In this document: piece by piece, positions 1 through 64,000 of the stretch
How positions within the stretch are numbered: position 1 is the stretch's first letter
How the letters are laid out: each line of letters starts with the position of its first letter
Made by a program: the position numbers and the translations under genes
Source of the DNA: Veillonellaceae bacterium
Lineage (GTDB): Bacteria > Bacillota > Negativicutes > JAAYSF01
Length of the DNA: 64,000 nt
Reading direction: 5' to 3'
Assembly (NCBI GenBank): GCA_012523975.1
Contig: JAAYSF010000017.1
Location: 71,302 to 135,301, forward strand
The notes under the pieces: generated by a model
Databases searched by the model: none
What the model saw: only the letters and a program-made list of their open reading frames with translations
Told to the model about the DNA's origin: nothing

Positions 1-684
1 AAGCTGCGGCTTAGTAAAGTAGAATGCACCTGCTATTCCTTCCCATGGTTGGCCTGGGCTTAGCCAATGTCCAGTGAATACCGCGCCCATAACCAATAAA
101 AAACCAATAATCGAACCAGAACGAATTGATCCCGGAGAAATCTTGAACATATAAAGCCCAACTGCTACTGCGATCGGGATGGTCATAGCAAGGGTGTATA
201 AACCCCATGGATTTTTAAATAAAGCATTTACGACAACAATTGCCAAACCAGCTAGTGCTACGATAATTATAAAAAAGATGGCTAAAGAAGTAGTAACACC
301 AGTAACTGGACCAGTTTCCCGTCTGGCGATAACAGCAAGCGATTGGCCGTTATGACGAATCGATGCAAATAGAATTATAAAGTCATGTACTGCGCCAGCA
401 AAAACTGAACCAAGCAGAATCCATACAAAACCAGGTCCCCAGCCATATTGGGCGGCTAAAACTGGCCCAACTAGCGGACCTGCACCGGCAATTGCCGCAA
501 AATGATGACCAAATAGAACCCATTTATTAGTTGGCACAAATTCACGACCGTCATTCAGACGGTATGCGGGTGTTACGTAAGAATCATTTAATGCAAAAAC
601 CTTGGCAGCAATAAAAGAAGAATAATAGCGATAAGCAAGAGCAAAAACGCACGCTGCAACAATTAGTAGCATTACTGAATTCAT
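1..684 (-). CDS. cstA: CstA-family carbon starvation / pyruvate transporter, N-terminal part
   Basis: This is the first 228 codons of a CstA/BtsT-family membrane transporter; the rest lies beyond the left edge. Family members take up pyruvate or peptides in carbon-starved cells. The start is an ATG with an AAGGAG ribosome site eight bases upstream. The translation shows an N-terminal membrane helix, then the family-typical stretch TPAYRLNDGREFVPT, GHHFAAIAGAGPLVGPVLA and further hydrophobic segments separated by short loops. The LytS/LytR pair lies immediately upstream in the same orientation, a pairing known for pyruvate-sensing systems (BtsSR-BtsT in Escherichia coli), so this transporter is probably the target of that pair. 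The substrate cannot be read from the sequence. Confidence 0.93.
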   Translation of the reverse strand, partial: MNSVMLLIVAACVFALAYRYYSSFIAAKVFALNDSYVTPAYRLNDGREFVPTNKWVLFGHHFAAIAGAGPLVGPVLAAQYGWGPGFVWILLGSVFAGAVHDFIILFASIRHNGQSLAVIARRETGPVTGVTTSLAIFFIIIVALAGLAIVVVNALFKNPWGLYTLAMTIPIAVAVGLYMFKISPGSIRSGSIIGFLLVMGAVFTGHWLSPGQPWEGIAGAFYFTKPQL

Positions 685-822
685 ACTTTCATCTCCTTTA
701 CTTGAAATAATAAACCCTGTGGCTTCACCTCCTTAAAACAGAACACTGTAAATTCTGATAACTTGCTTTATTTTATGATAATCTTCATTTTGAATACATA
801 CTTTAAAGTTGGCCCGATATGT

Positions 823-857
823 CAAAAAGGAAGGGTGAACTACATAGTTTCCCTTCC
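823..857 (-). terminator. Rho-independent terminator after lytR
   Basis: Read on the minus strand, a GGAAGGG/CCCTTCC stem, extended by AAC/GTT around a short loop, is followed directly by TTTTT. It lies 9 bases past the lytR stop. It separates the two-component genes from cstA, which therefore needs its own promoter in 685-822. Confidence 0.85.
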
Positions 858-865
858 CAATTGCA

Positions 866-1630
866 TTATAGATTGAATATTTTTTTTAAACAGCCTGCGT
901 GTTGGCGACTTACCGGGACTTCCATTCTAGGCATACCTTCAAGTACTAAATTATATGTACCGTTAAACCAAGGTATTACTTCACGGATTTTTTCGATATT
1001 TACTAAATATGATCGATGACTACGGAAAAATGGTTGGTATTTAAGTCGCACCTGAAGTTCATGAAGCGTCATATTAGAATAATAGGTTCTGTCGTTAGTG
1101 TAGATTGCCACTTGCCCGTCTACACAGCAGGCTAATATAATATCATTAATATCAATAATGCTAGCCTTGCCATTATTCTCTATGGCTAATTTTTGCTTAG
1201 AAGGTTGACTGTTTATGCTTGATAGATAGTGGCTGGAAACATTCAGCCTGTTCGTCAAAAGATTTCGTACCCTTTTTATACACCTGTTAACTCTTTTTGA
1301 TGAGAATGGCTTTAAAAGATAATCAACAGCGTCAATTTCATAAGCCTTGGCAGCAAATTCTTCATGGGCTGTTGCAAAAACAATAAGCGGCGGAAATTCT
1401 GCCGCGGCAATTTTTTTTGCAGCTTTAAGTCCATTCATGCCTGGCATTTCTATATCCATAAACACTAGATGCGGCGTTAGTTTATCAATTACTCTCAATG
1501 CCTCAGAACAATTACTTGATTGGCTGATGATTTCAACATCAGGATATTCCGCAAGCAAATATCTTAACTCGTTGCGTGCATGCTCTTCATCATCAACAAT
1601 CATTGCCCGAATGGTCATTGATGTGCTCAT
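866..1630 (-). CDS. lytR: LytTR-family response regulator
   Basis: This 254-residue regulator has an N-terminal receiver domain (about residues 8-125) and a C-terminal LytTR DNA-binding domain (about 150-250). The acidic pocket Asp13/Asp14, the phosphoacceptor Asp59 in VFMDIEMPG and the KPF lysine are present. It should be phosphorylated by the LytS kinase encoded just upstream: the two genes overlap in an ATGA motif, so translation is probably coupled. An alternative ATG lies four codons inside. The downstream neighbour, behind a terminator, is cstA, the likely regulated gene. Confidence 0.93.
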   Translation of the reverse strand: MSTSMTIRAMIVDDEEHARNELRYLLAEYPDVEIISQSSNCSEALRVIDKLTPHLVFMDIEMPGMNGLKAAKKIAAAEFPPLIVFATAHEEFAAKAYEIDAVDYLLKPFSSKRVNRCIKRVRNLLTNRLNVSSHYLSSINSQPSKQKLAIENNGKASIIDINDIILACCVDGQVAIYTNDRTYYSNMTLHELQVRLKYQPFFRSHRSYLVNIEKIREVIPWFNGTYNLVLEGMPRMEVPVSRQHAGCLKKIFNL

Positions 1631-3324
1631 GCTACCACCCCTTCATTACTCCTTATCGGAATACTGAATCTAACATTCGTACCAACACCCAGCACGCTGT
1701 CGATTGCCAACGTATGCTGCGGGCCGTAAATAACTTTCAGCCGTTCATTAACATTTGATAAACCGACACCGGCGCCCTTCCCGAAGCCATGTGTAAGTAT
1801 CTTCGTTAGCAGCTCGGGGGCAATTCCTTGTCCGTCATCATTTATGCAGATCAGCACCCGATTGTGGTCTTTTTTAATTAAGATAGTTACTGTTCCTCCT
1901 TGTTCCTTCGCCAACAGTCCGTGTTTTACAGCATTCTCTACTAACGGCTGCAAGGTAAAAATAGGAATTGGGACACTCATAGCTTCCGAATCAATATCTT
2001 TTTCTACAGAAAGACGCCGACCAAATCGAGCCTTTTCAAGCGTTAGATATGAATCGACAAGTTCTAATTCTTCTTGAATATTAACAAATTCTTGCGCTGA
2101 TTTCAGGCTTCGTCTAAAAAAGTCGCTTAATTCTATAATTAAATGTCTAGCCTCTTCTGAATTTGTCCGACATAGTGACACAATGGTGTTCAAGGAGTTA
2201 AATAAAAAATGGGGATTTATTTGCGCTCTCAAGGCTTTTAATTCGGCTTTTGTAGCTAGCTCAGCCTTTTGCTGCAGTTTAGCCAGCTCTAGCTGTGTAC
2301 TAAAAATTTGTCCGAGGCCTTGCGCGAACTCAATATCCAGCTCAGTAATAGCCGCTTCAGACGAGTAATAAATCGTCAACGTCCCAACTTTTTCTTCCCG
2401 GCATAATAATTGTACCGTTATTGCCGACTTAAGCGGACATTTTGCATAACTGCAGCCTAATTCATTAGCTGACTGCACAAGAGTAATATGTCCAGTGGTC
2501 AAACAACTCCTTATCATTTCAGGTAGCGGAGCTCCCCTATGATGGTGTTCAGACCCCATTCCGACATGGGCAAGTATTTGCGAGCAATCGGTTACAGCTA
2601 CTGCCGATGCGGAAGTCATATTCTTTATAGTTGCTGCTACTTTTTCAGCTGAATTTGAGTTTAGTCCTTTGCGCAGGTGTGGCAATGTTGCATTAGCTAT
2701 ACGAAGTGCTTTATTAGTTTGGAGGGCGCCAATTTTATTTTGATGCTCGCGAGCGTTATGAATGATTATCATGAAAACGGCAATACCAATTGCATTAGCA
2801 ACTGACATTGGTACCGCAACTTTGAATACAAGAGAAGCCGCTGCGCTGAAAGGCTTAGCAAACAATAATATCAGCCCCATGCTGAATAAAACAATAAATA
2901 CTCCTGTAACTATTCCGGTGATTACCTCAGGAGTTCTGGGTTTCATTCGAACACTTATATAGCCAGATAATATACCGCCAAGGATAGTTGCAAAACCACA
3001 TTCTACCGCAGTAAACCCGCCAAGAGTCATGCGATGGATACCACTTATAGCACCGGTTATGCCGCCAACCAGCGGACCGCCCAGAAGACCAGCAACAATA
3101 GTGCCGGTATCTCTGACGTTAGCCAAGGCATCTTCTATTGGAATTCCGAAATAAGTTCCAGCGATCGAAACTGTTGTAAAAATTAATATTAGCACAAGTT
3201 TTTCTTTGAGAGTTGTTTCTTTTTTAAACAAAGATCTAAAAGCCTGGGTTTGAGAAAAGACATAGGCAACGACTGCAATAATTGCTATTCGCTGGAATAA
3301 CACCATTGACAGACTATCATGCAT
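1627..3324 (-). CDS. lytS: LytS/BtsS-type sensor histidine kinase
   Basis: This is a 565-residue membrane sensor kinase. Residues 1-190 carry several hydrophobic helices of the 5TMR-LYT type, including the glycine-rich stretch around residues 78-105. A GAF-like region follows (about 205-345, with Cys291 and Cys296), then the kinase core with the phosphoacceptor His372 in INPHFLFNSL and an ATPase domain with the DDGQGIAP and GVGLSNV motifs. The start ATG follows the plsC stop by four bases and has a GAGGGG ribosome site, so the gene may be read as the tail of the aroF-aroA-cmk-plsC run. By family and context it probably senses pyruvate or another carbon signal for cstA. Confidence 0.92.
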   Translation of the reverse strand: MHDSLSMVLFQRIAIIAVVAYVFSQTQAFRSLFKKETTLKEKLVLILIFTTVSIAGTYFGIPIEDALANVRDTGTIVAGLLGGPLVGGITGAISGIHRMTLGGFTAVECGFATILGGILSGYISVRMKPRTPEVITGIVTGVFIVLFSMGLILLFAKPFSAAASLVFKVAVPMSVANAIGIAVFMIIIHNAREHQNKIGALQTNKALRIANATLPHLRKGLNSNSAEKVAATIKNMTSASAVAVTDCSQILAHVGMGSEHHHRGAPLPEMIRSCLTTGHITLVQSANELGCSYAKCPLKSAITVQLLCREEKVGTLTIYYSSEAAITELDIEFAQGLGQIFSTQLELAKLQQKAELATKAELKALRAQINPHFLFNSLNTIVSLCRTNSEEARHLIIELSDFFRRSLKSAQEFVNIQEELELVDSYLTLEKARFGRRLSVEKDIDSEAMSVPIPIFTLQPLVENAVKHGLLAKEQGGTVTILIKKDHNRVLICINDDGQGIAPELLTKILTHGFGKGAGVGLSNVNERLKVIYGPQHTLAIDSVLGVGTNVRFSIPIRSNEGVVA

Positions 3325-3328
3325 GCGA

Positions 3329-3913
3329 TTACCCCTCTTTTATCAATCTAGCAATTTCTTGCATTAAGGACTGGCTGATTTTCTCCAGACTTTCTTTATC
3401 AGTTTTCCCTTTTTCTACTCCTATCGGCTTACCAAACTTCACTTTAAATTTCGGTAGAAGCTTTTTACTAAAGTCGCCGGTTCCAATGACAGCAGTCGGA
3501 ATAATTGGTGCCCCTGTTTTAACAGCTATTAGAGCTAAACCGGGTTCAGGTTTGCCAAGTACCCCTGTTTTACTCCGGGTTCCTTCAGGAAAAAGCCCGA
3601 CTATTGCCCCTGATTCCAGTAGATTAATTGCTGTCCGTATAGCAGTGCGGTCAGCAGTTCCCCGCCGTACAGGAAAAGCTTTAAGCTGTGTGATAATCCA
3701 ATTAAACACGGGATACTTGAATAATTCTTCTTTGGCCATAAAATGAATATATCTTGGCATACTCACGCCAATCACCGGCGGATCCAGCAAGCTTATGTGA
3801 TTGGAGGCAATAATTGCGCTGCCTTTTTTGGGGATATTATTTTGACCGGAAATCTCCAAACAGAACACCAATTTAAACAACACTAAAACTAGTAATTTTA
3901 AAATATCATACAA
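3329..3913 (-). CDS. plsC: 1-acyl-sn-glycerol-3-phosphate acyltransferase
   Basis: PlsC transfers the second acyl chain to lysophosphatidic acid, giving phosphatidic acid at the inner membrane face. The 194-residue protein begins with a membrane helix (about 5-20). It has the catalytic HX4D box (His39, Asp44 in SNHISLLDP) and the FPEGTR substrate motif at about 108-113. It overlaps the end of cmk by eight bases; the cmk-plsC pair is common in Firmicutes. In many relatives ispH and rpsA follow, but here lytS does. Confidence 0.92.
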   Translation of the reverse strand: MYDILKLLVLVLFKLVFCLEISGQNNIPKKGSAIIASNHISLLDPPVIGVSMPRYIHFMAKEELFKYPVFNWIITQLKAFPVRRGTADRTAIRTAINLLESGAIVGLFPEGTRSKTGVLGKPEPGLALIAVKTGAPIIPTAVIGTGDFSKKLLPKFKVKFGKPIGVEKGKTDKESLEKISQSLMQEIARLIKEG

Positions 3914-4577
3914 GACCTGCTCTCTCCCTGCAAATATCTAGAATCTTTTGTACTGTGCCTTGAATTGTTATTCCTGTAGTATCGATCAAAATAGCGTCTT
4001 CAGTTTTCTTTAGAGGAGCTATCTCCCGCTCACAATCTTGTTTGTCACGGCAAGTAATATCATTGGCAATGTCCTGAAGGGAAACATCAATACCTTTCTC
4101 TGTAAGTTCCTGCCATCTCCGTCGTGCCCTTTCTTCGATTGAAGCTGTTAAAAATAATTTAACATCGGCATTTGGTAAGACATAGCTGCCTATGTCACGC
4201 CCATCCATTACCACTCCACCCTCCTGGGCCATCTCACGCTGCTTAGCTATTAAGACTTCCCTAATAGCAGGAATCTGAGCTATTTCTGCTACCTTACGTG
4301 AAATTTCAGGAGTGCGAATTTCGTCAGTTACATCCGTGCCGTTGACAAACACCTTTGTTTTGCCATTAATATAAGCTAGCCTTATAACGGCCTCGCGTGC
4401 GTAATTAATTAAAACTTTATCTGAAGTAATATTATTAGCTATTGCCAGCCAAGTAACAGCCCTGTACATTGCCCCAGTGTCGATATAGGTATAGTTCAGA
4501 GTTCCGGCAACTATTTGTGCGACTGTGCTTTTACCCGCACCGGCTGGTCCGTCAATTGCAATCGTCAGTTTCTTCAT
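3906..4577 (-). CDS. cmk: Cytidylate kinase
   Basis: Cmk phosphorylates CMP and dCMP with ATP in the cytoplasm. The 223-residue product starts MKKLTIAIDGPAGAGKST; the ATG at 4577 has a GGAGG site, while an upstream in-frame start at 4595 has none. The P-loop is at about residues 10-18. The CMP-binding residues in MYRAVTW and GRDIGSYV and the lid arginines in EERARRRWQEL are visible. It lies between aroA (30 bases upstream) and plsC (overlap) in one probable operon. Confidence 0.95.
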   Translation of the reverse strand: MKKLTIAIDGPAGAGKSTVAQIVAGTLNYTYIDTGAMYRAVTWLAIANNITSDKVLINYAREAVIRLAYINGKTKVFVNGTDVTDEIRTPEISRKVAEIAQIPAIREVLIAKQREMAQEGGVVMDGRDIGSYVLPNADVKLFLTASIEERARRRWQELTEKGIDVSLQDIANDITCRDKQDCEREIAPLKKTEDAILIDTTGITIQGTVQKILDICRERAGLV

Positions 4578-4607
4578 TGTTCCTCCACTTATCATTTATC
4601 ATTTATC

Positions 4608-5903
4608 CTATTGCTCACTTAGCTTTTTTAGTACATTAAAAAAGTCAGGATATGATATAGATACACATTTTGCATAATCTATTTGCACGCCTTGGGCTGC
4701 AGCCCCGGCAACTGCCAATGCCATTGCCATTCGATGATCATTATGGGAATAGACTCGTCCAAATTTTAGCTGCTGCGGGCCATCAATTACCAGGCCGTCT
4801 TTGGTCTCGATAATATTAGCACCCATCTTATTAAATTCAGTACTTATAGCCTTTAATCGATCAGTTTCCTTAACTCTGAGCTCAGACGCACCCCGTATTA
4901 TTGTTCTTCCCTTGGCAAACATTGCCGCTACGGCTAAAATTGGTATTTCATCTACCAGAGTCGGAATAATGGCCGGTTTAATTTCAACGCCTACAAGTTC
5001 GGCTGACGAGACAATTAAATCAGCAATGGGCTCTTGCCCTGCGAACGACTCATTTACTAATTGTATATTTGCTCCCATCTGTTTTAGAACATGGATTATG
5101 CCTGTTCGGGTAGGATTAACACCGACATTGCGCAGAATAATTTTACTTCCAGGAATTATTGTCGCTGCAACAACCCAGAAAGCAGCCGAACTTATGTCGC
5201 CCGGAACTTGCAGTATGTCAGGTGCTTTAAGTTCTGACACTGGTGTTAGTTTAATTGACGTACCAGATACACTAATTGGTACACCGAAGGCCGCAAGAAT
5301 TTTCTCAGTATGATCCCGAGATAGTTCTGGTTCAGTAACAACAGTAGCGCCGTCTGCAAATAGCCCAGCTAACAAAATAGCAGATTTTAACTGGGCGCTA
5401 GCCACAGGTGTTTTATATTCAATACCGTGGATTTTGGAAGCTGGAGCTAAAGCCAAGGGTGCATATTTCGACTGATCCCGGCCAAGTATAAAACAACCCA
5501 TTCGCTGTAAAGGCTCAATTACTCGTCCCATAGGCCGGGAGCAGAGCGAATGATCTCCTGTTAAGATACTAAAAAACGGCTGCGCTCCTAAAATACCAGC
5601 TAGCAGCCGCATCGTTGTACCTGAATTTCCGGCATCTAGAACATCCTGTGGTTCCTTTAGTCCGAATAACCCATTTCCCGATATTAATAGTTCATTGGGT
5701 GTCTTTTGTTCAACCTTTGCCCCTAACTTAGTCATACAAGCAACAGTTGCCAGACAATCATCAGAGTTGAGGAAATTTTTAACAAGCACAGGCGTAGATG
5801 ATAGGCTTGCCATCATTACACTGCGATGCGAAACCGATTTATCGCCGGGTATGGCTATATCGCCTCGTAATACGGATACTCTATTTACTATTTTTGATTC
5901 CAT
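4608..5903 (-). CDS. aroA: 3-phosphoshikimate 1-carboxyvinyltransferase (EPSP synthase)
   Basis: AroA joins shikimate-3-phosphate and phosphoenolpyruvate in the sixth step of the shikimate pathway. The 431-residue protein has the usual length. Signatures are GDKSVSHR (Lys22, Arg27), LDAGNSGTTMRLL near residue 90, SRPMGRVIEPL, LVDEIPILAV with the catalytic Asp, and RVKETDRL. It lies 17 bases downstream of aroF, so the first and sixth enzymes of the pathway are co-transcribed. Confidence 0.96.
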   Translation of the reverse strand: MESKIVNRVSVLRGDIAIPGDKSVSHRSVMMASLSSTPVLVKNFLNSDDCLATVACMTKLGAKVEQKTPNELLISGNGLFGLKEPQDVLDAGNSGTTMRLLAGILGAQPFFSILTGDHSLCSRPMGRVIEPLQRMGCFILGRDQSKYAPLALAPASKIHGIEYKTPVASAQLKSAILLAGLFADGATVVTEPELSRDHTEKILAAFGVPISVSGTSIKLTPVSELKAPDILQVPGDISSAAFWVVAATIIPGSKIILRNVGVNPTRTGIIHVLKQMGANIQLVNESFAGQEPIADLIVSSAELVGVEIKPAIIPTLVDEIPILAVAAMFAKGRTIIRGASELRVKETDRLKAISTEFNKMGANIIETKDGLVIDGPQQLKFGRVYSHNDHRMAMALAVAGAAAQGVQIDYAKCVSISYPDFFNVLKKLSEQ

Positions 5904-5920
5904 TTAGCACCTTCCTTTGC

Positions 5921-6934
5921 TTAACTCATTTTTCTGTTAAGCGCAGCGGCTATTGAGGTTAACTCTTGCATTAATTGCCTGAAATTTATCGGTGTCAACG
6001 ATTGCGGCCCATCCGATACAGCCTCTTCGGGATCAGGATGAACCTCAATTATTAAGCCGTCTGCTCCTGCACCAAGAGCTGCCTTAGCCATTGGTCCAAC
6101 CCAACTCCAATTTCCAGTACCATGGCTTGGATCGACCACAATTGGCAAATGACTAAGTTGTTTAATAACTGGAACAGCATTTAAGTCCAAAGTGTTGCGG
6201 GTAAAACTTTCAAAGGTCCGTATTCCCCGTTCGCACAACACTATCTTATCATTTCCGCCGGCCATGATATACTCAGCGGCCATTAACCATTCTTCAATTG
6301 AGGCAGCCGGCCCTCGTTTTAAAAGCACTGGCCTATTAGTTTTAGCCACTTCCTTCAGGAGTACAAAATTCTGCATATTTCGCGCACCTATTTGTAGCAT
6401 GTGAATTTGCTCGGCCATGACCTCAACAGCGCGAGGGTCAGTAACTTCTGAAACTATTGGTAATCCAACTTCTTTAGAAACAGCTCTGAGGATATCAAGT
6501 CCCTCCTGCTCCAACCCCTGAAAACTATAAGGTGAAGTACGAGGTTTATAGGCACCTCCGCGTAGGAGTTTTGCTCCGGCTTTTTTAACAGCCAAGGCAG
6601 ACTCCTTCAATTGTTCATAACTTTCAACAGCGCACGGTCCGGCAATTACAGGAATGCTTGTCCCGCCAAAGCAGACTCCTTCTACTTGGACAAGGCTATT
6701 ATCGGATCGAAATTCCCGGCTTACTAATTTATAAGGAGTTACAATTGGTAAAACTCTATCAACTCCAGGCATCCGCTCATATTGCTTTTCGTTGCAAGCT
6801 GTCGAATCCCCAATTGCTGTAACGATTGTTTTTCCGCAGCTATGTAGATAATGTGCGTCAAGACCGACTTGAGTCAATTTTTCAATAACCCGATTGACTT
6901 GGTCGGTCGTTGGGGCATTCATAACAATGATCAT
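5921..6934 (-). CDS. aroF: 3-deoxy-7-phosphoheptulonate synthase (DAHP synthase), ferredoxin-like regulatory domain type
   Basis: This enzyme condenses phosphoenolpyruvate and erythrose-4-phosphate, the entry to the shikimate pathway. The 337-residue protein belongs to the type I-beta group. Residues 1-70 form the ferredoxin-like domain that allows feedback control in Thermotoga-type enzymes. The catalytic barrel follows, with the metal ligand Cys101 in IAGPCAVES, GGAYKPRTSPY near 126-136, and DPSHGTGNW. It is the first gene of the aroF-aroA-cmk-plsC run. The 110-base gap upstream shows no clear riboswitch or T-box. Confidence 0.94.
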   Translation of the reverse strand: MIIVMNAPTTDQVNRVIEKLTQVGLDAHYLHSCGKTIVTAIGDSTACNEKQYERMPGVDRVLPIVTPYKLVSREFRSDNSLVQVEGVCFGGTSIPVIAGPCAVESYEQLKESALAVKKAGAKLLRGGAYKPRTSPYSFQGLEQEGLDILRAVSKEVGLPIVSEVTDPRAVEVMAEQIHMLQIGARNMQNFVLLKEVAKTNRPVLLKRGPAASIEEWLMAAEYIMAGGNDKIVLCERGIRTFESFTRNTLDLNAVPVIKQLSHLPIVVDPSHGTGNWSWVGPMAKAALGAGADGLIIEVHPDPEEAVSDGPQSLTPINFRQLMQELTSIAAALNRKMS

Positions 6935-7044
6935 AGACGAAACCTCCGGTGTCTAGCGAAAAATTCTTGTAATTTTATATTCCCTACAAAAAGCTGATAT
7001 CCTTTTCCATATATTTTTATCTTGCAGTTTCTAACGAGAAATGG

Positions 7045-7569
7045 CTAGTTTTTAAACTTTACCCGGCCAATTGGCAGCATATTGCCATTGCCCTCTAAAA
7101 ACAGTCCATCAATTGGCGCTTCCACCTTGTCACCTATTACATTAACAACGGCTTGTACGGGTCCTTGAAAGGCTGTAGAGTCAATCTCAACATAGTCGCC
7201 ATCATATACAATCAGTCTGACACTACCTTTTCGAAAGTCGTCGATTACCTTTCCATTAACTGTGGCACATATATCCGAACTTGCTTGAGGCTTTATTAGG
7301 CGTAAATTCAGAACCTTACTTGCACGGAATGACTTAAAATAGCCCGCTGCCGATTCGCTGTCTTTAATCTGTAAAGGCGCCTCGGCATGATAAGTCCCCT
7401 CAAGACTAATATTATCTCCCTCAAGCCTGTCTACTTTAGAAATGTATAGTCGCATATTATCGTTTATATGTAATAATTGTATACTAACTAAGGTAACAAT
7501 TAAGACTGAAGCAAGCTTGAATATTAATTTGTCAATGTTCAGCAGCCAATTCCATTTTGAAGTACTCAC
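7045..7569 (-). CDS. Single-pass membrane protein of unknown function
   Basis: I do not recognise this family. The GTG at 7569, preceded by GGAGGAG at good spacing, is preferred over an ATG ten codons upstream that lacks a ribosome site; this gives 174 residues. A single membrane helix (about residues 16-34, FKLASVLIVTLVSIQ) is followed by an extracytoplasmic beta-rich region with no cysteine pair or catalytic motif that I can see. It lies downstream of the HI0933 flavoprotein gene and upstream of aroF. The repeated short V-I-D-G strands hint at a beta-sandwich or OB-like fold, which is speculation. Confidence 0.7.
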   Translation of the reverse strand: MSTSKWNWLLNIDKLIFKLASVLIVTLVSIQLLHINDNMRLYISKVDRLEGDNISLEGTYHAEAPLQIKDSESAAGYFKSFRASKVLNLRLIKPQASSDICATVNGKVIDDFRKGSVRLIVYDGDYVEIDSTAFQGPVQAVVNVIGDKVEAPIDGLFLEGNGNMLPIGRVKFKN

Positions 7570-7622
7570 TTTGCTCCTCCAAAATCTAATGTTTCCCATA
7601 TTATGCTCAAAACATTGAAATT

Positions 7623-8870
7623 CTACTGCCGAGATAATACAGATTGATATCCTGCCACATAGCCTGTTGCAAATGCAGCTTGAAGATTATACCCGCCAGT
7701 AAACCCATCAATATCAATAACTTCGCCAGCAAAATATAAACCGTTTATTAATTTGGATTCCATTGTCTTCGGATTAATTTCTTTAATATTTACTCCACCA
7801 GCCGTTACTATCGCCTCACTAATCGGTCTGGTTTTAGTAATAGTGAGTCTAAGATCAGTCAACAACTCAATCATCCGTTGGCGCTCTTTTTTAGTAATCT
7901 GGTTGACAGGTTTTTCAGGATCAATAAACGACAAATCGATAAATGTCTCAATCAGTTTAGCTGGCAATAAGTCACTTAATGCATTTTTAAACTGTTTACG
8001 CGAAAACTTTTCGAAGTCTCGCTGAATCCGTTGATCTAGGATTTCAAGACTTAGCGCTGGTTTTAAATTAATCGAAACCATAACTTCCTTGTTATGATTA
8101 TTCAATAATTCAGCAACTTTTTTGCTCAACGACAAGATTATCGGTCCACTAAGACCGTAGTGGGTAAACAGCATCTCACCGAATTCTTCAGCAACTTTTT
8201 TACCTTCGAATATAACGCTAGCCGTAATATTACGAAGCGACAAGCCTTGCAAATCTTGTACCCACTCTTCAGCTACTTCTAATGGCACGAGTGAAGGTTT
8301 AAGAGATGTAACAGTGTGACCTAGTTCCTTGGCTATTCTATATCCATCCCCCGAAGACCCGGTACCCGGATAAGATGCACCGCCTGTTGCCACAATAATA
8401 GCATCGGCATTATATTCGTGTCCTTTTTCCGTTACGACTCCAACGACTTTATTTTCAGCAACCCTAATTTTTTTCACAGTTGTCCCAGTTATAACCGTTG
8501 CACCCACACGGGCTAAAGCTTTCGCAAAGGCGGCAACAACATCGCGGGCTTTATCACTAACTGGAAAAACTCGGTTGCCACGCTCTACCTTTGTTTTAAC
8601 TCCGTATTCATTCATAAAACTGACGACATCGTTATTATCAAAAGCACTAAGTGCACTATAAAGAAATGCACCGTTGCCAGGTATATTTTTAATAATTGTC
8701 TTAATATCGGCGCTATTAGTGATATTGCACCTTCCCTTACCGGTTATCAAAATTTTCCTTCCAATATCCGGCATTTTTTCTAAAACTGTAGCCGTTCCAC
8801 CATTTTTTGCGGCACTATACGCCGCCATAAGCCCAGCGGCTCCGCCGCCCACAACAATAATTCGCTGCAT
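7623..8870 (-). CDS. HI0933-family FAD/NAD(P)-dependent oxidoreductase (BaiN/YhiN/YtfP-like)
   Basis: This 415-residue flavoprotein begins MQRIIVVGGGAAGLMAAYSA with a Rossmann GxGxxG for FAD. It has the family stretches KILITGKGRCNITN, GGASYPGTGSSGDGY and, near the C-terminus, GGVNIKEINPKTMES with GLYFAGEVIDIDGFTGGYN. The ATG at 8870 follows GGGTGA at nine bases; a GTG four codons earlier has a weaker site. Family members include clostridial BaiN and Escherichia coli YhiN, which I recall as reported to be a 23S rRNA dihydrouridine synthase (RdsA). The rRNA enzyme gene rluB directly upstream fits an RNA-modification role, but this is inference. An attenuator-like leader precedes it. Confidence 0.85.
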   Translation of the reverse strand: MQRIIVVGGGAAGLMAAYSAAKNGGTATVLEKMPDIGRKILITGKGRCNITNSADIKTIIKNIPGNGAFLYSALSAFDNNDVVSFMNEYGVKTKVERGNRVFPVSDKARDVVAAFAKALARVGATVITGTTVKKIRVAENKVVGVVTEKGHEYNADAIIVATGGASYPGTGSSGDGYRIAKELGHTVTSLKPSLVPLEVAEEWVQDLQGLSLRNITASVIFEGKKVAEEFGEMLFTHYGLSGPIILSLSKKVAELLNNHNKEVMVSINLKPALSLEILDQRIQRDFEKFSRKQFKNALSDLLPAKLIETFIDLSFIDPEKPVNQITKKERQRMIELLTDLRLTITKTRPISEAIVTAGGVNIKEINPKTMESKLINGLYFAGEVIDIDGFTGGYNLQAAFATGYVAGYQSVLSRQ

Positions 8871-8914
8871 GATATTTTTCACCCGTCTAATTTATTTACT
8901 GCTAGGAACTCTCC

Positions 8915-8972
8915 ATAAATAAGAAAGCCCGGCTTCTGCCGAGCCCTTAGCGACAGCGAAGCCGTCGGCTGT
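8915..8972 (-). promoter_or_regulatory. Attenuator-like leader with alternative terminator/antiterminator hairpins
   Basis: On the minus strand a first hairpin, ACAGC/GCTGT around CGACGGCTTC (8953-8972), is followed by a strong terminator stem GGGCTCGGC-AGAA-GCCGGGCTT (8925-8946) and a U-rich tail. The CGGCTTC of the first loop (8958-8964) is a perfect 7-base complement of GAAGCCG in the terminator (8930-8936), so the two structures exclude each other. This is the layout of an attenuator or riboswitch expression platform controlling the flavoprotein gene. I do not recognise the upstream part (to about 9040) as a known aptamer class. The local GC is well above the flanks. Confidence 0.6.
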
Positions 8973-9046
8973 ACCTCTGTCATCAAAATTTGCCGCTATA
9001 AACTCTGCTGACCTTAAAACCCTTATTTTAAAGATTTAACCTGGTA

Positions 9047-9763
9047 TTATAAGCTTTTTAATTCAGCTACTTCAGCCGGAGTTAGGAACCTGTAACTGCC
9101 TCTTCTAACTCCTTGTAAATCCAGAAAGGCAAACTTAATTCGCTTAAGTTGCTTTACCGGATGCCCGATTTTCTCGCACATTCGGCGAATTTGTCTATTC
9201 TTACCTTCATGAATTACTATTTCAAGTGCGGTTAAATTTCTTTCCCTATCAAAATCTACAATATTTACTAAAGCGGGAGCCGTCATGCCATCATCCAACC
9301 TTATGCCAACTCGTAATCGATCAAGTTTCTCTTCAGTTGGAAAGCCCTCGACGATAGCTAAGTAAACTTTTCTAACCTTACGACTAGGATGAATTAGCGC
9401 ATTTGTTAATTCCCCGTCATTAGTCAGTAAAAGCAATCCTTCAGTGTTGTAATCAAGTCTGCCGACAGGGTAAATCCGCTCGGGGATATCTCTAATCAAA
9501 TCTGCCACTGTCTTACGTTTTTGAGGATCATTGAGAGTGGTAACAACGCCCTTCGGCTTATTCAGCAATATATAGACGTACTTTTCAACAGCAATAACCT
9601 TGCCATCAACTGCAATTTTATTCTTGTACGGCTCAACTTTAGTGCCAAGCTCTGTAACAATACGGCCATTAACTGAAACCCGCCCGTCAGTAATTAACTT
9701 TTCGGCATGACGGCGGGAGGCAATCCCGGCCTGACTGATAATTTTCTGCAACCGTTCTTCCAT
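9047..9763 (-). CDS. rluB: 23S rRNA pseudouridine synthase, RluB family
   Basis: RluB-type enzymes convert a uridine of 23S rRNA (U2605 in Escherichia coli) to pseudouridine. The 238-residue protein starts MEERLQKIISQAGIASRRHA at an ATG with a GGAGG site; a much longer in-frame extension upstream overlaps the previous gene and is not real. An S4 RNA-binding domain covers about residues 1-60. The catalytic Asp104 is in VGRLDYNTEGLLLLTND. The motif EGKNRQIRRMCEKIGHPV is near the C-terminus. The neighbour downstream is the HI0933 flavoprotein gene. RluB, RluE and RluF are hard to separate by eye. Confidence 0.93.
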   Translation of the reverse strand: MEERLQKIISQAGIASRRHAEKLITDGRVSVNGRIVTELGTKVEPYKNKIAVDGKVIAVEKYVYILLNKPKGVVTTLNDPQKRKTVADLIRDIPERIYPVGRLDYNTEGLLLLTNDGELTNALIHPSRKVRKVYLAIVEGFPTEEKLDRLRVGIRLDDGMTAPALVNIVDFDRERNLTALEIVIHEGKNRQIRRMCEKIGHPVKQLKRIKFAFLDLQGVRRGSYRFLTPAEVAELKSL

Positions 9764-9782
9764 TAGAGCCTCCAATAGTTCA

Positions 9783-10751
9783 TTAGTCACGAATAATATC
9801 TTTAAAATCTGTTTGTACTTTACAGGTTCGAATAACTCCACTGCGTTGAGTCTCTTTTTGGCAGCTTCCGCATATACCCTCACCACAGCACATAGTAGCA
9901 TTATTGGTAGCAGCCATCGGCAGATTTATATCAGCTCTCTGCATGGCATCAATAACACCATAATGCTGTTCATCAGGTCCGGCACTCACAACCAAATCAT
10001 ACTCACTGAAAATATTAGTAAGCATATCCAGCCCGTCACGGCGCATCGATGTGACGTCCTTGACTTGGATTCCAAGTGCTCGTAATTCGTCGCCAATAAA
10101 AACTTTACCGATATGACCAGGGGCTAATACAGCCGTAACTTCATTATTATTGTTTACTAACTTGCTTGCAATAGCAAGTGCCGGCGGCTGCCCCATTCCT
10201 CCTGCAACCAATAATATCCTACTGTTCTCAGTATTGTCAATCCATGGTTGCCCGAGTATCCCATTGAAATAAGGTCCCCTAACCATAATCTTACTGCAAG
10301 TTTCACTTAATATTCTACGTGATTTAGGTCCTATAGCTTCAATCACTACTTGGACTTTATTCTGATTAACCTTCATTATTCCGACCGGAAAATAATAAAA
10401 ATCAGGGTCCCCGGGGCAACGCATAAAGATAAATGCCCCAGCCTTTGTCAAACTTTCGGCAAGTTCATTAGGCAAAACAAATTCAAGCCTATAGACATGT
10501 TCATTTATTCGCTCGATTATCTCATACTGTGTTTCAGCTTCAACCCGCACAGACAAAACATCTCCGCCTCTTAAACAACGTTTCTTAGGCTGCCAATATT
10601 TTTCATACAAAACGCATACCCCGGCCCAATTACAATCGCACATGAACTTTCCCTGAAGATGACTACAGAAAACGCAATTATTTGTTTCAGCTAGCAGACA
10701 AGGGCAATACGCTGAATTTATGTCAATACAACGGCTCATATTATTATGCAT
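9783..10751 (-). CDS. PyrK-like FAD/NAD/[2Fe-2S] electron-transfer protein with a Cys-rich N-terminus
   Basis: This 322-residue protein resembles the PyrK/ferredoxin-NADP reductase group. A flavin-binding barrel covers about residues 60-160, and an NAD-binding domain with LVAGGMGQPPALAIA follows. A C-terminal [2Fe-2S] motif, CGEGICGSC, uses Cys289, Cys294, Cys297 and probably Cys310. The unusual part is the first 55 residues, with Cys at 8, 16, 18, 26, 29, 38, 40 and 46, enough to hold one or two further clusters; typical PyrK lacks this. It starts at an ATG with AGGAGGG and lies 14 bases after the flavoprotein gene at 10766-12046, its probable partner. No pyrD is adjacent, so a pyrimidine role is unlikely. 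Confidence 0.78.
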   Translation of the reverse strand: MHNNMSRCIDINSAYCPCLLAETNNCVFCSHLQGKFMCDCNWAGVCVLYEKYWQPKKRCLRGGDVLSVRVEAETQYEIIERINEHVYRLEFVLPNELAESLTKAGAFIFMRCPGDPDFYYFPVGIMKVNQNKVQVVIEAIGPKSRRILSETCSKIMVRGPYFNGILGQPWIDNTENSRILLVAGGMGQPPALAIASKLVNNNNEVTAVLAPGHIGKVFIGDELRALGIQVKDVTSMRRDGLDMLTNIFSEYDLVVSAGPDEQHYGVIDAMQRADINLPMAATNNATMCCGEGICGSCQKETQRSGVIRTCKVQTDFKDIIRD

Positions 10752-10765
10752 AACGTAGCACCCTC

Positions 10766-12046
10766 CTATACTAGACAGGTATTATAAATGTCGGTCAACC
10801 CTGCACTTGCTACCCGCTCTTTGATAACATTACGATTTGTAGAATATAACTCCCTAGACTTCATCCTGTCAAAATAAACTGAACCAGAGAAGGTATAGCG
10901 CACCCTTAGTCCCAAATCTGTAGTCATTTGCTCATGAACATAGGCGATAAAATCACCGATGGCTAAACTTGTTGGAATTTCTAGGTATTGCATATCGAGA
11001 CAATGTCGAACTGCATTATGACCTGCTAATAATCCTGTAATAATAGCCTCGGTATGACCAACTAGTATGGCCGATTTTTCACCCGCGCAGAATAAGTTAT
11101 CAACCCCATCAACCTTTAAATAGTTACTGCATGGCGCAATTCCTAAATAACGCACCGAATTACCAACACCGCCCGAGTAAGGATCTTCATAACGGGCGCG
11201 CTCAAGCCCTGGGACCTTGCGTAAATCATCAAGCGGAAAATATGACGTCATTAGCTTTGCATGCCCGGTGTCGAGCAATACTAAGTTTGTTGCATATTCT
11301 TTTACGGCATACTGTGAACATGCTTTTTTGCCTAGTGTCCCAGTTTTTTGAAGACTTTCCGGCAACGGCAATACTACCACACCTGCAGAATCGAGCTGTT
11401 CTCTAATTTCCAAACTTAAGGAATCTTTATTTAGCTTACAGGAACCGCTCATCGCACCAAATGACCCATCAGCTTTGCAGCCCATAATCTCTTTTACTTC
11501 CGCTTTACTGGTAACGCTAATCCGCGGTCCAAATGACGGGCACCGTAAAATACACATTGAGCAACCGTTACCATATGTAAGACAATTGCCCATCGGGCCG
11601 GCTGAGCCAGTTGTATCGATAAATACATCTCCTCGAACTACCTCATCATGATCTAAGATTAGTGCTTTTATGGTCTTACCATATTTAATTATATCTATAA
11701 CGCGTGTTTTTGTTTTTATTTCAATATTATAATTTTGTAGTACCTTCCTTACTAAAGGTTCCATTGTTGTTACATCATAAAGCGATGCGTGGTTATGCCC
11801 TGGAAAATTAATACCCTCATGACGGCTATTAGCATCCATTGCAACAAAAAGATCGCCTCCTCCCATCGCAATGGCTTCCTCAGCTGCAGTATAACGTCCG
11901 TTATTACGGAATATTCCGCCGACTAGTCCCGTTCCCAATAATAAATCGGTTCGCTCAATTAGTATCACCTCGGCTCCAGCCTTAGCAGCTGACAATGCTG
12001 CTGCGCATCCCGCCCAACCGCCGCCTGCAACGACTACCTTTACCAT
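10766..12046 (-). CDS. FAD-dependent oxidoreductase with an internal Cys cluster
   Basis: This 426-residue flavoprotein starts MVKVVVAGGGWAGCAAALSA, with the FAD-binding GxGxxG at the N-terminus. The ATG at 12046 has a GGAGGG site, so the ten-codon upstream extension is discarded. A second FAD contact, NLFCAGEKSAILVGHTEAI, lies near residue 330. A motif C-x6-C-x2-C-x3-C (Cys155, 162, 165, 169, in GNCLTYGNGCSMCILRC) could bind an iron-sulfur cluster. The overall class (FAD-dependent oxidoreductase, GidA/TrmFO-like fold) does not give a substrate. It is followed at 14 bases by the PyrK-like electron-transfer protein, suggesting a two-subunit redox complex. Confidence 0.75.
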   Translation of the reverse strand: MVKVVVAGGGWAGCAAALSAAKAGAEVILIERTDLLLGTGLVGGIFRNNGRYTAAEEAIAMGGGDLFVAMDANSRHEGINFPGHNHASLYDVTTMEPLVRKVLQNYNIEIKTKTRVIDIIKYGKTIKALILDHDEVVRGDVFIDTTGSAGPMGNCLTYGNGCSMCILRCPSFGPRISVTSKAEVKEIMGCKADGSFGAMSGSCKLNKDSLSLEIREQLDSAGVVVLPLPESLQKTGTLGKKACSQYAVKEYATNLVLLDTGHAKLMTSYFPLDDLRKVPGLERARYEDPYSGGVGNSVRYLGIAPCSNYLKVDGVDNLFCAGEKSAILVGHTEAIITGLLAGHNAVRHCLDMQYLEIPTSLAIGDFIAYVHEQMTTDLGLRVRYTFSGSVYFDRMKSRELYSTNRNVIKERVASAGLTDIYNTCLV

Positions 12047-12117
12047 GGACGTCCCTCCATTCACTTCCTTAATCACAATACAGTCTATTCTTAGCGCCCC
12101 AAAGTGTCACAACAGTC

Positions 12118-12148
12118 AAAAAAAGGACTGGCAGCAAAAGCTGCCAGT
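12118..12148 (-). terminator. Rho-independent terminator after spmB
   Basis: The minus strand shows ACTGGCAGC-TTTT-GCTGCCAGT, a perfect 9-base stem, followed by CC and seven T. It ends the dacB-spmA-spmB region and separates it from the flavoprotein pair. Confidence 0.9.
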
Positions 12149-12167
12149 TTTCCAAATTGGTTTTATT

Positions 12168-12704
12168 TTAGCTAAACAATAGCGTACATACATATATTGA
12201 GCCTAAAAATCCCGCAACATCACCCGTTAGACCAACAAAAACAGAATATCGAGGATTCCTAATCCCAACAGCTCCAAAATAAACAGTCAGAATATAAAAA
12301 GTTGTATCAGTACTGCCAAGTACCGTTGAGGCAATCCGTCCGACCATGGAGTCCGGGCCATAAGTATTTAAAATCTCAGTAACAAGACCAAGCGCACCTG
12401 ATCCGGATAAAGGACGCATTATAGCGAGAGGGGCTAAATCGGCCGGAATTCCGAAAGCATTAAGTACAGGTTCAAAGATCCCAATAAGCAAATCCATCGC
12501 CCCTGAGGCCCGAAAAATATTTACAGCTACCAGCATTGCTACTAAAAACGGCATTATACGAATTGAAGTGTGAAACCCCTCGGCGGCACCTTCGACAAAT
12601 AATTCGTATACCTTCACCCGTCGTATAACGCCAATGATGGGAATTCCGAGCAGTAAAGCTGGTATTGCCCAGCTCGATAATAAACTACATAGTTCTTCAA
12701 ACAT
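12168..12704 (-). CDS. spmB: Spore maturation protein B
   Basis: SpmB acts with SpmA and DacB in spore-core dehydration in Bacillus. The 178-residue length equals the Bacillus protein. It is an integral membrane protein of the nucleoside-recognition (Gate) family, with hydrophobic helices throughout and the motifs MRPLSGSGALGLVTEIL and GSTDTTFYILTVYFG. The ATG has a GGAGGT site and lies three bases after the spmA stop, so the two are translated together. Confidence 0.94.
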   Translation of the reverse strand: MFEELCSLLSSWAIPALLLGIPIIGVIRRVKVYELFVEGAAEGFHTSIRIMPFLVAMLVAVNIFRASGAMDLLIGIFEPVLNAFGIPADLAPLAIMRPLSGSGALGLVTEILNTYGPDSMVGRIASTVLGSTDTTFYILTVYFGAVGIRNPRYSVFVGLTGDVAGFLGSIYVCTLLFS

Positions 12705-12707
12705 TTG

Positions 12708-13298
12708 CTACCTCCTATCGCGGGCAAATACCATCCGGCATATGCGGTCAACAGTAATGGCAATGACAGTCGCTCCAAGACTTACTGCAAGGGTTGCGCC
12801 TACTATTTCAGCAGGATTTACAGAGCCAGCCGCCGATCGCAGCGCAATAATAGTAGCCGGGACCAGTGTAAAACCTGTAGTGCACAAAGCAAGTAAGGTG
12901 CACATTGCAGGAGATGCGGTGTCTTTTTTTATGTTTAGTTTCTGCAGTTCCTGCATTGCCTTAATACCAAGCGGCGTTACAGCATTACCAAGCCCGAGCA
13001 TATTTGCGCTTAGTGTCATGATTATTGCTCCCATTGCCGGATGACTGGACGGTACACTAGGAAACAGCAAGCGGATAACTGGACTCAGCAATATCGATAT
13101 AAAACGTACAAAACCAGAGGCTTCAGCAATTTTCATGATACCAAGCCACAGGCACATAACGCCTATTAGTTTAAAAGAAAGGTTTACGGCATCCTCTGCA
13201 GCTGTTATTGCACTTTGCGTTATAATTTCAATTCGTCCGTTCAGGCCGGCATAGATAATTCCGCCAGCCATTAAAAGTACCCAAATTATATTAATCAC
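12708..13298 (-). CDS. spmA: Spore maturation protein A
   Basis: SpmA is the partner of SpmB. The GTG at 13298 with GAGG eight bases upstream gives a 196-residue protein starting MINIIWVLLMAGG, matching the usual start and length of the family; the ATG and GTG two to three codons earlier sit on the ribosome site itself. Several membrane helices and the Gate-family motif ANMLGLGNAVTPLGIKAM are present. The gene lies after dacB as in Bacillus, but a terminator between them (13368-13393) suggests partial read-through or a separate promoter. Confidence 0.93.
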   Translation of the reverse strand: MINIIWVLLMAGGIIYAGLNGRIEIITQSAITAAEDAVNLSFKLIGVMCLWLGIMKIAEASGFVRFISILLSPVIRLLFPSVPSSHPAMGAIIMTLSANMLGLGNAVTPLGIKAMQELQKLNIKKDTASPAMCTLLALCTTGFTLVPATIIALRSAAGSVNPAEIVGATLAVSLGATVIAITVDRICRMVFARDRR

Positions 13299-13367
13299 CT
13301 GCATCACCTCGCTAAGAGCGTATGAATCATCCCAGGTAACTAGAACAAGTGCAGCCTTTCGAAGACA

Positions 13368-13393
13368 ATAAAAAAAGAGGGATACTCCCTCTT
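13368..13393 (-). terminator. Rho-independent terminator at the dacB end
   Basis: A minus-strand stem AAGAGGGA-gta-TCCCTCTT is followed by TTTTT. The left arm overlaps the dacB stop codon, so the hairpin starts inside the coding region. Confidence 0.88.
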
Positions 13394-14540
13394 AAGCAAA
13401 GTTACGAATAATGAATGTAAAAAAATTCCACACTGAACTCCACAGCAAACCGAACAACGACTTTTTCTCAATACTTTCGGCAGCCACTAAATCAGCCGTT
13501 TCCACCTCAATATCCTTATATATTAATTTGACTGTACCAAGTGTCTGCCCAGCTTTTATTGGGGCCTCGACTTTAGCAGGCGCCTCAATCTCGGTCCTAA
13601 ACTCATTTTTGTCGGTTTCGGAAATTGGCGCAACTATTTTTGAATTTACTAGCAGTTTTACACTTCCACTTTTGCCATTTGTGACCTTGATTGTCTTTAA
13701 AATTTCACCTTTGTTAAAAATTATCTCAGGTGAAATATTATCAAAACCGTAATCCAATAACGCAATAGAGTCTTCCCACATATGATCACTATCCAAAACA
13801 ACTGTTATAAGTTGAATACCATTCTTATTAGCTGCTGAAACTAAGCAGCGGCCTGCGGCTTCCGTGTAACCAGTTTTAACACCATTGGCGCCTTCGTATA
13901 GCCAAAGCATCCGGTTTTCATTAAAGAGTTCACGGTCGTAATCTTTACCCGGCCATGGGATAATCTTGCTTTTGCTTCCTACTATTTGCGTAAACATTGG
14001 ATTTTTGTAGCCGTATGCAGTAATTTTTGCAAGGTCATGAGCAGTAGAATAATGATTTGGATCTGGCAGACCACTCGAATTAGTAAATGAAGTTGAAGTT
14101 GCTCCTATAGCATGAGCCTTCTCAGTCATCAACCTTGCGAATTTGGGTAGTGAACCAGATATATGTTCGGCTACAGCTACCGTTGCATCATTTCCTGAAA
14201 CTAACATGATTCCGTATAACATGTCCTTAAGTTTGAGCTGTTCACCTTCTGTCAACCACAGCGAGGAGCCCTCGGTACTGGCAGCATTAGCACTTGTAGT
14301 TACTATGTCCTCTAGATTGCCGTGTTCAAGCGCAACTATTAATGTCATTATCTTGGTCGTACTAGCAGGATAACGTCTTTGTTCACTTTCCTTAGCATAT
14401 AACACTTTTCCGGTATTGGCCTCAATAACAATTGCCGATTTTGCTGTAACTTCTGGTGGTTTGCTAGGAGCTGCCATGACTTGCATCGGAACCATAAAAA
14501 ATAGTAATAATATGTAAAACAGTTTATACTTATACATCAT
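13392..14540 (-). CDS. dacB: D-alanyl-D-alanine carboxypeptidase, sporulation type (PBP5*-like)
   Basis: This serine peptidase trims the terminal D-Ala from peptidoglycan stem peptides, probably in the spore cortex. The 382-residue form starts at ATG 14540, which has a GAGGGG site; an earlier in-frame start lacks one. It has a signal peptide (residues 1-23, cleaved after MAA), the active-site SxxK (Ser60, Lys63), the SGN motif in LVSGNDATVAVAEHIS, the KTG motif in GANGVKTGYTEAAG, and a C-terminal membrane anchor helix after a beta domain. Position before spmA and spmB matches the mother-cell dacB operon of Bacillus, so dacB is preferred over dacA or dacF. Confidence 0.9.
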   Translation of the reverse strand: MMYKYKLFYILLLFFMVPMQVMAAPSKPPEVTAKSAIVIEANTGKVLYAKESEQRRYPASTTKIMTLIVALEHGNLEDIVTTSANAASTEGSSLWLTEGEQLKLKDMLYGIMLVSGNDATVAVAEHISGSLPKFARLMTEKAHAIGATSTSFTNSSGLPDPNHYSTAHDLAKITAYGYKNPMFTQIVGSKSKIIPWPGKDYDRELFNENRMLWLYEGANGVKTGYTEAAGRCLVSAANKNGIQLITVVLDSDHMWEDSIALLDYGFDNISPEIIFNKGEILKTIKVTNGKSGSVKLLVNSKIVAPISETDKNEFRTEIEAPAKVEAPIKAGQTLGTVKLIYKDIEVETADLVAAESIEKKSLFGLLWSSVWNFFTFIIRNFA

Positions 14541-14641
14541 ATAATACCCCTCAATCATAGTCGTAAAAAAAGCATTTTATAAGTGCATAATTAAATTTAA
14601 ATACGGAAAAAGTAAACTAGTAATTATTATATATATGTTTT

Positions 14642-14669
14642 ACCCAGTCGTCAAAGTGGTCATACATTT
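14642..14669 (+). promoter_or_regulatory. Possible sigma-K-type promoter of the small plus-strand gene
   Basis: An AC, 17 bases, then CATACATTT matches the sigma-K pattern AC-N16/17-CATAnnnTA with one mismatch. The -10 also fits the sigma-E CATACAnT, but no good -35 for sigma-E is present. A weak housekeeping -10 (TATAAT near 14690) is an alternative. Confidence 0.35.
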
Positions 14670-14718
14670 TTATGATATAAATAGGACATTATAATATTAA
14701 TTTGAGGGAGGTGAAACC

Positions 14719-14907
14719 ATGGAAATGATGGATTTGAAAACAGCCTTACGGTCTACGCTTACTCAAAAGCAAGAGCTTGTGCGAGATTATCAGACATTTG
14801 CCGAACAAATAAATAATGAAGAAGTTTCCAAGCTTTACCGCCACTTTGCAGAAGCTGAAGCATTACATGCAACGAAAATAAAAAATGAATTGGAAAAGTT
14901 GCAATAA
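14719..14907 (+). CDS. Small helical protein, ferritin-like segment, unknown function
   Basis: This 62-residue protein has a strong GGGAGGTG ribosome site and its own terminator. It is almost wholly helical and charged, with Glu30, Glu34, Glu45, Glu47 and His42/His50 spaced as in ferritin-like or rubrerythrin helices (SKLYRHFAEAEALHATKI). It may be a two-helix fragment fold that dimerises, or resemble CotF-like spore coat proteins; neither is certain. It is divergent from dacB, and the promoter region carries a sigma-K-like element, which would suit a mother-cell coat role. Confidence 0.75.
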   Translation: MEMMDLKTALRSTLTQKQELVRDYQTFAEQINNEEVSKLYRHFAEAEALHATKIKNELEKLQ

Positions 14908-14991
14908 GCTATTAAAATTTATATGAAATAAGCTATACTGTTATGTGCAAAATCTTCCAACAATTTCATAAAGTAAATAATATACCATTAA

Positions 14992-15033
14992 CGCCAATAC
15001 TAATTTATTCTTTAGTATTGGCGCTTTAATTTT
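14992..15033 (+). terminator. Rho-independent terminator of the small plus-strand gene
   Basis: A perfect 12-base stem CGCCAATACTAA/TTAGTATTGGCG is followed by CTTTAATTTT on the plus strand, about 85 bases past the stop codon. Confidence 0.85.
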
Positions 15034-15052
15034 ACAGACTCTTGTGACCTTA

Positions 15053-15086
15053 TAAATAGAAAACCGCCTACAGTGTAGACGGTTTA
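15053..15086 (-). terminator. Rho-independent terminator after gerW
   Basis: The minus strand shows AAACCGTCTACA/TGTAGGCGGTTT with one mismatch, followed by TCTATTT, three bases past the gerW stop. Confidence 0.75.
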
Positions 15087-15090
15087 CAAT

Positions 15091-15543
15091 TTATACTTGT
15101 AGTTGCTGCGACTGAGCTGCTTGCGTCTCCGCTGTTTGTGCCAAATCTTCTAATTCGTCCTGCTGCTGTTTTTTTGACATCATTGCCTGAATCTTAGACA
15201 GCACTTGCGGAACTAAATCCAGCACCCGGTCATACACAAGATTACCTTCTACCGGCAGGAATTTCACGCCGCTAGATTGCGTACACACTAAGAATCCGAC
15301 TGGTTTTACACTAACTCCAGCACCGCTCCCTCCGCCGAAGGAATTGCCAAGCTGTTCCGGCTCTTCTTCTGATTCAAAATCTCCACCCCCAGCAGCAAAA
15401 CCAAAAGTTACCCTCGAAATTGGAATTATAACAGTGCCATCAGGTGTTTCTACCGGATCGCCAACGATAGTATTGACATCAACCATATCTTTTATACTTT
15501 CCATAGCTGTCTTCATTAGCCCTTGGATTGGATGCTCGGCCAC
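15091..15543 (-). CDS. gerW: GerW/YtfJ-family sporulation protein
   Basis: GerW (YtfJ) is a forespore protein needed for normal L-alanine germination in Bacillus. The 150-residue protein starts at GTG 15543, giving the family start AEHPIQGLMKTAMESIKDMV; a weaker start seven codons upstream is discarded. The core has GDPVETPDGTVIIPISRV and a Gly-rich loop (NSFGGGSGAGVSVKPVGFLV). The C-terminal 30 residues are rich in Gln, Glu and Ala. It overlaps the end of the DUF2953 gene upstream by 65 bases, a pair often seen together in clostridial genomes. Confidence 0.9.
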   Translation of the reverse strand: MAEHPIQGLMKTAMESIKDMVDVNTIVGDPVETPDGTVIIPISRVTFGFAAGGGDFESEEEPEQLGNSFGGGSGAGVSVKPVGFLVCTQSSGVKFLPVEGNLVYDRVLDLVPQVLSKIQAMMSKKQQQDELEDLAQTAETQAAQSQQLQV

Positions 15544-16216
15544 CAGTTGCTGCCCCCTTACCACTTAAATTTGTCAAAATTGTTGCTGCACTTATAACTT
15601 TTCCAAGTCTTAGACTGAATATGCACTGAAAGTCGACGTAAAAACAAGCTTGCCCAAACGCAGGAGTTACCGACAGTTCTGGCGGAGCACTAAAGCAGAA
15701 ACGTCGCCTTAGCACAGTTACTAACATACCTTTAACTGTCCATAAAGTTCCCGACATTAAACCAGTAATGGCAGCATCATCTGAACCATATGTTGTCTTC
15801 CAATACAGACGTTCACAATTTAGCGAATTAACTAGCCTACAAATAACCCTTCGGTATAATTTAGCATAAAATTTTACCGATTTAAAAGCATGCCACAAAC
15901 GTCGCGGGTTATAAAAATACATTCTAACGATATTATTTAGAAACCGACGCTCACGTTCAATGTTTGTTTTAGTTTTAGCAGTTCCATCTGAAGTTTTTAT
16001 CTCAGACGAAAGCCAAAGTGATTCATCATTTTTTATTAACTCAACAACCGGTACCTTCATACTGTAAAGCATGAACTTCTTACCGAGATAGACATTAACA
16101 ACAATAAAATCATCTGATTTATCACGATGGTAACGTAAATCTATATAAATGATGAGCTTTGAAAAAACATAAAGCACTACAATCTGGGCTGCTAACGCCG
16201 CTAAGCCGTATTCCAT
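15479..16216 (-). CDS. DUF2953 membrane-anchored sporulation-associated protein
   Basis: This 245-residue protein has an N-terminal membrane helix (about residues 3-24, LAALAAQIVVLYVFSKLII) and a basic middle section. A C-terminal DUF2953 region follows, with the typical Trp-Lys-Thr and Gly-Ser-Asp-Asp-Ala stretches (YWKTTYGSDDAAITGLMSG) and YVDFQCIFSLRLGKVI. Function is unknown; it is usually beside gerW. The last 22 codons overlap gerW in another frame. A GGAGAC ribosome site precedes the ATG. Confidence 0.85.
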   Translation of the reverse strand: MEYGLAALAAQIVVLYVFSKLIIYIDLRYHRDKSDDFIVVNVYLGKKFMLYSMKVPVVELIKNDESLWLSSEIKTSDGTAKTKTNIERERRFLNNIVRMYFYNPRRLWHAFKSVKFYAKLYRRVICRLVNSLNCERLYWKTTYGSDDAAITGLMSGTLWTVKGMLVTVLRRRFCFSAPPELSVTPAFGQACFYVDFQCIFSLRLGKVISAATILTNLSGKGAATGGRASNPRANEDSYGKYKRYG

Positions 16217-16310
16217 AACTGTCTCCTTATAGCATCATTCGGATATATTTTTAACTTTAATTAAGTAAATATGTATTTTGGATTCGCTCTTAGTCACACA
16301 CTAAAGTCTT

Positions 16311-16336
16311 AAAAAAAAACAGCCCCTAGGGCTGTT
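16311..16336 (-). terminator. Rho-independent terminator at the scpB end
   Basis: A stem ACAGCCC/GGGCTGT is followed by nine T on the minus strand. The scpB stop TAG lies in the loop region, so the hairpin forms from the last codons. It ends the site-2 protease-trpS-scpA-scpB operon. Confidence 0.9.
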
Positions 16337-16850
16337 CAGTTAGTAGATCGGCTAATGGTGGCAACTCTGCCAACGATTTTAATCCAAAACATTGCAAGAA
16401 GTCTTCAGTTGTTCCATATAGTATTGGTCTGCCAATTGTTTCTTTACGGCCAAGTTCTTTTACTAAGCCACGATCAATAAGCGTAGCAAGCGGCTTATCT
16501 ACTTTAACCCCGCGAATAGCTTCGATTTCCTGCTTGGTTATCGGCTGTTTAAAGGCAATAACTGCAACCGTTTCCATAGCAGCAGTCGATAGCTTAGTTT
16601 CACGAACATTGGCCAACCTTTCAATGATCTCAGCTAATTCCGGTTTAGTGCATAATTGGAATCCCCCAGCAACTTCAACAATGGTAAGACCGCGATTATT
16701 ATCTGTCAAATCCTCATTCAGCTGGGCAATCAGCAGCTTAACATTGTCTTCCTCTATTTCAAGCACTTGTGCTATTTTAGCAAGCGGCAAAGGTACTCCG
16801 CTGGCAAAGAGCAAGGCTTCAACATGCCCTTTCAAATGGGAATAAAACAC
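16326..16850 (-). CDS. scpB: Segregation and condensation protein B
   Basis: ScpB is the winged-helix kleisin-associated subunit of the SMC-ScpAB condensin. The 174-residue protein has two winged-helix domains, with the conserved AVIAFKQPITKQEIEAIRGV and LGRKETIGRPILYGTTEDFLQCFGL stretches. It overlaps scpA by one base, which suggests coupled translation and matched amounts of the two partners. Confidence 0.95.
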   Translation of the reverse strand: MFYSHLKGHVEALLFASGVPLPLAKIAQVLEIEEDNVKLLIAQLNEDLTDNNRGLTIVEVAGGFQLCTKPELAEIIERLANVRETKLSTAAMETVAVIAFKQPITKQEIEAIRGVKVDKPLATLIDRGLVKELGRKETIGRPILYGTTEDFLQCFGLKSLAELPPLADLLTEQP

Positions 16851-17569
16851 TATGTATACTCCTCTCTAAGCATTAGATAAATCGGTCCGAACTGCATTTG
16901 CTGCGTTATTGCGATTCGTCGTAATTTCATTAATTCAAGAATAGCTAAAAAAGATGCAATCATTTCTGAGCGCGTACCTGACCGAATAATTGTTTCGGTG
17001 AATTTCAACTGCCCGTTATGTTTTATTAGCAAAGATATAATATCATTCATCTTATCCTGAACGCTAACTTCATCATGCTCAACTAAGGCAAAGTTAACCT
17101 TCTCATCAGTCAAGAGGGATGCCAGTGCCGATATAAGGTCATGAATTGTTAGCCCGCTTGGCAATAACACCCGTTCAGTGATTTCCTGCGGTAACCTAGT
17201 GTAATAGCGTTGGCGTTGGGATCCCATACCGTCTAAAATGCTAGCAAGCTGCTTGAATTTACGATATTCCAATAATCTTTCAATTAGTTCTTGTCGTGGG
17301 TCGCTTTCTTCTTCACTATTGTCCGCTATATGTTCCGGGCGAGGTAGCAAAAGCCGTGATTTTATCTGTAGTAAACTGGCGGCCATTACTAAAAACTCAC
17401 TAGCAATCTCAATATTAAACTCTTCCAATGCCTTTAGATATAACATATATTGTTCAGTAACTTTAGCTATCGGAATATCGTGAATATCTAATTCAGCTTT
17501 TTCAATAAGATGCATTAATAAGGCCATTGGCCCCTCAAAAACTTCTAGTTTAATCTTATAATCGTCCAT
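16850..17569 (-). CDS. scpA: Segregation and condensation protein A (kleisin)
   Basis: ScpA bridges the SMC heads in the chromosome-condensing complex. The 239-residue protein starts MDDYKIKLEVFEGPMALLMHLI and shows the N-terminal helical domain (IPIAKVTEQYMLYLKAL), an acidic linker (residues 90-105) and the C-terminal winged helix (SFLAILELMKLRRIAITQ). It lies one base after the trpS stop and overlaps scpB. Confidence 0.95.
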   Translation of the reverse strand: MDDYKIKLEVFEGPMALLMHLIEKAELDIHDIPIAKVTEQYMLYLKALEEFNIEIASEFLVMAASLLQIKSRLLLPRPEHIADNSEEESDPRQELIERLLEYRKFKQLASILDGMGSQRQRYYTRLPQEITERVLLPSGLTIHDLISALASLLTDEKVNFALVEHDEVSVQDKMNDIISLLIKHNGQLKFTETIIRSGTRSEMIASFLAILELMKLRRIAITQQMQFGPIYLMLREEYT

Positions 17570-17570
17570 T

Positions 17571-18560
17571 TTATGGTAAATTCATTACTTGGCGAACTTC
17601 TTCCATAGTTGCCGCAGCTACTTTCCGTGCTCGTTCAGCACCATACACAAGAATTTCTCTAACACGGGCCGGATTTGCCTCCAATTCGCTGCGCCGGGCA
17701 TGAATATCCGATAAGGAATCTACCATTTTTTCAGCTAAGCATTTTTTACAGTCGACACAGCCGATATTAGCATTGCCGCAGTTTTTAGCCAGTTCGCCAA
17801 TCTGGTCGTTATTGAATATCTTATGGAATGAATAAACTGTGCATACATTAGGATTACCGGGATCGGACTTCTTCACACGCTGTGGATCGGTAACCATCAG
17901 CCGCACCCGAGCTCTAAGCTCGTCAGGGCTTGCAGCAAACGGAATTTCATTACCGTATGATTTACTCATCTTGCGACCGTCTATCCCCGGAAGCACCGAA
18001 GCTTTGCCTAAAAAGGCCTTGGGCTCAGGAAATACCGGCTTATACATATTGTTGAACCGTCGCACAATTTCGCGTGATAACTCCAGATGAGGTATTTGAT
18101 CTTCACCGACTGGCACAGTATCAGCCTTATACAATATTATGTCAGCTGTCATTAACTCTGGATAACCTAAAAATCCGTATGTATTAATATCTTTGCCTTG
18201 CGAACCTAATTGCGAAATCTTATCCTTATAGGTTGGGACTCTTTCCAACCAAGATAATGGCGTCATCATTGATAATAACAAGTGTAGTTCGGCATGCTCT
18301 TTTACATGTGACTGAATAAAAATCACGTTTTTCTCAGGATCTAAACCAGCGCTAAGCCAGTCAAGTGCCATATTATGAATGTTTTCAGTTAACTTACTGG
18401 TATCTTCAAAACTTGAAGTAAGGGCATGCCAGTCTACTATACTGAAAAAACACTCGTACTCATTTTGTAATTTGACCCAGTTTTCCAGCGCTCCTAAATA
18501 ATTCCCTAAATGAAATTTACCCGAAGGTTGCATCCCGCTAAAAATCCGGCCCTTTGTCAT
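17571..18560 (-). CDS. trpS: Tryptophanyl-tRNA synthetase
   Basis: TrpRS charges tRNA-Trp. The 329-residue class I enzyme has the HIGH-like motif PSGKFHLGNYLGAL near residues 12-25 and KMSKS in GIDGRKMSKSYGN near 190-203. A GGAGGGGG ribosome site precedes the ATG. It lies between the site-2 protease gene and scpA in one operon. No T-box leader is seen upstream. Confidence 0.97.
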   Translation of the reverse strand: MTKGRIFSGMQPSGKFHLGNYLGALENWVKLQNEYECFFSIVDWHALTSSFEDTSKLTENIHNMALDWLSAGLDPEKNVIFIQSHVKEHAELHLLLSMMTPLSWLERVPTYKDKISQLGSQGKDINTYGFLGYPELMTADIILYKADTVPVGEDQIPHLELSREIVRRFNNMYKPVFPEPKAFLGKASVLPGIDGRKMSKSYGNEIPFAASPDELRARVRLMVTDPQRVKKSDPGNPNVCTVYSFHKIFNNDQIGELAKNCGNANIGCVDCKKCLAEKMVDSLSDIHARRSELEANPARVREILVYGAERARKVAAATMEEVRQVMNLP

Positions 18561-18574
18561 TTAAATTCCCCCTA

Positions 18575-19195
18575 CTATATAAAAATGTGAATTACAGTGC
18601 GAATAATAATGTCAAGCAATGAAGTAATCGGATAAATAATGGTGCCTATAATACCAAGATAGATGAGTCCGATTAGTATAAAAGTGCCATAAGGTTCTAT
18701 ACGATCAAATATCTCACTATACCGTGCCGGCAATAAACTGGATAAGATCTTCGAACCATCTAGCGGCGGAACAGGCACTAAGTTAAATATTGCGAAGATA
18801 AGATTATAGACATATGTCAAGCGCAGAATAGCATATACCCAGCTACTTAACATCTGCATTTCTCCCAAGATCGCCATGAGCAGTGCAACTATAAAGGCCA
18901 TAAGAATATTGGATCCAGGACCAGCGAACGATACTAGTATCATACCTTTACGCCATTCACGAAAATTATTAGGATTAATCGGTACTGGCTTAGCCCACCC
19001 GAACTGCACAAGCCATAACATTAGAAGTCCAATGGGATCTAAATGCGAAATTGGATTTAAGGTTAGACGTCCCAAAAACTTTGGCGTAGGATCGCCCATC
19101 CAGACTGCTGCCCGAGCATGAGCATATTCGTGTATTGTTAATGCAATGAGTAAGGCCGGAATACGAAAAATCATATCCTGATCGAAGCCAAACAT
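18575..19195 (-). CDS. Site-2 protease family (M50) membrane metalloprotease
   Basis: This 206-residue membrane protein is an M50-family peptidase of the YwhC type. The zinc site HExxH is His22-Glu23-xx-His26 (TIHEYAHARAA), and the second motif is VPPLDGSKI. About five hydrophobic helices are visible. ATG 19195 has a GAGG site at good spacing, and is preferred over a GTG ten codons upstream. It is the first gene of the trpS-scpA-scpB operon. The substrate is unknown; homologues near scpAB are widespread in Firmicutes. Confidence 0.88.
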   Translation of the reverse strand: MFGFDQDMIFRIPALLIALTIHEYAHARAAVWMGDPTPKFLGRLTLNPISHLDPIGLLMLWLVQFGWAKPVPINPNNFREWRKGMILVSFAGPGSNILMAFIVALLMAILGEMQMLSSWVYAILRLTYVYNLIFAIFNLVPVPPLDGSKILSSLLPARYSEIFDRIEPYGTFILIGLIYLGIIGTIIYPITSLLDIIIRTVIHIFI

Positions 19196-19284
19196 TAGTT
19201 TCCTCACGTAGTCGTATTTGTCCACTCCAAGGCAAAGGCAAAATATAACTGTTCATTATTATAACTGAAAACCGGCTTTAACGC

Positions 19285-19312
19285 AAAATAGAAGACCAAT
19301 GCCTGGTCTTCC
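19285..19312 (-). terminator. Rho-independent terminator after the lysA remnant
   Basis: A perfect stem GAAGACCA/TGGTCTTC is followed by TATTTTG on the minus strand. It lies about 20 bases past the end of the lysA pseudogene and was probably its original terminator. Confidence 0.7.
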
Positions 19313-19330
19313 TTATTATTTCAAGCTCAA

Positions 19331-19992
19331 CTATGTTTTATATTTTTTTCCTTTTGGTAAAACATCTTTATTTACCAAGTCTAGATAACTTTCGCGCTTA
19401 ACAACCTCATCTGCGCTTCCGTTTTGATTCCAAGAAGCGCTTGACCATTTGCGATGGCCATTCCAAATTTAGAGTCGATCATACCGGTTTTAATATAATG
19501 ATGAGTAAGAGCATCAATACCCGGTGAAACTCTTAATAATATTTTTTGTTTAACCTTTTTCTCTTGTGTTAAATTGTTAAGCAAATCGAGTTCGTAAAAA
19601 TTATCAACAACAATACAACCGATCCTTGCCTCCAGAGCCAGTTCAATTTCGCTATACGTTTTATTATTGCCATGAAAGTTAATACGGTCAACAGGATAAA
19701 TCAACACTAAGCGCAGAATATAGTTCGCCTCCCGAAACAACATCTAGCCCCATGTCTTCCTCCTCAATTAATTTACACACAGCCGCTGTAGAAAACACTT
19801 TACATGCATAAATCACTTCAAATTTTGGATAGTATTTTTTAAAAGAATCTACATACGCCTTACAGTTTGGCGAATTTTGTTTTCATCCATTACATACAGA
19901 GGAGTGCCAAATACTTTTACTAGCTCAGTGGCGTCGCATCCCCCGATTTCTAAATGCCCAAGAGCATTTACCTTCATTATACCTTGCATCAT
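19331..19992 (-). pseudogene. lysA: Decayed diaminopimelate decarboxylase gene
   Basis: The minus strand encodes pieces of LysA (lysine from meso-diaminopimelate) in more than one frame. The N-terminus, VNALGHLEIGG then VFGTPLYVMDENKIRQTV, ends at a TAG. The next piece, YVDSFKKYYPKFEVIYACKV to DVVSGGELYSALSV, continues in a second frame and stops. The third, PVDRINFHGNNKTYSEIELA to TGMIDSKFGMA, is in another frame. The last, EVVKRESYLDLVNKD, is the normal LysA C-terminus, joined directly after about residue 215, so an internal part near 180 residues long has been deleted. A functional lysA must exist elsewhere if the cell makes lysine this way. Confidence 0.9.
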
Positions 19993-20243
19993 ATTTAAAT
20001 ACCCCTTTCAAAAAAGCACTAGTTAACCCAAGTAACATCAGTTACGTCGGACGCGAAGCAATATATAATCCGAATATTAACCATCTAAAGAAATAGTAAT
20101 CTCCTGACATTTCTATATAATTTTATTTAACTTTATTGAATTATAACGTGATCGGCCTGTTAAATGCCTACATTGTTGCTTTTATAAGCCCCGAATAAAT
20201 TGTAATCAGCCTACAAAAAATAAAAGAAAAAGGAGGGGTATTA

Positions 20244-20996
20244 TTGCAAAAATTCACTAAGAATTTAAAAGTTATAAACTGTATAATAACGGTTGCTGTT
20301 ATCTCTTTTCTACTCGTCGGCTGCGGCATGATGACCCCAGCCCAAAAGCCTGATGTTGGTCCTGCTGGCAAACCTGTAGAGTCTAAACCAAATCCCCCGC
20401 TGCTTGAGAGATTTTACTCGCCACCGCCTGAGCTCTACGATCTTGAAGCAACTGCCGGTGTCTTATTTGAGGGTATCAATAAAGAAAACTGGGAACAAGC
20501 AGAGGCCGGATTTAATAATTTACAAACCATATGGGTAAATGCCAAACCGCTAGTTGGCGATAAAAAAGGTGTTAAAGAAGCAGATAAGGCCCTTCAAGAA
20601 TTATCAACAGCTATTGCCGATAAGAAAATTACTAACTCTTACGAAAACCTCAACCAGTTTATGGGCAGCATTGGAGACATTGCTAAATCGTATAAACTCT
20701 CACCACTTTCAAGTATAATTGGCGTTAGCAATGCGGTAAGAAATGTTAACTTCTATGTTGAAGACAAGGATTGGCCGAAGGCAGCGTCTAAAGTTAAAGA
20801 ACTGGAAGGTATCTGGGGCAATGCTAAACCTACTATGGAGCAAGTAGGTATATTAGATGAAGTAACAAGAACCCATTCTTTGATAAAACAAATGAAAGAT
20901 GCCGTAAATGCCGAAAATAAAGGTGCCATTGAAGAGCATACCGCTAATATTAACGAAAGCCTTGGCTATATTCGCAACTTCTTCCGCGAAAAATAA
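20244..20996 (+). CDS. Lipoprotein with two repeated helical segments, unknown function
   Basis: A TTG start with an AGGAGGGG site gives 250 residues. The N-terminus is a lipoprotein signal with the lipobox LVGC (Cys27), so the mature protein is lipid-anchored outside the cytoplasmic membrane. A Pro-rich linker (about 32-55) precedes two similar helical units: NWEQAEAGFNNLQTIWVNAKP and DWPKAASKVKELEGIWGNAKP, about 100 residues apart. I know no function. It is convergent to spoVAF, from which a shared terminator separates it, and divergent from the lysA remnant. Confidence 0.85.
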   Translation: MQKFTKNLKVINCIITVAVISFLLVGCGMMTPAQKPDVGPAGKPVESKPNPPLLERFYSPPPELYDLEATAGVLFEGINKENWEQAEAGFNNLQTIWVNAKPLVGDKKGVKEADKALQELSTAIADKKITNSYENLNQFMGSIGDIAKSYKLSPLSSIIGVSNAVRNVNFYVEDKDWPKAASKVKELEGIWGNAKPTMEQVGILDEVTRTHSLIKQMKDAVNAENKGAIEEHTANINESLGYIRNFFREK

Positions 20997-21002
20997 AGAT
21001 TA

Positions 21003-21049
21003 AATAATACAAGGGGCTATCTCATCGAGACAGCCCCTTGTATTAATTT
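21003..21049. terminator. Bidirectional terminator between the lipoprotein gene and spoVAF
   Basis: A 13-base stem AATACAAGGGGCT/AGCCCCTTGTATT (21006-21044) has A/T-rich flanks on both sides and serves the plus-strand lipoprotein gene and the minus-strand spoVA cluster. Confidence 0.85.
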
Positions 21050-22556
21050 AATCTTTATCGCCCTTATTTTTATTTTTATCTTTGCCTTTAGTAGTCTCAA
21101 TTCTATCTTGGTCTTGCGGCTTTAATACTGCTGGCCGTAGCACTTTATCAGGAATTGGCAACCGGAATAAAACGTCTTTGAGCGCCGTAAAATTAAAGGG
21201 TAAGATAGGCCACAAATAGGAAACACCGAAGGATTTAGTAAAGAGCATTGCTACCAAAATTCCTCCCAAGGCTAATAAAAAGCCTGGCAGCTTGAATAGA
21301 AATACAGCAACAACTAGGATTAGGCGAAAAAATCGCATAGCCATGGCAAATTCCATACTTGGTGTAGCAAATGAGCCCACGGCTGCTACCGCTGTATAAA
21401 AAATTACCTCATTTCCGAATAGCCCCACTTGTGTAGCAAAATCCCCTAGCATAAAAGCTCCGATAAAACCAAGTGCGGTAGCTTGCGGTGAAGGAACATG
21501 AACTGTAGCCATCCTTACAATTTCTACTCCTATTTCCGCTAAGATAAACTGTATCCCTATTGGCAGAGCACCAGCCTCACGCGGTCCTAAGAAAGCAAGC
21601 GGTTCTGGCAGAAGCTGCGGCTGTAATGCGAATGCAAGCCATAGTGGCGGCAAAATTAGCGATAATAATACGGCAAACAACCTTACCATACGAAGATAAG
21701 AACCTATAACCACATTTTGTCTAAACTCTTCTGCATGTTGTACATGATGGAAGAAGGTTGTTGGTAAAATCATAATATTCGGCGACGTATCCACAATTAG
21801 ACAGACATGACCTTCTAAAAGGTGAACTGCCGCAACGTCCGGTCGTTCGGTATATCGGACTTTAGGCAAAGGATTCCACTTACTGCCTTTAACTACGTAT
21901 TCCTCTATAGTCCGTTCAGCCATAGGTATACCATCAATACTGATATTATTGAGCCGTTCTTTTATAGTGTCTACTAACTCAAGATTTGTAATATCTTTAA
22001 TGTAACAAACTGCTATATCAGCTCGTGACCGTGAACCAACTTTAACGATTTCAAATCTGAGATTTGGATCACGTAGCCGCCGGCGTATCAATGCGGTATT
22101 AAAGACAATTGTCTCAACAAATGAATCGCGCGACCCGCGCGTTACTTTCTCGATATTTGACTCAGATGGCGACCTACTCGGATATGCCCTGGCATCAAGA
22201 ACTAAGACTTGGCTTTCTCCTTCAACAAAGAATAGCATTTCACCAGACAATAAACTTGTTAGGGCATCATTCATATTGTCAATAAGTTTTACCTGCGAAT
22301 GAGTTGCTCTTGAATAATACAGCTTTTGAAACAAGTTGAGTGATAACTCCTCTTGATTAAACGCTACCATCTCTTCAAAAACGTTACTAATTAAAATGTC
22401 ATTGACCATGCCATTGATTGAAAATGAAGCTGCACGTTTGCGTCCGACCTTATATTCACGAAAAACGACGTCAAAGCTTTCACCGACCCCTACTAGGTCT
22501 TTTACGTAATTAATATTAACGTCGATATCTTTATCAATCTTGCGTTCTATGACCAT
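21048..22556 (-). CDS. spoVAF: Stage V sporulation protein AF, GerA family
   Basis: This 502-residue protein is a GerA-type germinant-receptor A-subunit homologue as encoded at the end of spoVA operons. The soluble N-terminal half has GSRSRADIAVCYIKDI and DGIPMAERTIEEYV. The membrane half holds about five helices, with LPTTFFHHVQHAEEFRQN, GPREAGALPIGIQFILAEIGVE and SYLWPILPFN. The C-terminal tail is very Lys/Asp-rich. It overlaps spoVAEa by 23 bases. In Bacillus, SpoVAF helps DPA release in germination. Confidence 0.94.
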   Translation of the reverse strand: MVIERKIDKDIDVNINYVKDLVGVGESFDVVFREYKVGRKRAASFSINGMVNDILISNVFEEMVAFNQEELSLNLFQKLYYSRATHSQVKLIDNMNDALTSLLSGEMLFFVEGESQVLVLDARAYPSRSPSESNIEKVTRGSRDSFVETIVFNTALIRRRLRDPNLRFEIVKVGSRSRADIAVCYIKDITNLELVDTIKERLNNISIDGIPMAERTIEEYVVKGSKWNPLPKVRYTERPDVAAVHLLEGHVCLIVDTSPNIMILPTTFFHHVQHAEEFRQNVVIGSYLRMVRLFAVLLSLILPPLWLAFALQPQLLPEPLAFLGPREAGALPIGIQFILAEIGVEIVRMATVHVPSPQATALGFIGAFMLGDFATQVGLFGNEVIFYTAVAAVGSFATPSMEFAMAMRFFRLILVVAVFLFKLPGFLLALGGILVAMLFTKSFGVSYLWPILPFNFTALKDVLFRLPIPDKVLRPAVLKPQDQDRIETTKGKDKNKNKGDKD

Positions 22557-23130
22557 AATTTACGCCACTCCGTTTCAAAACTTCCTCAATCGCCTTCTTT
22601 GTAATCGGTGCACCACGCCTGATATCATCTGCTTTATCCATTTTTCCGATATCCCCAACACCAATTATTACTGGTACTTCGATATCGTTTAGAACATCTA
22701 CGGTATCACCAGTGATTCGTGTATCATGTCGACTTCCTTGCTTTATCTCACCATTCTTGTCAACCGAACTAGCAACGATATCGCCTGACATTGTAACACT
22801 GGCATCAACTTCAACACCGTTAATGCCGGTTGTATTAGATGCTACCGCCACAGCCCCGAGTACCTCTATATCGGGATGTGACGCCACATATTCCATGGCT
22901 CGCTCACCTAAGCCTTTGCTACTCTCACCGCGATCGTCAAACATAACTAATACCGGATCATAAGGTACTGTTTTTAATAAAGCGACAATTTCCTTACCGC
23001 TTATTGGGGTTGGATTTCCTGCCGAAGCTGATATACATCTTAACCCTAACGAGTTTCCTATCTCCTCAATAACTTGTTGGGCGACTCGGTCCCCGTCAGT
23101 TATAAGTATAACCCGCACCTTTTTCGGCAA
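22534..23130 (-). CDS. spoVAEa: Stage V sporulation protein AEa
   Basis: This soluble 198-residue protein matches SpoVAEa, starting MPKKVRVILITDGDRVAQQV at a TTG with a GAGGTGA site. Family stretches are RCISASAGNPTPISG, VPYDPVLVMFDDRGE and IPVIIGVGDIGKMD. In Bacillus it lies between spoVAEb and spoVAF. Here it keeps the position before spoVAF, but two additional genes separate it from spoVAEb. Confidence 0.92.
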   Translation of the reverse strand: MPKKVRVILITDGDRVAQQVIEEIGNSLGLRCISASAGNPTPISGKEIVALLKTVPYDPVLVMFDDRGESSKGLGERAMEYVASHPDIEVLGAVAVASNTTGINGVEVDASVTMSGDIVASSVDKNGEIKQGSRHDTRITGDTVDVLNDIEVPVIIGVGDIGKMDKADDIRRGAPITKKAIEEVLKRSGVNYGHRTQD

Positions 23131-23142
23131 AATTGTGTCACC

Positions 23143-23802
23143 TCACGATTTTTTATTACTACTTTCCCCTAGTAAATTGCTAATTTGGTTTGCAATTTTT
23201 TCACTTTCACTTATGACTTGTTTCAGTTTCTGCAAACTAGTTTCCAGTTCATTAGCAAGCTCGTATTGTGCTTTGGCCAACACTTGACTGGCTGTTTGAA
23301 CAGCTAGTGCCGACGATTCATTATTTTGCTTGGAAGACTGCGATTTCGCATTAGAATTACTCTGAGACTTCTGGTTCTGATTATCTGATTTCATAAGAAT
23401 TTGACTGAATAAGTTTTCCAAGTTCTTAGCAGGCTGATTTTCAGCCTGGCTATCGGAATTAGGCTGATTCTGTTCCTCTCCTTGCTGCTGTTGCTGCCCC
23501 GACTGTGGCGTTAACTGAGAGCTAGGATTGTTCATTTGCTGCTGATTTTGGCCCGCACCTTGCTGTAACTGCAGTAGTTCAAGCTGACTATTTACTTTTT
23601 GCAGCAAATCCAAAATCGCCTGATTATTGGCAGAGCTACTGCTACTGGCTTGAGCTTGTGCAAAGCCTTTTGCTAAATCGGTCACAATGTTAGCATCACA
23701 ATTATTATCACTGCCATATTCTTCAAGATTCTCTGTTAAAGTGCTAGTATTTTTACCGGGTGACTTTAAATTAAGGTGATTACGCATTGTTCTTCTCGAC
23801 AC
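23143..23802 (-). CDS. Gln/Asn/Ser-rich coiled-coil protein in the spoVA cluster, unknown function
   Basis: I do not recognise this family. GTG 23802, six bases after GGGAGTG, is the best start (219 residues); a TTG six codons earlier has no good site. The basic N-terminal 20 residues precede a short coiled coil (LDLLQKVNSQLELLQLQQ). A long low-complexity region rich in Gln, Asn and Ser follows (about residues 82-165), then a C-terminal helical coiled coil (ANELETSLQKLKQVISESEK). There is no signal peptide or membrane helix. The composition resembles some spore coat or spore matrix proteins. It sits between an M50-like gene and spoVAEa. Confidence 0.75.
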   Translation of the reverse strand: MSRRTMRNHLNLKSPGKNTSTLTENLEEYGSDNNCDANIVTDLAKGFAQAQASSSSSANNQAILDLLQKVNSQLELLQLQQGAGQNQQQMNNPSSQLTPQSGQQQQQGEEQNQPNSDSQAENQPAKNLENLFSQILMKSDNQNQKSQSNSNAKSQSSKQNNESSALAVQTASQVLAKAQYELANELETSLQKLKQVISESEKIANQISNLLGESSNKKS

Positions 23803-23820
23803 TTTTTTCACTCCCAACAA

Positions 23821-24210
23821 TTACAGAAAATGCCACGAGCTAGCAATGAAAGACAATACTGCAAATCTTAGATTGAGTACAGCAAACGGGTTTCTTAACT
23901 TAGCTGCTGGGTTAAAAATATTTCTAAGCTTTTCCTGATCAATGCCTCCAGATGCAGCACAAAATACGTAATTTGCCAAAGGTCCACTAAGGGCAAACAA
24001 AACAGTCACCGACCAATCACTTTGATTAATGAATGTTGCTGAACCAAATGCTCCGGCTGATATTATAGCGTCAATTCGCCCACTTATTACAAGAGCCATT
24101 AACATACGCCCTATTTCGTGAACGAAAACAGTTATCAGCCCATAATGCGGATAGCGTATTCCAATCGCTAGTATTGTAATGCATAATCCGATTAGATCAA
24201 TTGCTACCAA
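23821..24210 (-). CDS. Small M50-like membrane protein with a degenerate zinc motif
   Basis: A TTG start with AAAGGGG gives 129 residues with about three to four hydrophobic helices. The segment LITVFVHEIGRMLMALVISG (His31, Glu32) resembles the HExxH helix of site-2 and SpoIVFB-type proteases, but the second His is Arg35, and ALSGPLANYVF resembles the following M50 helix. It is therefore probably a non-proteolytic relative. It follows spoVAEb by five bases, inside the spoVA cluster, where no such gene is known in Bacillus. Confidence 0.72.
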   Translation of the reverse strand: MVAIDLIGLCITILAIGIRYPHYGLITVFVHEIGRMLMALVISGRIDAIISAGAFGSATFINQSDWSVTVLFALSGPLANYVFCAASGGIDQEKLRNIFNPAAKLRNPFAVLNLRFAVLSFIASSWHFL

Positions 24211-24215
24211 AGCAT

Positions 24216-24569
24216 TTACCCCTTTGGATTAAAGATTACCGCCATTAGAAAACCAAAAACTACCGCGGCCATTATACCAGCTGCAGTTGCCTTTAATGCA
24301 CCGGTGAATACCCCCATAATCCCTATTTTCGCAACTTCTTCGATAGTGCCAGATACTAATGTGTGTCCAAATCCTAATAAAGGTACGGTAGCACCTGCTC
24401 CGGCAAAGTCTACTAATGGCTGGTAAATGCCAATTCCACTTAAAATACCGCCAGAAACAACAAATAAAACTAATACATGTGCAGGCGTTAGCGGTGTTAG
24501 GTCCATTAAAAGCTGTCCTATCACACAAATTAAACCGCCAATTAAAAATGCCAATAAGTACGACTGCAC
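24216..24569 (-). CDS. spoVAEb: Stage V sporulation protein AEb
   Basis: SpoVAEb is an integral membrane subunit of the SpoVA channel for calcium-dipicolinate in the forespore membrane. The GTG at 24569 with AGGAG upstream gives 117 residues starting MQSYLLAFLIGGLICVIGQL, the usual family start; a longer reading to 24620 is discarded. The motif LLGFGHTLVSGTIEEVAKIG and a homologous fold to SpoVAC are visible. In Bacillus spoVAD lies between spoVAC and this gene; here only 55 bases separate them. Confidence 0.93.
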   Translation of the reverse strand: MQSYLLAFLIGGLICVIGQLLMDLTPLTPAHVLVLFVVSGGILSGIGIYQPLVDFAGAGATVPLLGFGHTLVSGTIEEVAKIGIMGVFTGALKATAAGIMAAVVFGFLMAVIFNPKG

Positions 24570-24624
24570 GTCTTTTTCTCCTTTCGCCCTCACGATCAGG
24601 TTTGATTTTGTTATCAACATTATG

Positions 24625-25083
24625 TTAATGCAAAATCCAGTATATTAGCCCTATAAAAAAGGCGGTCACCATTCCATAAACTAATACAGGTCCTGCTACC
24701 ACAAACATTTTAGCACCAATCCCAAATACATAACCCTCGCGCTTAAATTCCATTGCCGGAGCAACAATCGAATTTGCAAATCCTGTTATTGGTACAACCG
24801 AACCGGCACCTGCCCTACGTCCCAGTTCGTCATAGATGCCAAGTCCGGTAAAAAACGCTCCGAGAAAGACCAGGACGACTGAGCTTAACGCTGAAGCCTC
24901 TTTTCTGGCGATGCCCGCGTCCATAAAGGCATTTTGGAAGAATTGACCAAGCGTACAAATTAGTCCGCCAACTACAAAAGCCCAAACTATGTTTTTGAGT
25001 AGGGGTGGTTTCGGCGAAACCTGATTAACTTTCTCTTGATATTTCTGATGTTCGTCTTTGTTTTGTTGTCCGTAGCTTGCCAT
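24625..25083 (-). CDS. spoVAC: Stage V sporulation protein AC
   Basis: SpoVAC is a mechanosensitive-channel-like membrane subunit for dipicolinate movement across the inner spore membrane. The 152-residue protein has a soluble charged N-terminus (QQNKDEHQKYQEKVNQVSPK), several helices and the family motifs GGLICTLGQFFQ and VPITGFANSIVAPAMEFKREG. The ATG has an AGAGGTG site. It is the first gene of the cluster and carries a sigma-G-type promoter upstream. spoVAA and spoVAB are not upstream, as in clostridial clusters. Confidence 0.95.
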   Translation of the reverse strand: MASYGQQNKDEHQKYQEKVNQVSPKPPLLKNIVWAFVVGGLICTLGQFFQNAFMDAGIARKEASALSSVVLVFLGAFFTGLGIYDELGRRAGAGSVVPITGFANSIVAPAMEFKREGYVFGIGAKMFVVAGPVLVYGMVTAFFIGLIYWILH

Positions 25084-25100
25084 ACCAACACCTCTATTGC

Positions 25101-25130
25101 TATTTTGACCACTGTTATATCATTTATTCA
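25101..25130 (-). promoter_or_regulatory. Probable sigma-G promoter of the spoVA cluster
   Basis: The minus strand has TGAATA, 17 bases, then CAAAATA, against the sigma-G consensus TGAATA-N17/18-CATAnTA. It lies just upstream of the spoVAC ribosome site and fits forespore expression of spoVA in all known spore formers. Confidence 0.65.
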
Positions 25131-25229
25131 TAGATTGAAAAGCCTTCATTACAAGCACAACCACGTCCAAAGTTTAGAATACCCGACTTGTTCTGAGCTT
25201 TAGCACAAGTACAAGTCGCTGGTAGATCT

Positions 25230-25257
25230 AAAAAGAGCGCCGAAACGGCACTCTTTT
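25230..25257 (-). terminator. Rho-independent terminator after the dodecin gene
   Basis: A stem AGAGTGCCG/CGGCGCTCT around TTT, with one G-U pair, is followed by TTTTT on the minus strand, 13 bases past the dodecin stop. Confidence 0.85.
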
Positions 25258-25270
25258 TAAAAAATTTATC

Positions 25271-25468
25271 TTAATGTACATGAAAAGCTATTTTAACATC
25301 TGCCTTGTATTCAGCAATACGTCCATTGTCAATATTTGCAGTAAAGTTAGTAACCTCTACACCAAGAATATCATCTAGAGTCTTGCTAGCTTCCATAACA
25401 GCACTATCTACCGCATCTGTCCAATTGTTCGGCGAAGTTCCTACTAATTCAATTACTTTTACAACCAC
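25271..25468 (-). CDS. Dodecin, flavin-binding storage protein
   Basis: Dodecin forms a hollow dodecamer that binds flavins or coenzyme A. The 65-residue protein has the family length and core: VVKVIELVGTSPNNWTDAVDSAV with the aromatic Trp17 that stacks on the flavin, and a C-terminal beta strand ending AEYKADVKIAFHVH. The start is GTG with an AAGGGAGG site. It is a single-gene unit between a small membrane protein gene and the spoVA cluster. Confidence 0.95.
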   Translation of the reverse strand: MVVKVIELVGTSPNNWTDAVDSAVMEASKTLDDILGVEVTNFTANIDNGRIAEYKADVKIAFHVH

Positions 25469-25535
25469 TACTAATTCCTCCCTTTTATGATTTTTTGTTA
25501 AACTACTATCTATAATTTGTTCATTGTTATCAATA

Positions 25536-25718
25536 TTATTCTAAAAAGGCAATATTAAATTCTAGCCGACCAGAATCACCGGCGTTAATATTAAAGACCT
25601 GTTTGGCTCTAACCGGTGATTTACGCGGAACGTCAACCTGAAAATAACACCATGTCAGTAGACTAGCCGACAAAACAAGACAAACAGTTAAAATTGCCCA
25701 AATTGCTTTTTTTCCCAT
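25536..25718 (-). CDS. Small single-pass membrane protein
   Basis: ATG 25718 with GAGGTGA at seven bases gives 60 residues, MGKKAIWAILTVCLVLSASL onward. One membrane helix spans about residues 5-26, followed by a basic Pro-containing segment and a short C-terminal tail. No family is recognised. It lies after the spoIIA operon terminator and could share expression with dodecin, for which no separate strong promoter was seen. Confidence 0.65.
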   Translation of the reverse strand: MGKKAIWAILTVCLVLSASLLTWCYFQVDVPRKSPVRAKQVFNINAGDSGRLEFNIAFLE

Positions 25719-25751
25719 ATAACTCACCTCTAGCAATAGTATCTCCCTTTC

Positions 25752-25782
25752 AAAAAAAAACAGACCTCTTCATTATGAGGTC
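25752..25782 (-). terminator. Rho-independent terminator of the spoIIA operon
   Basis: A stem GACCTC/GAGGTC is followed by TG and nine T on the minus strand. The sigF stop codon lies within the loop. Confidence 0.85.
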
Positions 25783-26507
25783 GTCATAAAATCTTTTAGA
25801 AACTTTAATGCCTGCTTTTCGATACGGGAAACCTGTACCTGAGATAACCCAATTAGTGATGCAATTTCTGATTGAGTCTTGTCCTGGAAAAAGCGTAGTG
25901 TAATTACCGTTCGCTCTTTAGCCGGAAGCCGCGCCAATACTTCCTTTAACGCTAAGCTGTCAAAATAAGCATTGTCCTGGCCGTCAACTGCTTTGATCTG
26001 ATCAAGCAACGGAATCGCTTCGCCTCCATCATCATGAAATGCACTGTCATAGAGCGAGGCTGGCGGTTGGACTGCTTCAAGCGCCGAAACAATCTCTTGC
26101 GGTGCAAGTGCCAACTCTTTGGCAACTTCGCTTATTGTCGGTTCTCGCCCTAATGTACCGTTTAGTTTTTCCTGAGTTTTATGAACTCGATAGGCTAGTT
26201 CTTTAATCGGGCGGCTAACTTTTACCGGATTATCGTCACGAATTGCTCTGCGGATTTCGCCAATAATCATCGGAACGGCGTAAGTTGAAAACTTTACACT
26301 AAAATTTAAGTCAAATCGTTCAATAGCTTTTATTAGACCTATACATCCTATCTGAAACAGGTCATCCCATTCATAGCCGCGATTAGTGAAACGATGAACA
26401 ATACTTCTTACTAAGTTAAAATTATGCTCAACAATTATTTCCTTAGCAGATTTACTGCCAGCCTGCGCTCGCTGTATTAAATCTTTTAGCTCCTCATCCC
26501 CTAGCAT
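25773..26507 (-). CDS. sigF: RNA polymerase sporulation sigma factor F
   Basis: SigF is the first forespore-specific sigma factor. The 244-residue product starts at ATG 26507, six bases after AGGTGGG. Region 2 (NLVRSIVHRFTNRGYEWDDLFQIGCIGLIKAI) recognises the -10, and region 4 (LPAKERTVITLRFFQDKTQSEIASLIGLSQVQVSR) the -35. It would be held inactive by SpoIIAB encoded upstream. The order spoIIAA-spoIIAB-sigF is the universal one. SigG is a close paralogue, but the context settles the call. Confidence 0.97.
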   Translation of the reverse strand: MLGDEELKDLIQRAQAGSKSAKEIIVEHNFNLVRSIVHRFTNRGYEWDDLFQIGCIGLIKAIERFDLNFSVKFSTYAVPMIIGEIRRAIRDDNPVKVSRPIKELAYRVHKTQEKLNGTLGREPTISEVAKELALAPQEIVSALEAVQPPASLYDSAFHDDGGEAIPLLDQIKAVDGQDNAYFDSLALKEVLARLPAKERTVITLRFFQDKTQSEIASLIGLSQVQVSRIEKQALKFLKDFMTTS

Positions 26508-26518
26508 GGTCATCCCAC

Positions 26519-26950
26519 CTAATGCGTCTTATTGAGCTGTACTTTTTTTATCATTCGGACTGTTGTTCCCTGGCCAACCTGTGTCTCAATAGCAAGTTCG
26601 TCCATGAAGGACTCCATAAATACGAATCCTAGCCCCATACGCTCCGGGTCGCTGGAAAAAGATGGCTGGCGAGCCTGATTAATATCCGCAATTCCCCGAC
26701 CACAATCCTTTATAATATACTCAACATTATCTTCATACAAATTCATCACCAATTCAACCTGTCCACTTTCATTGCCGTAGCCATGAATAACTGAGTTAGA
26801 TACTGCCTCAGAAACCGCGACCTTGATTTCTTCGATTTCATTTATTGTAAAATCAAGCTGAGCAGCGAAAACTGCAGCTGTCACCCTGGCAATGCCTACA
26901 TTTTCACTAAGACTGCCAAACGTCATTCTGAAAGTATTTTTAATTGCCAT
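26519..26950 (-). CDS. spoIIAB: Anti-sigma F factor and serine kinase
   Basis: SpoIIAB binds SigF and phosphorylates SpoIIAA. The 143-residue GHKL-type ATPase has the N-box EAVSNSVIHGYGN (residues 48-60), the DCGRGI motif and SDPERMGLGFVFMESFMD. The ATG has an AGGAGG site nine bases after spoIIAA. Confidence 0.97.
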   Translation of the reverse strand: MAIKNTFRMTFGSLSENVGIARVTAAVFAAQLDFTINEIEEIKVAVSEAVSNSVIHGYGNESGQVELVMNLYEDNVEYIIKDCGRGIADINQARQPSFSSDPERMGLGFVFMESFMDELAIETQVGQGTTVRMIKKVQLNKTH

Positions 26951-26959
26951 GATGTCCTC

Positions 26960-27295
26960 CTATATACACGCTAAAGCTTCAGATTCGTTATTATAGACCT
27001 TAATTATTTTTAATAATCCGGCTAAATCAAAAATTTTAGCAACCTGTGGTTGGATATGGGCGGCTAACATTTGCCCCTGCAGAAGACTAACTCGCTTATA
27101 TCGTCCTAAAATTACGCCTAAGCCTGAACTATCAATAAAATCAACACCCTCAAGATTGAGTAGTATATGTTTTGCTTCGTTATTATCGAGTGCATTATCA
27201 ATAGTTTGACGAAATTCATTAGCCGAGTGCATATCGAGTTCTCCCTCAACCCGGACTATTAAAACTCCTTGTTTTAAAACAGTAATTATTTTCAA
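26960..27295 (-). CDS. spoIIAA: Anti-sigma F factor antagonist
   Basis: SpoIIAA is the STAS-domain protein that frees SigF when unphosphorylated. The 111-residue protein carries the phosphorylation site in GVDFIDSSGLGVILGRY (Ser57, equivalent to Bacillus Ser58). It is the first gene of the operon and has a SigH-type promoter in the 98-base gap upstream. Confidence 0.97.
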   Translation of the reverse strand: MKIITVLKQGVLIVRVEGELDMHSANEFRQTIDNALDNNEAKHILLNLEGVDFIDSSGLGVILGRYKRVSLLQGQMLAAHIQPQVAKIFDLAGLLKIIKVYNNESEALACI

Positions 27296-27322
27296 TACTG
27301 TCCCCTCCCTCTAGTGCATATA

Positions 27323-27351
27323 ATATTCTATTAAAGGAAATTTTTCCCTGC
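27323..27351 (-). promoter_or_regulatory. SigH-type promoter of spoIIA
   Basis: The minus strand shows GCAGGGAAA, 11 bases, then ATAGAATAT, against the SigH consensus RnAGGAwww-N11/12-RnnGAATww with one mismatch. The position matches the Bacillus spoIIA promoter. Confidence 0.75.
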
Positions 27352-27357
27352 ACAGAC

Positions 27358-27384
27358 AAAAAAAAATGCGGAATTCCCGCATTT
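27358..27384 (-). terminator. Rho-independent terminator after dacF
   Basis: A stem AAATGCGG/CCGCATTT is followed by a run of T on the minus strand, ten bases past the dacF stop. It insulates spoIIA from dacF, so the spoIIA operon depends on its own promoter. Confidence 0.85.
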
Positions 27385-27393
27385 TATATAATA

Positions 27394-28569
27394 TTACTGA
27401 ACTAGCGTAAATAAGTTTGTGAACATATCCTGGAAGATTCGTATAAACCCTGCTTTTTCAACTGATTTCTCAGCAACTAAGTCAATCTTGCCAATTTCTT
27501 TACCATCTTTAACCACAATCATTTCGCCGTACTTTTGGCCTTGGATTACGGGCGCACTCACTGAAGACTCAGCGACAATTTTTTTCTGAATATTTTTATT
27601 CTGGCCTTTAGGAACGATAAGATTAAGTTCTTTAGCTGCCGTGAGCTGTACTTCTTTATCTACACCACGATTTACCTTGAGCCGTTCAACAACCTCACCT
27701 TGGCTAACGATAGGTGCAGCTGTAAAGTTGGCGAAGCCCCAATCCATTAACCGCATACTTTCTCGTAAATGAGATCGCGGCTCAGGTGTAGCAAATACTA
27801 CTGAAATTAATCTAAGTCCGTCGCGTTTTGCGGTACCGGCAAAGCAGTATTTAGCTTCTTCGGTCCAACCGGTTTTTAAACCGTCAGCCCCTTTATACCA
27901 CCAAAGAAGTTTGTTTGTATTAACTAGCCAGTTTTTGCCGTCACGCAACCAGTATTCTTTAATGCTGCTCAACTCAAGATAAAATGGATGCTTGACAGCC
28001 TCTTTTACAATAAGTGCAGTATCATATGCACTCATATAATGGTCAGTCGTAGGCAGTCCATTTACATTATTAAAATGCGTATCCTTGAGCCCTAGTTCTT
28101 GAGCCCTCTGATTCATTGCGTCCACGGCCGCTTGTTCATTGCCATATATGTGCTCCATAATAGCAACAGCAGCATCATTAGCGCTCACTACTGCTACAGC
28201 AATCATTAACTCATGGACGGTCATGCTTTCACCCGGCTCTAGCCAGATTTGCGACCCGCCTTGCCGCCAAGAGTGTTCTGTAGTAGTCACTTGGTCAGTT
28301 ATCTTTATCTTGCCCTGTTCAACTGCCTCTACAGCTAGTAACAATGTCATACACTTAGTAACACTTGCTGGCGGTAACCTCTTGTGAGAATCCTTTTCAA
28401 AGAGTATGGTACCATTTTCGTCCATCAAAATTGCTGATTCAGCAATTGAATTCAACTGAGTGCTTTGTGCTGATCTTGCCTCGAGCTGCGCGCAAGGCAG
28501 GCAAATACCGGTAACTATCAATGAAATTACTAGCAAGGTGAAAATTGCAACTGGGCGTATTCGGTACAT
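27394..28569 (-). CDS. dacF: D-alanyl-D-alanine carboxypeptidase (DacF-like)
   Basis: This is a low-molecular-weight PBP of 391 residues, starting MYRIRPVAIF at an ATG with AAGGAG. It has a signal peptide (cleaved near residue 33), SxxK (Ser69, Lys72 in PPASVTKCM), the SAN motif in VVSANDAAVAIMEH, and KTG in GLKTGWTEEAKY. A C-terminal amphipathic helix anchors it. Position just before spoIIAA is that of Bacillus dacF, which is expressed in the forespore. The upstream gap shows GTGTA and GGTTAACCT at about 15 bases, a weak sigma-F resemblance. Confidence 0.93.
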   Translation of the reverse strand: MYRIRPVAIFTLLVISLIVTGICLPCAQLEARSAQSTQLNSIAESAILMDENGTILFEKDSHKRLPPASVTKCMTLLLAVEAVEQGKIKITDQVTTTEHSWRQGGSQIWLEPGESMTVHELMIAVAVVSANDAAVAIMEHIYGNEQAAVDAMNQRAQELGLKDTHFNNVNGLPTTDHYMSAYDTALIVKEAVKHPFYLELSSIKEYWLRDGKNWLVNTNKLLWWYKGADGLKTGWTEEAKYCFAGTAKRDGLRLISVVFATPEPRSHLRESMRLMDWGFANFTAAPIVSQGEVVERLKVNRGVDKEVQLTAAKELNLIVPKGQNKNIQKKIVAESSVSAPVIQGQKYGEMIVVKDGKEIGKIDLVAEKSVEKAGFIRIFQDMFTNLFTLVQ

Positions 28570-28642
28570 TAAACACACTCCTTTCATCTTTTTTTTAGGT
28601 TAACCAATCTAAATATCGAATACACTGGCAAAGAACAGCAAT

Positions 28643-28672
28643 AAAAAAACTGGCCATTTAGCCAGTTTTTGA
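28643..28672 (-). terminator. Rho-independent terminator after pdp
   Basis: The minus strand has AAACTGGC/GCCAGTTT (one base off perfect) followed by TTTTTTT, about 35 bases past the pdp stop. Confidence 0.85.
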
Positions 28673-28705
28673 AAATTAATGAAACTAAGTATTTGTTTTA
28701 ATAGC

Positions 28706-30031
28706 CTAAAAACTTTTATAGCCATCTTTATCTACGATCCCTAGTATTAGTTGAGTAGATGAGACCTTTTGACTTGTGTATGAGAAAGATTCAAGAATTA
28801 ATTGTTGTGCAATAACCGCCTTTTCTTTACTATTTGTATAAATATCAGCGATAGGTTGGCCGCACTCAATTTCATTGCCTACTCGGCTTTTGAGTACAAT
28901 CCCAGCTGATAAATCAATTTTTTGATCTTTATATTCTCGGCCAGCTCCTAAAATCATGGCAGCGTATCCTATCTTTGCTGCATCAATATGATTTATATAT
29001 CCCTTCTGGCTGCTACTGACAGTTATTTTATATTTTGCCTGAGGTAGTAAATTATAATCATCAACGATTGCTGCATTACCACCTTGACCAGCGATAAACT
29101 CCTTAAATTTCATTAAAGCTGACTTATTATTCAACAGTTCAGTCAAAAGATATCGTCCTTCATCAAGCGTTTCAACACGCCCGGCAAGCTTTATCATATA
29201 TGAGCCGAGAACCAAACATACATCCCTTAGGCTAGTAGGACCCCTGCCTTGCAATACTTCGATAGCCTCTATAACTTCGAGACTATTGCCAACTGCAGCT
29301 CCAAGCGGCTCTTCCATACTAGTCAAAATAGCTATTGTTTCGCGGTTAACAAGCTTTCCAATTTCAACCATCGTTGAAGCTAATTCAACAGCAGAATCAA
29401 TATTTTTCATAAACGCCCCGTTGCCGACCTTTACATCAAGTAAAATTTTATCTGCTCCCGCGGCTATCTTCTTACTCATTATTGATGAGGCTATCAGCGG
29501 AATGCTCTCTACAGTTGCAGTAACATCGCGAAGAGAATACATTTTACCGTCAGCTGGAGCAATCATTGAGTTTTGACTTGTTAGTGCAATACCATGTTTT
29601 TGTATGGTGTCAATAAAATCAGCTTGGGAAAGTGCTGTTTTAAAGCCTGGTATAGCTTCGAGCTTATCAATTGTTCCGCCAGTAAAACCTAGTCCGCGCC
29701 CTGACATCTTAGCTATCGGAATACCGGCGGTTGCTACTAAGGGAGCAAGTATTAGCGTGGTAGTGTCAGCAACCCCACCAGTGCTGTGCTTATCGACTTT
29801 AATTCCGGGCACTTTACTTAGATCAAGCATTTGTCCGGAATCAGCCATCGCTAGGGTCAAAGCAGCAGTCTCTTGGTGCGACATTCCTCTAAAATAAATT
29901 GCCATTAACCAAGCCGCCATCTGATAATCTGGAAGCTCATTCATAGTATAAGCCTGAACCAACGCCTTTATCTCAGCAGCATCTAAAATCTTACCATCAC
30001 GTTTTTTCGCAATAATATCAAGTAATCGCAT
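28706..30031 (-). CDS. pdp: Pyrimidine-nucleoside phosphorylase
   Basis: The enzyme splits uridine, deoxyuridine and thymidine with phosphate. The 442-residue length, MRLLDIIAKKRDGKILDAAE and the signature SGRGLGFTGGTIDKLEAIPG with KHSTGGVADTTTL identify the thymidine/pyrimidine phosphorylase family. The ATG at 30031 overlaps no gene but sits six bases after the deoB stop with GAGGTGA as ribosome site. With deoB it forms a nucleoside salvage unit. Confidence 0.95.
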   Translation of the reverse strand: MRLLDIIAKKRDGKILDAAEIKALVQAYTMNELPDYQMAAWLMAIYFRGMSHQETAALTLAMADSGQMLDLSKVPGIKVDKHSTGGVADTTTLILAPLVATAGIPIAKMSGRGLGFTGGTIDKLEAIPGFKTALSQADFIDTIQKHGIALTSQNSMIAPADGKMYSLRDVTATVESIPLIASSIMSKKIAAGADKILLDVKVGNGAFMKNIDSAVELASTMVEIGKLVNRETIAILTSMEEPLGAAVGNSLEVIEAIEVLQGRGPTSLRDVCLVLGSYMIKLAGRVETLDEGRYLLTELLNNKSALMKFKEFIAGQGGNAAIVDDYNLLPQAKYKITVSSSQKGYINHIDAAKIGYAAMILGAGREYKDQKIDLSAGIVLKSRVGNEIECGQPIADIYTNSKEKAVIAQQLILESFSYTSQKVSSTQLILGIVDKDGYKSF

Positions 30032-30036
30032 TACAA

Positions 30037-31209
30037 TCACCTCAATTGCTTTAAGAAGCTTTTTCCAAAAGGCAGTGGTGTTAGCTTATAATTTTCAGCT
30101 ATTGTTGCCGCTACATCAGCAAAGGTGGTACGTACGCCTAGATTGCTTCCTATTATGTTAGGGCTATAAACTAAGAGTGGTACATATTCTCTAGTATGGT
30201 CGGTACCTGGAGCTGTAGGATCACAACCATGATCCGCTGTTAATATAAGAAGGTCATCTTCTTTTAAAATTGTAATAAGATTTTTTACGCTATAGTCAAG
30301 ACGTTCAAGAGCCTTAGCATAACCAGTGACATCATTACGATGGCCATACACACTATCAAAGTCAACTAGATTTGCCATGATAAGTTTAGCATCGCTATCG
30401 GCTTTGACCAGTTCCATAATTTGCTCAATACCTTGATCATTAGATTTAGTCGGATAAGATCTTGTTATGCCGCGCTGAGCAAAAACATCGGCAATTTTCC
30501 CAATACCAATAACATCAAAGCCTTTTTCCTTCATTAAATCTAAAACAGTCGGCGAATGAGGTTCGAGGCTATAATCATGGCGATTGGTAGTGCGTATAAA
30601 CTTACCAGGCTGTCCTATAAATGGACGGGCAATAACTCTGCCAACAGCATGTTCACCAACACACACTTTTGTACGGGCAGTTTTACACATCTCGTATAAC
30701 TCCTCAAGCGTAATTATTTCTTCATGCGCCGCAATTTGAAAAACACTATCGCCTGACGTATAAACGATCGGTTTGCCAGTTTCAAGATGTTGTACCCCTA
30801 ACTCTTCAATTATTGCAGTACCAGATGCCGGAATATTACCAAGTACCTTTCTCCCAACCAAATTTTGAAATTTTTCAATTACCTCTGCGGGAAAGCCCTC
30901 CGGATAAACAGGAAATGGTGTAAAAACTGGACAGCCTGCTAACTCCCAGTGACCGGTTGTAGTATCCTTCCCTTTTGAAATTTCAGCCATCTTGCCGTAA
31001 CTGGCTAAAGGATTATTTACACATTTAACGCCTTCAATCGGCTCTATACAGCCAATTCCCAACTTTTCAAAAGTAGGCAAGAAAAGCCCGCCTTGTGAGC
31101 GAGCAATGTTGCCTAACGTATTGACATCTGAATCGCCATACTCTGCGGCATCTGGCAAAGCGCCAATTCCAACACTGTCCATTACGATTAGAATAATTCT
31201 TTTAAACAA
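30037..31209 (-). CDS. deoB: Phosphopentomutase
   Basis: DeoB converts (deoxy)ribose-1-phosphate to the 5-phosphate, the step after nucleoside phosphorolysis. The 390-residue alkaline-phosphatase-fold enzyme has the metal motif MDSVGIGALPDAAEYGD near the N-terminus and LILTADHGCDPTAPGTDHTRE near the C-terminus. The start is a TTG with GGGAG upstream. Confidence 0.96.
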   Translation of the reverse strand: MFKRIILIVMDSVGIGALPDAAEYGDSDVNTLGNIARSQGGLFLPTFEKLGIGCIEPIEGVKCVNNPLASYGKMAEISKGKDTTTGHWELAGCPVFTPFPVYPEGFPAEVIEKFQNLVGRKVLGNIPASGTAIIEELGVQHLETGKPIVYTSGDSVFQIAAHEEIITLEELYEMCKTARTKVCVGEHAVGRVIARPFIGQPGKFIRTTNRHDYSLEPHSPTVLDLMKEKGFDVIGIGKIADVFAQRGITRSYPTKSNDQGIEQIMELVKADSDAKLIMANLVDFDSVYGHRNDVTGYAKALERLDYSVKNLITILKEDDLLILTADHGCDPTAPGTDHTREYVPLLVYSPNIIGSNLGVRTTFADVAATIAENYKLTPLPFGKSFLKQLR

Positions 31210-31259
31210 AATACAGACTCCCTTGCTGCGAATTCTATATTCACTATAGTTATTTTAAA

Positions 31260-32147
31260 TTATGCGCGTGGGTGGGTCTTGTCATACACTTCTTTAAGAT
31301 GGTTCTTAGTTACATGAGTATAAATCTGTGTAGTAGAGATATCTGCATGGCCTAGCATTTCTTGAACCGATCTTAAATCTGCGCCATTTTCTAATAGGTG
31401 CGTAGCAAAAGAATGCCTGAGAGTATGCGGAGTAATTTCTTTAGTAATGTTAGCCTCTTGGGCATATTTTTTTATAATCTTCCAAAAACCTTGCCTAGTC
31501 AAACGATTGCCATGATGATTGACAAATAACGCAGCCTCATCATAGGTACGCACTAATTTAGGCCGTCCACGGTTAATATACTCTTGTACGCATTTAGCTG
31601 CAATCGAACCTAACGGTACAATTCTTTCTTTAGCCCCTTTGCCGTAACACTTTATATAGCCCATATCTAAATTAACATCAGATATATTAAGCGATATAAG
31701 CTCTGATACCCTGATCCCCGTCGCATACAATAGTTCTAGCATCGCCTTATCACGTGTGCCAGCCGGTAAAGAGCCGTTTGGTTGTTTAAGTAATTCTTCT
31801 ACTTCACCAATAGTAAGAATTTTAGGTAATTTTTTCTCAAGTTTAGGAGATTCAAGATTAGCAGCCGGATCTTTATCAATATACCGTTCTCGGACTAAGT
31901 ATTGATAAAATGACTTGATCGCAGCGAGATTTCGAGAAATTGTAGAAACGGCTCGTCCTTTGGTTTGAAGATTGGTCAAATAAGCAAGGATGGTGTTGCG
32001 ATTAGAATCTTTTAAGAATTCCTTATTACTGCTGTCCAAATAGGTTTGAAATTGACGTAGATCGCGCCCGTATGACTCTAAGGTATTTTGAGCAAGCCCT
32101 CGTTCCTCCGCGAGATAATTAATGAACTGATTTACGTAACTTTCCAT
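31260..32147 (-). CDS. xerD: Tyrosine recombinase XerD
   Basis: XerD resolves chromosome dimers at dif with a partner. The 295-residue protein starts MESYVNQFINYLAEERGLAQN; a GTG three codons upstream is possible. It has the SAM-like N-terminal domain and the catalytic residues Arg in ATGIRVSEL, Lys in GKGAKERIVPL, HTLRHSFATHLLENG, and the Tyr in HADISTTQIYTHV. It lies before deoB, as in Bacillus (ripX-drm). Confidence 0.95.
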   Translation of the reverse strand: MESYVNQFINYLAEERGLAQNTLESYGRDLRQFQTYLDSSNKEFLKDSNRNTILAYLTNLQTKGRAVSTISRNLAAIKSFYQYLVRERYIDKDPAANLESPKLEKKLPKILTIGEVEELLKQPNGSLPAGTRDKAMLELLYATGIRVSELISLNISDVNLDMGYIKCYGKGAKERIVPLGSIAAKCVQEYINRGRPKLVRTYDEAALFVNHHGNRLTRQGFWKIIKKYAQEANITKEITPHTLRHSFATHLLENGADLRSVQEMLGHADISTTQIYTHVTKNHLKEVYDKTHPRA

Positions 32148-32304
32148 CTCTACCACCCTTTTTCGATATTCCGGTCATATGTCATCTGACTATTGACAAC
32201 CCGCAGTAATATACTAATTGGTGTTTTATTCCACATTAGTAAGTGATTTTCCTTTCTTTGCCTGTCGAAGAAAATTGTTTTTTTGATTCTTTTTGTAAAC
32301 TTTG

Positions 32305-32511
32305 TTAGCTGTTGTCAATAATTTGCGCAGAAACCCGTAATGGTTTATCCAACATATGCTGCTCTTTTAACTTCAACTCCTGGTCAGTAGCGTACCAAAA
32401 CAAACTAAGCAGTTTGGGGAGAATATAGAATACTATTATTATTAAAAGAATTATTTTAACAGCAAGCTTTAATTTTGAGGCTAGCATCCGCCATGAAATT
32501 GTTATTATCAC
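32305..32511 (-). CDS. yqzK: YqzK-like (DUF4227) small membrane protein
   Basis: This 68-residue protein has one membrane helix (about residues 18-40) and a C-terminal stretch LDKPLRVSAQ that resembles the end of Bacillus YqzK. Position between spoIIM and xerD matches yqzK in Bacillus, where fur is also present but missing here. The start is a GTG with a GGGTGG site; an ATG eight codons later is an alternative. Function is unknown. Confidence 0.65.
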   Translation of the reverse strand: MIITISWRMLASKLKLAVKIILLIIIVFYILPKLLSLFWYATDQELKLKEQHMLDKPLRVSAQIIDNS

Positions 32512-32609
32512 TTACCCACCCCACTTTCCGGCTTAACTTAATATCATACTTATTCACAAAAAGTTAAGTTTATTCGTATCTAGCTATGAAAAATTCAAAG
32601 GTTAACCGC

Positions 32610-32634
32610 AAAAAAAAACCAGCCATAGCCAGTT
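32610..32634 (-). terminator. Rho-independent terminator after spoIIM
   Basis: A stem AACTGGC/GCTGGTT (two G-U pairs) with a TATG loop is followed by a run of T on the minus strand, directly past the spoIIM stop. Confidence 0.8.
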
Positions 32635-32650
32635 CCTATACTTATATGTT

Positions 32651-33292
32651 CTATTCTTTTATCAAAAGACCAGCCACCAATTTCATGAACACCGGTGAAA
32701 CATAAACTTCAATCAATCCTGCAATTATTATTAGAGCCAACATTGCGAGGCACACTGCGGTATAACCAAGCGATTCATATAATAAATTAGATCTGCTATG
32801 TTTTCTCCGTTTGAGAAGCATTAGCGAGAAAGTTGTCGCCGAGACACCAGTTGCCAAAAGCGCGGGAACCGCAAAAAAATTATGTGGTAAGATTGAAACT
32901 AGCGCAAATAGTAAGCCTTTTGCAATATATTCATTGACTAAAAAACCAACAGTAAAACCAATGACAAAACCTCTGGTAAACAAAATAAAGAGCACGAAGG
33001 GCAGTCCTACAATCGTAAAGCCAAGTAGCCACATAAAGATTATAGTCTTAGCATTATTATATAGCACTGCACTCAGAATAACAGAGGTATCGCCGCTAGC
33101 TTGACCTTGGGATAAACCATTAAAAAATATTCGAAGATAACTTATCAGCTCTAACTTCTGTTCCTCAGGCAATATTTTAACCGCCAACGCCCCTACCACA
33201 ACCCCAATAATAAGGATGAGGACCATGAAAAAGTAGGCCACCATATTTGCCCGGAAGTAACTGCTAAGGTTCTGGCGAAAGTATCCCAGCAT
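32651..33292 (-). CDS. spoIIM: Stage II sporulation protein M
   Basis: SpoIIM is the membrane subunit of the DMP complex (with SpoIID and SpoIIP) that drives engulfment in the mother cell. The 213-residue protein has five hydrophobic helices and the family pattern FFNGLSQGQ, FTRGFVIGFTVGFLV and LPHNFFAVPALLATGVSA. It carries its own sigma-E-type promoter and terminator. Confidence 0.95.
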   Translation of the reverse strand: MLGYFRQNLSSYFRANMVAYFFMVLILIIGVVVGALAVKILPEEQKLELISYLRIFFNGLSQGQASGDTSVILSAVLYNNAKTIIFMWLLGFTIVGLPFVLFILFTRGFVIGFTVGFLVNEYIAKGLLFALVSILPHNFFAVPALLATGVSATTFSLMLLKRRKHSRSNLLYESLGYTAVCLAMLALIIIAGLIEVYVSPVFMKLVAGLLIKE

Positions 33293-33321
33293 ACTATGAG
33301 CCCCCCAACTTAACCTTTTAC

Positions 33322-33350
33322 AATGTATGCAGGGTAAACTTGCTTTATAC
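33322..33350 (-). promoter_or_regulatory. Probable sigma-E promoter of spoIIM
   Basis: The minus strand shows GTATAAA, 14 bases, then CATACATT; the -10 is a perfect match to CATACAnT and the ATA core of the -35 is present. Sigma-E control of spoIIM is known in Bacillus. Confidence 0.6.
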
Positions 33351-33373
33351 CTTATTTGTCCAACAAAAAAAGC

Positions 33374-34561
33374 CTAATTCGTTGATCGAATCAATTTTCC
33401 GTACAATCCACCCCCACCGGAATCAATCTTAGTCAGACCAGACCTAGCTTTATCTATCTCATTTGCAAGTTTTTCACCTACAGCCTCTATCAGTTCATGT
33501 TTCTTGGCTTGATGAAGAATGTTCATCTCAGTATGAAACCTGGCTAATAGTTTTTTTATAGCCTTTTTCCCTAGTCCCGGAATAAACTCAAGCGGTATTT
33601 GATAGAAATATGGCGCCCTCCACGACGGATGATTCGGGAGTCTAAAGTCTGCCAGTTGTTCTATTCTATCGAATACACCATTTATAGTCTTATTACTGCC
33701 GCAAACAAAACATGTCTTAACATCTATGTTTGGTAAAAATTTGCCGCACGTTTTGCAAAAAGTACGATGGTACTTGCCTAAACGCGGATCCAGCCCGTAA
33801 TTTGCCATCACCTTTCGGCCGGCGGCATTATGCAGAGCCTTTCTAAGCTCTGCATAATTAGCAGTTTCAAGCAAGAAAACAGTATATTCTCTGGCAATTT
33901 TGCTTAAGGAGTGAGCGTCAGAATTGGTGATAAATGTGAAGGAATTTAGCTCGGCAATACGATCAGCCATCTGGCTGTCGGCACTTAGCCCTAATTCAAT
34001 TCCATCAATCATTGCTATTTCCTTGTCGGATAAAATTTCAGTTAGCTGATTGCAACATATACCAAATAAGCTTTTATGTGGCGTAAAAACATGCGCTGGA
34101 ATTATTATACCTTCAAACTCTGAAGCTATTTGAATAAGACGTTGCAGCGTCATTCTGGCATTCTGAGAACTTAAGTTTATATTCTTGATATGGGAGGACA
34201 TATACCCTGAAAACTTGCGCATTGATTCAATATTGGGCAGAAAAACTAGCGTATGGGATGTCCGACCATTTAGCTCAACTGTTTCTATCTCAGCCCCCAG
34301 CAATACCGTTAAGCTATTAAGATACTGGTAACCGCCTCCGGTTTTTAAGGTCATAAGGCCGCTCTTAACCAATGCTTCCAAATCATCGAGAACCAACGGC
34401 GATAAGGCGTCGATTAGTCCAATGATATCCATGCCCTTACGATGTGCAGCTTCATCAATTATATTAGTAACTGTCAGATTACTTGATGTTGGGATCTTTA
34501 TCCACTCACCTTGACTACTAACACCGACATGTATATGTAGATCAGCAAAATACTGCCTCAT
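33374..34561 (-). CDS. Endonuclease Q-like PHP-family nuclease
   Basis: This 395-residue protein matches the TIGR00375/EndoQ family. The N-terminal PHP domain has metal ligands Asp7, His9, His11 (ADLHIHVG), PAHVFTPHKS and TNSDAH. A zinc finger, FCKTCG...CFVCGS, lies near residues 268-290, and a helix-hairpin-helix-like segment (IPGLGKKAIKKLLARF) follows. Characterised EndoQ enzymes cut DNA 5' to deoxyuridine, hypoxanthine or xanthine. It lies between spoIIM and nudF, six bases after the latter, so it may be in the nudF operon. Confidence 0.85.
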   Translation of the reverse strand: MRQYFADLHIHVGVSSQGEWIKIPTSSNLTVTNIIDEAAHRKGMDIIGLIDALSPLVLDDLEALVKSGLMTLKTGGGYQYLNSLTVLLGAEIETVELNGRTSHTLVFLPNIESMRKFSGYMSSHIKNINLSSQNARMTLQRLIQIASEFEGIIIPAHVFTPHKSLFGICCNQLTEILSDKEIAMIDGIELGLSADSQMADRIAELNSFTFITNSDAHSLSKIAREYTVFLLETANYAELRKALHNAAGRKVMANYGLDPRLGKYHRTFCKTCGKFLPNIDVKTCFVCGSNKTINGVFDRIEQLADFRLPNHPSWRAPYFYQIPLEFIPGLGKKAIKKLLARFHTEMNILHQAKKHELIEAVGEKLANEIDKARSGLTKIDSGGGGLYGKLIRSTN

Positions 34562-34567
34562 ACTTAT

Positions 34568-35095
34568 TTACCTGCCTGCTAGTAATAAGCCTATCAAGGT
34601 TTTTGCGTCAGTTATTGTACTATTATTAATCATAGTATTAATGTCTGAGGGAGTATATATTTCAACATCAACAAACTCGTCTTCGTCTGGGCAAACTTCC
34701 TTCTTTACAAGATCGCGGGCAATGTATAAATGGATTATCTCATTAGTAAAGCCCGGAGCAGTATATATAGACGTAAGCTTAATCATCTGTTTAGCTACAT
34801 AACCAGTTTCTTCACGCAGTTCACGCGCAACACATTCTTCAGGATCCTCATTATTATCAAGTTTGCCAGCCGGAATTTCAAGCGTGACCTTACCAATCGG
34901 ATAGCGAAATTGCTTAACCAAAACAATTCTGCCATCATCTAAAATAGGAACAACGGCAACGGCGCCAGGATGATCAACAACTTCCCGTGTTGCCTCCCTA
35001 TTATTGGGCAACATTACCGTATCACGATGAACCTTTAATATTTTGCCGTCATATATTTTTTCGGCTGAAATGAACTTCTCTGTTAAATGTTCCAA
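34568..35095 (-). CDS. nudF: ADP-ribose pyrophosphatase (Nudix)
   Basis: NudF hydrolyses ADP-ribose to AMP and ribose-5-phosphate. The 175-residue protein has the Nudix box GKLDNNEDPEECVARELREETGY starting near residue 76 (given here in part: REETGY end) and the typical YEGKILKVHRDTV-like N-terminus. The start is a TTG with AGGAGG eleven bases upstream. Homologues lie near spoIIM or xerD in many Firmicutes. Confidence 0.94.
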   Translation of the reverse strand: MEHLTEKFISAEKIYDGKILKVHRDTVMLPNNREATREVVDHPGAVAVVPILDDGRIVLVKQFRYPIGKVTLEIPAGKLDNNEDPEECVARELREETGYVAKQMIKLTSIYTAPGFTNEIIHLYIARDLVKKEVCPDEDEFVDVEIYTPSDINTMINNSTITDAKTLIGLLLAGR

Positions 35096-35113
35096 TTATT
35101 TCCACGCCTCCTA

Positions 35114-35142
35114 GCATATTAAGCGTTTACAAAACATATAGT
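35114..35142 (+). promoter_or_regulatory. Sigma-E-like promoter before the 42-codon gene
   Basis: The plus strand shows GCATATT (perfect KMATATT), 14 bases, then CATATAGT (one mismatch to CATACAnT). The transcript would begin near 35149, just at the ribosome site, which is tight but possible. Confidence 0.5.
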
Positions 35143-35162
35143 ACCTCTGAGGAGGGCTATCC

Positions 35163-35291
35163 ATGCAAATTATTACTTTTCAAAGGGGTTTATATTTTTT
35201 TGGTAAAGTAAAAGAACTGCAAATTTTTTTAAAGGAAAATGCTTGTAATAGAATTACTGTGAAAGAGTTCATCCGGATAAGGCTACAGTAA
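35163..35291 (+). CDS. 42-residue protein, unknown function
   Basis: ATG 35163 with GAGGAGGG six bases upstream encodes 42 residues: MQIITFQRGLYFFGKVKELQ, then IFLKENACNRITVKEFIRIR, then LQ. The pattern is beta strand, basic helix, strand, helix, without a membrane segment. A sigma-E-like promoter lies upstream, divergent from nudF. The family is unknown to me and the gene is too short to be found by length filters. It is convergent with the P-loop gene. Confidence 0.55.
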   Translation: MQIITFQRGLYFFGKVKELQIFLKENACNRITVKEFIRIRLQ

Positions 35292-35313
35292 AAAACTGGT
35301 TACCTGCGATTTA

Positions 35314-35997
35314 TTAACCCATCCATGGATATTTAGTATAAGGTGTAAGAAGAAAAAGCGGGTATGGTACCGAAATTTTATTTTCTAACCATTCAGGAAC
35401 TACTACAAAACTAATTGGCAGGGCTAAAGCTTGAGCAGCTGATTCTACTGTTTTAAGCCCATTGGAAATATGTTCGGCGGTAGTCTCCTGTGCTAAATTA
35501 GTGTTGCAAATTAAGCTGCTTACTTTTAAGCGGGAAACCCCTTCTATTCGCTTAAGCATGTTTACAATATTCTCTGCTGTGTTGGTGAAAGGCCTTAGCG
35601 TATTTATAACCAATTGAGCTTGGTAGCCGTTTTCGCTCAATTGCTGATTAATCTGTCCTAACACTATGGCAGAGTCACCACCACCAACATCGATAACAAC
35701 ATTACATTCTCGGTCATAAAGAACGCGAATCAGGTTACTAGGCATAACTGGCAAATCGCTATGGGCCAAATGCTGCTCAGGAGCTACTACTATTACATCG
35801 CTTCTTTCTAACAATTCTCGACTCTCTCGCGTTCTGCAGATGGGTTTAGCCAAATCAAAATCAACAATCGCAGTTTTATGACCGCTTTTAGCAAGCGCTA
35901 TTGAATAGTTTACAGCTAGCTCCGTCTTACCGCTGCCAAATTCACCTATAAAGATGTTTATGCGAGACTTGCCTATGATATTGGCATGTTGACTCAT
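35314..35997 (-). CDS. P-loop NTPase of the MinD/ParA-like type, unknown function
   Basis: This 227-residue protein has a Walker A GEFGSGKTELA (residues 18-28), an aspartate in AIVDFDLAKPICRTRE (switch-like), and a Walker B-like VVIDVGGGDSAIVLGQ. It lacks the deviant KGG lysine of true MinD/ParA. A C-terminal Pro-Tyr-rich tail (YPLFLLTPYTKYPWMG) is unusual. It lies between spo0A and nudF with an AGGAGG site. It is a soluble nucleotide-binding protein with no assignable pathway. Confidence 0.75.
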   Translation of the reverse strand: MSQHANIIGKSRINIFIGEFGSGKTELAVNYSIALAKSGHKTAIVDFDLAKPICRTRESRELLERSDVIVVAPEQHLAHSDLPVMPSNLIRVLYDRECNVVIDVGGGDSAIVLGQINQQLSENGYQAQLVINTLRPFTNTAENIVNMLKRIEGVSRLKVSSLICNTNLAQETTAEHISNGLKTVESAAQALALPISFVVVPEWLENKISVPYPLFLLTPYTKYPWMG

Positions 35998-36076
35998 TTT
36001 TTCCTCCTAGTATTAAATATGTAATAGTTGGTTTATTCGGATCAACAATCGAAAGTCCTGCTGATTAAGTAAACGC

Positions 36077-36108
36077 AAAAAGTTCCACGAATTATAATCG
36101 TGGAACTT
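36077..36108 (-). terminator. Rho-independent terminator after spo0A
   Basis: A perfect stem AAGTTCCACGA/TCGTGGAACTT is followed by TTTG on the minus strand, ten bases past the spo0A stop. Confidence 0.88.
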
Positions 36109-36118
36109 TACTTACCAT

Positions 36119-36892
36119 TTAAGCCCGCATTTCCATTCTTAGCTTATCAGCAATCATCGCCATAAATTCCGAATTAGTCGGCTTCCCTTTTTCCAACTTG
36201 ATAGTATATCCAAAAAGTCTATTGATCATGTCCATATTACCACGATTCCATGCAACTTCTATTGCATGTCTGATTGCTCTTTCTACCCGGCTTGGAGTTG
36301 TCGAATACTTTTCAGCAATCATTGGATATAATACTTTGGTTACTGCTCCTAATAACTCCATCTCGGCGATAATCATCATGATGGCATCGCGCAGATATTG
36401 ATAGCCTTTAATGTGAGCAGGGATACCAATCTCACGGATAATATTAGTAACTTCAACGTCCATCGGTCGTGCTTTAATAGCCTGGGCAGCAACCACTGGC
36501 CGTTGTGATGTTATTGTACTAGCCAACTGCCTAATACGGCTAGTGAGTACATCCATATTAAAAGGTTTCAGAATATAATAATCGACGCCAAGCTCTACAA
36601 CTCGCTGAGTTATATTCTCTTGACCAAACGCAGTCAACATAATAACTTTAGGTTTTCTATTTGGCATCGCATTAAGCCGCTCTAAAACACCAATTCCGTC
36701 AAGGTGTGGCATTATGATGTCGAGGATAATTACATCTGGATGTTTTTCTTCAACAATTTTAACAATTTCTTCTCCATTATAAGCTATTCCTACTAGTTCA
36801 ATGTCTGATTGTTGAATTAAGTATTCTTGCATTATACCGACAAATTCTCTATTATCGTCCGCAATTGCTAGTTTTATAGTTTCTCTGATCAT
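36119..36892 (-). CDS. spo0A: Stage 0 sporulation protein A
   Basis: Spo0A is the master response regulator of sporulation. The 257-residue protein has the receiver domain with Asp12/Asp13, phosphoacceptor Asp58 in [13 protein letters not shown] and KPF near residue 110. The C-terminal domain has the DNA-recognition helix [21 protein letters not shown] that binds 0A boxes. Its promoter region carries a SigH-type promoter and one TGTCGAA box. The neighbour upstream is spoIVB, as in all relatives. Confidence 0.98.
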
Positions 36893-36931
36893 TTTAAATA
36901 TTCACTCCCTACCCCTAATCTTATGTAATTC

Positions 36932-36960
36932 AAATTCGACAAAATTACGTCAGTTCCTTC
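36932..36960 (-). promoter_or_regulatory. SigH-type promoter of spo0A with an overlapping 0A box
   Basis: The minus strand shows GAAGGAACT, 11 bases, then GTCGAATTT, a match to RnAGGAwww-N11-RnnGAATww with one mismatch. A perfect 0A box TGTCGAA (36935-36941) overlaps the -10. This matches the autoregulated Ps promoter of Bacillus spo0A in type. Confidence 0.78.
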
Positions 36961-37007
36961 CTTGTTTGGAAATTAAATCCAAAAATATATTATTTTTGTT
37001 TAACAAT

Positions 37008-37036
37008 AAAAAAGAACAGCTAAGAATTAGCCGTTC
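37008..37036 (-). terminator. Rho-independent terminator after spoIVB
   Basis: A stem GAACGGCTAA/TTAGCTGTTC (one mismatch) around TTC is followed by TTTTTT on the minus strand, eight bases past the spoIVB stop. Confidence 0.85.
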
Positions 37037-37043
37037 ATATTTA

Positions 37044-38402
37044 TTAGGCTGCTAACACTATGTTTGGCTTTTTTTGTAGAGAGAACAGTCTTTTTGCTGT
37101 TTGTTTATCGCGTTTAGGAATTATCCCGCTTTCCATTAACATCCAGTCAACAAAGCACCCATAGCCTTTGGTAGGATCATGAACAAAAACATGAGTCACT
37201 GCTCCGACAATCTTTCCGTTTTGGATAATTGGACTCCCACTCATTCCTTGCACAATTCCTCCTGTTAGTTCCATTAACCTTGGGTCGGTAATTTTAATTA
37301 CCATGCCCTTACCTTCAGGTGAAGCTTGAAGATTCACCTTTTGAATTTCGATTGCGAACTTTTCAATACTTTGCCCATCTACAACGGTTAACATTTCAGC
37401 ATATCCGGTTTGCACTTGATTCATCGACGCTACAGGAATTGCACTATTATAAATATCATTTGGCAAAGACGCGTTAAGCTGTCCATAGATACCAAACTGG
37501 GTATTTTTCTGAATATCACCAAGTAATTTATCTTCCTCAATAAAAACTCCAATTTTTTCGCCAGGTTGACCCCTTTTACCATGTTGAATGCCGGAAACGG
37601 TAGCCATAACAATTCTCCCCTGATCACAGTCAATTGGTTGATTTGTATCACTATCACTTATTACATGCCCTAATGCCCCATATATATTTGATTTTGGTTC
37701 ATAAAAAGTAAGAGTACCTACACCGGCTGCACTATCCCTTACAAATAATCCAATTCTATATCGTTTAGTCTCATCGCAAAGAACCGGATTTATAGTAATC
37801 TGAACCCTTTCATCATTTCGCTTAATTAACAGATTTAACGGACGTTTTTCTTGACCGCTACTATCTATTATTTCGGCTACTTGACTATCACTCTGGACCG
37901 GTGTACCATTAATACTCAAAATAATGTCGCCGACATTTATACCTGCATCCTTGGCTGGGTTCACATAAAGACCCTCCTCGCTCTTGATGGGTGAATTACC
38001 GACAACAATAACTCCATGCGAATGCAATACAACTCCAATTGAGTGTCCGCCTGGTACAAGCTTAATAGGCGGTAAAACATCAACTTCGACTGTCCTTACG
38101 GGGATGAGACCGAGAAGCTTAAACTCAACTATCGATCTACCAAGCTTAACTGGCTCCAATGCGACCGACTTTGAAATACTATAAACTGGCATTGGTGATT
38201 TCAGCCGCAAACTTTGATCATTATCATGATTGATAGTGACCGTTAAAGGGAAGTTGACGGTAAAAATGGCCGACTCGCCTTCAATAATACGCATGTGCGG
38301 CGGAAGGCCGTATACACTGCGGAATTGTGGGGAAACACAAAATGCAATAATCAGCACAGCAATGCATATCCCGGTTATGGAGCGCCGACTAATTCGTGTC
38401 AT
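37044..38402 (-). CDS. spoIVB: SpoIVB serine peptidase
   Basis: SpoIVB is secreted by the forespore to trigger pro-sigma-K processing in the mother cell. The 452-residue protein has an N-terminal membrane anchor (residues 10-28), a PDZ domain (about 120-205, DAGINVGDIILSINGTPV), and the peptidase domain with the catalytic His246 (YGALGHVISDSD) and Ser388 (VQGMSGSPIIQNG). The His-Ser distance of 142 equals that in Bacillus SpoIVB as I recall it. It lies between recN and spo0A. Confidence 0.96.
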   Translation of the reverse strand: MTRISRRSITGICIAVLIIAFCVSPQFRSVYGLPPHMRIIEGESAIFTVNFPLTVTINHDNDQSLRLKSPMPVYSISKSVALEPVKLGRSIVEFKLLGLIPVRTVEVDVLPPIKLVPGGHSIGVVLHSHGVIVVGNSPIKSEEGLYVNPAKDAGINVGDIILSINGTPVQSDSQVAEIIDSSGQEKRPLNLLIKRNDERVQITINPVLCDETKRYRIGLFVRDSAAGVGTLTFYEPKSNIYGALGHVISDSDTNQPIDCDQGRIVMATVSGIQHGKRGQPGEKIGVFIEEDKLLGDIQKNTQFGIYGQLNASLPNDIYNSAIPVASMNQVQTGYAEMLTVVDGQSIEKFAIEIQKVNLQASPEGKGMVIKITDPRLMELTGGIVQGMSGSPIIQNGKIVGAVTHVFVHDPTKGYGCFVDWMLMESGIIPKRDKQTAKRLFSLQKKPNIVLAA

Positions 38403-38556
38403 ATTTACTCCATCACTCCCCCTTATTTGATTTTTACCTTTTTTGCCCTTAATTAATCTGAATATCTCAAATTTAAAGATTCCCGATTTTTTTAGGGATT
38501 ATTCCGGGATTATTAGCATAAATTGCCTTGGAAGTCGATTAAACAAGTTTATCGTT

Positions 38557-38586
38557 AAAAAAGGAACGCAAGCTCACGCTTGCGTT
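38557..38586 (-). terminator. Rho-independent terminator at the recN end
   Basis: A perfect stem AACGCAAGC/GCTTGCGTT is followed by CC and TTTTTT on the minus strand. The recN stop codon lies in the loop. Confidence 0.88.
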
Positions 38587-40286
38587 TCTTTTTTCCAAAT
38601 TTCTTTTTTTAATTTTGCTGTCATAATCATTTGTCCAGCATTTTCAATGGCAGCTTTTGTTAAATCAATGCCTGCTATCATTTTGGCAAGTTCCAACTTG
38701 CGCTGGTCAGTATTTAGCTTGATGATTTTGGTTTTTGTTCGGTTGGCTTGAACTTGTTTTTCGATATTAAGATGATTATCAGCCATACAAGCAATCTGAG
38801 GCGAATGAGTAATGCATAAAACTTGCTTATTTGCCGCAACCATTGCGATTCGCTCACCAACCATTTGTGCTGTTTTACCGCCAATACCTGAATCGATTTC
38901 GTCAAATACTACCGTCCCGATTGCATCACGTTTTGCGCAGACTGTTTTTATTGCTAAAGCTATTCTCGACAATTCGCCGCCAGATGCAACCTTGTGCAAT
39001 GGTTTTGGAACCTCGCCAGGATTGGCAGAAAAGACAATTGAAACTTCATTATTCCCAAATGAATTCAAGCTATCGGTGTTACTTACTTCAATATTGAACA
39101 GACAATTTGGCATACCAAGCTTTTGTAAGTGTGAGCAAACTAAGTCGGACATCAATTTTGCCGAGGATCGACGTTTTCTATCAATTATATCGGCTAAAAC
39201 CATTAATTGTTCTTTTAGTATTTTTTGTTCATTGTGTAGTTTTGCTTTCTGATCATCTGAAGCATTCATGCTGTCAATTTCTTTCAGCGATTTTTCATAA
39301 TATGCTAGGATGTCCTTCGTGGTCGCGCCATACTTGTTTCTTAATTTATAAATAATATCCATTCGTTCATGAAGTCGAGTAAGTTGTGCTGGATTATATT
39401 CTACGCCGTCTACGTATCCACCCAAATCCATGCTTAACTCTTTAAGTTGGTAGAGAATATCCGTAAGCATTTGGAGCTGCGGTTCCAAGCTTTTATCAAA
39501 CCGAACTGCATAATCCAATTCTCGCTTAGCTTTTGCCACCAGGCTTAAAATACTTTCAGTGCCATTTTCTTCATCAAGTAGTCCATATGCCTTGGTAACC
39601 GACTTTGTGATTTTTTCCATATTAGTAAGGACTTTAATCTGGTTTTCAAGTTCAAGCTCCTCGTCAGGTTTCAGTCCCGCCGCTGCAATTTCATTAGTCT
39701 GCCAAATCAGCATATCTAAACGCTGAACTCGCTCACGGATATTGTCTTCCAATTCAGTAATTTGCTTACTAACATCTTGCCATTTACGGAAAATTTTGCG
39801 ATATTTATCAACTTCTACTGTTATGTCTTTATCAAATAAGTCCAAAAGTCCTAAATGAGTCTCAGGACGAAGTAAGGCTTGATTCTCATGCTGTCCATGC
39901 ATATCGACCAGTTTTTGCCCGAATAGTTTTAGAACACTCAACGTCACATGACAGCCATTTATCATTATCAGGTTTTTACCAGTTGTATTAAAACGCCGGC
40001 TAATAATCAGCGTCCCATCGTCTTCAGTACTAATAGCATATTTATCCGCAAGTTCTTTTACAGGCTCCAAACTAGAGATATCAAATAAAGCTTCAACCCG
40101 AAAATAATCGCATCCCTCACGGATATATTCATTAGATGCTCTTCCACCTAAAACAGTATTTAAAGCATCAATAAGAATTGACTTACCGGCACCTGTTTCA
40201 CCTGTTAAAATATTTAGTCCGTTTGAAAAATCAATATTAGCCTTTTCGATCAATGCAAAATTATTAACACACAATGATCTTAGCAT
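38574..40286 (-). CDS. recN: DNA repair protein RecN
   Basis: RecN is an SMC-like ATPase that acts early at double-strand breaks. The 570-residue product starts MLRSLCVNNFALIEKANIDF; six upstream codons to a TTG are possible. It has Walker A GETGAGKS (29-36), two coiled-coil arms (about 150-370), the signature LSRIALAIK and Walker B VVFDEIDSGIGG. It lies 21 bases after argR in the conserved tlyA-argR-recN order. Confidence 0.96.
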   Translation of the reverse strand: MLRSLCVNNFALIEKANIDFSNGLNILTGETGAGKSILIDALNTVLGGRASNEYIREGCDYFRVEALFDISSLEPVKELADKYAISTEDDGTLIISRRFNTTGKNLIMINGCHVTLSVLKLFGQKLVDMHGQHENQALLRPETHLGLLDLFDKDITVEVDKYRKIFRKWQDVSKQITELEDNIRERVQRLDMLIWQTNEIAAAGLKPDEELELENQIKVLTNMEKITKSVTKAYGLLDEENGTESILSLVAKAKRELDYAVRFDKSLEPQLQMLTDILYQLKELSMDLGGYVDGVEYNPAQLTRLHERMDIIYKLRNKYGATTKDILAYYEKSLKEIDSMNASDDQKAKLHNEQKILKEQLMVLADIIDRKRRSSAKLMSDLVCSHLQKLGMPNCLFNIEVSNTDSLNSFGNNEVSIVFSANPGEVPKPLHKVASGGELSRIALAIKTVCAKRDAIGTVVFDEIDSGIGGKTAQMVGERIAMVAANKQVLCITHSPQIACMADNHLNIEKQVQANRTKTKIIKLNTDQRKLELAKMIAGIDLTKAAIENAGQMIMTAKLKKEIWKKETQA

Positions 40287-40307
40287 CCTACTCGCCCCTG
40301 TCAAAAA

Positions 40308-40757
40308 TCAGAATATTGACTGCAATCGTTCAATAACACGTCCCACGGCATCCATTGGCTTAACAACAATTAAAATATTGTCATCACCAGCAACAGTTCC
40401 AATTATCTCAGGCCATCTTGCACAATCGATTGTCGAGGCTACGGCATTCGCAGTTCCTGGTAATGTTTTAATGACTACAATATTTTGGCTAGAATCAATA
40501 CCAGTGACTGAGTCCCTAAACATTCTTTCCATACGGGATTGAGAAAATACCATTGACTGATCCATCGGAAACGCATAACGGTAGCGGCCATCACCGGTTG
40601 GAACTTTTATTAGCCTCAACTCTTTGATATCTCGTGAAACAGTTGCCTGAGTTACTTCAATACCATCTTTGCGCAAAGCCTCGGCCAGCTCTTCTTGAGT
40701 TTCTACCTCGCTATGATCTATGATTTCCTTAATTTTCGCATGACGCAGCACTTTCAC
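40308..40757 (-). CDS. argR: Arginine repressor / regulator
   Basis: ArgR (AhrC) controls arginine synthesis and breakdown. GTG 40757 with AAGGAG gives 149 residues: a winged-helix domain (KIKEIIDHSEVETQEELAEAL, ATVSRDIKELRLIKV) and a C-terminal arginine-binding hexamer domain (GTVAGDDNILIVVK). It follows mnmM by one base; a longer start that overlaps mnmM is less likely. Confidence 0.95.
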   Translation of the reverse strand: MKVLRHAKIKEIIDHSEVETQEELAEALRKDGIEVTQATVSRDIKELRLIKVPTGDGRYRYAFPMDQSMVFSQSRMERMFRDSVTGIDSSQNIVVIKTLPGTANAVASTIDCARWPEIIGTVAGDDNILIVVKPMDAVGRVIERLQSIF

Positions 40758-40758
40758 G

Positions 40759-41328
40759 TTATTCACTCCTTACTTTTTCAATTACGTATAAAATTGGCGG
40801 TTTTCTAGAAGCATTTACAGGTACCCAGCTATTAACCGCAAACATTCTCGTGGGAAGTGCCTTTAGTAATTTATTGACTTCGTCAAACTCTAATTGTCCG
40901 CTCTCATGTCCAGGATATGCTATTATTGTTAAAAAGCCCCCTACTCTAAGCAAGGTTAAAGTTTGTTTTATTGACTTGATTGTGGTAGAGGCCTGTGTGG
41001 TAATATTATGGTCCTTACCTGGCAAATAGCCTAGGTTAAACATAGCAAAATCAATTTGATCCACTATATAATTAGCTATATTCTCATGATTGTCCTCAAT
41101 AAGTTTAACCTTAGAAAGAAGATTATGCTCGGCAAGCAGATCGCTGGTTTTAGCTAACGCGCTTTTTTGAATATCAAATGAGTAAATTATAGCATAATCA
41201 GGAGTGTTAGCCGCCAGAAATAAAGAGTCCCATCCATTGCCCGCAGTCGCATCTACGGCACGCCTGCATTTTTCAAGATGGGGAAGTAATAAAAATTGTG
41301 CAAGTTTTACTGCGCTATAAGTTTGCAT
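40759..41328 (-). CDS. mnmM: Class I SAM-dependent methyltransferase, YtqB/MnmM family
   Basis: The YtqB family methylates the aminomethyl group of U34 in tRNA (MnmM). The 189-residue protein has the SAM motif AVDATAGNGWDSLFLA, an acidic residue in YSFDIQKSAL, the family stretch FNLGYLPGKDHNITT and AYPGHESGQLE. It directly follows nadK and precedes argR; insertion of this gene into the nadK-argR interval is not seen in Bacillus. Confidence 0.87.
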   Translation of the reverse strand: MQTYSAVKLAQFLLLPHLEKCRRAVDATAGNGWDSLFLAANTPDYAIIYSFDIQKSALAKTSDLLAEHNLLSKVKLIEDNHENIANYIVDQIDFAMFNLGYLPGKDHNITTQASTTIKSIKQTLTLLRVGGFLTIIAYPGHESGQLEFDEVNKLLKALPTRMFAVNSWVPVNASRKPPILYVIEKVRSE

Positions 41329-42183
41329 TTAGTCATCCCGCCATAGTTTGGTTCTTAATGTTTGATAATAATTTTTGTGGCCAAATTTGATTAAATTAGC
41401 GTTATATGATGATTTTCTAATAAAGACTTTATCGTTAGGTTGGAGTTTTTGCACGACCTGTCCATCTACTGTCAGAACAATATCGTCAGAGCTAACCGAT
41501 GTTATAACTGTAATTTCTTCATCTGGCGAAACAATTAGCGGGCGGGAATACAAGGTATGAGGACAGATAGGCGTAACCAAAATAACGTTCAAAGCCGAAT
41601 TTACAATCGGCCCCCCAGCCGATAGTGAGTAACCGGTTGAGCCAGTTGGAGTAGCAATAATTAACCCGTCAGCCGAGAATGCAGCCGCAACTTGGTTATT
41701 GATTGTTAACGTCAGTTCAATCATCCGGGAGTATCCAGCTTTTGTAATAACTATATCATTCAAAGAAGAAGAAACAAATATTTCTTCAGAATCTCTCCGA
41801 ATAAAGGCGTCAAGCATTAGCCTCTTTTCAATATCATAATGTCCGCTTATCAGCTTTTCCAGAAATATTTCCATCTGTGGTACTTCAACTTCAGTCAGAA
41901 AGCCCAGTCTTCCCATGTTTATTCCAAAAATCGGAATATTAAGCGGCGCAATTTTTCGCGCTGAGCTCAATAATGTCCCGTCTCCACCGATAGCTATCGC
42001 AATGTCGATTTTTTCTCTTATACTTTCTTCAGAGCACCCCAGGTCAGGCTGCCCCAGTTTTTTAGCTGCCTGTGACGGCAATAACACCCTAATACTTTTT
42101 TCTTTAAAAAAATCCACTATAAAACCTAGTATTGTAACAACACTACTTTTTTTTATGTTAGGAAATATTCCAATCGTCAACAA
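41329..42183 (-). CDS. nadK: NAD kinase
   Basis: NadK makes NADP from NAD. The 284-residue protein has the GGDGTLL motif (AIAIGGDGTLLSSARK), NMGRLGFLTEV and the NAD-binding TPTGSTGYSLSAGGPIV. It abuts the mnmM start directly. A 35-base gap separates it from tlyA. Confidence 0.96.
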   Translation of the reverse strand: MLTIGIFPNIKKSSVVTILGFIVDFFKEKSIRVLLPSQAAKKLGQPDLGCSEESIREKIDIAIAIGGDGTLLSSARKIAPLNIPIFGINMGRLGFLTEVEVPQMEIFLEKLISGHYDIEKRLMLDAFIRRDSEEIFVSSSLNDIVITKAGYSRMIELTLTINNQVAAAFSADGLIIATPTGSTGYSLSAGGPIVNSALNVILVTPICPHTLYSRPLIVSPDEEITVITSVSSDDIVLTVDGQVVQKLQPNDKVFIRKSSYNANLIKFGHKNYYQTLRTKLWRDD

Positions 42184-42218
42184 ATTATAGCCCCCAACAC
42201 GTATTCACCCAACATGCA

Positions 42219-43031
42219 TTACTGTTCTTTAACTAAGCCAAGATGAGCCTGAGCTACAACTTCTTCTATCGTATCGGTCGTGACAGCGTCCATGCCTAAT
42301 TTCGCTAAATGTAATAAGTACTCTATATTGCCTTCCGGTCCTTTGATTGGCGAAAATGTAAGCCCAATCGGTTTAAGTTCAAGTTCACGGGCTACATTAA
42401 TTACTTCGTTAATCACCTGTTTATGAACAAGCGGATCTCTCACTACCCCTTTCTTCCCAACCTTCTCTCGACCGGCTTCGAATTGGGGCTTAATAAGAGC
42501 AACTATTTCGCCATTTGGTGCTAATAAAGCCTTAGCAGCAGGAAGAACTTTACTAAGCGAGATGAAAGCAACATCAATCGAAGCAAAGTCTAGTTCCTCA
42601 CCAATGTCGTCTGGCTTTACGTTTCTTATATTAGTCCGCTCCATATTTTTAACACGGTCATCTGTTCGCAGTGACCAAGCCAACTGACCATATCCTACAT
42701 CAATTGCGTAGACCCTAGCCGCGCCATTTTGCAAAGCGCAATCCGTAAACCCGCCGGTGGACGCTCCGATATCGGCCATTACTTTATTCTTAAGGTTAAT
42801 TGAAAAGTACTCTATGGCTTTTGCTAATTTTAGACCGCCGCGACTTACATAACCAATACTATCATTTATAACTGAAATGTTTGCCTTCGTTGGGACCAGC
42901 GTACCGGCCTTATCAATTTTCTGACCATCAACCAAAACGACTCCGGCCATTATCCAGGCTTTAGCCCGTTCCCGGCTAGGTGCTATTCCATTTTCGACCA
43001 TCAAAATATCCAAACGTTGCTTATTGCTCAT
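42219..43031 (-). CDS. tlyA: TlyA-family rRNA methyltransferase
   Basis: TlyA/YqxC proteins have an S4 RNA-binding domain and a FtsJ methyltransferase domain that modifies rRNA. The ATG at 43031, overlapping the dxs stop region (TAATATG), gives 270 residues: MSNKQRLDILMVENGIAPSR at the N-terminus, then MADIGASTGGFTDCALQNGA (SAM motif) and IKPQFEAGREKVGKKGVVRDP. A longer in-frame start inside dxs is rejected. Confidence 0.93.
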   Translation of the reverse strand: MSNKQRLDILMVENGIAPSRERAKAWIMAGVVLVDGQKIDKAGTLVPTKANISVINDSIGYVSRGGLKLAKAIEYFSINLKNKVMADIGASTGGFTDCALQNGAARVYAIDVGYGQLAWSLRTDDRVKNMERTNIRNVKPDDIGEELDFASIDVAFISLSKVLPAAKALLAPNGEIVALIKPQFEAGREKVGKKGVVRDPLVHKQVINEVINVARELELKPIGLTFSPIKGPEGNIEYLLHLAKLGMDAVTTDTIEEVVAQAHLGLVKEQ

Positions 43032-43032
43032 A

Positions 43033-44919
43033 TTATCGCACTCCGAACTGCTGCATAAATGTGCTGACTCGATCGACAATTTTATTAGTAGTAAGTTCGT
43101 AGAGTTCGAGCAACTCGGTTCTCGTGCCATGCTCTACAAATTTATCAGGAAGACCTAAACGCAATGTTTTTACCCAATTTAAATTACACGCACTTAAAGT
43201 TTCAATTACTGCCGATCCAAAGCCACCCGCTAAGACATTATCTTCAACAGTAACAATAATGCCGACTTCACGGGCAATCCTACGCAGCAGAGCTTCATCG
43301 ATTGGCTTAATAAAACGGGCGTTAACTACCCCGGCCTTAATTCCACGTTCTTCAAGTATTTTGCTGGCCTCCATACATGTGCCTACCATGGTGCCTATCG
43401 CGAAAAACACAATATCCTTGCCTTGCTTGAGCTCTTCGGCCGTTCCGATATCAATTTGTTTTAGTGATGTGTCTAGCGCAACACCAACGCCGCTTCCTCT
43501 TGGATAACGAATAGCAACCGGCGCATTATAAGCAAATGCACTGTTCAGCATATGCTGCAGTTCATTTTCATCCTTCGGTGCTAGCAGTATAAGATTAGGT
43601 ATATGCCGTAAATAGGAATAGTCAAATACGCCATGATGGGTAGGACCATCCTCACCTACTATTCCGGCCCTGTCCAAGGCAAAAACGACAGGAAGTTTTT
43701 GCAGGCAGACATCATGGACAATCTGGTCATAGGCACGTTGAGCAAAAGTCGAGTATAATGCTACCAGTGGTTTATTACCTTGTGTAGCCAGACCTGCCGC
43801 CATAGTAACTGCATGCTGTTCGGCAATACCTACATCAAAAAATCGTTTTGGAAAAGCGGAGGCAAATTTTTTTAGGCCTGTCCCCTCTGGCATCGCGGCG
43901 GTAATTGCCACTATGCTATTATCATCTTTTGCTATTTTTACAAGTGTATCACTAAAAACTGACGTATAAGAAGGCTTACTGCTGCTCTTTTTAAACTCGC
44001 CTGATTCGATACAGAACGGACCGACCCCATGAAATTTGTCCGCATGACATTCCGCGGGAATATAACCTTTACCTTTGCGGGTCAGCACATGGATAAGCCG
44101 TGGTCCTTCCATAGTTTTAGCCTGTTGCAAAACATCAGTTAATAACTGCAGATTATGACCGTCAATCGGCCCAATATAATTGAAACCCAATTCCTCAAAT
44201 AGCATGCCTGGCACCAATAAATAGCGCAGGCTGTCTTTAACCCGTTCAACTGTTTTTGCAACACTATCACCAATGGCAGGTATTCGCCTAAGCAAAAATT
44301 CTATATCGTGTTTCACCTTAGCATAAGTAGGAGCAGTACGCATCTTAGACAGATAATCTGACATTGCCCCAACATTTTTTGCAATCGACATTTCGTTATC
44401 ATTTAATATCACAATAAGGTTTGTCCCAAGATCACCAGCGTGGTTTAACGCCTCATAGGCTTGGCCGCCCGTCAATGAACCGTCACCAATAATGGCAAGT
44501 ACTTCATTCTTTTCTCCCATTATGTCGCGGGCACAGGCCATTCCTAAAGCGGCTGAGATGGAAGTGCTTGAATGGCCTGTGCCAAATGCATCATGCTCAC
44601 TTTCAGTACGTCTAGGAAAACCGCTAATCCCGCCTAATGTACGGAGAGTACCGAACTCTTCGCGTCTGCCAGTAAGTATTTTATGAACATAGGCTTGATG
44701 GCCTACATCCCAAATAAATTTATCTCGCGGACTATCAAAGACACGGTGAAGTGCTAGCGTCAGTTCTACAACACCTAGGCTTGAAGCCAAATGCCCGCCT
44801 GTTTGGGCTACTGTACGTATAAGCAACTCACGAACTTCACCTGCAAGCTTTTCTAGTTGGGCTACCGTAAACTTTTTTATATCTTGGGGGTTAGCAATGC
44901 TATTTAGTAAACTGTTCAA
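43033..44919 (-). CDS. dxs: 1-deoxy-D-xylulose-5-phosphate synthase
   Basis: Dxs joins pyruvate and glyceraldehyde-3-phosphate in the first step of the MEP isoprenoid pathway. TTG 44919 with GAGGGG gives 628 residues, the family length. Motifs are the ThDP site IGDGSLTGGQAYEALNHAG with ILNDNEMSIAKNVG, the central DVGIAEQHAVTMAAGLA, and the C-terminal transketolase domain. With ispA upstream it gives precursors for polyprenols. Confidence 0.96.
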   Translation of the reverse strand: MNSLLNSIANPQDIKKFTVAQLEKLAGEVRELLIRTVAQTGGHLASSLGVVELTLALHRVFDSPRDKFIWDVGHQAYVHKILTGRREEFGTLRTLGGISGFPRRTESEHDAFGTGHSSTSISAALGMACARDIMGEKNEVLAIIGDGSLTGGQAYEALNHAGDLGTNLIVILNDNEMSIAKNVGAMSDYLSKMRTAPTYAKVKHDIEFLLRRIPAIGDSVAKTVERVKDSLRYLLVPGMLFEELGFNYIGPIDGHNLQLLTDVLQQAKTMEGPRLIHVLTRKGKGYIPAECHADKFHGVGPFCIESGEFKKSSSKPSYTSVFSDTLVKIAKDDNSIVAITAAMPEGTGLKKFASAFPKRFFDVGIAEQHAVTMAAGLATQGNKPLVALYSTFAQRAYDQIVHDVCLQKLPVVFALDRAGIVGEDGPTHHGVFDYSYLRHIPNLILLAPKDENELQHMLNSAFAYNAPVAIRYPRGSGVGVALDTSLKQIDIGTAEELKQGKDIVFFAIGTMVGTCMEASKILEERGIKAGVVNARFIKPIDEALLRRIAREVGIIVTVEDNVLAGGFGSAVIETLSACNLNWVKTLRLGLPDKFVEHGTRTELLELYELTTNKIVDRVSTFMQQFGVR

Positions 44920-44982
44920 TAGGTTCCCCTCTTTCCCACTGCACCCAATAATCATGTCTAATTATATCATAATGCTATAATA

Positions 44983-45435
44983 TCACCAATATAGATTGAA
45001 AGCATAGGCCACTGCCATCCCTAGGATAGCACCGGCTAAAACTTCAATTGGATGATGACCCAGTAATTCTTTAAGCTTTATATCGCGGACGGTTTTTTCG
45101 GCACGAGTGTGCCTAACTAACTTATTGATAATCTTTGCATGCTTTCCAGCCGCACGGCGCACACCGGCAGCATCATACATGACGATACCTGCCAACACAA
45201 GCGAAACTGCAAACATCGACGAGTCAAACCCTTCGGTCAGTCCAAGCGAGGAGGACAGACCAACAACTAAAGAAGTATGAGAGCTTGGCATTCCACCTGC
45301 CCCAATTAAACGTTCAGCATCAAATTTTTTATACTTAAAAAAATTAAAAATTGTTTTAAGTATTTGAGCACTAAACCATGCCGTAGCTGCTGCCATTAAT
45401 ACAACGTTTTGTTTGATCAATGCAAATTCCGGCAT
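44983..45435 (-). CDS. Divergent PAP2-family membrane protein (YuiD-like)
   Basis: This 150-residue protein has about four hydrophobic helices and the divergent PAP2 motifs GAGGMPSSHTSLVVGLSS and GHHPIEVLAGAILGM. It probably acts on a lipid or prenyl phosphate; the setting between ispA and dxs supports a prenyl-phosphate substrate, but this is inference. The ATG has a GAGGTGA site 14 bases after ispA. Confidence 0.87.
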   Translation of the reverse strand: MPEFALIKQNVVLMAAATAWFSAQILKTIFNFFKYKKFDAERLIGAGGMPSSHTSLVVGLSSSLGLTEGFDSSMFAVSLVLAGIVMYDAAGVRRAAGKHAKIINKLVRHTRAEKTVRDIKLKELLGHHPIEVLAGAILGMAVAYAFNLYW

Positions 45436-45449
45436 TTAAAATGTTCACC

Positions 45450-46328
45450 TCAGTTTTCACGCGCTAAAAGATAGGTAATAAAATTACGCAGCATCTCTGC
45501 CTCCGGTCCAAAGCCACGGAGGGTATCCAGCGCCTCGTCGACTACTTGTCTGGCCATCTTTTGCGCTTCTTCTAAAGAATATAATGTCACATAAGTGGCT
45601 TTTTGATTTCTAATATCGCTGCCAATAGGCTTGCCAATTTTATCCTGATTGCCCACAACATCCAGAATATCATCAGTAATTTGAAAAGCGAGACCGAAAC
45701 AATCTGCAAATTTAGTCAAAGCAGCCAATTTAACGTCATCAGTATCAGATAAAAGAGCCCCTGCTCTTATGGCTGCTTTAAATAAAGCACCTGTTTTTGC
45801 CTGGTGCATAAACTTCACCGTTTCATGATCTAGAATTTTTCCTTCGGATACTAAATCAACAGCCTGTCCACCAACCATTCCGCAGGGACCGGCAGCATTA
45901 CTAATTTCACGAATAACTTGGATTAATCGACTCGGTTTAACCTCTGTCTGTGACAACATGACATCAAAAGCATGCGTCAAAAGTCCGTCACCGGCTAAAA
46001 TTGCGATTCCCTCACCAAAGACTTTATGGTTAGTTAGTTTTCCGCGCCTGTAGTCGTCATTATCCATGGCCGGTAAATCGTCATGTATAAGTGAATATGT
46101 ATGAATCATTTCTAGACCGCAGGCAATCCGAAGGTATTTCTGGCCGTTGCCGCCAACAGCATCAGCAGCCGCCATCAATAGGAGCGGTCTTAACCTTTTA
46201 CCGCCAGCAAATAAACTATACTGCATTGCATCAAATATTACTGCCTCGTGTACGTTATTGCTTTGCATCAGTTTAGCAAGCTGCTGGTCAATCAATTTGC
46301 AGCGTTCTTGACAATATTGTTTAAACAT
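45450..46328 (-). CDS. ispA: Farnesyl/geranyl diphosphate synthase
   Basis: IspA extends dimethylallyl diphosphate with isopentenyl diphosphate. The 292-residue prenyltransferase has the first Asp-rich motif HDDLPAMDNDDYRRG, the second ITDDILD and GGKRLRPLLLMAA. The ATG overlaps the xseB stop in TAATG, with the ribosome site inside the last xseB codons. Confidence 0.96.
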   Translation of the reverse strand: MFKQYCQERCKLIDQQLAKLMQSNNVHEAVIFDAMQYSLFAGGKRLRPLLLMAAADAVGGNGQKYLRIACGLEMIHTYSLIHDDLPAMDNDDYRRGKLTNHKVFGEGIAILAGDGLLTHAFDVMLSQTEVKPSRLIQVIREISNAAGPCGMVGGQAVDLVSEGKILDHETVKFMHQAKTGALFKAAIRAGALLSDTDDVKLAALTKFADCFGLAFQITDDILDVVGNQDKIGKPIGSDIRNQKATYVTLYSLEEAQKMARQVVDEALDTLRGFGPEAEMLRNFITYLLAREN

Positions 46329-46591
46329 TACTCCTCCTCCTGAAAGTCCAAATTAGATTCCACGATTTTTCCATTAGCTTCTGTAATTACTTTGGTTATT
46401 TTATCTTCAGCCGAGTTTAACTTAGCCAAGCACAAACGAGACAACCGTACTCCCTGTGCATATTGATCGAGAGACTGATCAAGCGAAAGATCTCCTTGCT
46501 CGAGTTGTTTAACTATAGCTTCCAGCTTACTCAATGCGTCCTCGAAGCTAATTGTATCCTCTATACATTGCTCTTGTTTTTTTCTTGCCAT
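46328..46591 (-). CDS. xseB: Exodeoxyribonuclease VII small subunit
   Basis: XseB binds the large subunit XseA to form ExoVII, which degrades single-stranded DNA. The 87-residue helical protein has the family core SFEDALSKLEAIVKQLEQGD and LSLDQSLDQYAQGVRL. It overlaps the xseA end by 31 bases. Confidence 0.95.
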   Translation of the reverse strand: MARKKQEQCIEDTISFEDALSKLEAIVKQLEQGDLSLDQSLDQYAQGVRLSRLCLAKLNSAEDKITKVITEANGKIVESNLDFQEEE

Positions 46592-47808
46592 ATTGACGTC
46601 TCCTCCGTATTAGTCACCTTTGCCCTAATTTGCCCTTCGTGTAATACGATATCAATTTCCTGGTTTATTGCTACATCATTAGCCTTTTTTATTAAAACTT
46701 TTTCGGTAGTTTCCACAATGCTATAGCCGCGCGACAACACCGCGAGCGGATTAAGAGCAGTCAGTTTGCCAGTTGCTACTTTAAAATGCTCTTTTTTTGC
46801 CATAAATATTTTGCTAACAGCTTGTGAAAGTCTTTGGGTCTGATTGTCTAACTGCTGATGCCGATCAGTAATTATATCTCTAGGGCAAGTAAAAACCCAA
46901 CTATCCAAACAATGTTCAAGCCTAGTACGTTTCTTTTTAAGTATATTAAGCATAGCCGACTCAACCGCATTTTTTAGACTTAATACATAACGTGACAGTT
47001 CTTTTGCATCAGGAATAACAATTTCAGCAGCTTGTGAAGGAGTAGCAGCTCTCAAATCAGCGGCAAAATCAGCCAATGTAAAGTCGGTCTGATGCCCAAC
47101 TGCTGAAACTACCGGAATAACTGAGTCAGCAATAGCACGAACGACTCTTTCATCGTTAAAAGACCATAATTCCTCAATCGAACCGCCTCCGCGGCCTATG
47201 ATAATAACCTCTACATTCTTTAATTTATTCAGGATTTTTAAAGCTTTACAAATCTGTCCTGGTGCTTCACTGCCCTGGACTTGAACAGGATACAGGTAAA
47301 GCGGAATCCCAGGATGGCGGCGTTTTGCAACAGTTAATATATCGCGAACAGCAGCACCGGTAGGCGACGTTATTACCCCGACAGCTCTGGGCAGAAATGG
47401 AAGTTCACGTTTTCTAGCCGGCTCAAACAAGCCTTCTTGCTCAAGTTTTTCTTTTAGTTGAGCATAGGCCAAACTAAGTTCTCCTACACCTTGCGGCATA
47501 AGCTGCTCAACATAAAGCTGATACTGCCCATCACGTTCGTATATAGTAACCCGACCATAAGCAATTACCTTTAGACCATTACAGGGAGCAAATTTTAAAT
47601 ATTGGGCTCTGCTTTTGAACATAACTGCTTTGATTACTGCCTCATTATCTTTTAAGGTAAAATAACAGTGTCCGGAGTAATGCTGTTTAAAATTCGAAAT
47701 CTCACCTCGAACAAACACAGATACAAGTTTTTCATCTCGATCAAAAACTGACTTTATATACTTGGTCAGATCTCCTACCGTTAAAATACTCAATTTAAAA
47801 ATCACCAT
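46561..47808 (-). CDS. xseA: Exodeoxyribonuclease VII large subunit
   Basis: XseA is the catalytic subunit of ExoVII. It has the N-terminal OB fold (SVFVRGEISNFKQHYSGHCYF), the catalytic region GVITSPTGAAVRDILTVAKRR, VIIIGRGGGSIEELWSFNDE and SAVGHQTDFTLADFAADLRA, and a long C-terminal coiled coil. The start is uncertain: ATG 47808 or TTG 47793, the latter with GGTGA at eight bases; longer readings enter a palindromic control region. Confidence 0.93.
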   Translation of the reverse strand: MVIFKLSILTVGDLTKYIKSVFDRDEKLVSVFVRGEISNFKQHYSGHCYFTLKDNEAVIKAVMFKSRAQYLKFAPCNGLKVIAYGRVTIYERDGQYQLYVEQLMPQGVGELSLAYAQLKEKLEQEGLFEPARKRELPFLPRAVGVITSPTGAAVRDILTVAKRRHPGIPLYLYPVQVQGSEAPGQICKALKILNKLKNVEVIIIGRGGGSIEELWSFNDERVVRAIADSVIPVVSAVGHQTDFTLADFAADLRAATPSQAAEIVIPDAKELSRYVLSLKNAVESAMLNILKKKRTRLEHCLDSWVFTCPRDIITDRHQQLDNQTQRLSQAVSKIFMAKKEHFKVATGKLTALNPLAVLSRGYSIVETTEKVLIKKANDVAINQEIDIVLHEGQIRAKVTNTEETSIWQEKNKSNV

Positions 47809-47832
47809 CAAATCTCGACAATATTGGGAACA

Positions 47833-47850
47833 TGTGTATATATATACACA
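47833..47850. promoter_or_regulatory. 18-bp perfect palindrome upstream of xseA
   Basis: TGTGTATATATATACACA is a perfect inverted repeat of 18 bases lying 25 bases upstream of the xseA start. It has the form of a dimeric repressor site. It could also be a promoter -10 region with TATATA. The protein is unknown; it does not match the Firmicute LexA site. Confidence 0.4.
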
Positions 47851-47873
47851 GTCTAATAATATAACAGATACAT

Positions 47874-47898
47874 AAAAAAAACCAGACAAAAGTCTGGT
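47874..47898 (-). terminator. Rho-independent terminator after the TsaD paralogue
   Basis: A stem ACCAGAC/GTCTGGT around TTTT is followed by seven T on the minus strand. It lies about 95 bases past the TsaD-like stop and ends the Asp23-nusB unit. Confidence 0.88.
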
Positions 47899-47994
47899 AA
47901 TGGTTAATATCTGCGGCCTTGTCTATTGCTTAATTATCCGCACAGGCCACCTACAACAAACCAGAAAAACCTCCGAGACCATTTTTCTATGATG

Positions 47995-48936
47995 CTAACC
48001 GATCAGTGCCATGAAAGCCGCCCCTACGGCATTGTCAGAGCTATATTGTCTTTCAGGTAAGAATACTTTTATGCCTAAATCACGGACATTTTGCTCAATA
48101 TAATTGCGAATGTATTGATTGGAAGATACCCCGCCAACCAGTAATATTTCTTTTAAGCCCGTCGCTTTAACTGCAGTTCTAATTAATCTTGATAAGGACT
48201 GACTAATACAGAGCTGAACCCCTTCGGCAACAGCTTCGTGAGTTGCCCCGCCTTTAATTAGCCTAATTGCATGGGTCTCTGGGCCAGAAAAACTAACTTC
48301 TAACCCTTGAACTGATGACGGGATCATGGCCGGTGCTCCTTTATTATATTTAGCTAATTCTTCAAGATGTGCTCCAGACGGGAAAGGTAATCCCATAAGT
48401 ACTCCTATTCGGTCAATCATTTGCCCAGCATTTAAATCCTTACTTCCGCCAATTAGTTCAATATGCGTTTTTCTTTCTGAACGCTCTATTTTCAGCAACT
48501 CAGTAGTTCCCCCAGACATATGAATGGCCAAGAAGTTGTTGCTTCTCGGCCCACCAGCCGACCATATGCCAGCAAAAATATGTCCTTCTTGGTGACTAAC
48601 CTGCTTGAGTCTACTTTTGTCAGTAATCGCCAATGCCCGGGCAAATCCTGTACCAACAAGAAATGCCGGCATATAAGAATCCGGCAAAGGTCGTGGCCAA
48701 GCCGATACACCTATTGCTTTGAGACTAATAGGTGTATCAAACTTATCAAAAACTTGTTCAAATAGGAGTGGGAGATTTCGCGTGTGTTGATATACCATTT
48801 CAGATTGCGAGAGGCCGCGGTTACCACTTTTAACACTTAGAAGTTTACGGGCATCAGCAATAAGTCTGCCACCTTCATCCATGATTGCTAATGATGTTGT
48901 ATAACAGCTGGTATCTATACCTAAAATGAAATTCAT
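47995..48936 (-). CDS. Kae1/TsaD-like (M22 family) paralogue
   Basis: This 313-residue ASKHA-fold protein resembles TsaD, the tRNA t6A synthase subunit, with [15 protein letters not shown] at the N-terminus, the metal-binding HxxxH (His115, His119 in [10 protein letters not shown]), [10 protein letters not shown] and [11 protein letters not shown]. It differs from canonical TsaD by a short N-terminal loop and the [11 protein letters not shown] segment. It is found beside nusB or xseA in clostridial genomes and is likely an extra copy with unknown function. It overlaps nusB by four bases (ATGA-type). Confidence 0.8.
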
Positions 48937-49343
48937 TTTTCATGATCCTTTACTAATGTTCCAAGTATACCGTTAACAAAACGGCCAGATTCATCTGACC
49001 CAAACTTTTTGGCTAGTTCAACAGCCTCATTTATTACCACGTTGGGCGGAATCCGTTCATCGGCCAACTTCATCTCATAAATAGCTATCCTGACAATATT
49101 ACGGTCCACACTAGCCATTCGGCCAAGTTTCCAATCAGAAGATACACTTGAAATAATTTCGTCTATCATTGCTCGGTTGGACTGAGTTCCTTCTATTAGA
49201 GCAATAGCATATTTCTGGGCATTTCCTGACAACCGACCTGTTTCTAAGACAACAGCCTCTAACGCCTCTTCTTTACTTGATGTATTGAAATCTAATTGAA
49301 ATAGTACTTGCAAAGCTACTTCTCTGGCTTTTCTACGACTCAT
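48933..49343 (-). CDS. nusB: Transcription antitermination factor NusB
   Basis: NusB binds boxA RNA with ribosomal protein S10 in rRNA antitermination. The 136-residue helical protein has [18 protein letters not shown] at the N-terminus and [20 protein letters not shown] near the C-terminus, with the final FVNGILG. It lies in the conserved asp23-nusB-xseA area. Confidence 0.95.
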
Positions 49344-49385
49344 ATTATCCCTCTTTTCTTAACCACTCCATAGTGATTCGACTAA

Positions 49386-49613
49386 TTAGCGACGGTAGCC
49401 AGGCGGTAAGAGCCGATCAAGGATATCGGTAATCTCCTCTTTCTCATCAATTCGTTTCCCGACGATATAGCCAGCAGCTACGCAGAGCAACACTAATAGC
49501 GTACGGAAAAAGCCGAAAGCAATAATAAAAATACCGATTAGCAATCCAGCCACAGCACCAACAATTTTGCCGCTGTGATTTTGCCAGATTTCCTCCCACA
49601 GTTTCGCATCCAT
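49386..49613 (-). CDS. DUF2273 small membrane protein
   Basis: This 75-residue protein has two glycine-rich membrane helices (GKIVGAVAGLLIGIFIIAF and LLVLLCVAAGYIVG) and an acidic tail. DUF2273 genes accompany Asp23 and AmaP, and it probably helps anchor that complex in the membrane. It lies 15 bases after amaP. Confidence 0.9.
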   Translation of the reverse strand: MDAKLWEEIWQNHSGKIVGAVAGLLIGIFIIAFGFFRTLLVLLCVAAGYIVGKRIDEKEEITDILDRLLPPGYRR

Positions 49614-49627
49614 ATTATTACTCCCTT

Positions 49628-50167
49628 CTATTCAACACGCTGCTTTGGTTTAAAATCATTTGAGATATTTTCAACTAATATTCGCACATCGGCTAATTCT
49701 ATACCCACTGTACTCTTTATATGGTCATGCACCCTTTGCTGAATATCCTTCGAAACATCAGGAACATTACTCTCCGGACTAATAATCGCTCTAATTGTAA
49801 CAAACAAATTGCTGCTCCTACGTTCAATATTAATTTTAACGCTACGCACACCACGAACATGTCTGGCAGTCTTTTCAATCAAATTTTCAACTGCATCAAG
49901 TGTTATATGTACATCACCAAAATCGTTGTGATGGACAATAGTCCCCTTGTTGTGCTTTGTCCGTAAGCCTGCCAACATCAAACGGATACTGACTAAGAGA
50001 AACACAGCTCCAATTAATGCCGCTTCCCATTGGCCATATATACGATTAAGGCTTGTCCAAACTAAATCTAAAGAAATTAGGCGTAAAGCGATTAACATTA
50101 CACCCACTGATAAAAAGGTCAGTAATAATGTATAAATAGACAGTATAATACGGTCAAAAATCCCCAT
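49628..50167 (-). CDS. amaP: Alkaline-shock membrane-anchor protein AmaP
   Basis: AmaP anchors Asp23 to the membrane in Staphylococcus. The 179-residue protein has two N-terminal helices (about 8-30 and 48-68) and an Asp23-like soluble domain (VENLIEKTARHVRGVRSVKI, NLFVTIRAIISPES). It follows the Asp23 gene by 13 bases. Confidence 0.9.
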   Translation of the reverse strand: MGIFDRIILSIYTLLLTFLSVGVMLIALRLISLDLVWTSLNRIYGQWEAALIGAVFLLVSIRLMLAGLRTKHNKGTIVHHNDFGDVHITLDAVENLIEKTARHVRGVRSVKINIERRSSNLFVTIRAIISPESNVPDVSKDIQQRVHDHIKSTVGIELADVRILVENISNDFKPKQRVE

Positions 50168-50180
50168 AAATTACTCCTTT

Positions 50181-50582
50181 CTAGCGCACCCGGATATCTT
50201 CATCTTTCCCCTCCGGACTAAAACCGACCCCTTGGATATGGATATTAACTTCAACAACTTCGAGTCCAGTCATTGATTCAATAGCCTTTTTAACGTTTTC
50301 TTGGACTTTTAGTGCAACATCTGGTATGCGCACCCCAAATTCTACAATAATATATAAGTCTACAGCAGCCTCACGTTCGCCAACTTCTACTTTAACACCC
50401 TTTGCTAGGTTCTTTTTACCTAACATTTCAGCAATACCGCCAACTAAACCGGCGCTCATACCAGCTACTCCATCAACCTCGGTAGCTGCTAAACCAGCGA
50501 TAATACCTACTACTTCATCAGCTATACGAATTGAGCCTACATCATTGTGTTCTAATCTTTCAACTCGCTTTTCCAAGTACAC
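50181..50582 (-). CDS. Asp23/Gls24-family envelope stress protein
   Basis: This 133-residue protein has the Asp23 fold: IRIADEVVGIIAGLAATEVDGV, VEVGEREAAVDLYIIVEFG and VEVNIHIQGV. Family members form cytoplasmic membrane-bound assemblies involved in cell-wall stress. Two housekeeping-type promoters lie upstream. It corresponds to YqhY of Bacillus, which lies next to accBC and nusB; accB and accC are missing here. Confidence 0.93.
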   Translation of the reverse strand: MYLEKRVERLEHNDVGSIRIADEVVGIIAGLAATEVDGVAGMSAGLVGGIAEMLGKKNLAKGVKVEVGEREAAVDLYIIVEFGVRIPDVALKVQENVKKAIESMTGLEVVEVNIHIQGVGFSPEGKDEDIRVR

Positions 50583-50642
50583 CCCTCCAATCCGAAGTCA
50601 GCTTACGACAATATACTATAAAACTATTTTAGTATTCCAGAA

Positions 50643-50670
50643 ATTATATCAGTAATTTCCTCTTTCTCAA
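50643..50670 (-). promoter_or_regulatory. Housekeeping promoter P2 of the Asp23 operon
   Basis: The minus strand shows TTGAGA, 16 bases, TATAAT about 60 bases before the Asp23 start. Confidence 0.6.
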
Positions 50671-50740
50671 ATACAATTTTTTTAGTAACTAAACGTTAAA
50701 AAACTCTTTATGTCAGAATACACCTGTTGTGAATATACAT

Positions 50741-50769
50741 ATTATAACAAAGATTTTCCATCTTTACAA
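50741..50769 (-). promoter_or_regulatory. Housekeeping promoter P1 of the Asp23 operon
   Basis: The minus strand shows TTGTAA, 17 bases, TATAAT in the 226-base gap after spoIIIAH. It probably starts the asp23-amaP-DUF2273-nusB transcript separately from the sporulation genes upstream. Confidence 0.6.
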
Positions 50770-50808
50770 ACCACTATCCTGACCACTATAGAAAAAATAT
50801 ACCTAACT

Positions 50809-51345
50809 TTAAGGCTTGGCGCTTATTGTAATATCCTCGGCTTTAACACCGGCTACACGACTTATTACGTCGGCCACTTGGACTACTTCCTCTCGCGATA
50901 GAGACGATGTTTTCACAACAGCGCTAACTGAGTTTTCCTTAATAAATACTAGCACGTCGGCAAATCCCCGTGCCTTAATTAAGCTCTCTATTTCAGTTTC
51001 CCGCTGCTTATCCATGACCATCTTAAGCATAATGTCTTGAGCTTTTTGTCTTGCTTCATCAGATGTAGCTGATTTGATACTTTCGCGCAATAGGTCGGAT
51101 CGTTCGCTTCGAATCTTATCACGTTCTAAGCGATATTCGGTGAAAAAATCTGGACTTGCGACGGGTATTACTTGCTCAGCCGGCAGAGATTTTGCTACTT
51201 GGATTGCGTTAGACCGATCTACCTTAGCTCCGGTTTTATCTTGGTCGGTAAATACAAAAGCAAACGCCCCCAGCAGTATAATTACCATTGCGGCTATACA
51301 GCTAAGTATAGCTTTTTTGTTTTTGATAAAAGCAACAACTTTCAT
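50809..51345 (-). CDS. spoIIIAH: Stage III sporulation protein AH
   Basis: SpoIIIAH is the mother-cell half of the AH-Q zipper and channel that holds the two cells together in engulfment. The 178-residue protein has an N-terminal membrane helix (about 10-30), a coiled-coil region (about 70-125) and a C-terminal ring-building domain (VLVFIKENSVSAVVKTSSLSREEVVQVADVI). It is the last gene of the spoIIIA operon. Confidence 0.95.
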   Translation of the reverse strand: MKVVAFIKNKKAILSCIAAMVIILLGAFAFVFTDQDKTGAKVDRSNAIQVAKSLPAEQVIPVASPDFFTEYRLERDKIRSERSDLLRESIKSATSDEARQKAQDIMLKMVMDKQRETEIESLIKARGFADVLVFIKENSVSAVVKTSSLSREEVVQVADVISRVAGVKAEDITISAKP

Positions 51346-51355
51346 CTATAATACC

Positions 51356-51967
51356 TCACTTTCTTTGCGGCAGCACCGTTATTTTGTAAGAAGGAATTCC
51401 CAATCCTGCCTCTACTGCCTTCGTCAAATTTGCTTTAACACTAGAATCATATGCTCCTTCCGCTATTACGAGCACACCTTTTATGATAGGTTTCACTTCC
51501 CGTACCATTACAGGCTTATCAACGCTATTTTCTTTACCAAGTAATATCTGCTGGTTCTCTTTAGTCTCTACAGTTGTTCTTATTCCGCCGGTGGTGTCCT
51601 TCTCCTGAATAGTCCTGGTCTCTTTTACAATATTCTTAGCATGTTCCTGAGTCGCACTACTTTCAAGCGTAATACTAACTGCTACGGATCCCGCCCCTCT
51701 TACCTGCGACAGAAGATTAGACATCTTTGCCTCTAAAACTTCTTCATAACTGCGATTAACTGAAGGTACCGGCACAGTCTTGAGCATCTCACTAGGCTTA
51801 TCAATATTATTCTTGCTCATTTGTCCATCGTACACACTGCCGATCAGTAAAAGAATAACACCAAGAATCCCGAGTAACAGCAACCGGGTATTTAGTGCGC
51901 CTTCACGAATTAATTTGCTCGGCCACAATTTTTTTGAATTTTCGATAAATGAACTAAATCCGTTCAT
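51356..51967 (-). CDS. spoIIIAG: Stage III sporulation protein AG
   Basis: SpoIIIAG forms a large membrane ring in the feeding-tube complex. The 203-residue protein has a membrane helix (about 27-45) and a ring-building domain (GAGSVAVSITLESSATQEHA, GVLVIAEGAYDSSVKANLTKAV). It lies ten bases from spoIIIAH. Confidence 0.95.
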   Translation of the reverse strand: MNGFSSFIENSKKLWPSKLIREGALNTRLLLLGILGVILLLIGSVYDGQMSKNNIDKPSEMLKTVPVPSVNRSYEEVLEAKMSNLLSQVRGAGSVAVSITLESSATQEHAKNIVKETRTIQEKDTTGGIRTTVETKENQQILLGKENSVDKPVMVREVKPIIKGVLVIAEGAYDSSVKANLTKAVEAGLGIPSYKITVLPQRK

Positions 51968-51984
51968 TCGTTTTTCCCCTCCTT

Positions 51985-52596
51985 TTAGTATAGTAATTGT
52001 ACGTCAATTTTACTTTCAGAAAGCTGATATAGCTCTGATATTGAGTGTTTTATCTTATTAACTAACTGCGGTCTAAGCTCTTGTACTCCGTCAACCTGAA
52101 CGTTTTCTCCACCAACGTTAACCTTATGAATAGGTGAAATCTTCTGGCCGTTCGCAGCTATCCCAGGCTTAACATATACAGTAAGATTCTTTATCGAACC
52201 TGCCATTAACCCATCAGCAGTAGTTACATCTACAGCTACCTTGGCATCAGCAACACCGTCTAAGTTAGTGACTATTGCTCTAACTTGCTTGGCTAACTCA
52301 TTCTTATATAACTCATATGCCAGCTTATCTCGTTCATCACTCATTGAATTTGTTACATTTTTACTACTAACTGAATTGTTTAGTGCAGTAGTTACCGCCG
52401 ATAATTCCTGCCCCGATGCCAGATGATTTTGAATTACGTCAAGCGCAGGATTCAGGATCGTCAACATTATGAATAGCCCCATTATTACCCTAATAAACCG
52501 CTGCATACTGCTGCTAGGCAGCAGTAATTCCATAAAGGCAGCAAACAAGACAACAAGTATTATATCCTTAATCCAAGCTGATACAAAAGCTATCAT
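51985..52596 (-). CDS. spoIIIAF: Stage III sporulation protein AF
   Basis: The 203-residue protein has two N-terminal membrane helices (about 7-25 and 33-52; MQRFIRVIMGLFIMLTILNP is the family mark) and a soluble ring-building-like domain. It is part of the SpoIIIA channel. The 17-base gap to spoIIIAG carries a ribosome site. Confidence 0.94.
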   Translation of the reverse strand: MIAFVSAWIKDIILVVLFAAFMELLLPSSSMQRFIRVIMGLFIMLTILNPALDVIQNHLASGQELSAVTTALNNSVSSKNVTNSMSDERDKLAYELYKNELAKQVRAIVTNLDGVADAKVAVDVTTADGLMAGSIKNLTVYVKPGIAANGQKISPIHKVNVGGENVQVDGVQELRPQLVNKIKHSISELYQLSESKIDVQLLY

Positions 52597-52623
52597 TATA
52601 CCCCTCCGCCCGCACTGTTTGTA

Positions 52624-53784
52624 TTACCTTAGCATCATTGCTACACTGCCGGCGCCAATTATCATTGTTATGGCCAAAAAAAACATTAAGGCAACCGTTA
52701 AGACACAAGCAAAAACTAATAAGAGATTATTCCCCATGGCATCTAGGCATTTGGCCATCTTCTCATCGCCCATCGGCTGGACAAGAGCACCAGCTATTTT
52801 AATTATTGCAACTAAAGATAAGAGTTTAATCAACGGAAAGGCACAAATTAACAAGACCGCCATTACACCAAATATACCTATTGCATTCTTTAATAGCAGT
52901 GAAGCTCCCATTACTAATTCAACAGTGTCGGCAAACATTTTACCAACAACCGGGACGAAAGTTGCCGTTGCAAATTTCGCAGTCCGCAAAGTAATCCCGT
53001 CAGCTACCCCCCCGGCTACACCCTGAATAGTGATAATTCCGATGAAAATTACCATGGTAAAACCAAGCACGATCATTCCTGTTTGTTTAATAATTCCCGT
53101 TAGATTGTTTAAACGATATTTATCAGTCAGATAATTAACAAACTCAAGAGTGGCTGTTAATAGTAAAAGGGGTAATACAACATCCTTTACCACTATACTT
53201 ACTGTAGCAACAACAAAGAGCATTAACGGCGTAAATAAAGCTGCAGATGTAATTGCACCGACACCGGTAAGCAGAGTTATCATAAGGGGAAGCAACGCCT
53301 GCATGAAGCCTACCATATAACCGACAGTCTCACGGGCAAGATTTAAAGCATTACAGAAGGCTGTTAAAGCAATTACTGCTAAGAATATATAGCAGAGACT
53401 ATATGCAAGAAGTGATATGCCTGATTGATTGAATGAATTTTGCAAGTTTTGCAGCATTGCACATAATACCGCTAGAAACAACAACTTACCAAGCAGATGA
53501 AGATTTGCTGCAAATTCTTTAAATAATTTATTGATAAAAATCTGCCAAAGGCTCTGACCATCGAAACTAATTCCATGGCTGGCAATCTCTTTTACGGTGG
53601 TACTCGTAAGCAAAGGAATATCTTGATGCAATTCATTATTAACTTTGGTAATGAAGTTATTTACCTCGTCCGGTGATAGTTTTTTAAAAAGATCGTTAGC
53701 AAGCTCGTCATTATCAACTGGAGCGGCAAACGCTCCCGCTGAGAAGACAATTAAAAATAGCACAGCCATTATATAGATTCTCAT
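52624..53784 (-). CDS. spoIIIAE: Stage III sporulation protein AE
   Basis: SpoIIIAE is a polytopic membrane component of the SpoIIIA complex. ATG 53784 with GGAG seven bases upstream gives 386 residues, starting MRIYIMAVLFLIVFSAGAFA, a signal peptide. Earlier ATGs lie in the ribosome-site region. About eight membrane helices follow, with PVVGKMFADTVELVMGASLLLKNAIG-type family stretches (positions near residues 270-300). Confidence 0.95.
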   Translation of the reverse strand: MRIYIMAVLFLIVFSAGAFAAPVDNDELANDLFKKLSPDEVNNFITKVNNELHQDIPLLTSTTVKEIASHGISFDGQSLWQIFINKLFKEFAANLHLLGKLLFLAVLCAMLQNLQNSFNQSGISLLAYSLCYIFLAVIALTAFCNALNLARETVGYMVGFMQALLPLMITLLTGVGAITSAALFTPLMLFVVATVSIVVKDVVLPLLLLTATLEFVNYLTDKYRLNNLTGIIKQTGMIVLGFTMVIFIGIITIQGVAGGVADGITLRTAKFATATFVPVVGKMFADTVELVMGASLLLKNAIGIFGVMAVLLICAFPLIKLLSLVAIIKIAGALVQPMGDEKMAKCLDAMGNNLLLVFACVLTVALMFFLAITMIIGAGSVAMMLR

Positions 53785-53798
53785 TCCCATTCTCCACC

Positions 53799-54185
53799 TC
53801 ATGGAATCAATCTAACGATGGTATCAAGTACTAAGGCAATTATCGGAATTGCCAAAATCATGATAAATACCTTGCCGGCAAACTCTATCTTACCCGCAAT
53901 TGCCCCTTCACCAGCATCACGACAAACCTGCGCACCAAACTCTGTTATATAGGCAATACCGATAATTTTCAAAATAGTATTCAAATATGTATAACTTATG
54001 TTAGCTTTTTCAGCCAAATCTCGAAATAAATTTAAAACGACACCAATTTTACTTAACACAAGCAAAAATATAATACTTACTAAAGCTAAGCTTAATTGCA
54101 CAGCTATTTCTGGTCGTTCGCGCTTGACAATCATGATTAATAGTGTTACTACGAATCCTAGGCCAACTATTTGAATTATATCCAC
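53799..54185 (-). CDS. spoIIIAD: Stage III sporulation protein AD
   Basis: SpoIIIAD is a small membrane component. GTG 54185 with GAGGGG gives 128 residues, the family length; a longer start at 54218 overlaps spoIIIAC and is disfavoured. Four hydrophobic helices and ILKIIGIAYITEFGAQVCRD are characteristic. Confidence 0.94.
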   Translation of the reverse strand: MDIIQIVGLGFVVTLLIMIVKRERPEIAVQLSLALVSIIFLLVLSKIGVVLNLFRDLAEKANISYTYLNTILKIIGIAYITEFGAQVCRDAGEGAIAGKIEFAGKVFIMILAIPIIALVLDTIVRLIP

Positions 54186-54198
54186 ATTTTTACACCCC

Positions 54199-54396
54199 TC
54201 AGAACAACTTAAAGACATCCTGTACCGTGTTGAACAAGCGTCCTAATAGCTGCACAACCCAAAATAACACTATAGTAAAGCCTGCCAACGTACACAAGTG
54301 GGCCATGTCTTCTTTACCAGCCTGCTTAAGCGCCGTATGGAAAACTGAAACTAATATCCCTACTCCAGCAATCTTAAATAGCAAATCTAAACCCAT
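54199..54396 (-). CDS. spoIIIAC: Stage III sporulation protein AC
   Basis: SpoIIIAC is a 65-residue two-helix membrane protein (GLDLLFKIAGVGILVSVFHT and LAGFTIVLFWVVQLL), typical in length and sequence. It lies 13 bases before spoIIIAD. Confidence 0.94.
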   Translation of the reverse strand: MGLDLLFKIAGVGILVSVFHTALKQAGKEDMAHLCTLAGFTIVLFWVVQLLGRLFNTVQDVFKLF

Positions 54397-54415
54397 TTCC
54401 TCTCACCCCTTTTTA

Positions 54416-54934
54416 TCAAATTAGCACAATAACTATCGCTAACCCCCCGCAAATACCAAGATATCTATACATCTTCGAATTGTGATCACGTAACCTAATA
54501 GCATCTTGCTCAATTTTGGCTAGTTGTTCTTGAACCATATCAAGATAAGTCTTCTGTTCCTCTCGGCTAGTTGAACCTAAATTAGCGCCAAGAGCAGCAA
54601 GAATTTCAAGCTCTGGTCGTTCTAGGGCCAACATATTTGTTTCATTTATAGCCTGGTTTAGAGCCTCTTGCGGCGTCATCCAGCCATTCTCACTAAGTAT
54701 CAATGCCATGTTCTGAAACAGATTGTTAACTGCGCCATAAGTACCATTGGTACAATTACGTAAGGCTTCAGAAAGCGGTAAAGAAATATATCCAATATAC
54801 GTTTTGAGCGACCCGATACAGCTGATAATCTGCCGAATTTGCCTTGGCCGTTCACTACAGCGATTTGCTAACATAAATCCAAGACTAGTACCTGCTATTA
54901 TTACAAATACTGCTCCGATAATTTTCAGCCACAT
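54416..54934 (-). CDS. spoIIIAB: Stage III sporulation protein AB
   Basis: The 172-residue protein has an N-terminal and a C-terminal membrane helix around a helical soluble domain, resembling type II secretion F proteins. Marks are GTSLGFMLANRCSERPRQIRQ and LGANLGSTSREEQKTYLD. The start overlaps the spoIIIAA stop by ten bases. Confidence 0.95.
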   Translation of the reverse strand: MWLKIIGAVFVIIAGTSLGFMLANRCSERPRQIRQIISCIGSLKTYIGYISLPLSEALRNCTNGTYGAVNNLFQNMALILSENGWMTPQEALNQAINETNMLALERPELEILAALGANLGSTSREEQKTYLDMVQEQLAKIEQDAIRLRDHNSKMYRYLGICGGLAIVIVLI

Positions 54935-55920
54935 GCTTTGACCCCCGTCTTATGCTGATATAATATGTTTCCAGTCCTAGCATCCACAATTTCTTGAATA
55001 GTTCCAATAGTCGGGGTATCACTTAAAATAATGTAACGTTCAAAATACTTTGCTTTAATCAGCTGGCCAACATAAGGGCGTTCCATAACTTCAGCAACAC
55101 TTCGCCCGTGTATTGTAGCAATAACGCTGATACCTGCATTTAAAGCTTCACGAACGGCGTAGGCGTCTTCTTCCCGACCAAGTTCATCGGTAGCGATCAC
55201 CTGCGGTGACATCGATCTGATTAGGATTAGCATCCCCTCTGATTTTGGACAGCCATCAAGGACGTCAACTCTATCGCCTAAGTCGACTGTTGAAATACCA
55301 TTTAAACTAGCTGCAATTTCTGACCGTTCATCTACAACACCGACCTGAACGCCAACAAAGGCGCTGCTTCTAGTGCTCAAATTTCGAATTATATCCCTCA
55401 AGATTGTGGTTTTTCCGCAGCGCGGGGGAGATATTATCAGGGTACTCAAAACCCGCTTACCATTTTTTACAATGTGCGGTAAGACAAGACAAGAGCACCC
55501 CTTAACTTCACGAGCCAGTCGAATATTTAACGAGTTGATGTTTTTAATTGCTTTCAGCTGCCCATCGACAATAATGGCCTGTCCAGTTAGGCCAATCCGG
55601 TGTCCGCCTCTCGCCGTTAAAAATCCCATCTTTAATTCCTGTTCCAATGCATAAATTGAATTTTTACTTATTAGCTGAAATGTGCGACTAATATCATCAT
55701 TTGTGCAAAAGTAAGCATTCCGAGTTTCGCCAACAAGACTCCCGGTGGAACTTATCATATAATCTTCTGAACCAACGATCAGCATAAGCGGTTTATTAAT
55801 ACGCAGTCTTATTTCTGTTACAGCTGCCAGATGGCTTTCCGGAATACGCTTAAGTAATGTACCTATATTGGGCGGTAATATTGGAAATATCTGATCATTT
55901 ATAATTTCAGTGATGCTCAT
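54925..55920 (-). CDS. spoIIIAA: Stage III sporulation protein AA, secretion-type ATPase
   Basis: SpoIIIAA is the ATPase of the SpoIIIA complex, a relative of type II and IV secretion ATPases. The 331-residue protein has Walker A SPPRCGKTTILRDI near residue 167, Walker B-like MSPQVIATDELGREEDAYAV and a conserved HGRS. It is the first gene of the operon, with a possible sigma-E promoter upstream. Confidence 0.96.
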   Translation of the reverse strand: MSITEIINDQIFPILPPNIGTLLKRIPESHLAAVTEIRLRINKPLMLIVGSEDYMISSTGSLVGETRNAYFCTNDDISRTFQLISKNSIYALEQELKMGFLTARGGHRIGLTGQAIIVDGQLKAIKNINSLNIRLAREVKGCSCLVLPHIVKNGKRVLSTLIISPPRCGKTTILRDIIRNLSTRSSAFVGVQVGVVDERSEIAASLNGISTVDLGDRVDVLDGCPKSEGMLILIRSMSPQVIATDELGREEDAYAVREALNAGISVIATIHGRSVAEVMERPYVGQLIKAKYFERYIILSDTPTIGTIQEIVDARTGNILYQHKTGVKACG

Positions 55921-55943
55921 TCTTCACCCATCCTTTCTTTACA

Positions 55944-55972
55944 TAGATATGGATTAAAAAATAACTTTATTC
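55944..55972 (-). promoter_or_regulatory. Possible sigma-E promoter of spoIIIAA
   Basis: The minus strand shows GAATAAA, 14 bases, then CATATCTA. The ATA and CATA cores match but other positions are weak. Sigma-E control is known for spoIIIA in Bacillus, which is the main support. Confidence 0.35.
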
Positions 55973-56016
55973 CATCATTTAGCTTAATAGTTATTTTTTT
56001 CATTATTGAGAGGCAT

Positions 56017-56049
56017 AAAAAAATCCCGGAGGATTCCGGGATTTTTTTA
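56017..56049 (-). terminator. Rho-independent terminator after the CD1247-like gene
   Basis: A stem AATCCCGGA/TCCGGGATT is flanked by T runs on both strands, so it can act in either direction. It lies five bases past the CD1247-like stop. Confidence 0.87.
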
Positions 56050-56053
56050 TCAC

Positions 56054-56494
56054 TTATATTCCAGGGTGAATACTATTTCTAAGCGCATGTGAATTCATAT
56101 CGATATCGACATCATCTAGATCAATCACATTGTCATAAACTACTTCACCGCAATGTGGACAGGTAACTTCAACAGCATCCTCGTCATCAAGCAACTCAGA
56201 TTCGAAGGCTACACTTTCATGACAAAACGGGCATTCTACTTCAACGTAATCTTCATCAACATCATACATATCTTCATAAACTTCTTCTTCCAGCTCTGTT
56301 AAATCTTCATCAATACTTTCAACATAATCTTCTAGATCTTCATGTACCAAATTCACGTTTTGAATTTCTTCTGCCATATCATCTAGTACATCAACAATAT
56401 TCAAAATCAACTTGCCTTCTGATGAGGCGTCACTCACATTAAGTCCTTTTGTTAAACCTTGTAAATATGCAACCTTTTCCTTAATATTTGCCAT
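56054..56494 (-). CDS. CD1247-like acidic zinc-ribbon protein
   Basis: ATG 56494 after a long run of G gives 146 residues. The N-terminal helical domain (MANIKEKVAYLQGLTKGLNV) is the CD1247 family mark. A strongly acidic helical segment (about 55-85) and a zinc ribbon (Cys88, Cys91, Cys112, Cys115) follow. Function is unknown; the gene commonly lies between spoIIIAA and efp in clostridia. Confidence 0.85.
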   Translation of the reverse strand: MANIKEKVAYLQGLTKGLNVSDASSEGKLILNIVDVLDDMAEEIQNVNLVHEDLEDYVESIDEDLTELEEEVYEDMYDVDEDYVEVECPFCHESVAFESELLDDEDAVEVTCPHCGEVVYDNVIDLDDVDIDMNSHALRNSIHPGI

Positions 56495-56569
56495 AAATAT
56501 ATACCCCCCCTTTACAAATGTTAAGCGCGATACTGATATTATGTCCAAACTTCGGTAAATTCATAATAC

Positions 56570-56612
56570 AAAAAAAAGCCAGACATTCTCGGCTTACGCC
56601 AAGAATGTCTGA
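56570..56612 (-). terminator. Rho-independent terminator after efp
   Basis: A long stem CAGACATTCT-GGC/GCC-AGAATGTCTG with two mismatches is followed by GC and a T run on the minus strand, four bases past the efp stop. Confidence 0.87.
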
Positions 56613-56615
56613 ACT

Positions 56616-57173
56616 TTATGCACGTTCAATATATTGACCGCTGCGGGTATCAACCCGTAGAACATCACCAACATTAATGAATAATGGAACTTTCACTACA
56701 TAGCCTGTCTCAAGTTTAGCCGGTTTCGTGCCACCAGTAGCGGTATCGCCTCGAATACCGGGGTCTGTTTCAATTACTTCCAGTTCGACTGCGTTAGGCA
56801 GGTCAACTCCGATAATATTTCCTTGGAACATCATAATTGAGATAGTCATATTTTCTTTAAGGAAGTTAATGGCATTAGCAAGTGTATCGCCATCTAGCTC
56901 AATTTGCTCATATGTCTCATTGTCCATAAAAACGTACATGCCGCCACTCTCGTAAAGATATTGCATTTGGCGATTATCAACATGTGCCTTAGGTATCTTC
57001 TCACTGGGGTTAAACGTACGCTCCACAACAGAGCCTGTTCTCATATTCTTTAATTTAGCCCGCACGAAAGCAGCACCTTTACCTGGCTTAACATGTTGAA
57101 AATCAACTACTTGCCATACATCATTGTCAATTTCAATAGTCACACCTGTACGAAAATCATTACTTGAAATCAT
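56616..57173 (-). CDS. efp: Translation elongation factor P
   Basis: EF-P relieves ribosome stalling at polyproline. The 185-residue protein has the KOW-like domain with the tip lysine Lys32 in [10 protein letters not shown] and two OB domains. The KPGKG loop suggests the Bacillus type of modification, not the beta-lysyl type, but this is inference. It lies 14 bases after pepP. Confidence 0.96.
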
Positions 57174-57187
57174 TGCCTTACCCCCAA

Positions 57188-58261
57188 TTAAAAATCTAGT
57201 TCTATAAGCTGTTTACTGCTTTTTGTCAAAACTTCAACATTGTGTGCAGTAACAATTACCGTATCTTCAATTCTGACACCGCCCCACTCGGGAATATAAA
57301 TACCGGGTTCAACAGTGACAACCATAAATTCTTCGAGAGAACCTTCAACATTAGATGGTGATAGTCTAGGTTCTTCATGTATAACAAGACCAACGCCATG
57401 GCCTAACCCATGGCCGAAATATTCGCCATATTTATGATTTTGGATTATAGTTCTGGCAGCAAAATCGGCATCCTTACAAGAATTGCCTGATCTAATTGCC
57501 TGTAAGCCCGCCAATTGCGCTTTAAGGACTATATCATAGATTTCCCGTTGCCTAGAATTTGCCTTACCCACACATACGGTTCTTGTAATATCTGAATGAT
57601 AACCTTTATATACAGCGCCAAAGTCCATTGTTACAAAGTCGCCAGGCTCAATTATTTTTTCGGATGCAACGCCATGAGGCAGCGCCCCGCGAATACCTGA
57701 GGCAACTATTATATCAAATGCAGCTTTTTCCGCACCTAACTGACGCATCTTATATTCCAACTCAAGAGCAATATCCCGCTCGCGAATGCCTGGTTTCAAG
57801 ATTGATAAAATATATGAAAATGCATCATCAGCAATTTTAACAGCTTCCCGAATTAACTTAATCTCATTGTCATCTTTAACAGCCCTCAAATCATCCAACA
57901 TAACCGGTACTAAAGTATTTTCTTGAATCACTTTAGTAAAGTTTTGGAAGGTCGAGTAAGTAGTAAAATCACTTTCAAAACCGATTTTTTCTAATTGATG
58001 ATCTTTAGCCAATTCTGCCAGTGTCTCATAGATGCTATTGCCGTGTTTTACAATCTCAAAACAATCAGCTTGATTCCTAGCTTGTTCAATATAACGGAAG
58101 TCAGTTATTAAAAAACCTTTTTTTCTTGTAATCAGTAACATTCCGGCTGTACCAGTAAACCCGCTAAAGTAACGGCGATTTTCCGGATTATTAACAATTA
58201 CTGCTGCTAAACCATAATCAACCATAAAAGCGCGTAACCTTTTTAGCCTATCTTTTGTCAC
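57188..58261 (-). CDS. pepP: Xaa-Pro aminopeptidase (M24 family)
   Basis: The 357-residue peptidase removes an N-terminal residue before proline. The metal ligands are visible in [18 protein letters not shown] (two Asp), [18 protein letters not shown] (His), [10 protein letters not shown] (Glu) and [10 protein letters not shown] (Glu). The N-terminal creatinase-like domain covers about 1-120. It is the YqhT homologue beside efp. Confidence 0.94.
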
Positions 58262-58265
58262 ACCA

Positions 58266-58712
58266 TCACCGCCTCATCAAGCTTACTGCTGCATCTATAG
58301 CTAAAAGATAACTATGTACACCAAATCCAGCGATTGTCCCGTTTACAAGGGCAGATATTACAGAATGATGACGAAATTCCTCACGTTTATAAATATTTGA
58401 CAAATGTATTTCGATTGTTGGTAAATTAACGGCAGCTATGGCATCTCGAATGGCTATGCTATAGTGAGTAAAAGCTGCTGCATTGATAATTAAACAATTA
58501 TAACAATCAGCTGCCTGCTGAATTGCATCGACCATTATACCTTCATGATTAGTCTGAATACAATCAACGTCAATACCTAGATTGTTGGCCCGCTGAGTAA
58601 TCTTTTCATTAATTTCATCAAGTGTAAGCGTGCCATATATACTAGGCTCACGCTTACCAAGCAGATTTAAATTTGGTCCATGAAGGACTAATATACGTAG
58701 TTTTTTTGTCAT
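58266..58712 (-). CDS. aroQ: 3-dehydroquinate dehydratase, type II
   Basis: AroQ dehydrates 3-dehydroquinate, the third step of the shikimate pathway. The 148-residue protein has LHGPNLNLLGKREPSIYG with the catalytic Tyr, NAAAFTHYSIAIRDA and IEIHLSNIYKREEFRHHS. It overlaps nothing and lies four bases before pepP. The other pathway genes in this window, aroA and aroF, are about 50 kb away. Confidence 0.96.
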   Translation of the reverse strand: MTKKLRILVLHGPNLNLLGKREPSIYGTLTLDEINEKITQRANNLGIDVDCIQTNHEGIMVDAIQQAADCYNCLIINAAAFTHYSIAIRDAIAAVNLPTIEIHLSNIYKREEFRHHSVISALVNGTIAGFGVHSYLLAIDAAVSLMRR

Positions 58713-58803
58713 ATAGCCATGCCTTTCGACTGCTTTATATTAACTTTGATATTTTACCACAATTTGATTAATTTGCCTAGAATATCTTGTACCTAAAATT
58801 TAG

Positions 58804-60138
58804 CTAACTTCCGCTGACCGTTATATTACTTATTCTAATTGTGGGTGCACCTTTCGATCCATAGAATCTTAGGTCATCAGCGATTCCGTCTATCTGTCCG
58901 AAAAGTTCCAGGATGTTTCCCGCAATGGCAACGCCTCGTACGGCCTGAGCAAATTTGCCGTTTTTTATCCAAACACCGGCTGCTCCGATAGAAAAATCGC
59001 CTGATATAGGATTGGCAGTATGCATCCCCATAACACTAGTAACGTAAAAGCCATTGTCAACCTCCTGAATGAGTTTTTCGCGCCTCGTATTTCCAGCCTG
59101 TATGAATATATTAGTAGAACCCACTTCAGGCAAACTCTTAAAGGAGCTGCGGCTCCCATTACCGGTACTTACAACATTGTCCTTTGCTGCAGTATACGCA
59201 TTGTGTAGGTAGCCATTTAACGTTCCGTTGACAATCAGATGTGTCCGTTGAGTCGGAACGCCTTCTCCATCGACAGGACTAGTCGCAATCCCGTCGGCCA
59301 GATTGCCATCATCGACTAAATTGATTAGGGATGATACTACCTTTTGGCCTACCTTATCCCTAAATAACGATCTTCCCTTCTGTACTGAGTCAGCGCAAAG
59401 CGCTGGTATAAGTATAGAAAAGAAACTTGTCGCAACTTTGGGAGTACAAACCAGCATAGCTTTAGTAGTTCCAATACTTTTCGCGCCAAGTAATATCGTA
59501 GCATCTTGAGCAGCTTCTTGGCCGACAAAATCAGCATTCAATACGTCAAAATTGCGACTGAAGCTAATGCCAGAACCTGTCTGAACATCGCCATCCTTTT
59601 CGGCAAGCAGAATACCATATATCCCGCAGTAACCAGAACGATAATACACTGACGTCCCGTTAGAATTAGCCAAAGCTACTCCATATTCGGCATCTTGATA
59701 CCCGCAACGCTCGGTGCGGGTTACCCGTTTATCAGTTTTACGAGCTGCCATTTCAACTTGCTTGGCAAGATCAATCTTCTCCTCAATTGTTGCAGCGGCA
59801 ATTTTTTTATCAAGTAAATCCATACTATCTATTTTTTGTGTTAACTTAGGTAAAGCGTTACTTTTATCGGCAAAACTCTTATAACTGTTGTTTAACGCTT
59901 GACGGGCCACGTCCTCTATAGCATTAAGATTAGTTGAATAGGCAAATCCAACTTTACCTTCCTTTGAAAAAATACGTATTCCAATTCCACTGTCCTCGGC
60001 AAACTTCATTGTCTCTACTTCTTGGTTTGCAATTTCAATAGTTAATGCTTTAGCGTCAAGAATATAAGCCTCAGCCGCATAACCACCAACCTTTTTGGCG
60101 ATATCTACAGCATTATTAGCAACCTCCACGTAGTTCAT
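58804..60138 (-). CDS. TldD/PmbA-family metalloprotease-like protein
   Basis: This 444-residue protein is of the TldD/PmbA superfamily, nearer PmbA (TldE): no full HExxxH metal motif is visible. Marks are SGIGIRIFSKEGKVGFAYS, GAKSIGTTKAMLVCTPKVAT, SSLINLVDDGNLADGIATSP and DGEGVPTQRTHLIVNG. A lone PmbA-type gene without a TldD partner beside it is notable. The ATG has AGGAGG. Confidence 0.87.
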   Translation of the reverse strand: MNYVEVANNAVDIAKKVGGYAAEAYILDAKALTIEIANQEVETMKFAEDSGIGIRIFSKEGKVGFAYSTNLNAIEDVARQALNNSYKSFADKSNALPKLTQKIDSMDLLDKKIAAATIEEKIDLAKQVEMAARKTDKRVTRTERCGYQDAEYGVALANSNGTSVYYRSGYCGIYGILLAEKDGDVQTGSGISFSRNFDVLNADFVGQEAAQDATILLGAKSIGTTKAMLVCTPKVATSFFSILIPALCADSVQKGRSLFRDKVGQKVVSSLINLVDDGNLADGIATSPVDGEGVPTQRTHLIVNGTLNGYLHNAYTAAKDNVVSTGNGSRSSFKSLPEVGSTNIFIQAGNTRREKLIQEVDNGFYVTSVMGMHTANPISGDFSIGAAGVWIKNGKFAQAVRGVAIAGNILELFGQIDGIADDLRFYGSKGAPTIRISNITVSGS

Positions 60139-60273
60139 TTATAAAATCCTCCTAGGCGCAATCTATAGTTATTATACACTTCATAAAACCGGTTAATGCG
60201 AAAAGCAAATAGAGCCTTAGGTAGTTAATATTTGACTTTTTAGATTATCTTCCTGCAAGCAATCCATTTCTTT

Positions 60274-61935
60274 CTACTTGCTATTGATTATACCCTCAGC
60301 AATCTCCCGGAAAATCGGCGCTGCAATGTCACCGCCAGACATTCCCGCTTCCACGAAAACCACTATCGCATACTGCGGATTATCGAGAGGTACATATCCA
60401 GCAAACCAAGCATGGTTGACGCCTTGGCCGTTTTTATCAATATGTCCGGTTTCAGCCGATCCCGTTTTTCCTGCCGAACCAACATTTTGCACATAGGCGG
60501 CCTGACCCGTACCGTATTTAGTAACAGCAGCCATCATCTTCCTAAGTTCCAATGCTGTGCTTCTCGATAATACCCGAACGCCACGCGATGCGCGGTAGGT
60601 ATTGACAATTGTACCATCCTGCCGGGTCAGCTTGCTAACGACATAAGGATCTACCTTTATTCCGTCATTAGCAATTGTAGCAACAAGAGACACAATTTGT
60701 AATGGTGTAGCCTCAAAAGCGCCTTGGCCAATTGAAAAATTAGCTAACTCGCCGGGATAAATGCTATCCGTATCAGGCAAATTACCATCTGCCTCGCCGT
60801 CAAACTCCAATTTTGTATGATGTCCAAATCCTAACTTTTCAGCAATACTCACTAATTTCTCGGCACCAATTTTTAGACCGACTTCAATAAATATTGGGTT
60901 GCTTGAATATGCCATGGCCTCCGCAAAAGTTATATGACCTCGACCGCCCCGTTCAAAATCCCAACCTTTAAACCTCAGATTGCTAACCTCAATATACCCA
61001 GGGTCAAAAAACTTGTCAGAAGGCTTAACAATTTCGTTTTCCAATGCCGCTGCAGCAACTACCAGTTTAAAAACTGAGCCTGGTTGATAAGCAGCTACAG
61101 CGCGGTTTAACAAGGGAGCAGAATCCTCATTTAAATAATCCTCAATTCGATTAGCATTAAAGTTAGGACGTGAGGCCATAGCTAGAATTTCGCCAGTAGA
61201 TGGACGCATGACAATTATTGCCCCCTTTCCGACTCCCTTGTCCATAACCCGCTCGACGATTAGCTGAATTCGCGAATCTACAGTTAGGACAATATTATGT
61301 GGGCCTAAACCATCACTTAAACGTAATCTCTTATAACCCAAACCAGGGATGATTTGTTGTGTAGCATCAACTAAAGCAGCTGCATATTCTGGCTCGTTAC
61401 CCCGCAACAATTCATCGTATAAACCCTCAATACCGCTTACACCACGATTATCTGCAGTATTTATATATCCGGTAAGATGTGATGCCAATGACCCATAACC
61501 GTAACGCATCCTTTCGGCAACAGCAATTATTCCAGGAATCTTTGCTTCATTAATTTTATTCGCTGTATCCAAATCAATATCAGTCTTTAACTTAAATGGC
61601 CGCTCATCTTTTTCAACTTTATGAAGCAGGCTTTCTCCAGATTCATTGATTAAATCTGTCAGTATTTCCGCAGCCTTTACTTTATTTTCAAGCTGAGACG
61701 GAAAAACCACAATACTGAATCGTTGAGCGGTATTAGTCAGGGGTATGCCGTTTCTATCTACGATTGCACCCCGTGCTACTTCAACCGGCACCTCTTGTAC
61801 ACGACCGCTAAGACCTTCTATCGCAAGTTTTGAGTTGTTAACAATTTGCAAATAAAACAATCTGCTCATTAGCAAACAGCCTATTATCGCAAAAAAAATA
61901 ATAAGTTTAAAAATCCTTGAAATAACTAATGCCAT
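60274..61935 (-). CDS. Class B penicillin-binding protein (transpeptidase)
   Basis: This 553-residue protein cross-links peptidoglycan. It has a membrane anchor (about 7-28), the PBP dimerisation domain (VEVARGAIVDRNGIPLT), the transpeptidase SxxK (Ser287, Lys290 in YQPGSVFKLV), SxN in AYSSNPIF and KTG in SAGKTGSAETGH. There is no PASTA domain, so it is not a typical SpoVD; PbpI or PBP2 of FtsI type are possible. The start codon lies in a 36-base hairpin. Confidence 0.9.
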   Translation of the reverse strand: MALVISRIFKLIIFFAIIGCLLMSRLFYLQIVNNSKLAIEGLSGRVQEVPVEVARGAIVDRNGIPLTNTAQRFSIVVFPSQLENKVKAAEILTDLINESGESLLHKVEKDERPFKLKTDIDLDTANKINEAKIPGIIAVAERMRYGYGSLASHLTGYINTADNRGVSGIEGLYDELLRGNEPEYAAALVDATQQIIPGLGYKRLRLSDGLGPHNIVLTVDSRIQLIVERVMDKGVGKGAIIVMRPSTGEILAMASRPNFNANRIEDYLNEDSAPLLNRAVAAYQPGSVFKLVVAAAALENEIVKPSDKFFDPGYIEVSNLRFKGWDFERGGRGHITFAEAMAYSSNPIFIEVGLKIGAEKLVSIAEKLGFGHHTKLEFDGEADGNLPDTDSIYPGELANFSIGQGAFEATPLQIVSLVATIANDGIKVDPYVVSKLTRQDGTIVNTYRASRGVRVLSRSTALELRKMMAAVTKYGTGQAAYVQNVGSAGKTGSAETGHIDKNGQGVNHAWFAGYVPLDNPQYAIVVFVEAGMSGGDIAAPIFREIAEGIINSK

Positions 61936-61963
61936 ACAGTCACCTCAGTGATAGTATGGCATT
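61928..61963 (-). promoter_or_regulatory. Hairpin covering the ribosome site and start codon of the PBP gene
   Basis: The arms AATGCCATAC and GTATGGCATT form a perfect 10-base inverted repeat, and inside it TCAC pairs with GTGA. The loop side holds the GAGGTGA ribosome site and the right arm the ATG. Folding of the RNA would block translation; the DNA form could also bind a protein. Confidence 0.6.
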
Positions 61964-61995
61964 TCATGGCAAAATTATATACTATGGCGTTTTTT

Positions 61996-62196
61996 CTAAA
62001 TATATTCTAAAACTATGGGTAAGTTCGCTAAAATTTTTTTAACTTCATTATAAGTATCAGGAGTAACCCTAATTGCAACGATTCCTTGCTTACGGTCTAC
62101 AGTTGTCACAACACCCAAGTACTCATAGCCCTCCATAATTCTGTTAACATAATTAATAGAGGTCGGATCTAATCGCACATGAATTATATCGTTCAT
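61996..62196 (-). CDS. DUF4911 small protein
   Basis: This 66-residue protein matches DUF4911, with NDIIHVRLDPTSINYVNRIM and the strand YEYLGVVTTVDRKQGIVAIR. Function is unknown; the fold may be ferredoxin-like by strand and helix order. It overlaps the U32 gene by four bases. Confidence 0.8.
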   Translation of the reverse strand: MNDIIHVRLDPTSINYVNRIMEGYEYLGVVTTVDRKQGIVAIRVTPDTYNEVKKILANLPIVLEYI

Positions 62197-63416
62197 AATT
62201 TAGCCCTTCTGCGCAGCATGGAGAACTCCGCAACTGGCTTGTCCATCGGTATTGAAATAATTTGCTGGGGATGCGGCGCTGCGCTAATAGATTGGCCGCT
62301 CTCATCATACATCTTTTCAAGAATCTGCGTAAAGCAAGGCTTACTAGGCTGAGCAATCTCAATAATATCACCAATTTTCATATTATTTCGCTGTTCAACT
62401 ATAGCCATACCCGTACTCTCATCGTAAGCTTTAACTAAGCCAACAAAATCATGTGTTTGAGTGTAAGAAGATGAGCCGTATATTTGATCATCACTGGTAG
62501 TTTTATTAAAATAAAATCCCGTAGTATATTCGCGATGAGATACTTTATTAAGCTCCTCTAACCATTCTGGGGCTACAATAAAACTGCTAGGATTTGCAAA
62601 ATAGGCGTCTATAGCTTGCCGGTACACTTTGACTACCGTTGCCACATAATGAACACTTTTCATGCGGCCCTCAATTTTAAAACTATCGAGTCCGCTATTA
62701 ATTAGTTGCGGTAAGTGCGGCAACAAACACAAATCTTTTGAATTTAAAAAATATGTTCCACGCTCATCTTCAAAGACCGGGAAATACTGTCCGGGGCGTT
62801 TTTCCTCAACTAAATGATACTTCCAGCGGCACGGCTGGGCACATTGGCCGCGATTTGAATCACGGCCGGTAAAATAATTGCTTAACAGACACCTTCCCGA
62901 ATACGACATACACATAGCACCATGCACAAATGCTTCTAATTCAATATTTACTTTTTGATTAATAACTTTAATATCATCAAGAGAGATTTCCCGAGCCATA
63001 ACAACTCTGCTAGCCCCAAGTTCCTGCCAACAAAGAACTGAAGACCAATTGGTATTATTTGCTTGAGTGCTTATATGCAAAGGCACATGAGGTATTAATT
63101 CTTTGGCAAATCGGTATACACCAAGATCCGCAATAATAATAGCATCAACCGCTATGCTGCCTAAAAATTTTAAATACTGCGGCAAATTTTCAAGATCTTC
63201 GTTATGAGGAAAAATATTAACTGTGACATAAAGCTTTTTATTCAAACTATGAGCAAAATTAACTGCCTGCTTCAGTTCATCATTACTGAAATTATCGCTA
63301 AACGCTCTTAATCCATAGGACTCTCCACCCACATAAACGGCATCAGCTCCATAAATAAGGGCCATTTTAAGTTTTTCAAGATTTCCTGCGGGTGCTAATA
63401 GTTCAGGTTTTTTCAA
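62193..63416 (-). CDS. trhP: U32 family protein, TrhP-like tRNA hydroxylase
   Basis: Members of the U32 family such as TrhP (YegQ, YrrN, YrrO) hydroxylate tRNA uridine 34 using prephenate. TTG 63416, eight bases after AAGGAG and inside the end of the methyltransferase gene, gives 407 residues starting LKKPELLAPAGNLEKLKMAL. The family Cys cluster is present: CMSYSGRCLLSNYFTGRDSN then RGQCAQPCRWKYHL. The 14-base overlap with trmR supports a joint role in making 5-methoxyuridine. Confidence 0.88.
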   Translation of the reverse strand: MKKPELLAPAGNLEKLKMALIYGADAVYVGGESYGLRAFSDNFSNDELKQAVNFAHSLNKKLYVTVNIFPHNEDLENLPQYLKFLGSIAVDAIIIADLGVYRFAKELIPHVPLHISTQANNTNWSSVLCWQELGASRVVMAREISLDDIKVINQKVNIELEAFVHGAMCMSYSGRCLLSNYFTGRDSNRGQCAQPCRWKYHLVEEKRPGQYFPVFEDERGTYFLNSKDLCLLPHLPQLINSGLDSFKIEGRMKSVHYVATVVKVYRQAIDAYFANPSSFIVAPEWLEELNKVSHREYTTGFYFNKTTSDDQIYGSSSYTQTHDFVGLVKAYDESTGMAIVEQRNNMKIGDIIEIAQPSKPCFTQILEKMYDESGQSISAAPHPQQIISIPMDKPVAEFSMLRRRAKL

Positions 63417-64000
63417 AGACTTTCGCTCCTTGGTAAATAGAAATAGCAATACCGTCACCACTGCGATAAAGCGATGTTGAAAATCGCGAATCTTGATGAA
63501 TAAATTCTAAAAACTCTCTCAGTCTTTTAACAATTGTTCGGTACCGCCTCGGCGTTTCAATATCTCCTTCGACCATTCCACGAAACAAGACATTATCGGT
63601 AAAAATCACAGCATTATCATTTAGTTTTTCCATTACTTTTACTAGGTAGTTAAGATACTGACCTTTAGCAGCATCAATAAATACCATATCAAATTTGGTA
63701 TTCAGCGTCGAAATAACTTGATTGGCATCACCTACTACAATGTCTACCTGGTCAGAAAGGCCGGCTTGCCTAATAAACGTATCAGCTTGGGCAACTCTAT
63801 CTGGATCGATTTCAATTGATATTATTTTAGCACTGGGTGAATTGCGAGCAATTAGTAGCGTGGAATAGCCAATCGCAGTACCTATCTCGAGAACTGACGA
63901 CGGTCGATAAGTCTTTACGGTTTCGACAAGTAAATCTGCGCCTTGGCTATTAATAATCGGCACTTTGTTTTCACGGGCATAATTTTCCATATTCTTTAAC
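63403..64000 (-). CDS. trmR: O-methyltransferase, TrmR-like, 5' end beyond the window
   Basis: This is a class I SAM-dependent methyltransferase, with VLEIGTAIGYSTLLIAR, EIDPDRVAQAD, VFIDAAKGQYLNYLV and FTDNVLFRGMVEGD. TrmR (YrrM) methylates 5-hydroxyuridine 34 of tRNA. The frame remains open past an internal ATG at 63990 to the window edge, and the preceding residues (Leu-Lys-Asn) fit the family, so the start lies beyond 64000. It overlaps the U32 gene. Confidence 0.87.
   Translation of the reverse strand, partial: LKNMENYARENKVPIINSQGADLLVETVKTYRPSSVLEIGTAIGYSTLLIARNSPSAKIISIEIDPDRVAQADTFIRQAGLSDQVDIVVGDANQVISTLNTKFDMVFIDAAKGQYLNYLVKVMEKLNDNAVIFTDNVLFRGMVEGDIETPRRYRTIVKRLREFLEFIHQDSRFSTSLYRSGDGIAISIYQGAKVFEKT

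Follow-up and report, generated by a model that had tools for sequence, protein, structure and literature searches.

The window, a stretch of 64,000 nucleotides from a spore-forming Negativicute, carries on its minus strand a spoVA operon of six genes running from 25083 to 21048, in the order spoVAC, spoVAEb, an M50-like gene (M50L), a Gln/Asn-rich gene (QN), spoVAEa and spoVAF (Table 1). All six sit where a sequence-only reading of this DNA had placed them. Gene order upheld two further points of that reading: spoVAD is absent between spoVAC and spoVAEb, and M50L and QN lie between spoVAEb and spoVAEa. The spacing that it gave for spoVAC and spoVAEb, 55 bases, holds if spoVAEb starts at the GTG at 24569, where the AEb proteins of relatives also begin; an in-frame ATG at 24620 would give a longer frame and leave a gap of only 4 bases. 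At the other end of the operon, spoVAF and spoVAEa overlap by 23 bases.

Both spoVAC and spoVAEb scored above their curated cut-offs, and each is single-copy in the genome, both copies being those of this operon. SpoVAF orthologues in Negativicutes were separated from GerA paralogues by score (∼680–890 vs ∼210–280 bits). Inspection of the cluster found no spoVAA or spoVAB at the operon head; a dodecin gene and a predicted forespore-type promoter precede spoVAC instead. This predicted promoter is conserved: GGTCAAAATA occurred exactly in 11 of 20 related spoVA upstream regions and with at most one mismatch in 13, while exact matches in shuffled regions numbered 0 of 1000, for a motif picked from the same data.

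Table 1. Features of the spoVA region, in window coordinates.
Feature	Position	Strand	Evidence or detail
Dodecin gene	25271..25468	-	between sigF and spoVAC, conserved neighbour
Forespore-type (sigma-G/sigma-F-like) promoter, predicted	25101..25130	-	TGAATA (25130-25125), 17 bp, CAAAATA inside GGTCAAAATA (25110-25101)
spoVAC, SpoVA channel subunit C	24625..25083	-	TIGR02838, 191.8 bits, cut-off 164
spoVAEb, SpoVA channel subunit Eb	24216..24569	-	GTG start; TIGR02839, 155.2 bits, cut-off 131.1
M50L, 129-aa multi-helix membrane protein	23821..24210	-	predicted site-2-protease-like fold, without HExxH
QN, Gln/Asn-rich protein	23143..23820	-	conserved C-terminal helix (residues 166-219)
spoVAEa	22534..23130	-	PF14097, 245.8 bits; NF052647, 216.9 bits, cut-off 200
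spoVAF, GerA-family ion-channel subunit	21048..22556	-	PF03323, 497.4 bits

A second locus for spoVAD

The genes spoVAC, spoVAD and spoVAEb are regarded as one transporter unit, whose plug subunit is essential in Bacillus. A spoVAD elsewhere had been allowed for, and a search of the own genome bore this out, with an intact, full-length copy at G000:C38:65799-66779; loss of the gene is thereby ruled out. The single copy matched TIGR02845 at 465.4 bits (cut-off 411.8) over 327/327 positions without stops, and its product aligned end to end (residues 3–333) with the solved SpoVAD chains of B. subtilis and B. licheniformis (3lma and 3lm6, at 327 and 313 bits). A type-2 copy (spoVA2: C2-D2-Eb2) was not found in the genome, which holds single C, D and Eb genes only, and the SpoVAD tree puts the protein among type-1 sequences and outside the type-2 clade. 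Since there is one spoVAC and one spoVAEb, the detached SpoVAD has a single C/Eb pair as partner.

We surveyed 61 Negativicutes genomes, 30 of them spoVAD-bearing. The gene lies between spoVAC and spoVAEb in 21 of the 30 and is detached in five, namely this genome, G001, G002, G004 and G024; Lucifera butyrica is an additional case. The four-gene order, whose conservation had been put forward for checking, did prove conserved across Negativicutes on genome comparison, but spoVAD normally accompanies it. The settings of detached copies recur, being either ptb–CotF or DUF1657/DUF2229/DUF421. Adjoining DUF1657 and DUF421 genes hinted at a type-2 origin, which we rejected: the SpoVAD tree places detached copies inside type-1, split from type-2 paralogues with support of 100/100, so at most the place, and not the gene, recalls type-2. 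A single detachment event was likewise rejected, as the marker tree does not allow the genomes with detached spoVAD to form a single clade (p-AU 0.013–0.015); the SpoVAD tree, by contrast, groups the detached copies weakly (70/66). Possible histories are an ancient second copy lost in some lineages and kept in others, transfer, and more than one move. A promoter scan of detached spoVAD gave no statistical support in the four cases where spoVAD comes first (shuffle p 0.17–0.93). By eye, a GNATTAT...AATACTA-like pair was spotted upstream of most such copies, which is only suggestive.

Could the empty place be an artefact of assembly or binning? The assembly has 99 contigs, and the operon and spoVAD fall on different ones. 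However, spoVAC and spoVAEb lie their 55 bases apart within one contig, and the layout is identical in G001, G004, G024 and the Lucifera butyrica isolate; we regard an artefact as having a negligible chance. Contamination or misassembly of the detached locus itself is also unlikely, because G001 shares its synteny (spoVAD-ptb-CotF-aminotransferase-large oxidoreductase). The sequence-only reading had offered another answer, that M50L or QN takes the place of SpoVAD as dipicolinate-binding or plug subunit, and the vacant spoVAD place with two additional genes adjoining the channel genes does invite it. That proposal is not supported: besides the intact spoVAD in the genome, both genes co-occur with in-place spoVAD in most Negativicutes that keep it there, which already contradicts substitution, and a thiolase-like fold was not seen in models of either protein. 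We consider it highly improbable.

M50L and QN

M50L is present in 22 of 61 Negativicutes genomes and in 15 of 299 genomes elsewhere in the phylum. Its steadiest neighbour is spoVAEb, which it follows immediately on the 3' side in 21 of the 22 Negativicutes and in at least 14 of the 15 other Bacillota; in other classes these operons have spoVAD in place. The block spoVAEb-M50L-QN-spoVAEa-spoVAF was found again in 20 of 21 other M50L-positive Negativicutes genomes, far beyond chance. The exception, G042, retains M50L-QN-AEa-AF, and spoVAC, spoVAD and spoVAEb are gone from the locus. Both added genes are under purifying selection, with dN/dS in unsaturated pairs of 0.05–0.26 for M50L and 0.12–0.26 for QN. 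Judged from this sequence record, M50L and QN are old, conserved accessory genes of spoVA operons.

QN (28% Q+N) matched no Pfam or NCBIfam family, and its fold model has mostly low confidence except for the C-terminal helix; it is a low-complexity spacer with that helix conserved. Searches against the PDB returned generic coiled-coil matches only. Matches to QN in other classes are weak and probably chance coiled coils, apart from one in G215, which lies outside any spoVA locus.

For M50L the Pfam M50B score is 15.7 bits, under the cut-off of 26, and the best family member reached E 5.3e-4. The structure model (pLDDT 89.7) had SpoIVFB and site-2 protease as its top four Foldseek matches, with probability 0.84–1.00 and E of only 0.02–0.17; the best two, 8vjm and 3b4r, had E 0.024 and 0.049 at probability 1.00, and none passes 0.001. 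Together with H31, kept in 20 of 36 members, and E32, kept in 16, this resemblance is what an active intramembrane metalloprotease, processing for example a forespore or spore-membrane protein, has in its favor. Yet the HExxH zinc-binding motif occurs in 0 of 36 members, position 35 is never His, and many members, among them the majority from other classes, have lost H31/E32. We therefore rejected an active M50 protease, to which we give very little credence; because HExxH is missing in all 36 members, M50L is a probable pseudoprotease, modeled as a catalytically dead membrane protein of site-2-protease fold. Its partner is another matter. In B. subtilis, SpoVAF cannot do without FigP (PMC11837508). 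None of the 61 Negativicutes genomes has a YqhR (FigP) family match over the cut-off, which B. subtilis does reach; M50L and QN are therefore candidates for a FigP-like or another SpoVA accessory role. M50L, or QN, might then be the Negativicutes counterpart of FigP, a small membrane protein and obligate SpoVAF partner in the germination ion channel. All M50L-bearing Negativicutes checked have a SpoVAF orthologue, either next door or at another locus, SpoVAF and M50L are both missing in G006, G018 and G003, and G042 keeps M50L with QN-AEa-AF despite its loss of AC-AD-AEb. Against this, M50L occurs without a detected SpoVAF orthologue in other classes (G173, G096, G350, G232, G137), there alongside AC-AD-AEb, SpoVAF occurs without M50L in G035 and G008, and the closest association of M50L is with spoVAEb. 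Nor did any M50L member match PF11085, so homology to YqhR was rejected at the level of sequence. The partner signal is thus ambiguous, and we think the FigP counterpart rather unlikely, while a SpoVA accessory of some kind is a somewhat favored role for M50L.

A probable channel with its plug gene elsewhere

We interpret the system as a canonical type-1 SpoVA dipicolinate channel whose spoVAD has moved out of the operon, a reading to which we give a probability of roughly 85%. In the forespore, the operon would yield SpoVAC and SpoVAEb, which together would form the membrane channel; SpoVAD, presumably also expressed there, would act in trans from its own locus as the usual cytoplasmic binding/plug subunit. 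M50L, long part of spoVA operons, most likely resides in the inner spore membrane and there assists or gates the SpoVA machinery (the C/Eb channel and/or SpoVAEa-SpoVAF), and QN probably serves as a flexible tether or scaffold by way of its C-terminal helix. A bolder version, which we hold only tentatively, is that M50L is the founding member of a so far undescribed family of pseudoproteases associated with SpoVA, serving in the dipicolinate channel as a membrane subunit or, in Negativicutes, replacing FigP beside SpoVAF, with QN as flexible tether, and that spoVAD was repeatedly uncoupled, its plug assembling in trans.

As Negativicutes demonstrate, the plug gene can reside apart from its channel genes, and those with detached spoVAD are natural strains for studying any effect of plug dosage or timing. 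The function of M50L and QN is apparently undescribed, and both appear to be uncharacterised spoVA-operon members outside the Bacillus models. With a Negativicutes SpoVAF that has no recognisable FigP partner, they mark a gap in the understanding of dipicolinate loading and release by spores.

Compared with the B. subtilis spoVA operon (AA-AB-AC-AD-AEb-AEa-AF), the window shares the core C-Eb-Ea-F order, a forespore-type promoter and a full-length SpoVAD in the genome, but it lacks AA/AB in the cluster, has AD elsewhere and carries M50L and QN between AEb and AEa. C-D-Eb is the minimal DPA transporter (PMC11841064, PMC13059800). C. difficile spoVAC-AD-AE is alike in having this minimal set, but consists of the three core genes only, without AEa, AF, M50L or QN. 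SpoIVFB and site-2 proteases (Peptidase M50) resemble M50L in predicted fold; unlike them, M50L has only 129 aa, no HExxH and a score below the Pfam cut-off. The SpoVAF/FigP germination channel is matched in its SpoVAF, with M50L or QN as a candidate for the small partner that is missing, although the YqhR family was not found in the 61 Negativicutes and M50L is unrelated to it by sequence. Some detached spoVAD copies have DUF1657 and DUF421 genes nearby, reminiscent of the type-2 loci of B. anthracis and B. cereus (spoVA2: C2-D2-Eb2 plus the lipoprotein NJ2). Unlike spoVA2, the window genes are type-1, and M50L is a multi-helix membrane protein rather than a YhcN/YlaJ lipoprotein; spoVA2 shows all the same that SpoVA complexes can gain an operon-encoded accessory subunit.

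A spoVA cluster with spoVAD elsewhere in the genome

The window carries spoVAC-spoVAEb-M50L-QN-spoVAEa-spoVAF, where M50L is an M50-like membrane protein gene and QN encodes a Gln/Asn-rich protein; dacF-spoIIAA-spoIIAB-sigF and then a dodecin gene lie upstream. The sequence-only reading had spoVAD missing from between spoVAC and spoVAEb, and the gene order confirms this. Its 55-base gap between those two genes holds for the spoVAEb GTG start, the position at which relatives' spoVAEb proteins begin. M50L follows spoVAEb by 5 bases and directly adjoins QN, spoVAEa starts 12 bases after QN, and spoVAEa and spoVAF overlap. From such spacing the six genes look like a single operon.

Features of the spoVA region and related loci (window positions unless a genome or locus is named; G000 is the window's own genome)
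Feature	Position	Strand	Remark
spoVAC to spoVAF, six genes	25083-21048	minus
spoVAEb GTG start	24569
M50L	24210-23821		129 aa
QN	23820-23143
Dodecin gene	25271-25468		between sigF and spoVAC, as in nearly all Negativicutes examined
66-aa protein	25536-25736		one N-terminal hydrophobic stretch; kept after sigF in many relatives
DUF4363-domain lipoprotein	20244-20996		convergent, downstream of spoVAF; position kept in most relatives
lysA-like (diaminopimelate decarboxylase) remnant	19381-19968		degraded, several stops; intact lysA elsewhere in the genome
Detached spoVAD	G000:C38:65799-66779
Protein with QN C-terminal helix	L110:1480-2055 (genome G215)		191 aa; low-complexity region unlike that of QN; not within a spoVA locus

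No family was assigned to the 66-aa protein, and a literature search found no paper on a spore role for dodecin.

A search of the window's genome, which is 100% complete at 2.47 Mb in 99 contigs, bore out the suggestion that spoVAD might lie elsewhere. There was one full-length SpoVAD, which at 465.4 bits clears the 411.8-bit cut-off; its residues 3 to 333 align with 3lma and 3lm6, both solved SpoVAD chains. Downstream are a phosphate butyryltransferase-family gene and then a coat-F-domain gene; the related genome G001 has the same neighborhood, which speaks against contamination. spoVAC and spoVAEb each occur once, both in the window. In B. subtilis the minimal dipicolinate transporter is SpoVAC, SpoVAD and SpoVAEb: C and Eb make up the channel in the membrane, while D acts as a cytoplasmic plug (PMC11841064, PMC13059800). 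Because the genome has one intact copy each of C, D and Eb, the simplest reading is that the same transporter would operate here with D supplied in trans.

Distribution, history and promoters

SpoVAD is present in 30 of 61 Negativicutes genomes, and its arrangement was judged by comparing SpoVAD positions with the spoVA block. The gene lies between spoVAC and spoVAEb in 21 of these and is detached in five, namely G000, G001 and G002 of one family and G004 and G024 of another; two have only a paralog of type 2 (the spoVA2 type of B. anthracis and B. cereus), and two were left unclassified at contig ends. G002 has relocated spoVAC together with spoVAD. The named isolate Lucifera butyrica provides an extra case: spoVAC adjoins spoVAEb in its cluster, and a type-1 SpoVAD is on another contig, followed by a DUF1657 gene. 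Near detached spoVAD in G002, G004 and G024 are genes of the DUF1657, DUF421 and CoA enzyme activase-like DUF2229 families, as assigned by Pfam in examples and by similarity in the remainder. In other Bacillota classes, CoA enzyme activase-type genes directly follow spoVAC-spoVAD-spoVAEb-M50L at eight loci (L079, L081–L086 and L090), with DUF2229 confirmed in one, L082.

Detached copies fall among type-1 SpoVADs, apart from type 2. The SpoVAD tree groups the six weakly (70/66), while with a tree of eight neighboring markers a single clade of detached genomes is rejected (p-AU 0.013–0.015). The history would thus include either an ancient additional copy that was differentially lost, a transfer, or repeated moves.

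TGAATA-N17-CAAAATA precedes the spoVAC start codon by 14–17 bases and fits the consensus of the forespore factors sigma-G and sigma-F. Among 20 related upstream regions, 11 carry its -10 region, GGTCAAAATA, exactly and 13 carry it with at most one mismatch; exact matches occurred in 0 of 1000 shuffled regions, a figure that overstates independence since the motif was picked from the same sequences. For detached spoVAD the consensus scan was not significant. A GNATTAT ... AATACTA-like pair, visible upstream of most detached copies, is only suggestive of a promoter.

The two inserted genes

M50L was found in 22 of the 61 Negativicutes genomes, and the sequence-only reading's question of conserved gene order was answered positively: spoVAEb-M50L-QN-spoVAEa is intact in 20 of the 21 besides the window's own. 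Most of these genomes carry spoVAD in place, so the proposal that M50L or QN replaces SpoVAD was not upheld. A profile search added 15 genomes from other groups of the phylum; M50L directly follows spoVAEb by position in 14, and the remaining match (L089) is also downstream of spoVAEb. Close pairs that allow an estimate gave dN/dS of 0.05–0.26 for M50L and 0.12–0.26 for QN (the G000–G001 pair is saturated).

The AlphaFold2 model of M50L is confident (pLDDT 89.7, pTM 0.82). SpoIVFB and site-2 protease account for all four of its top PDB matches, at probabilities of 0.84–1.00 with E values of only 0.02–0.17. HExxH occurs in none of 36 members, position 35 is never His, and H31/E32 are wholly absent from most members in other classes. 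A pseudoprotease is the best reading of M50L. QN combines a variable Q/N/S-rich middle with a conserved C-terminal helix; the 91-aa version between spoVAEb and spoVAEa in G018 consists of almost nothing but the helical part, which marks the Q/N region as an expansion rather than the core.

As a specific alternative to a general accessory role in the SpoVA machinery, M50L or QN may take the place of FigP (YqhR), the partner that SpoVAF cannot do without (PMC11837508). YqhR exceeded its family cut-off in none of the 61 Negativicutes genomes, and SpoVAF is present in all M50L-bearing Negativicutes checked; however, in other classes M50L also occurs without a detectable SpoVAF ortholog, in several genomes. 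G042 (locus L020) fits either role: the stretch from sigF to M50L lacks spoVAC, spoVAD, spoVAEb and dodecin, M50L-QN-spoVAEa-spoVAF is kept, and its sole C, D and Eb are type 2.

SpoVA itself is already well known; in the open-licence literature we found no paper describing detached spoVAD or the M50L and QN families. The idea of a substitute subunit is deflated; what stands out instead is a conserved, probable pseudoprotease and the absence of a FigP above its family cut-off. Most likely, M50L would serve the SpoVA machinery as an accessory in the inner membrane. For an additional SpoVA subunit encoded in the operon, NJ2 of spoVA2 offers a precedent (PMC13059800).
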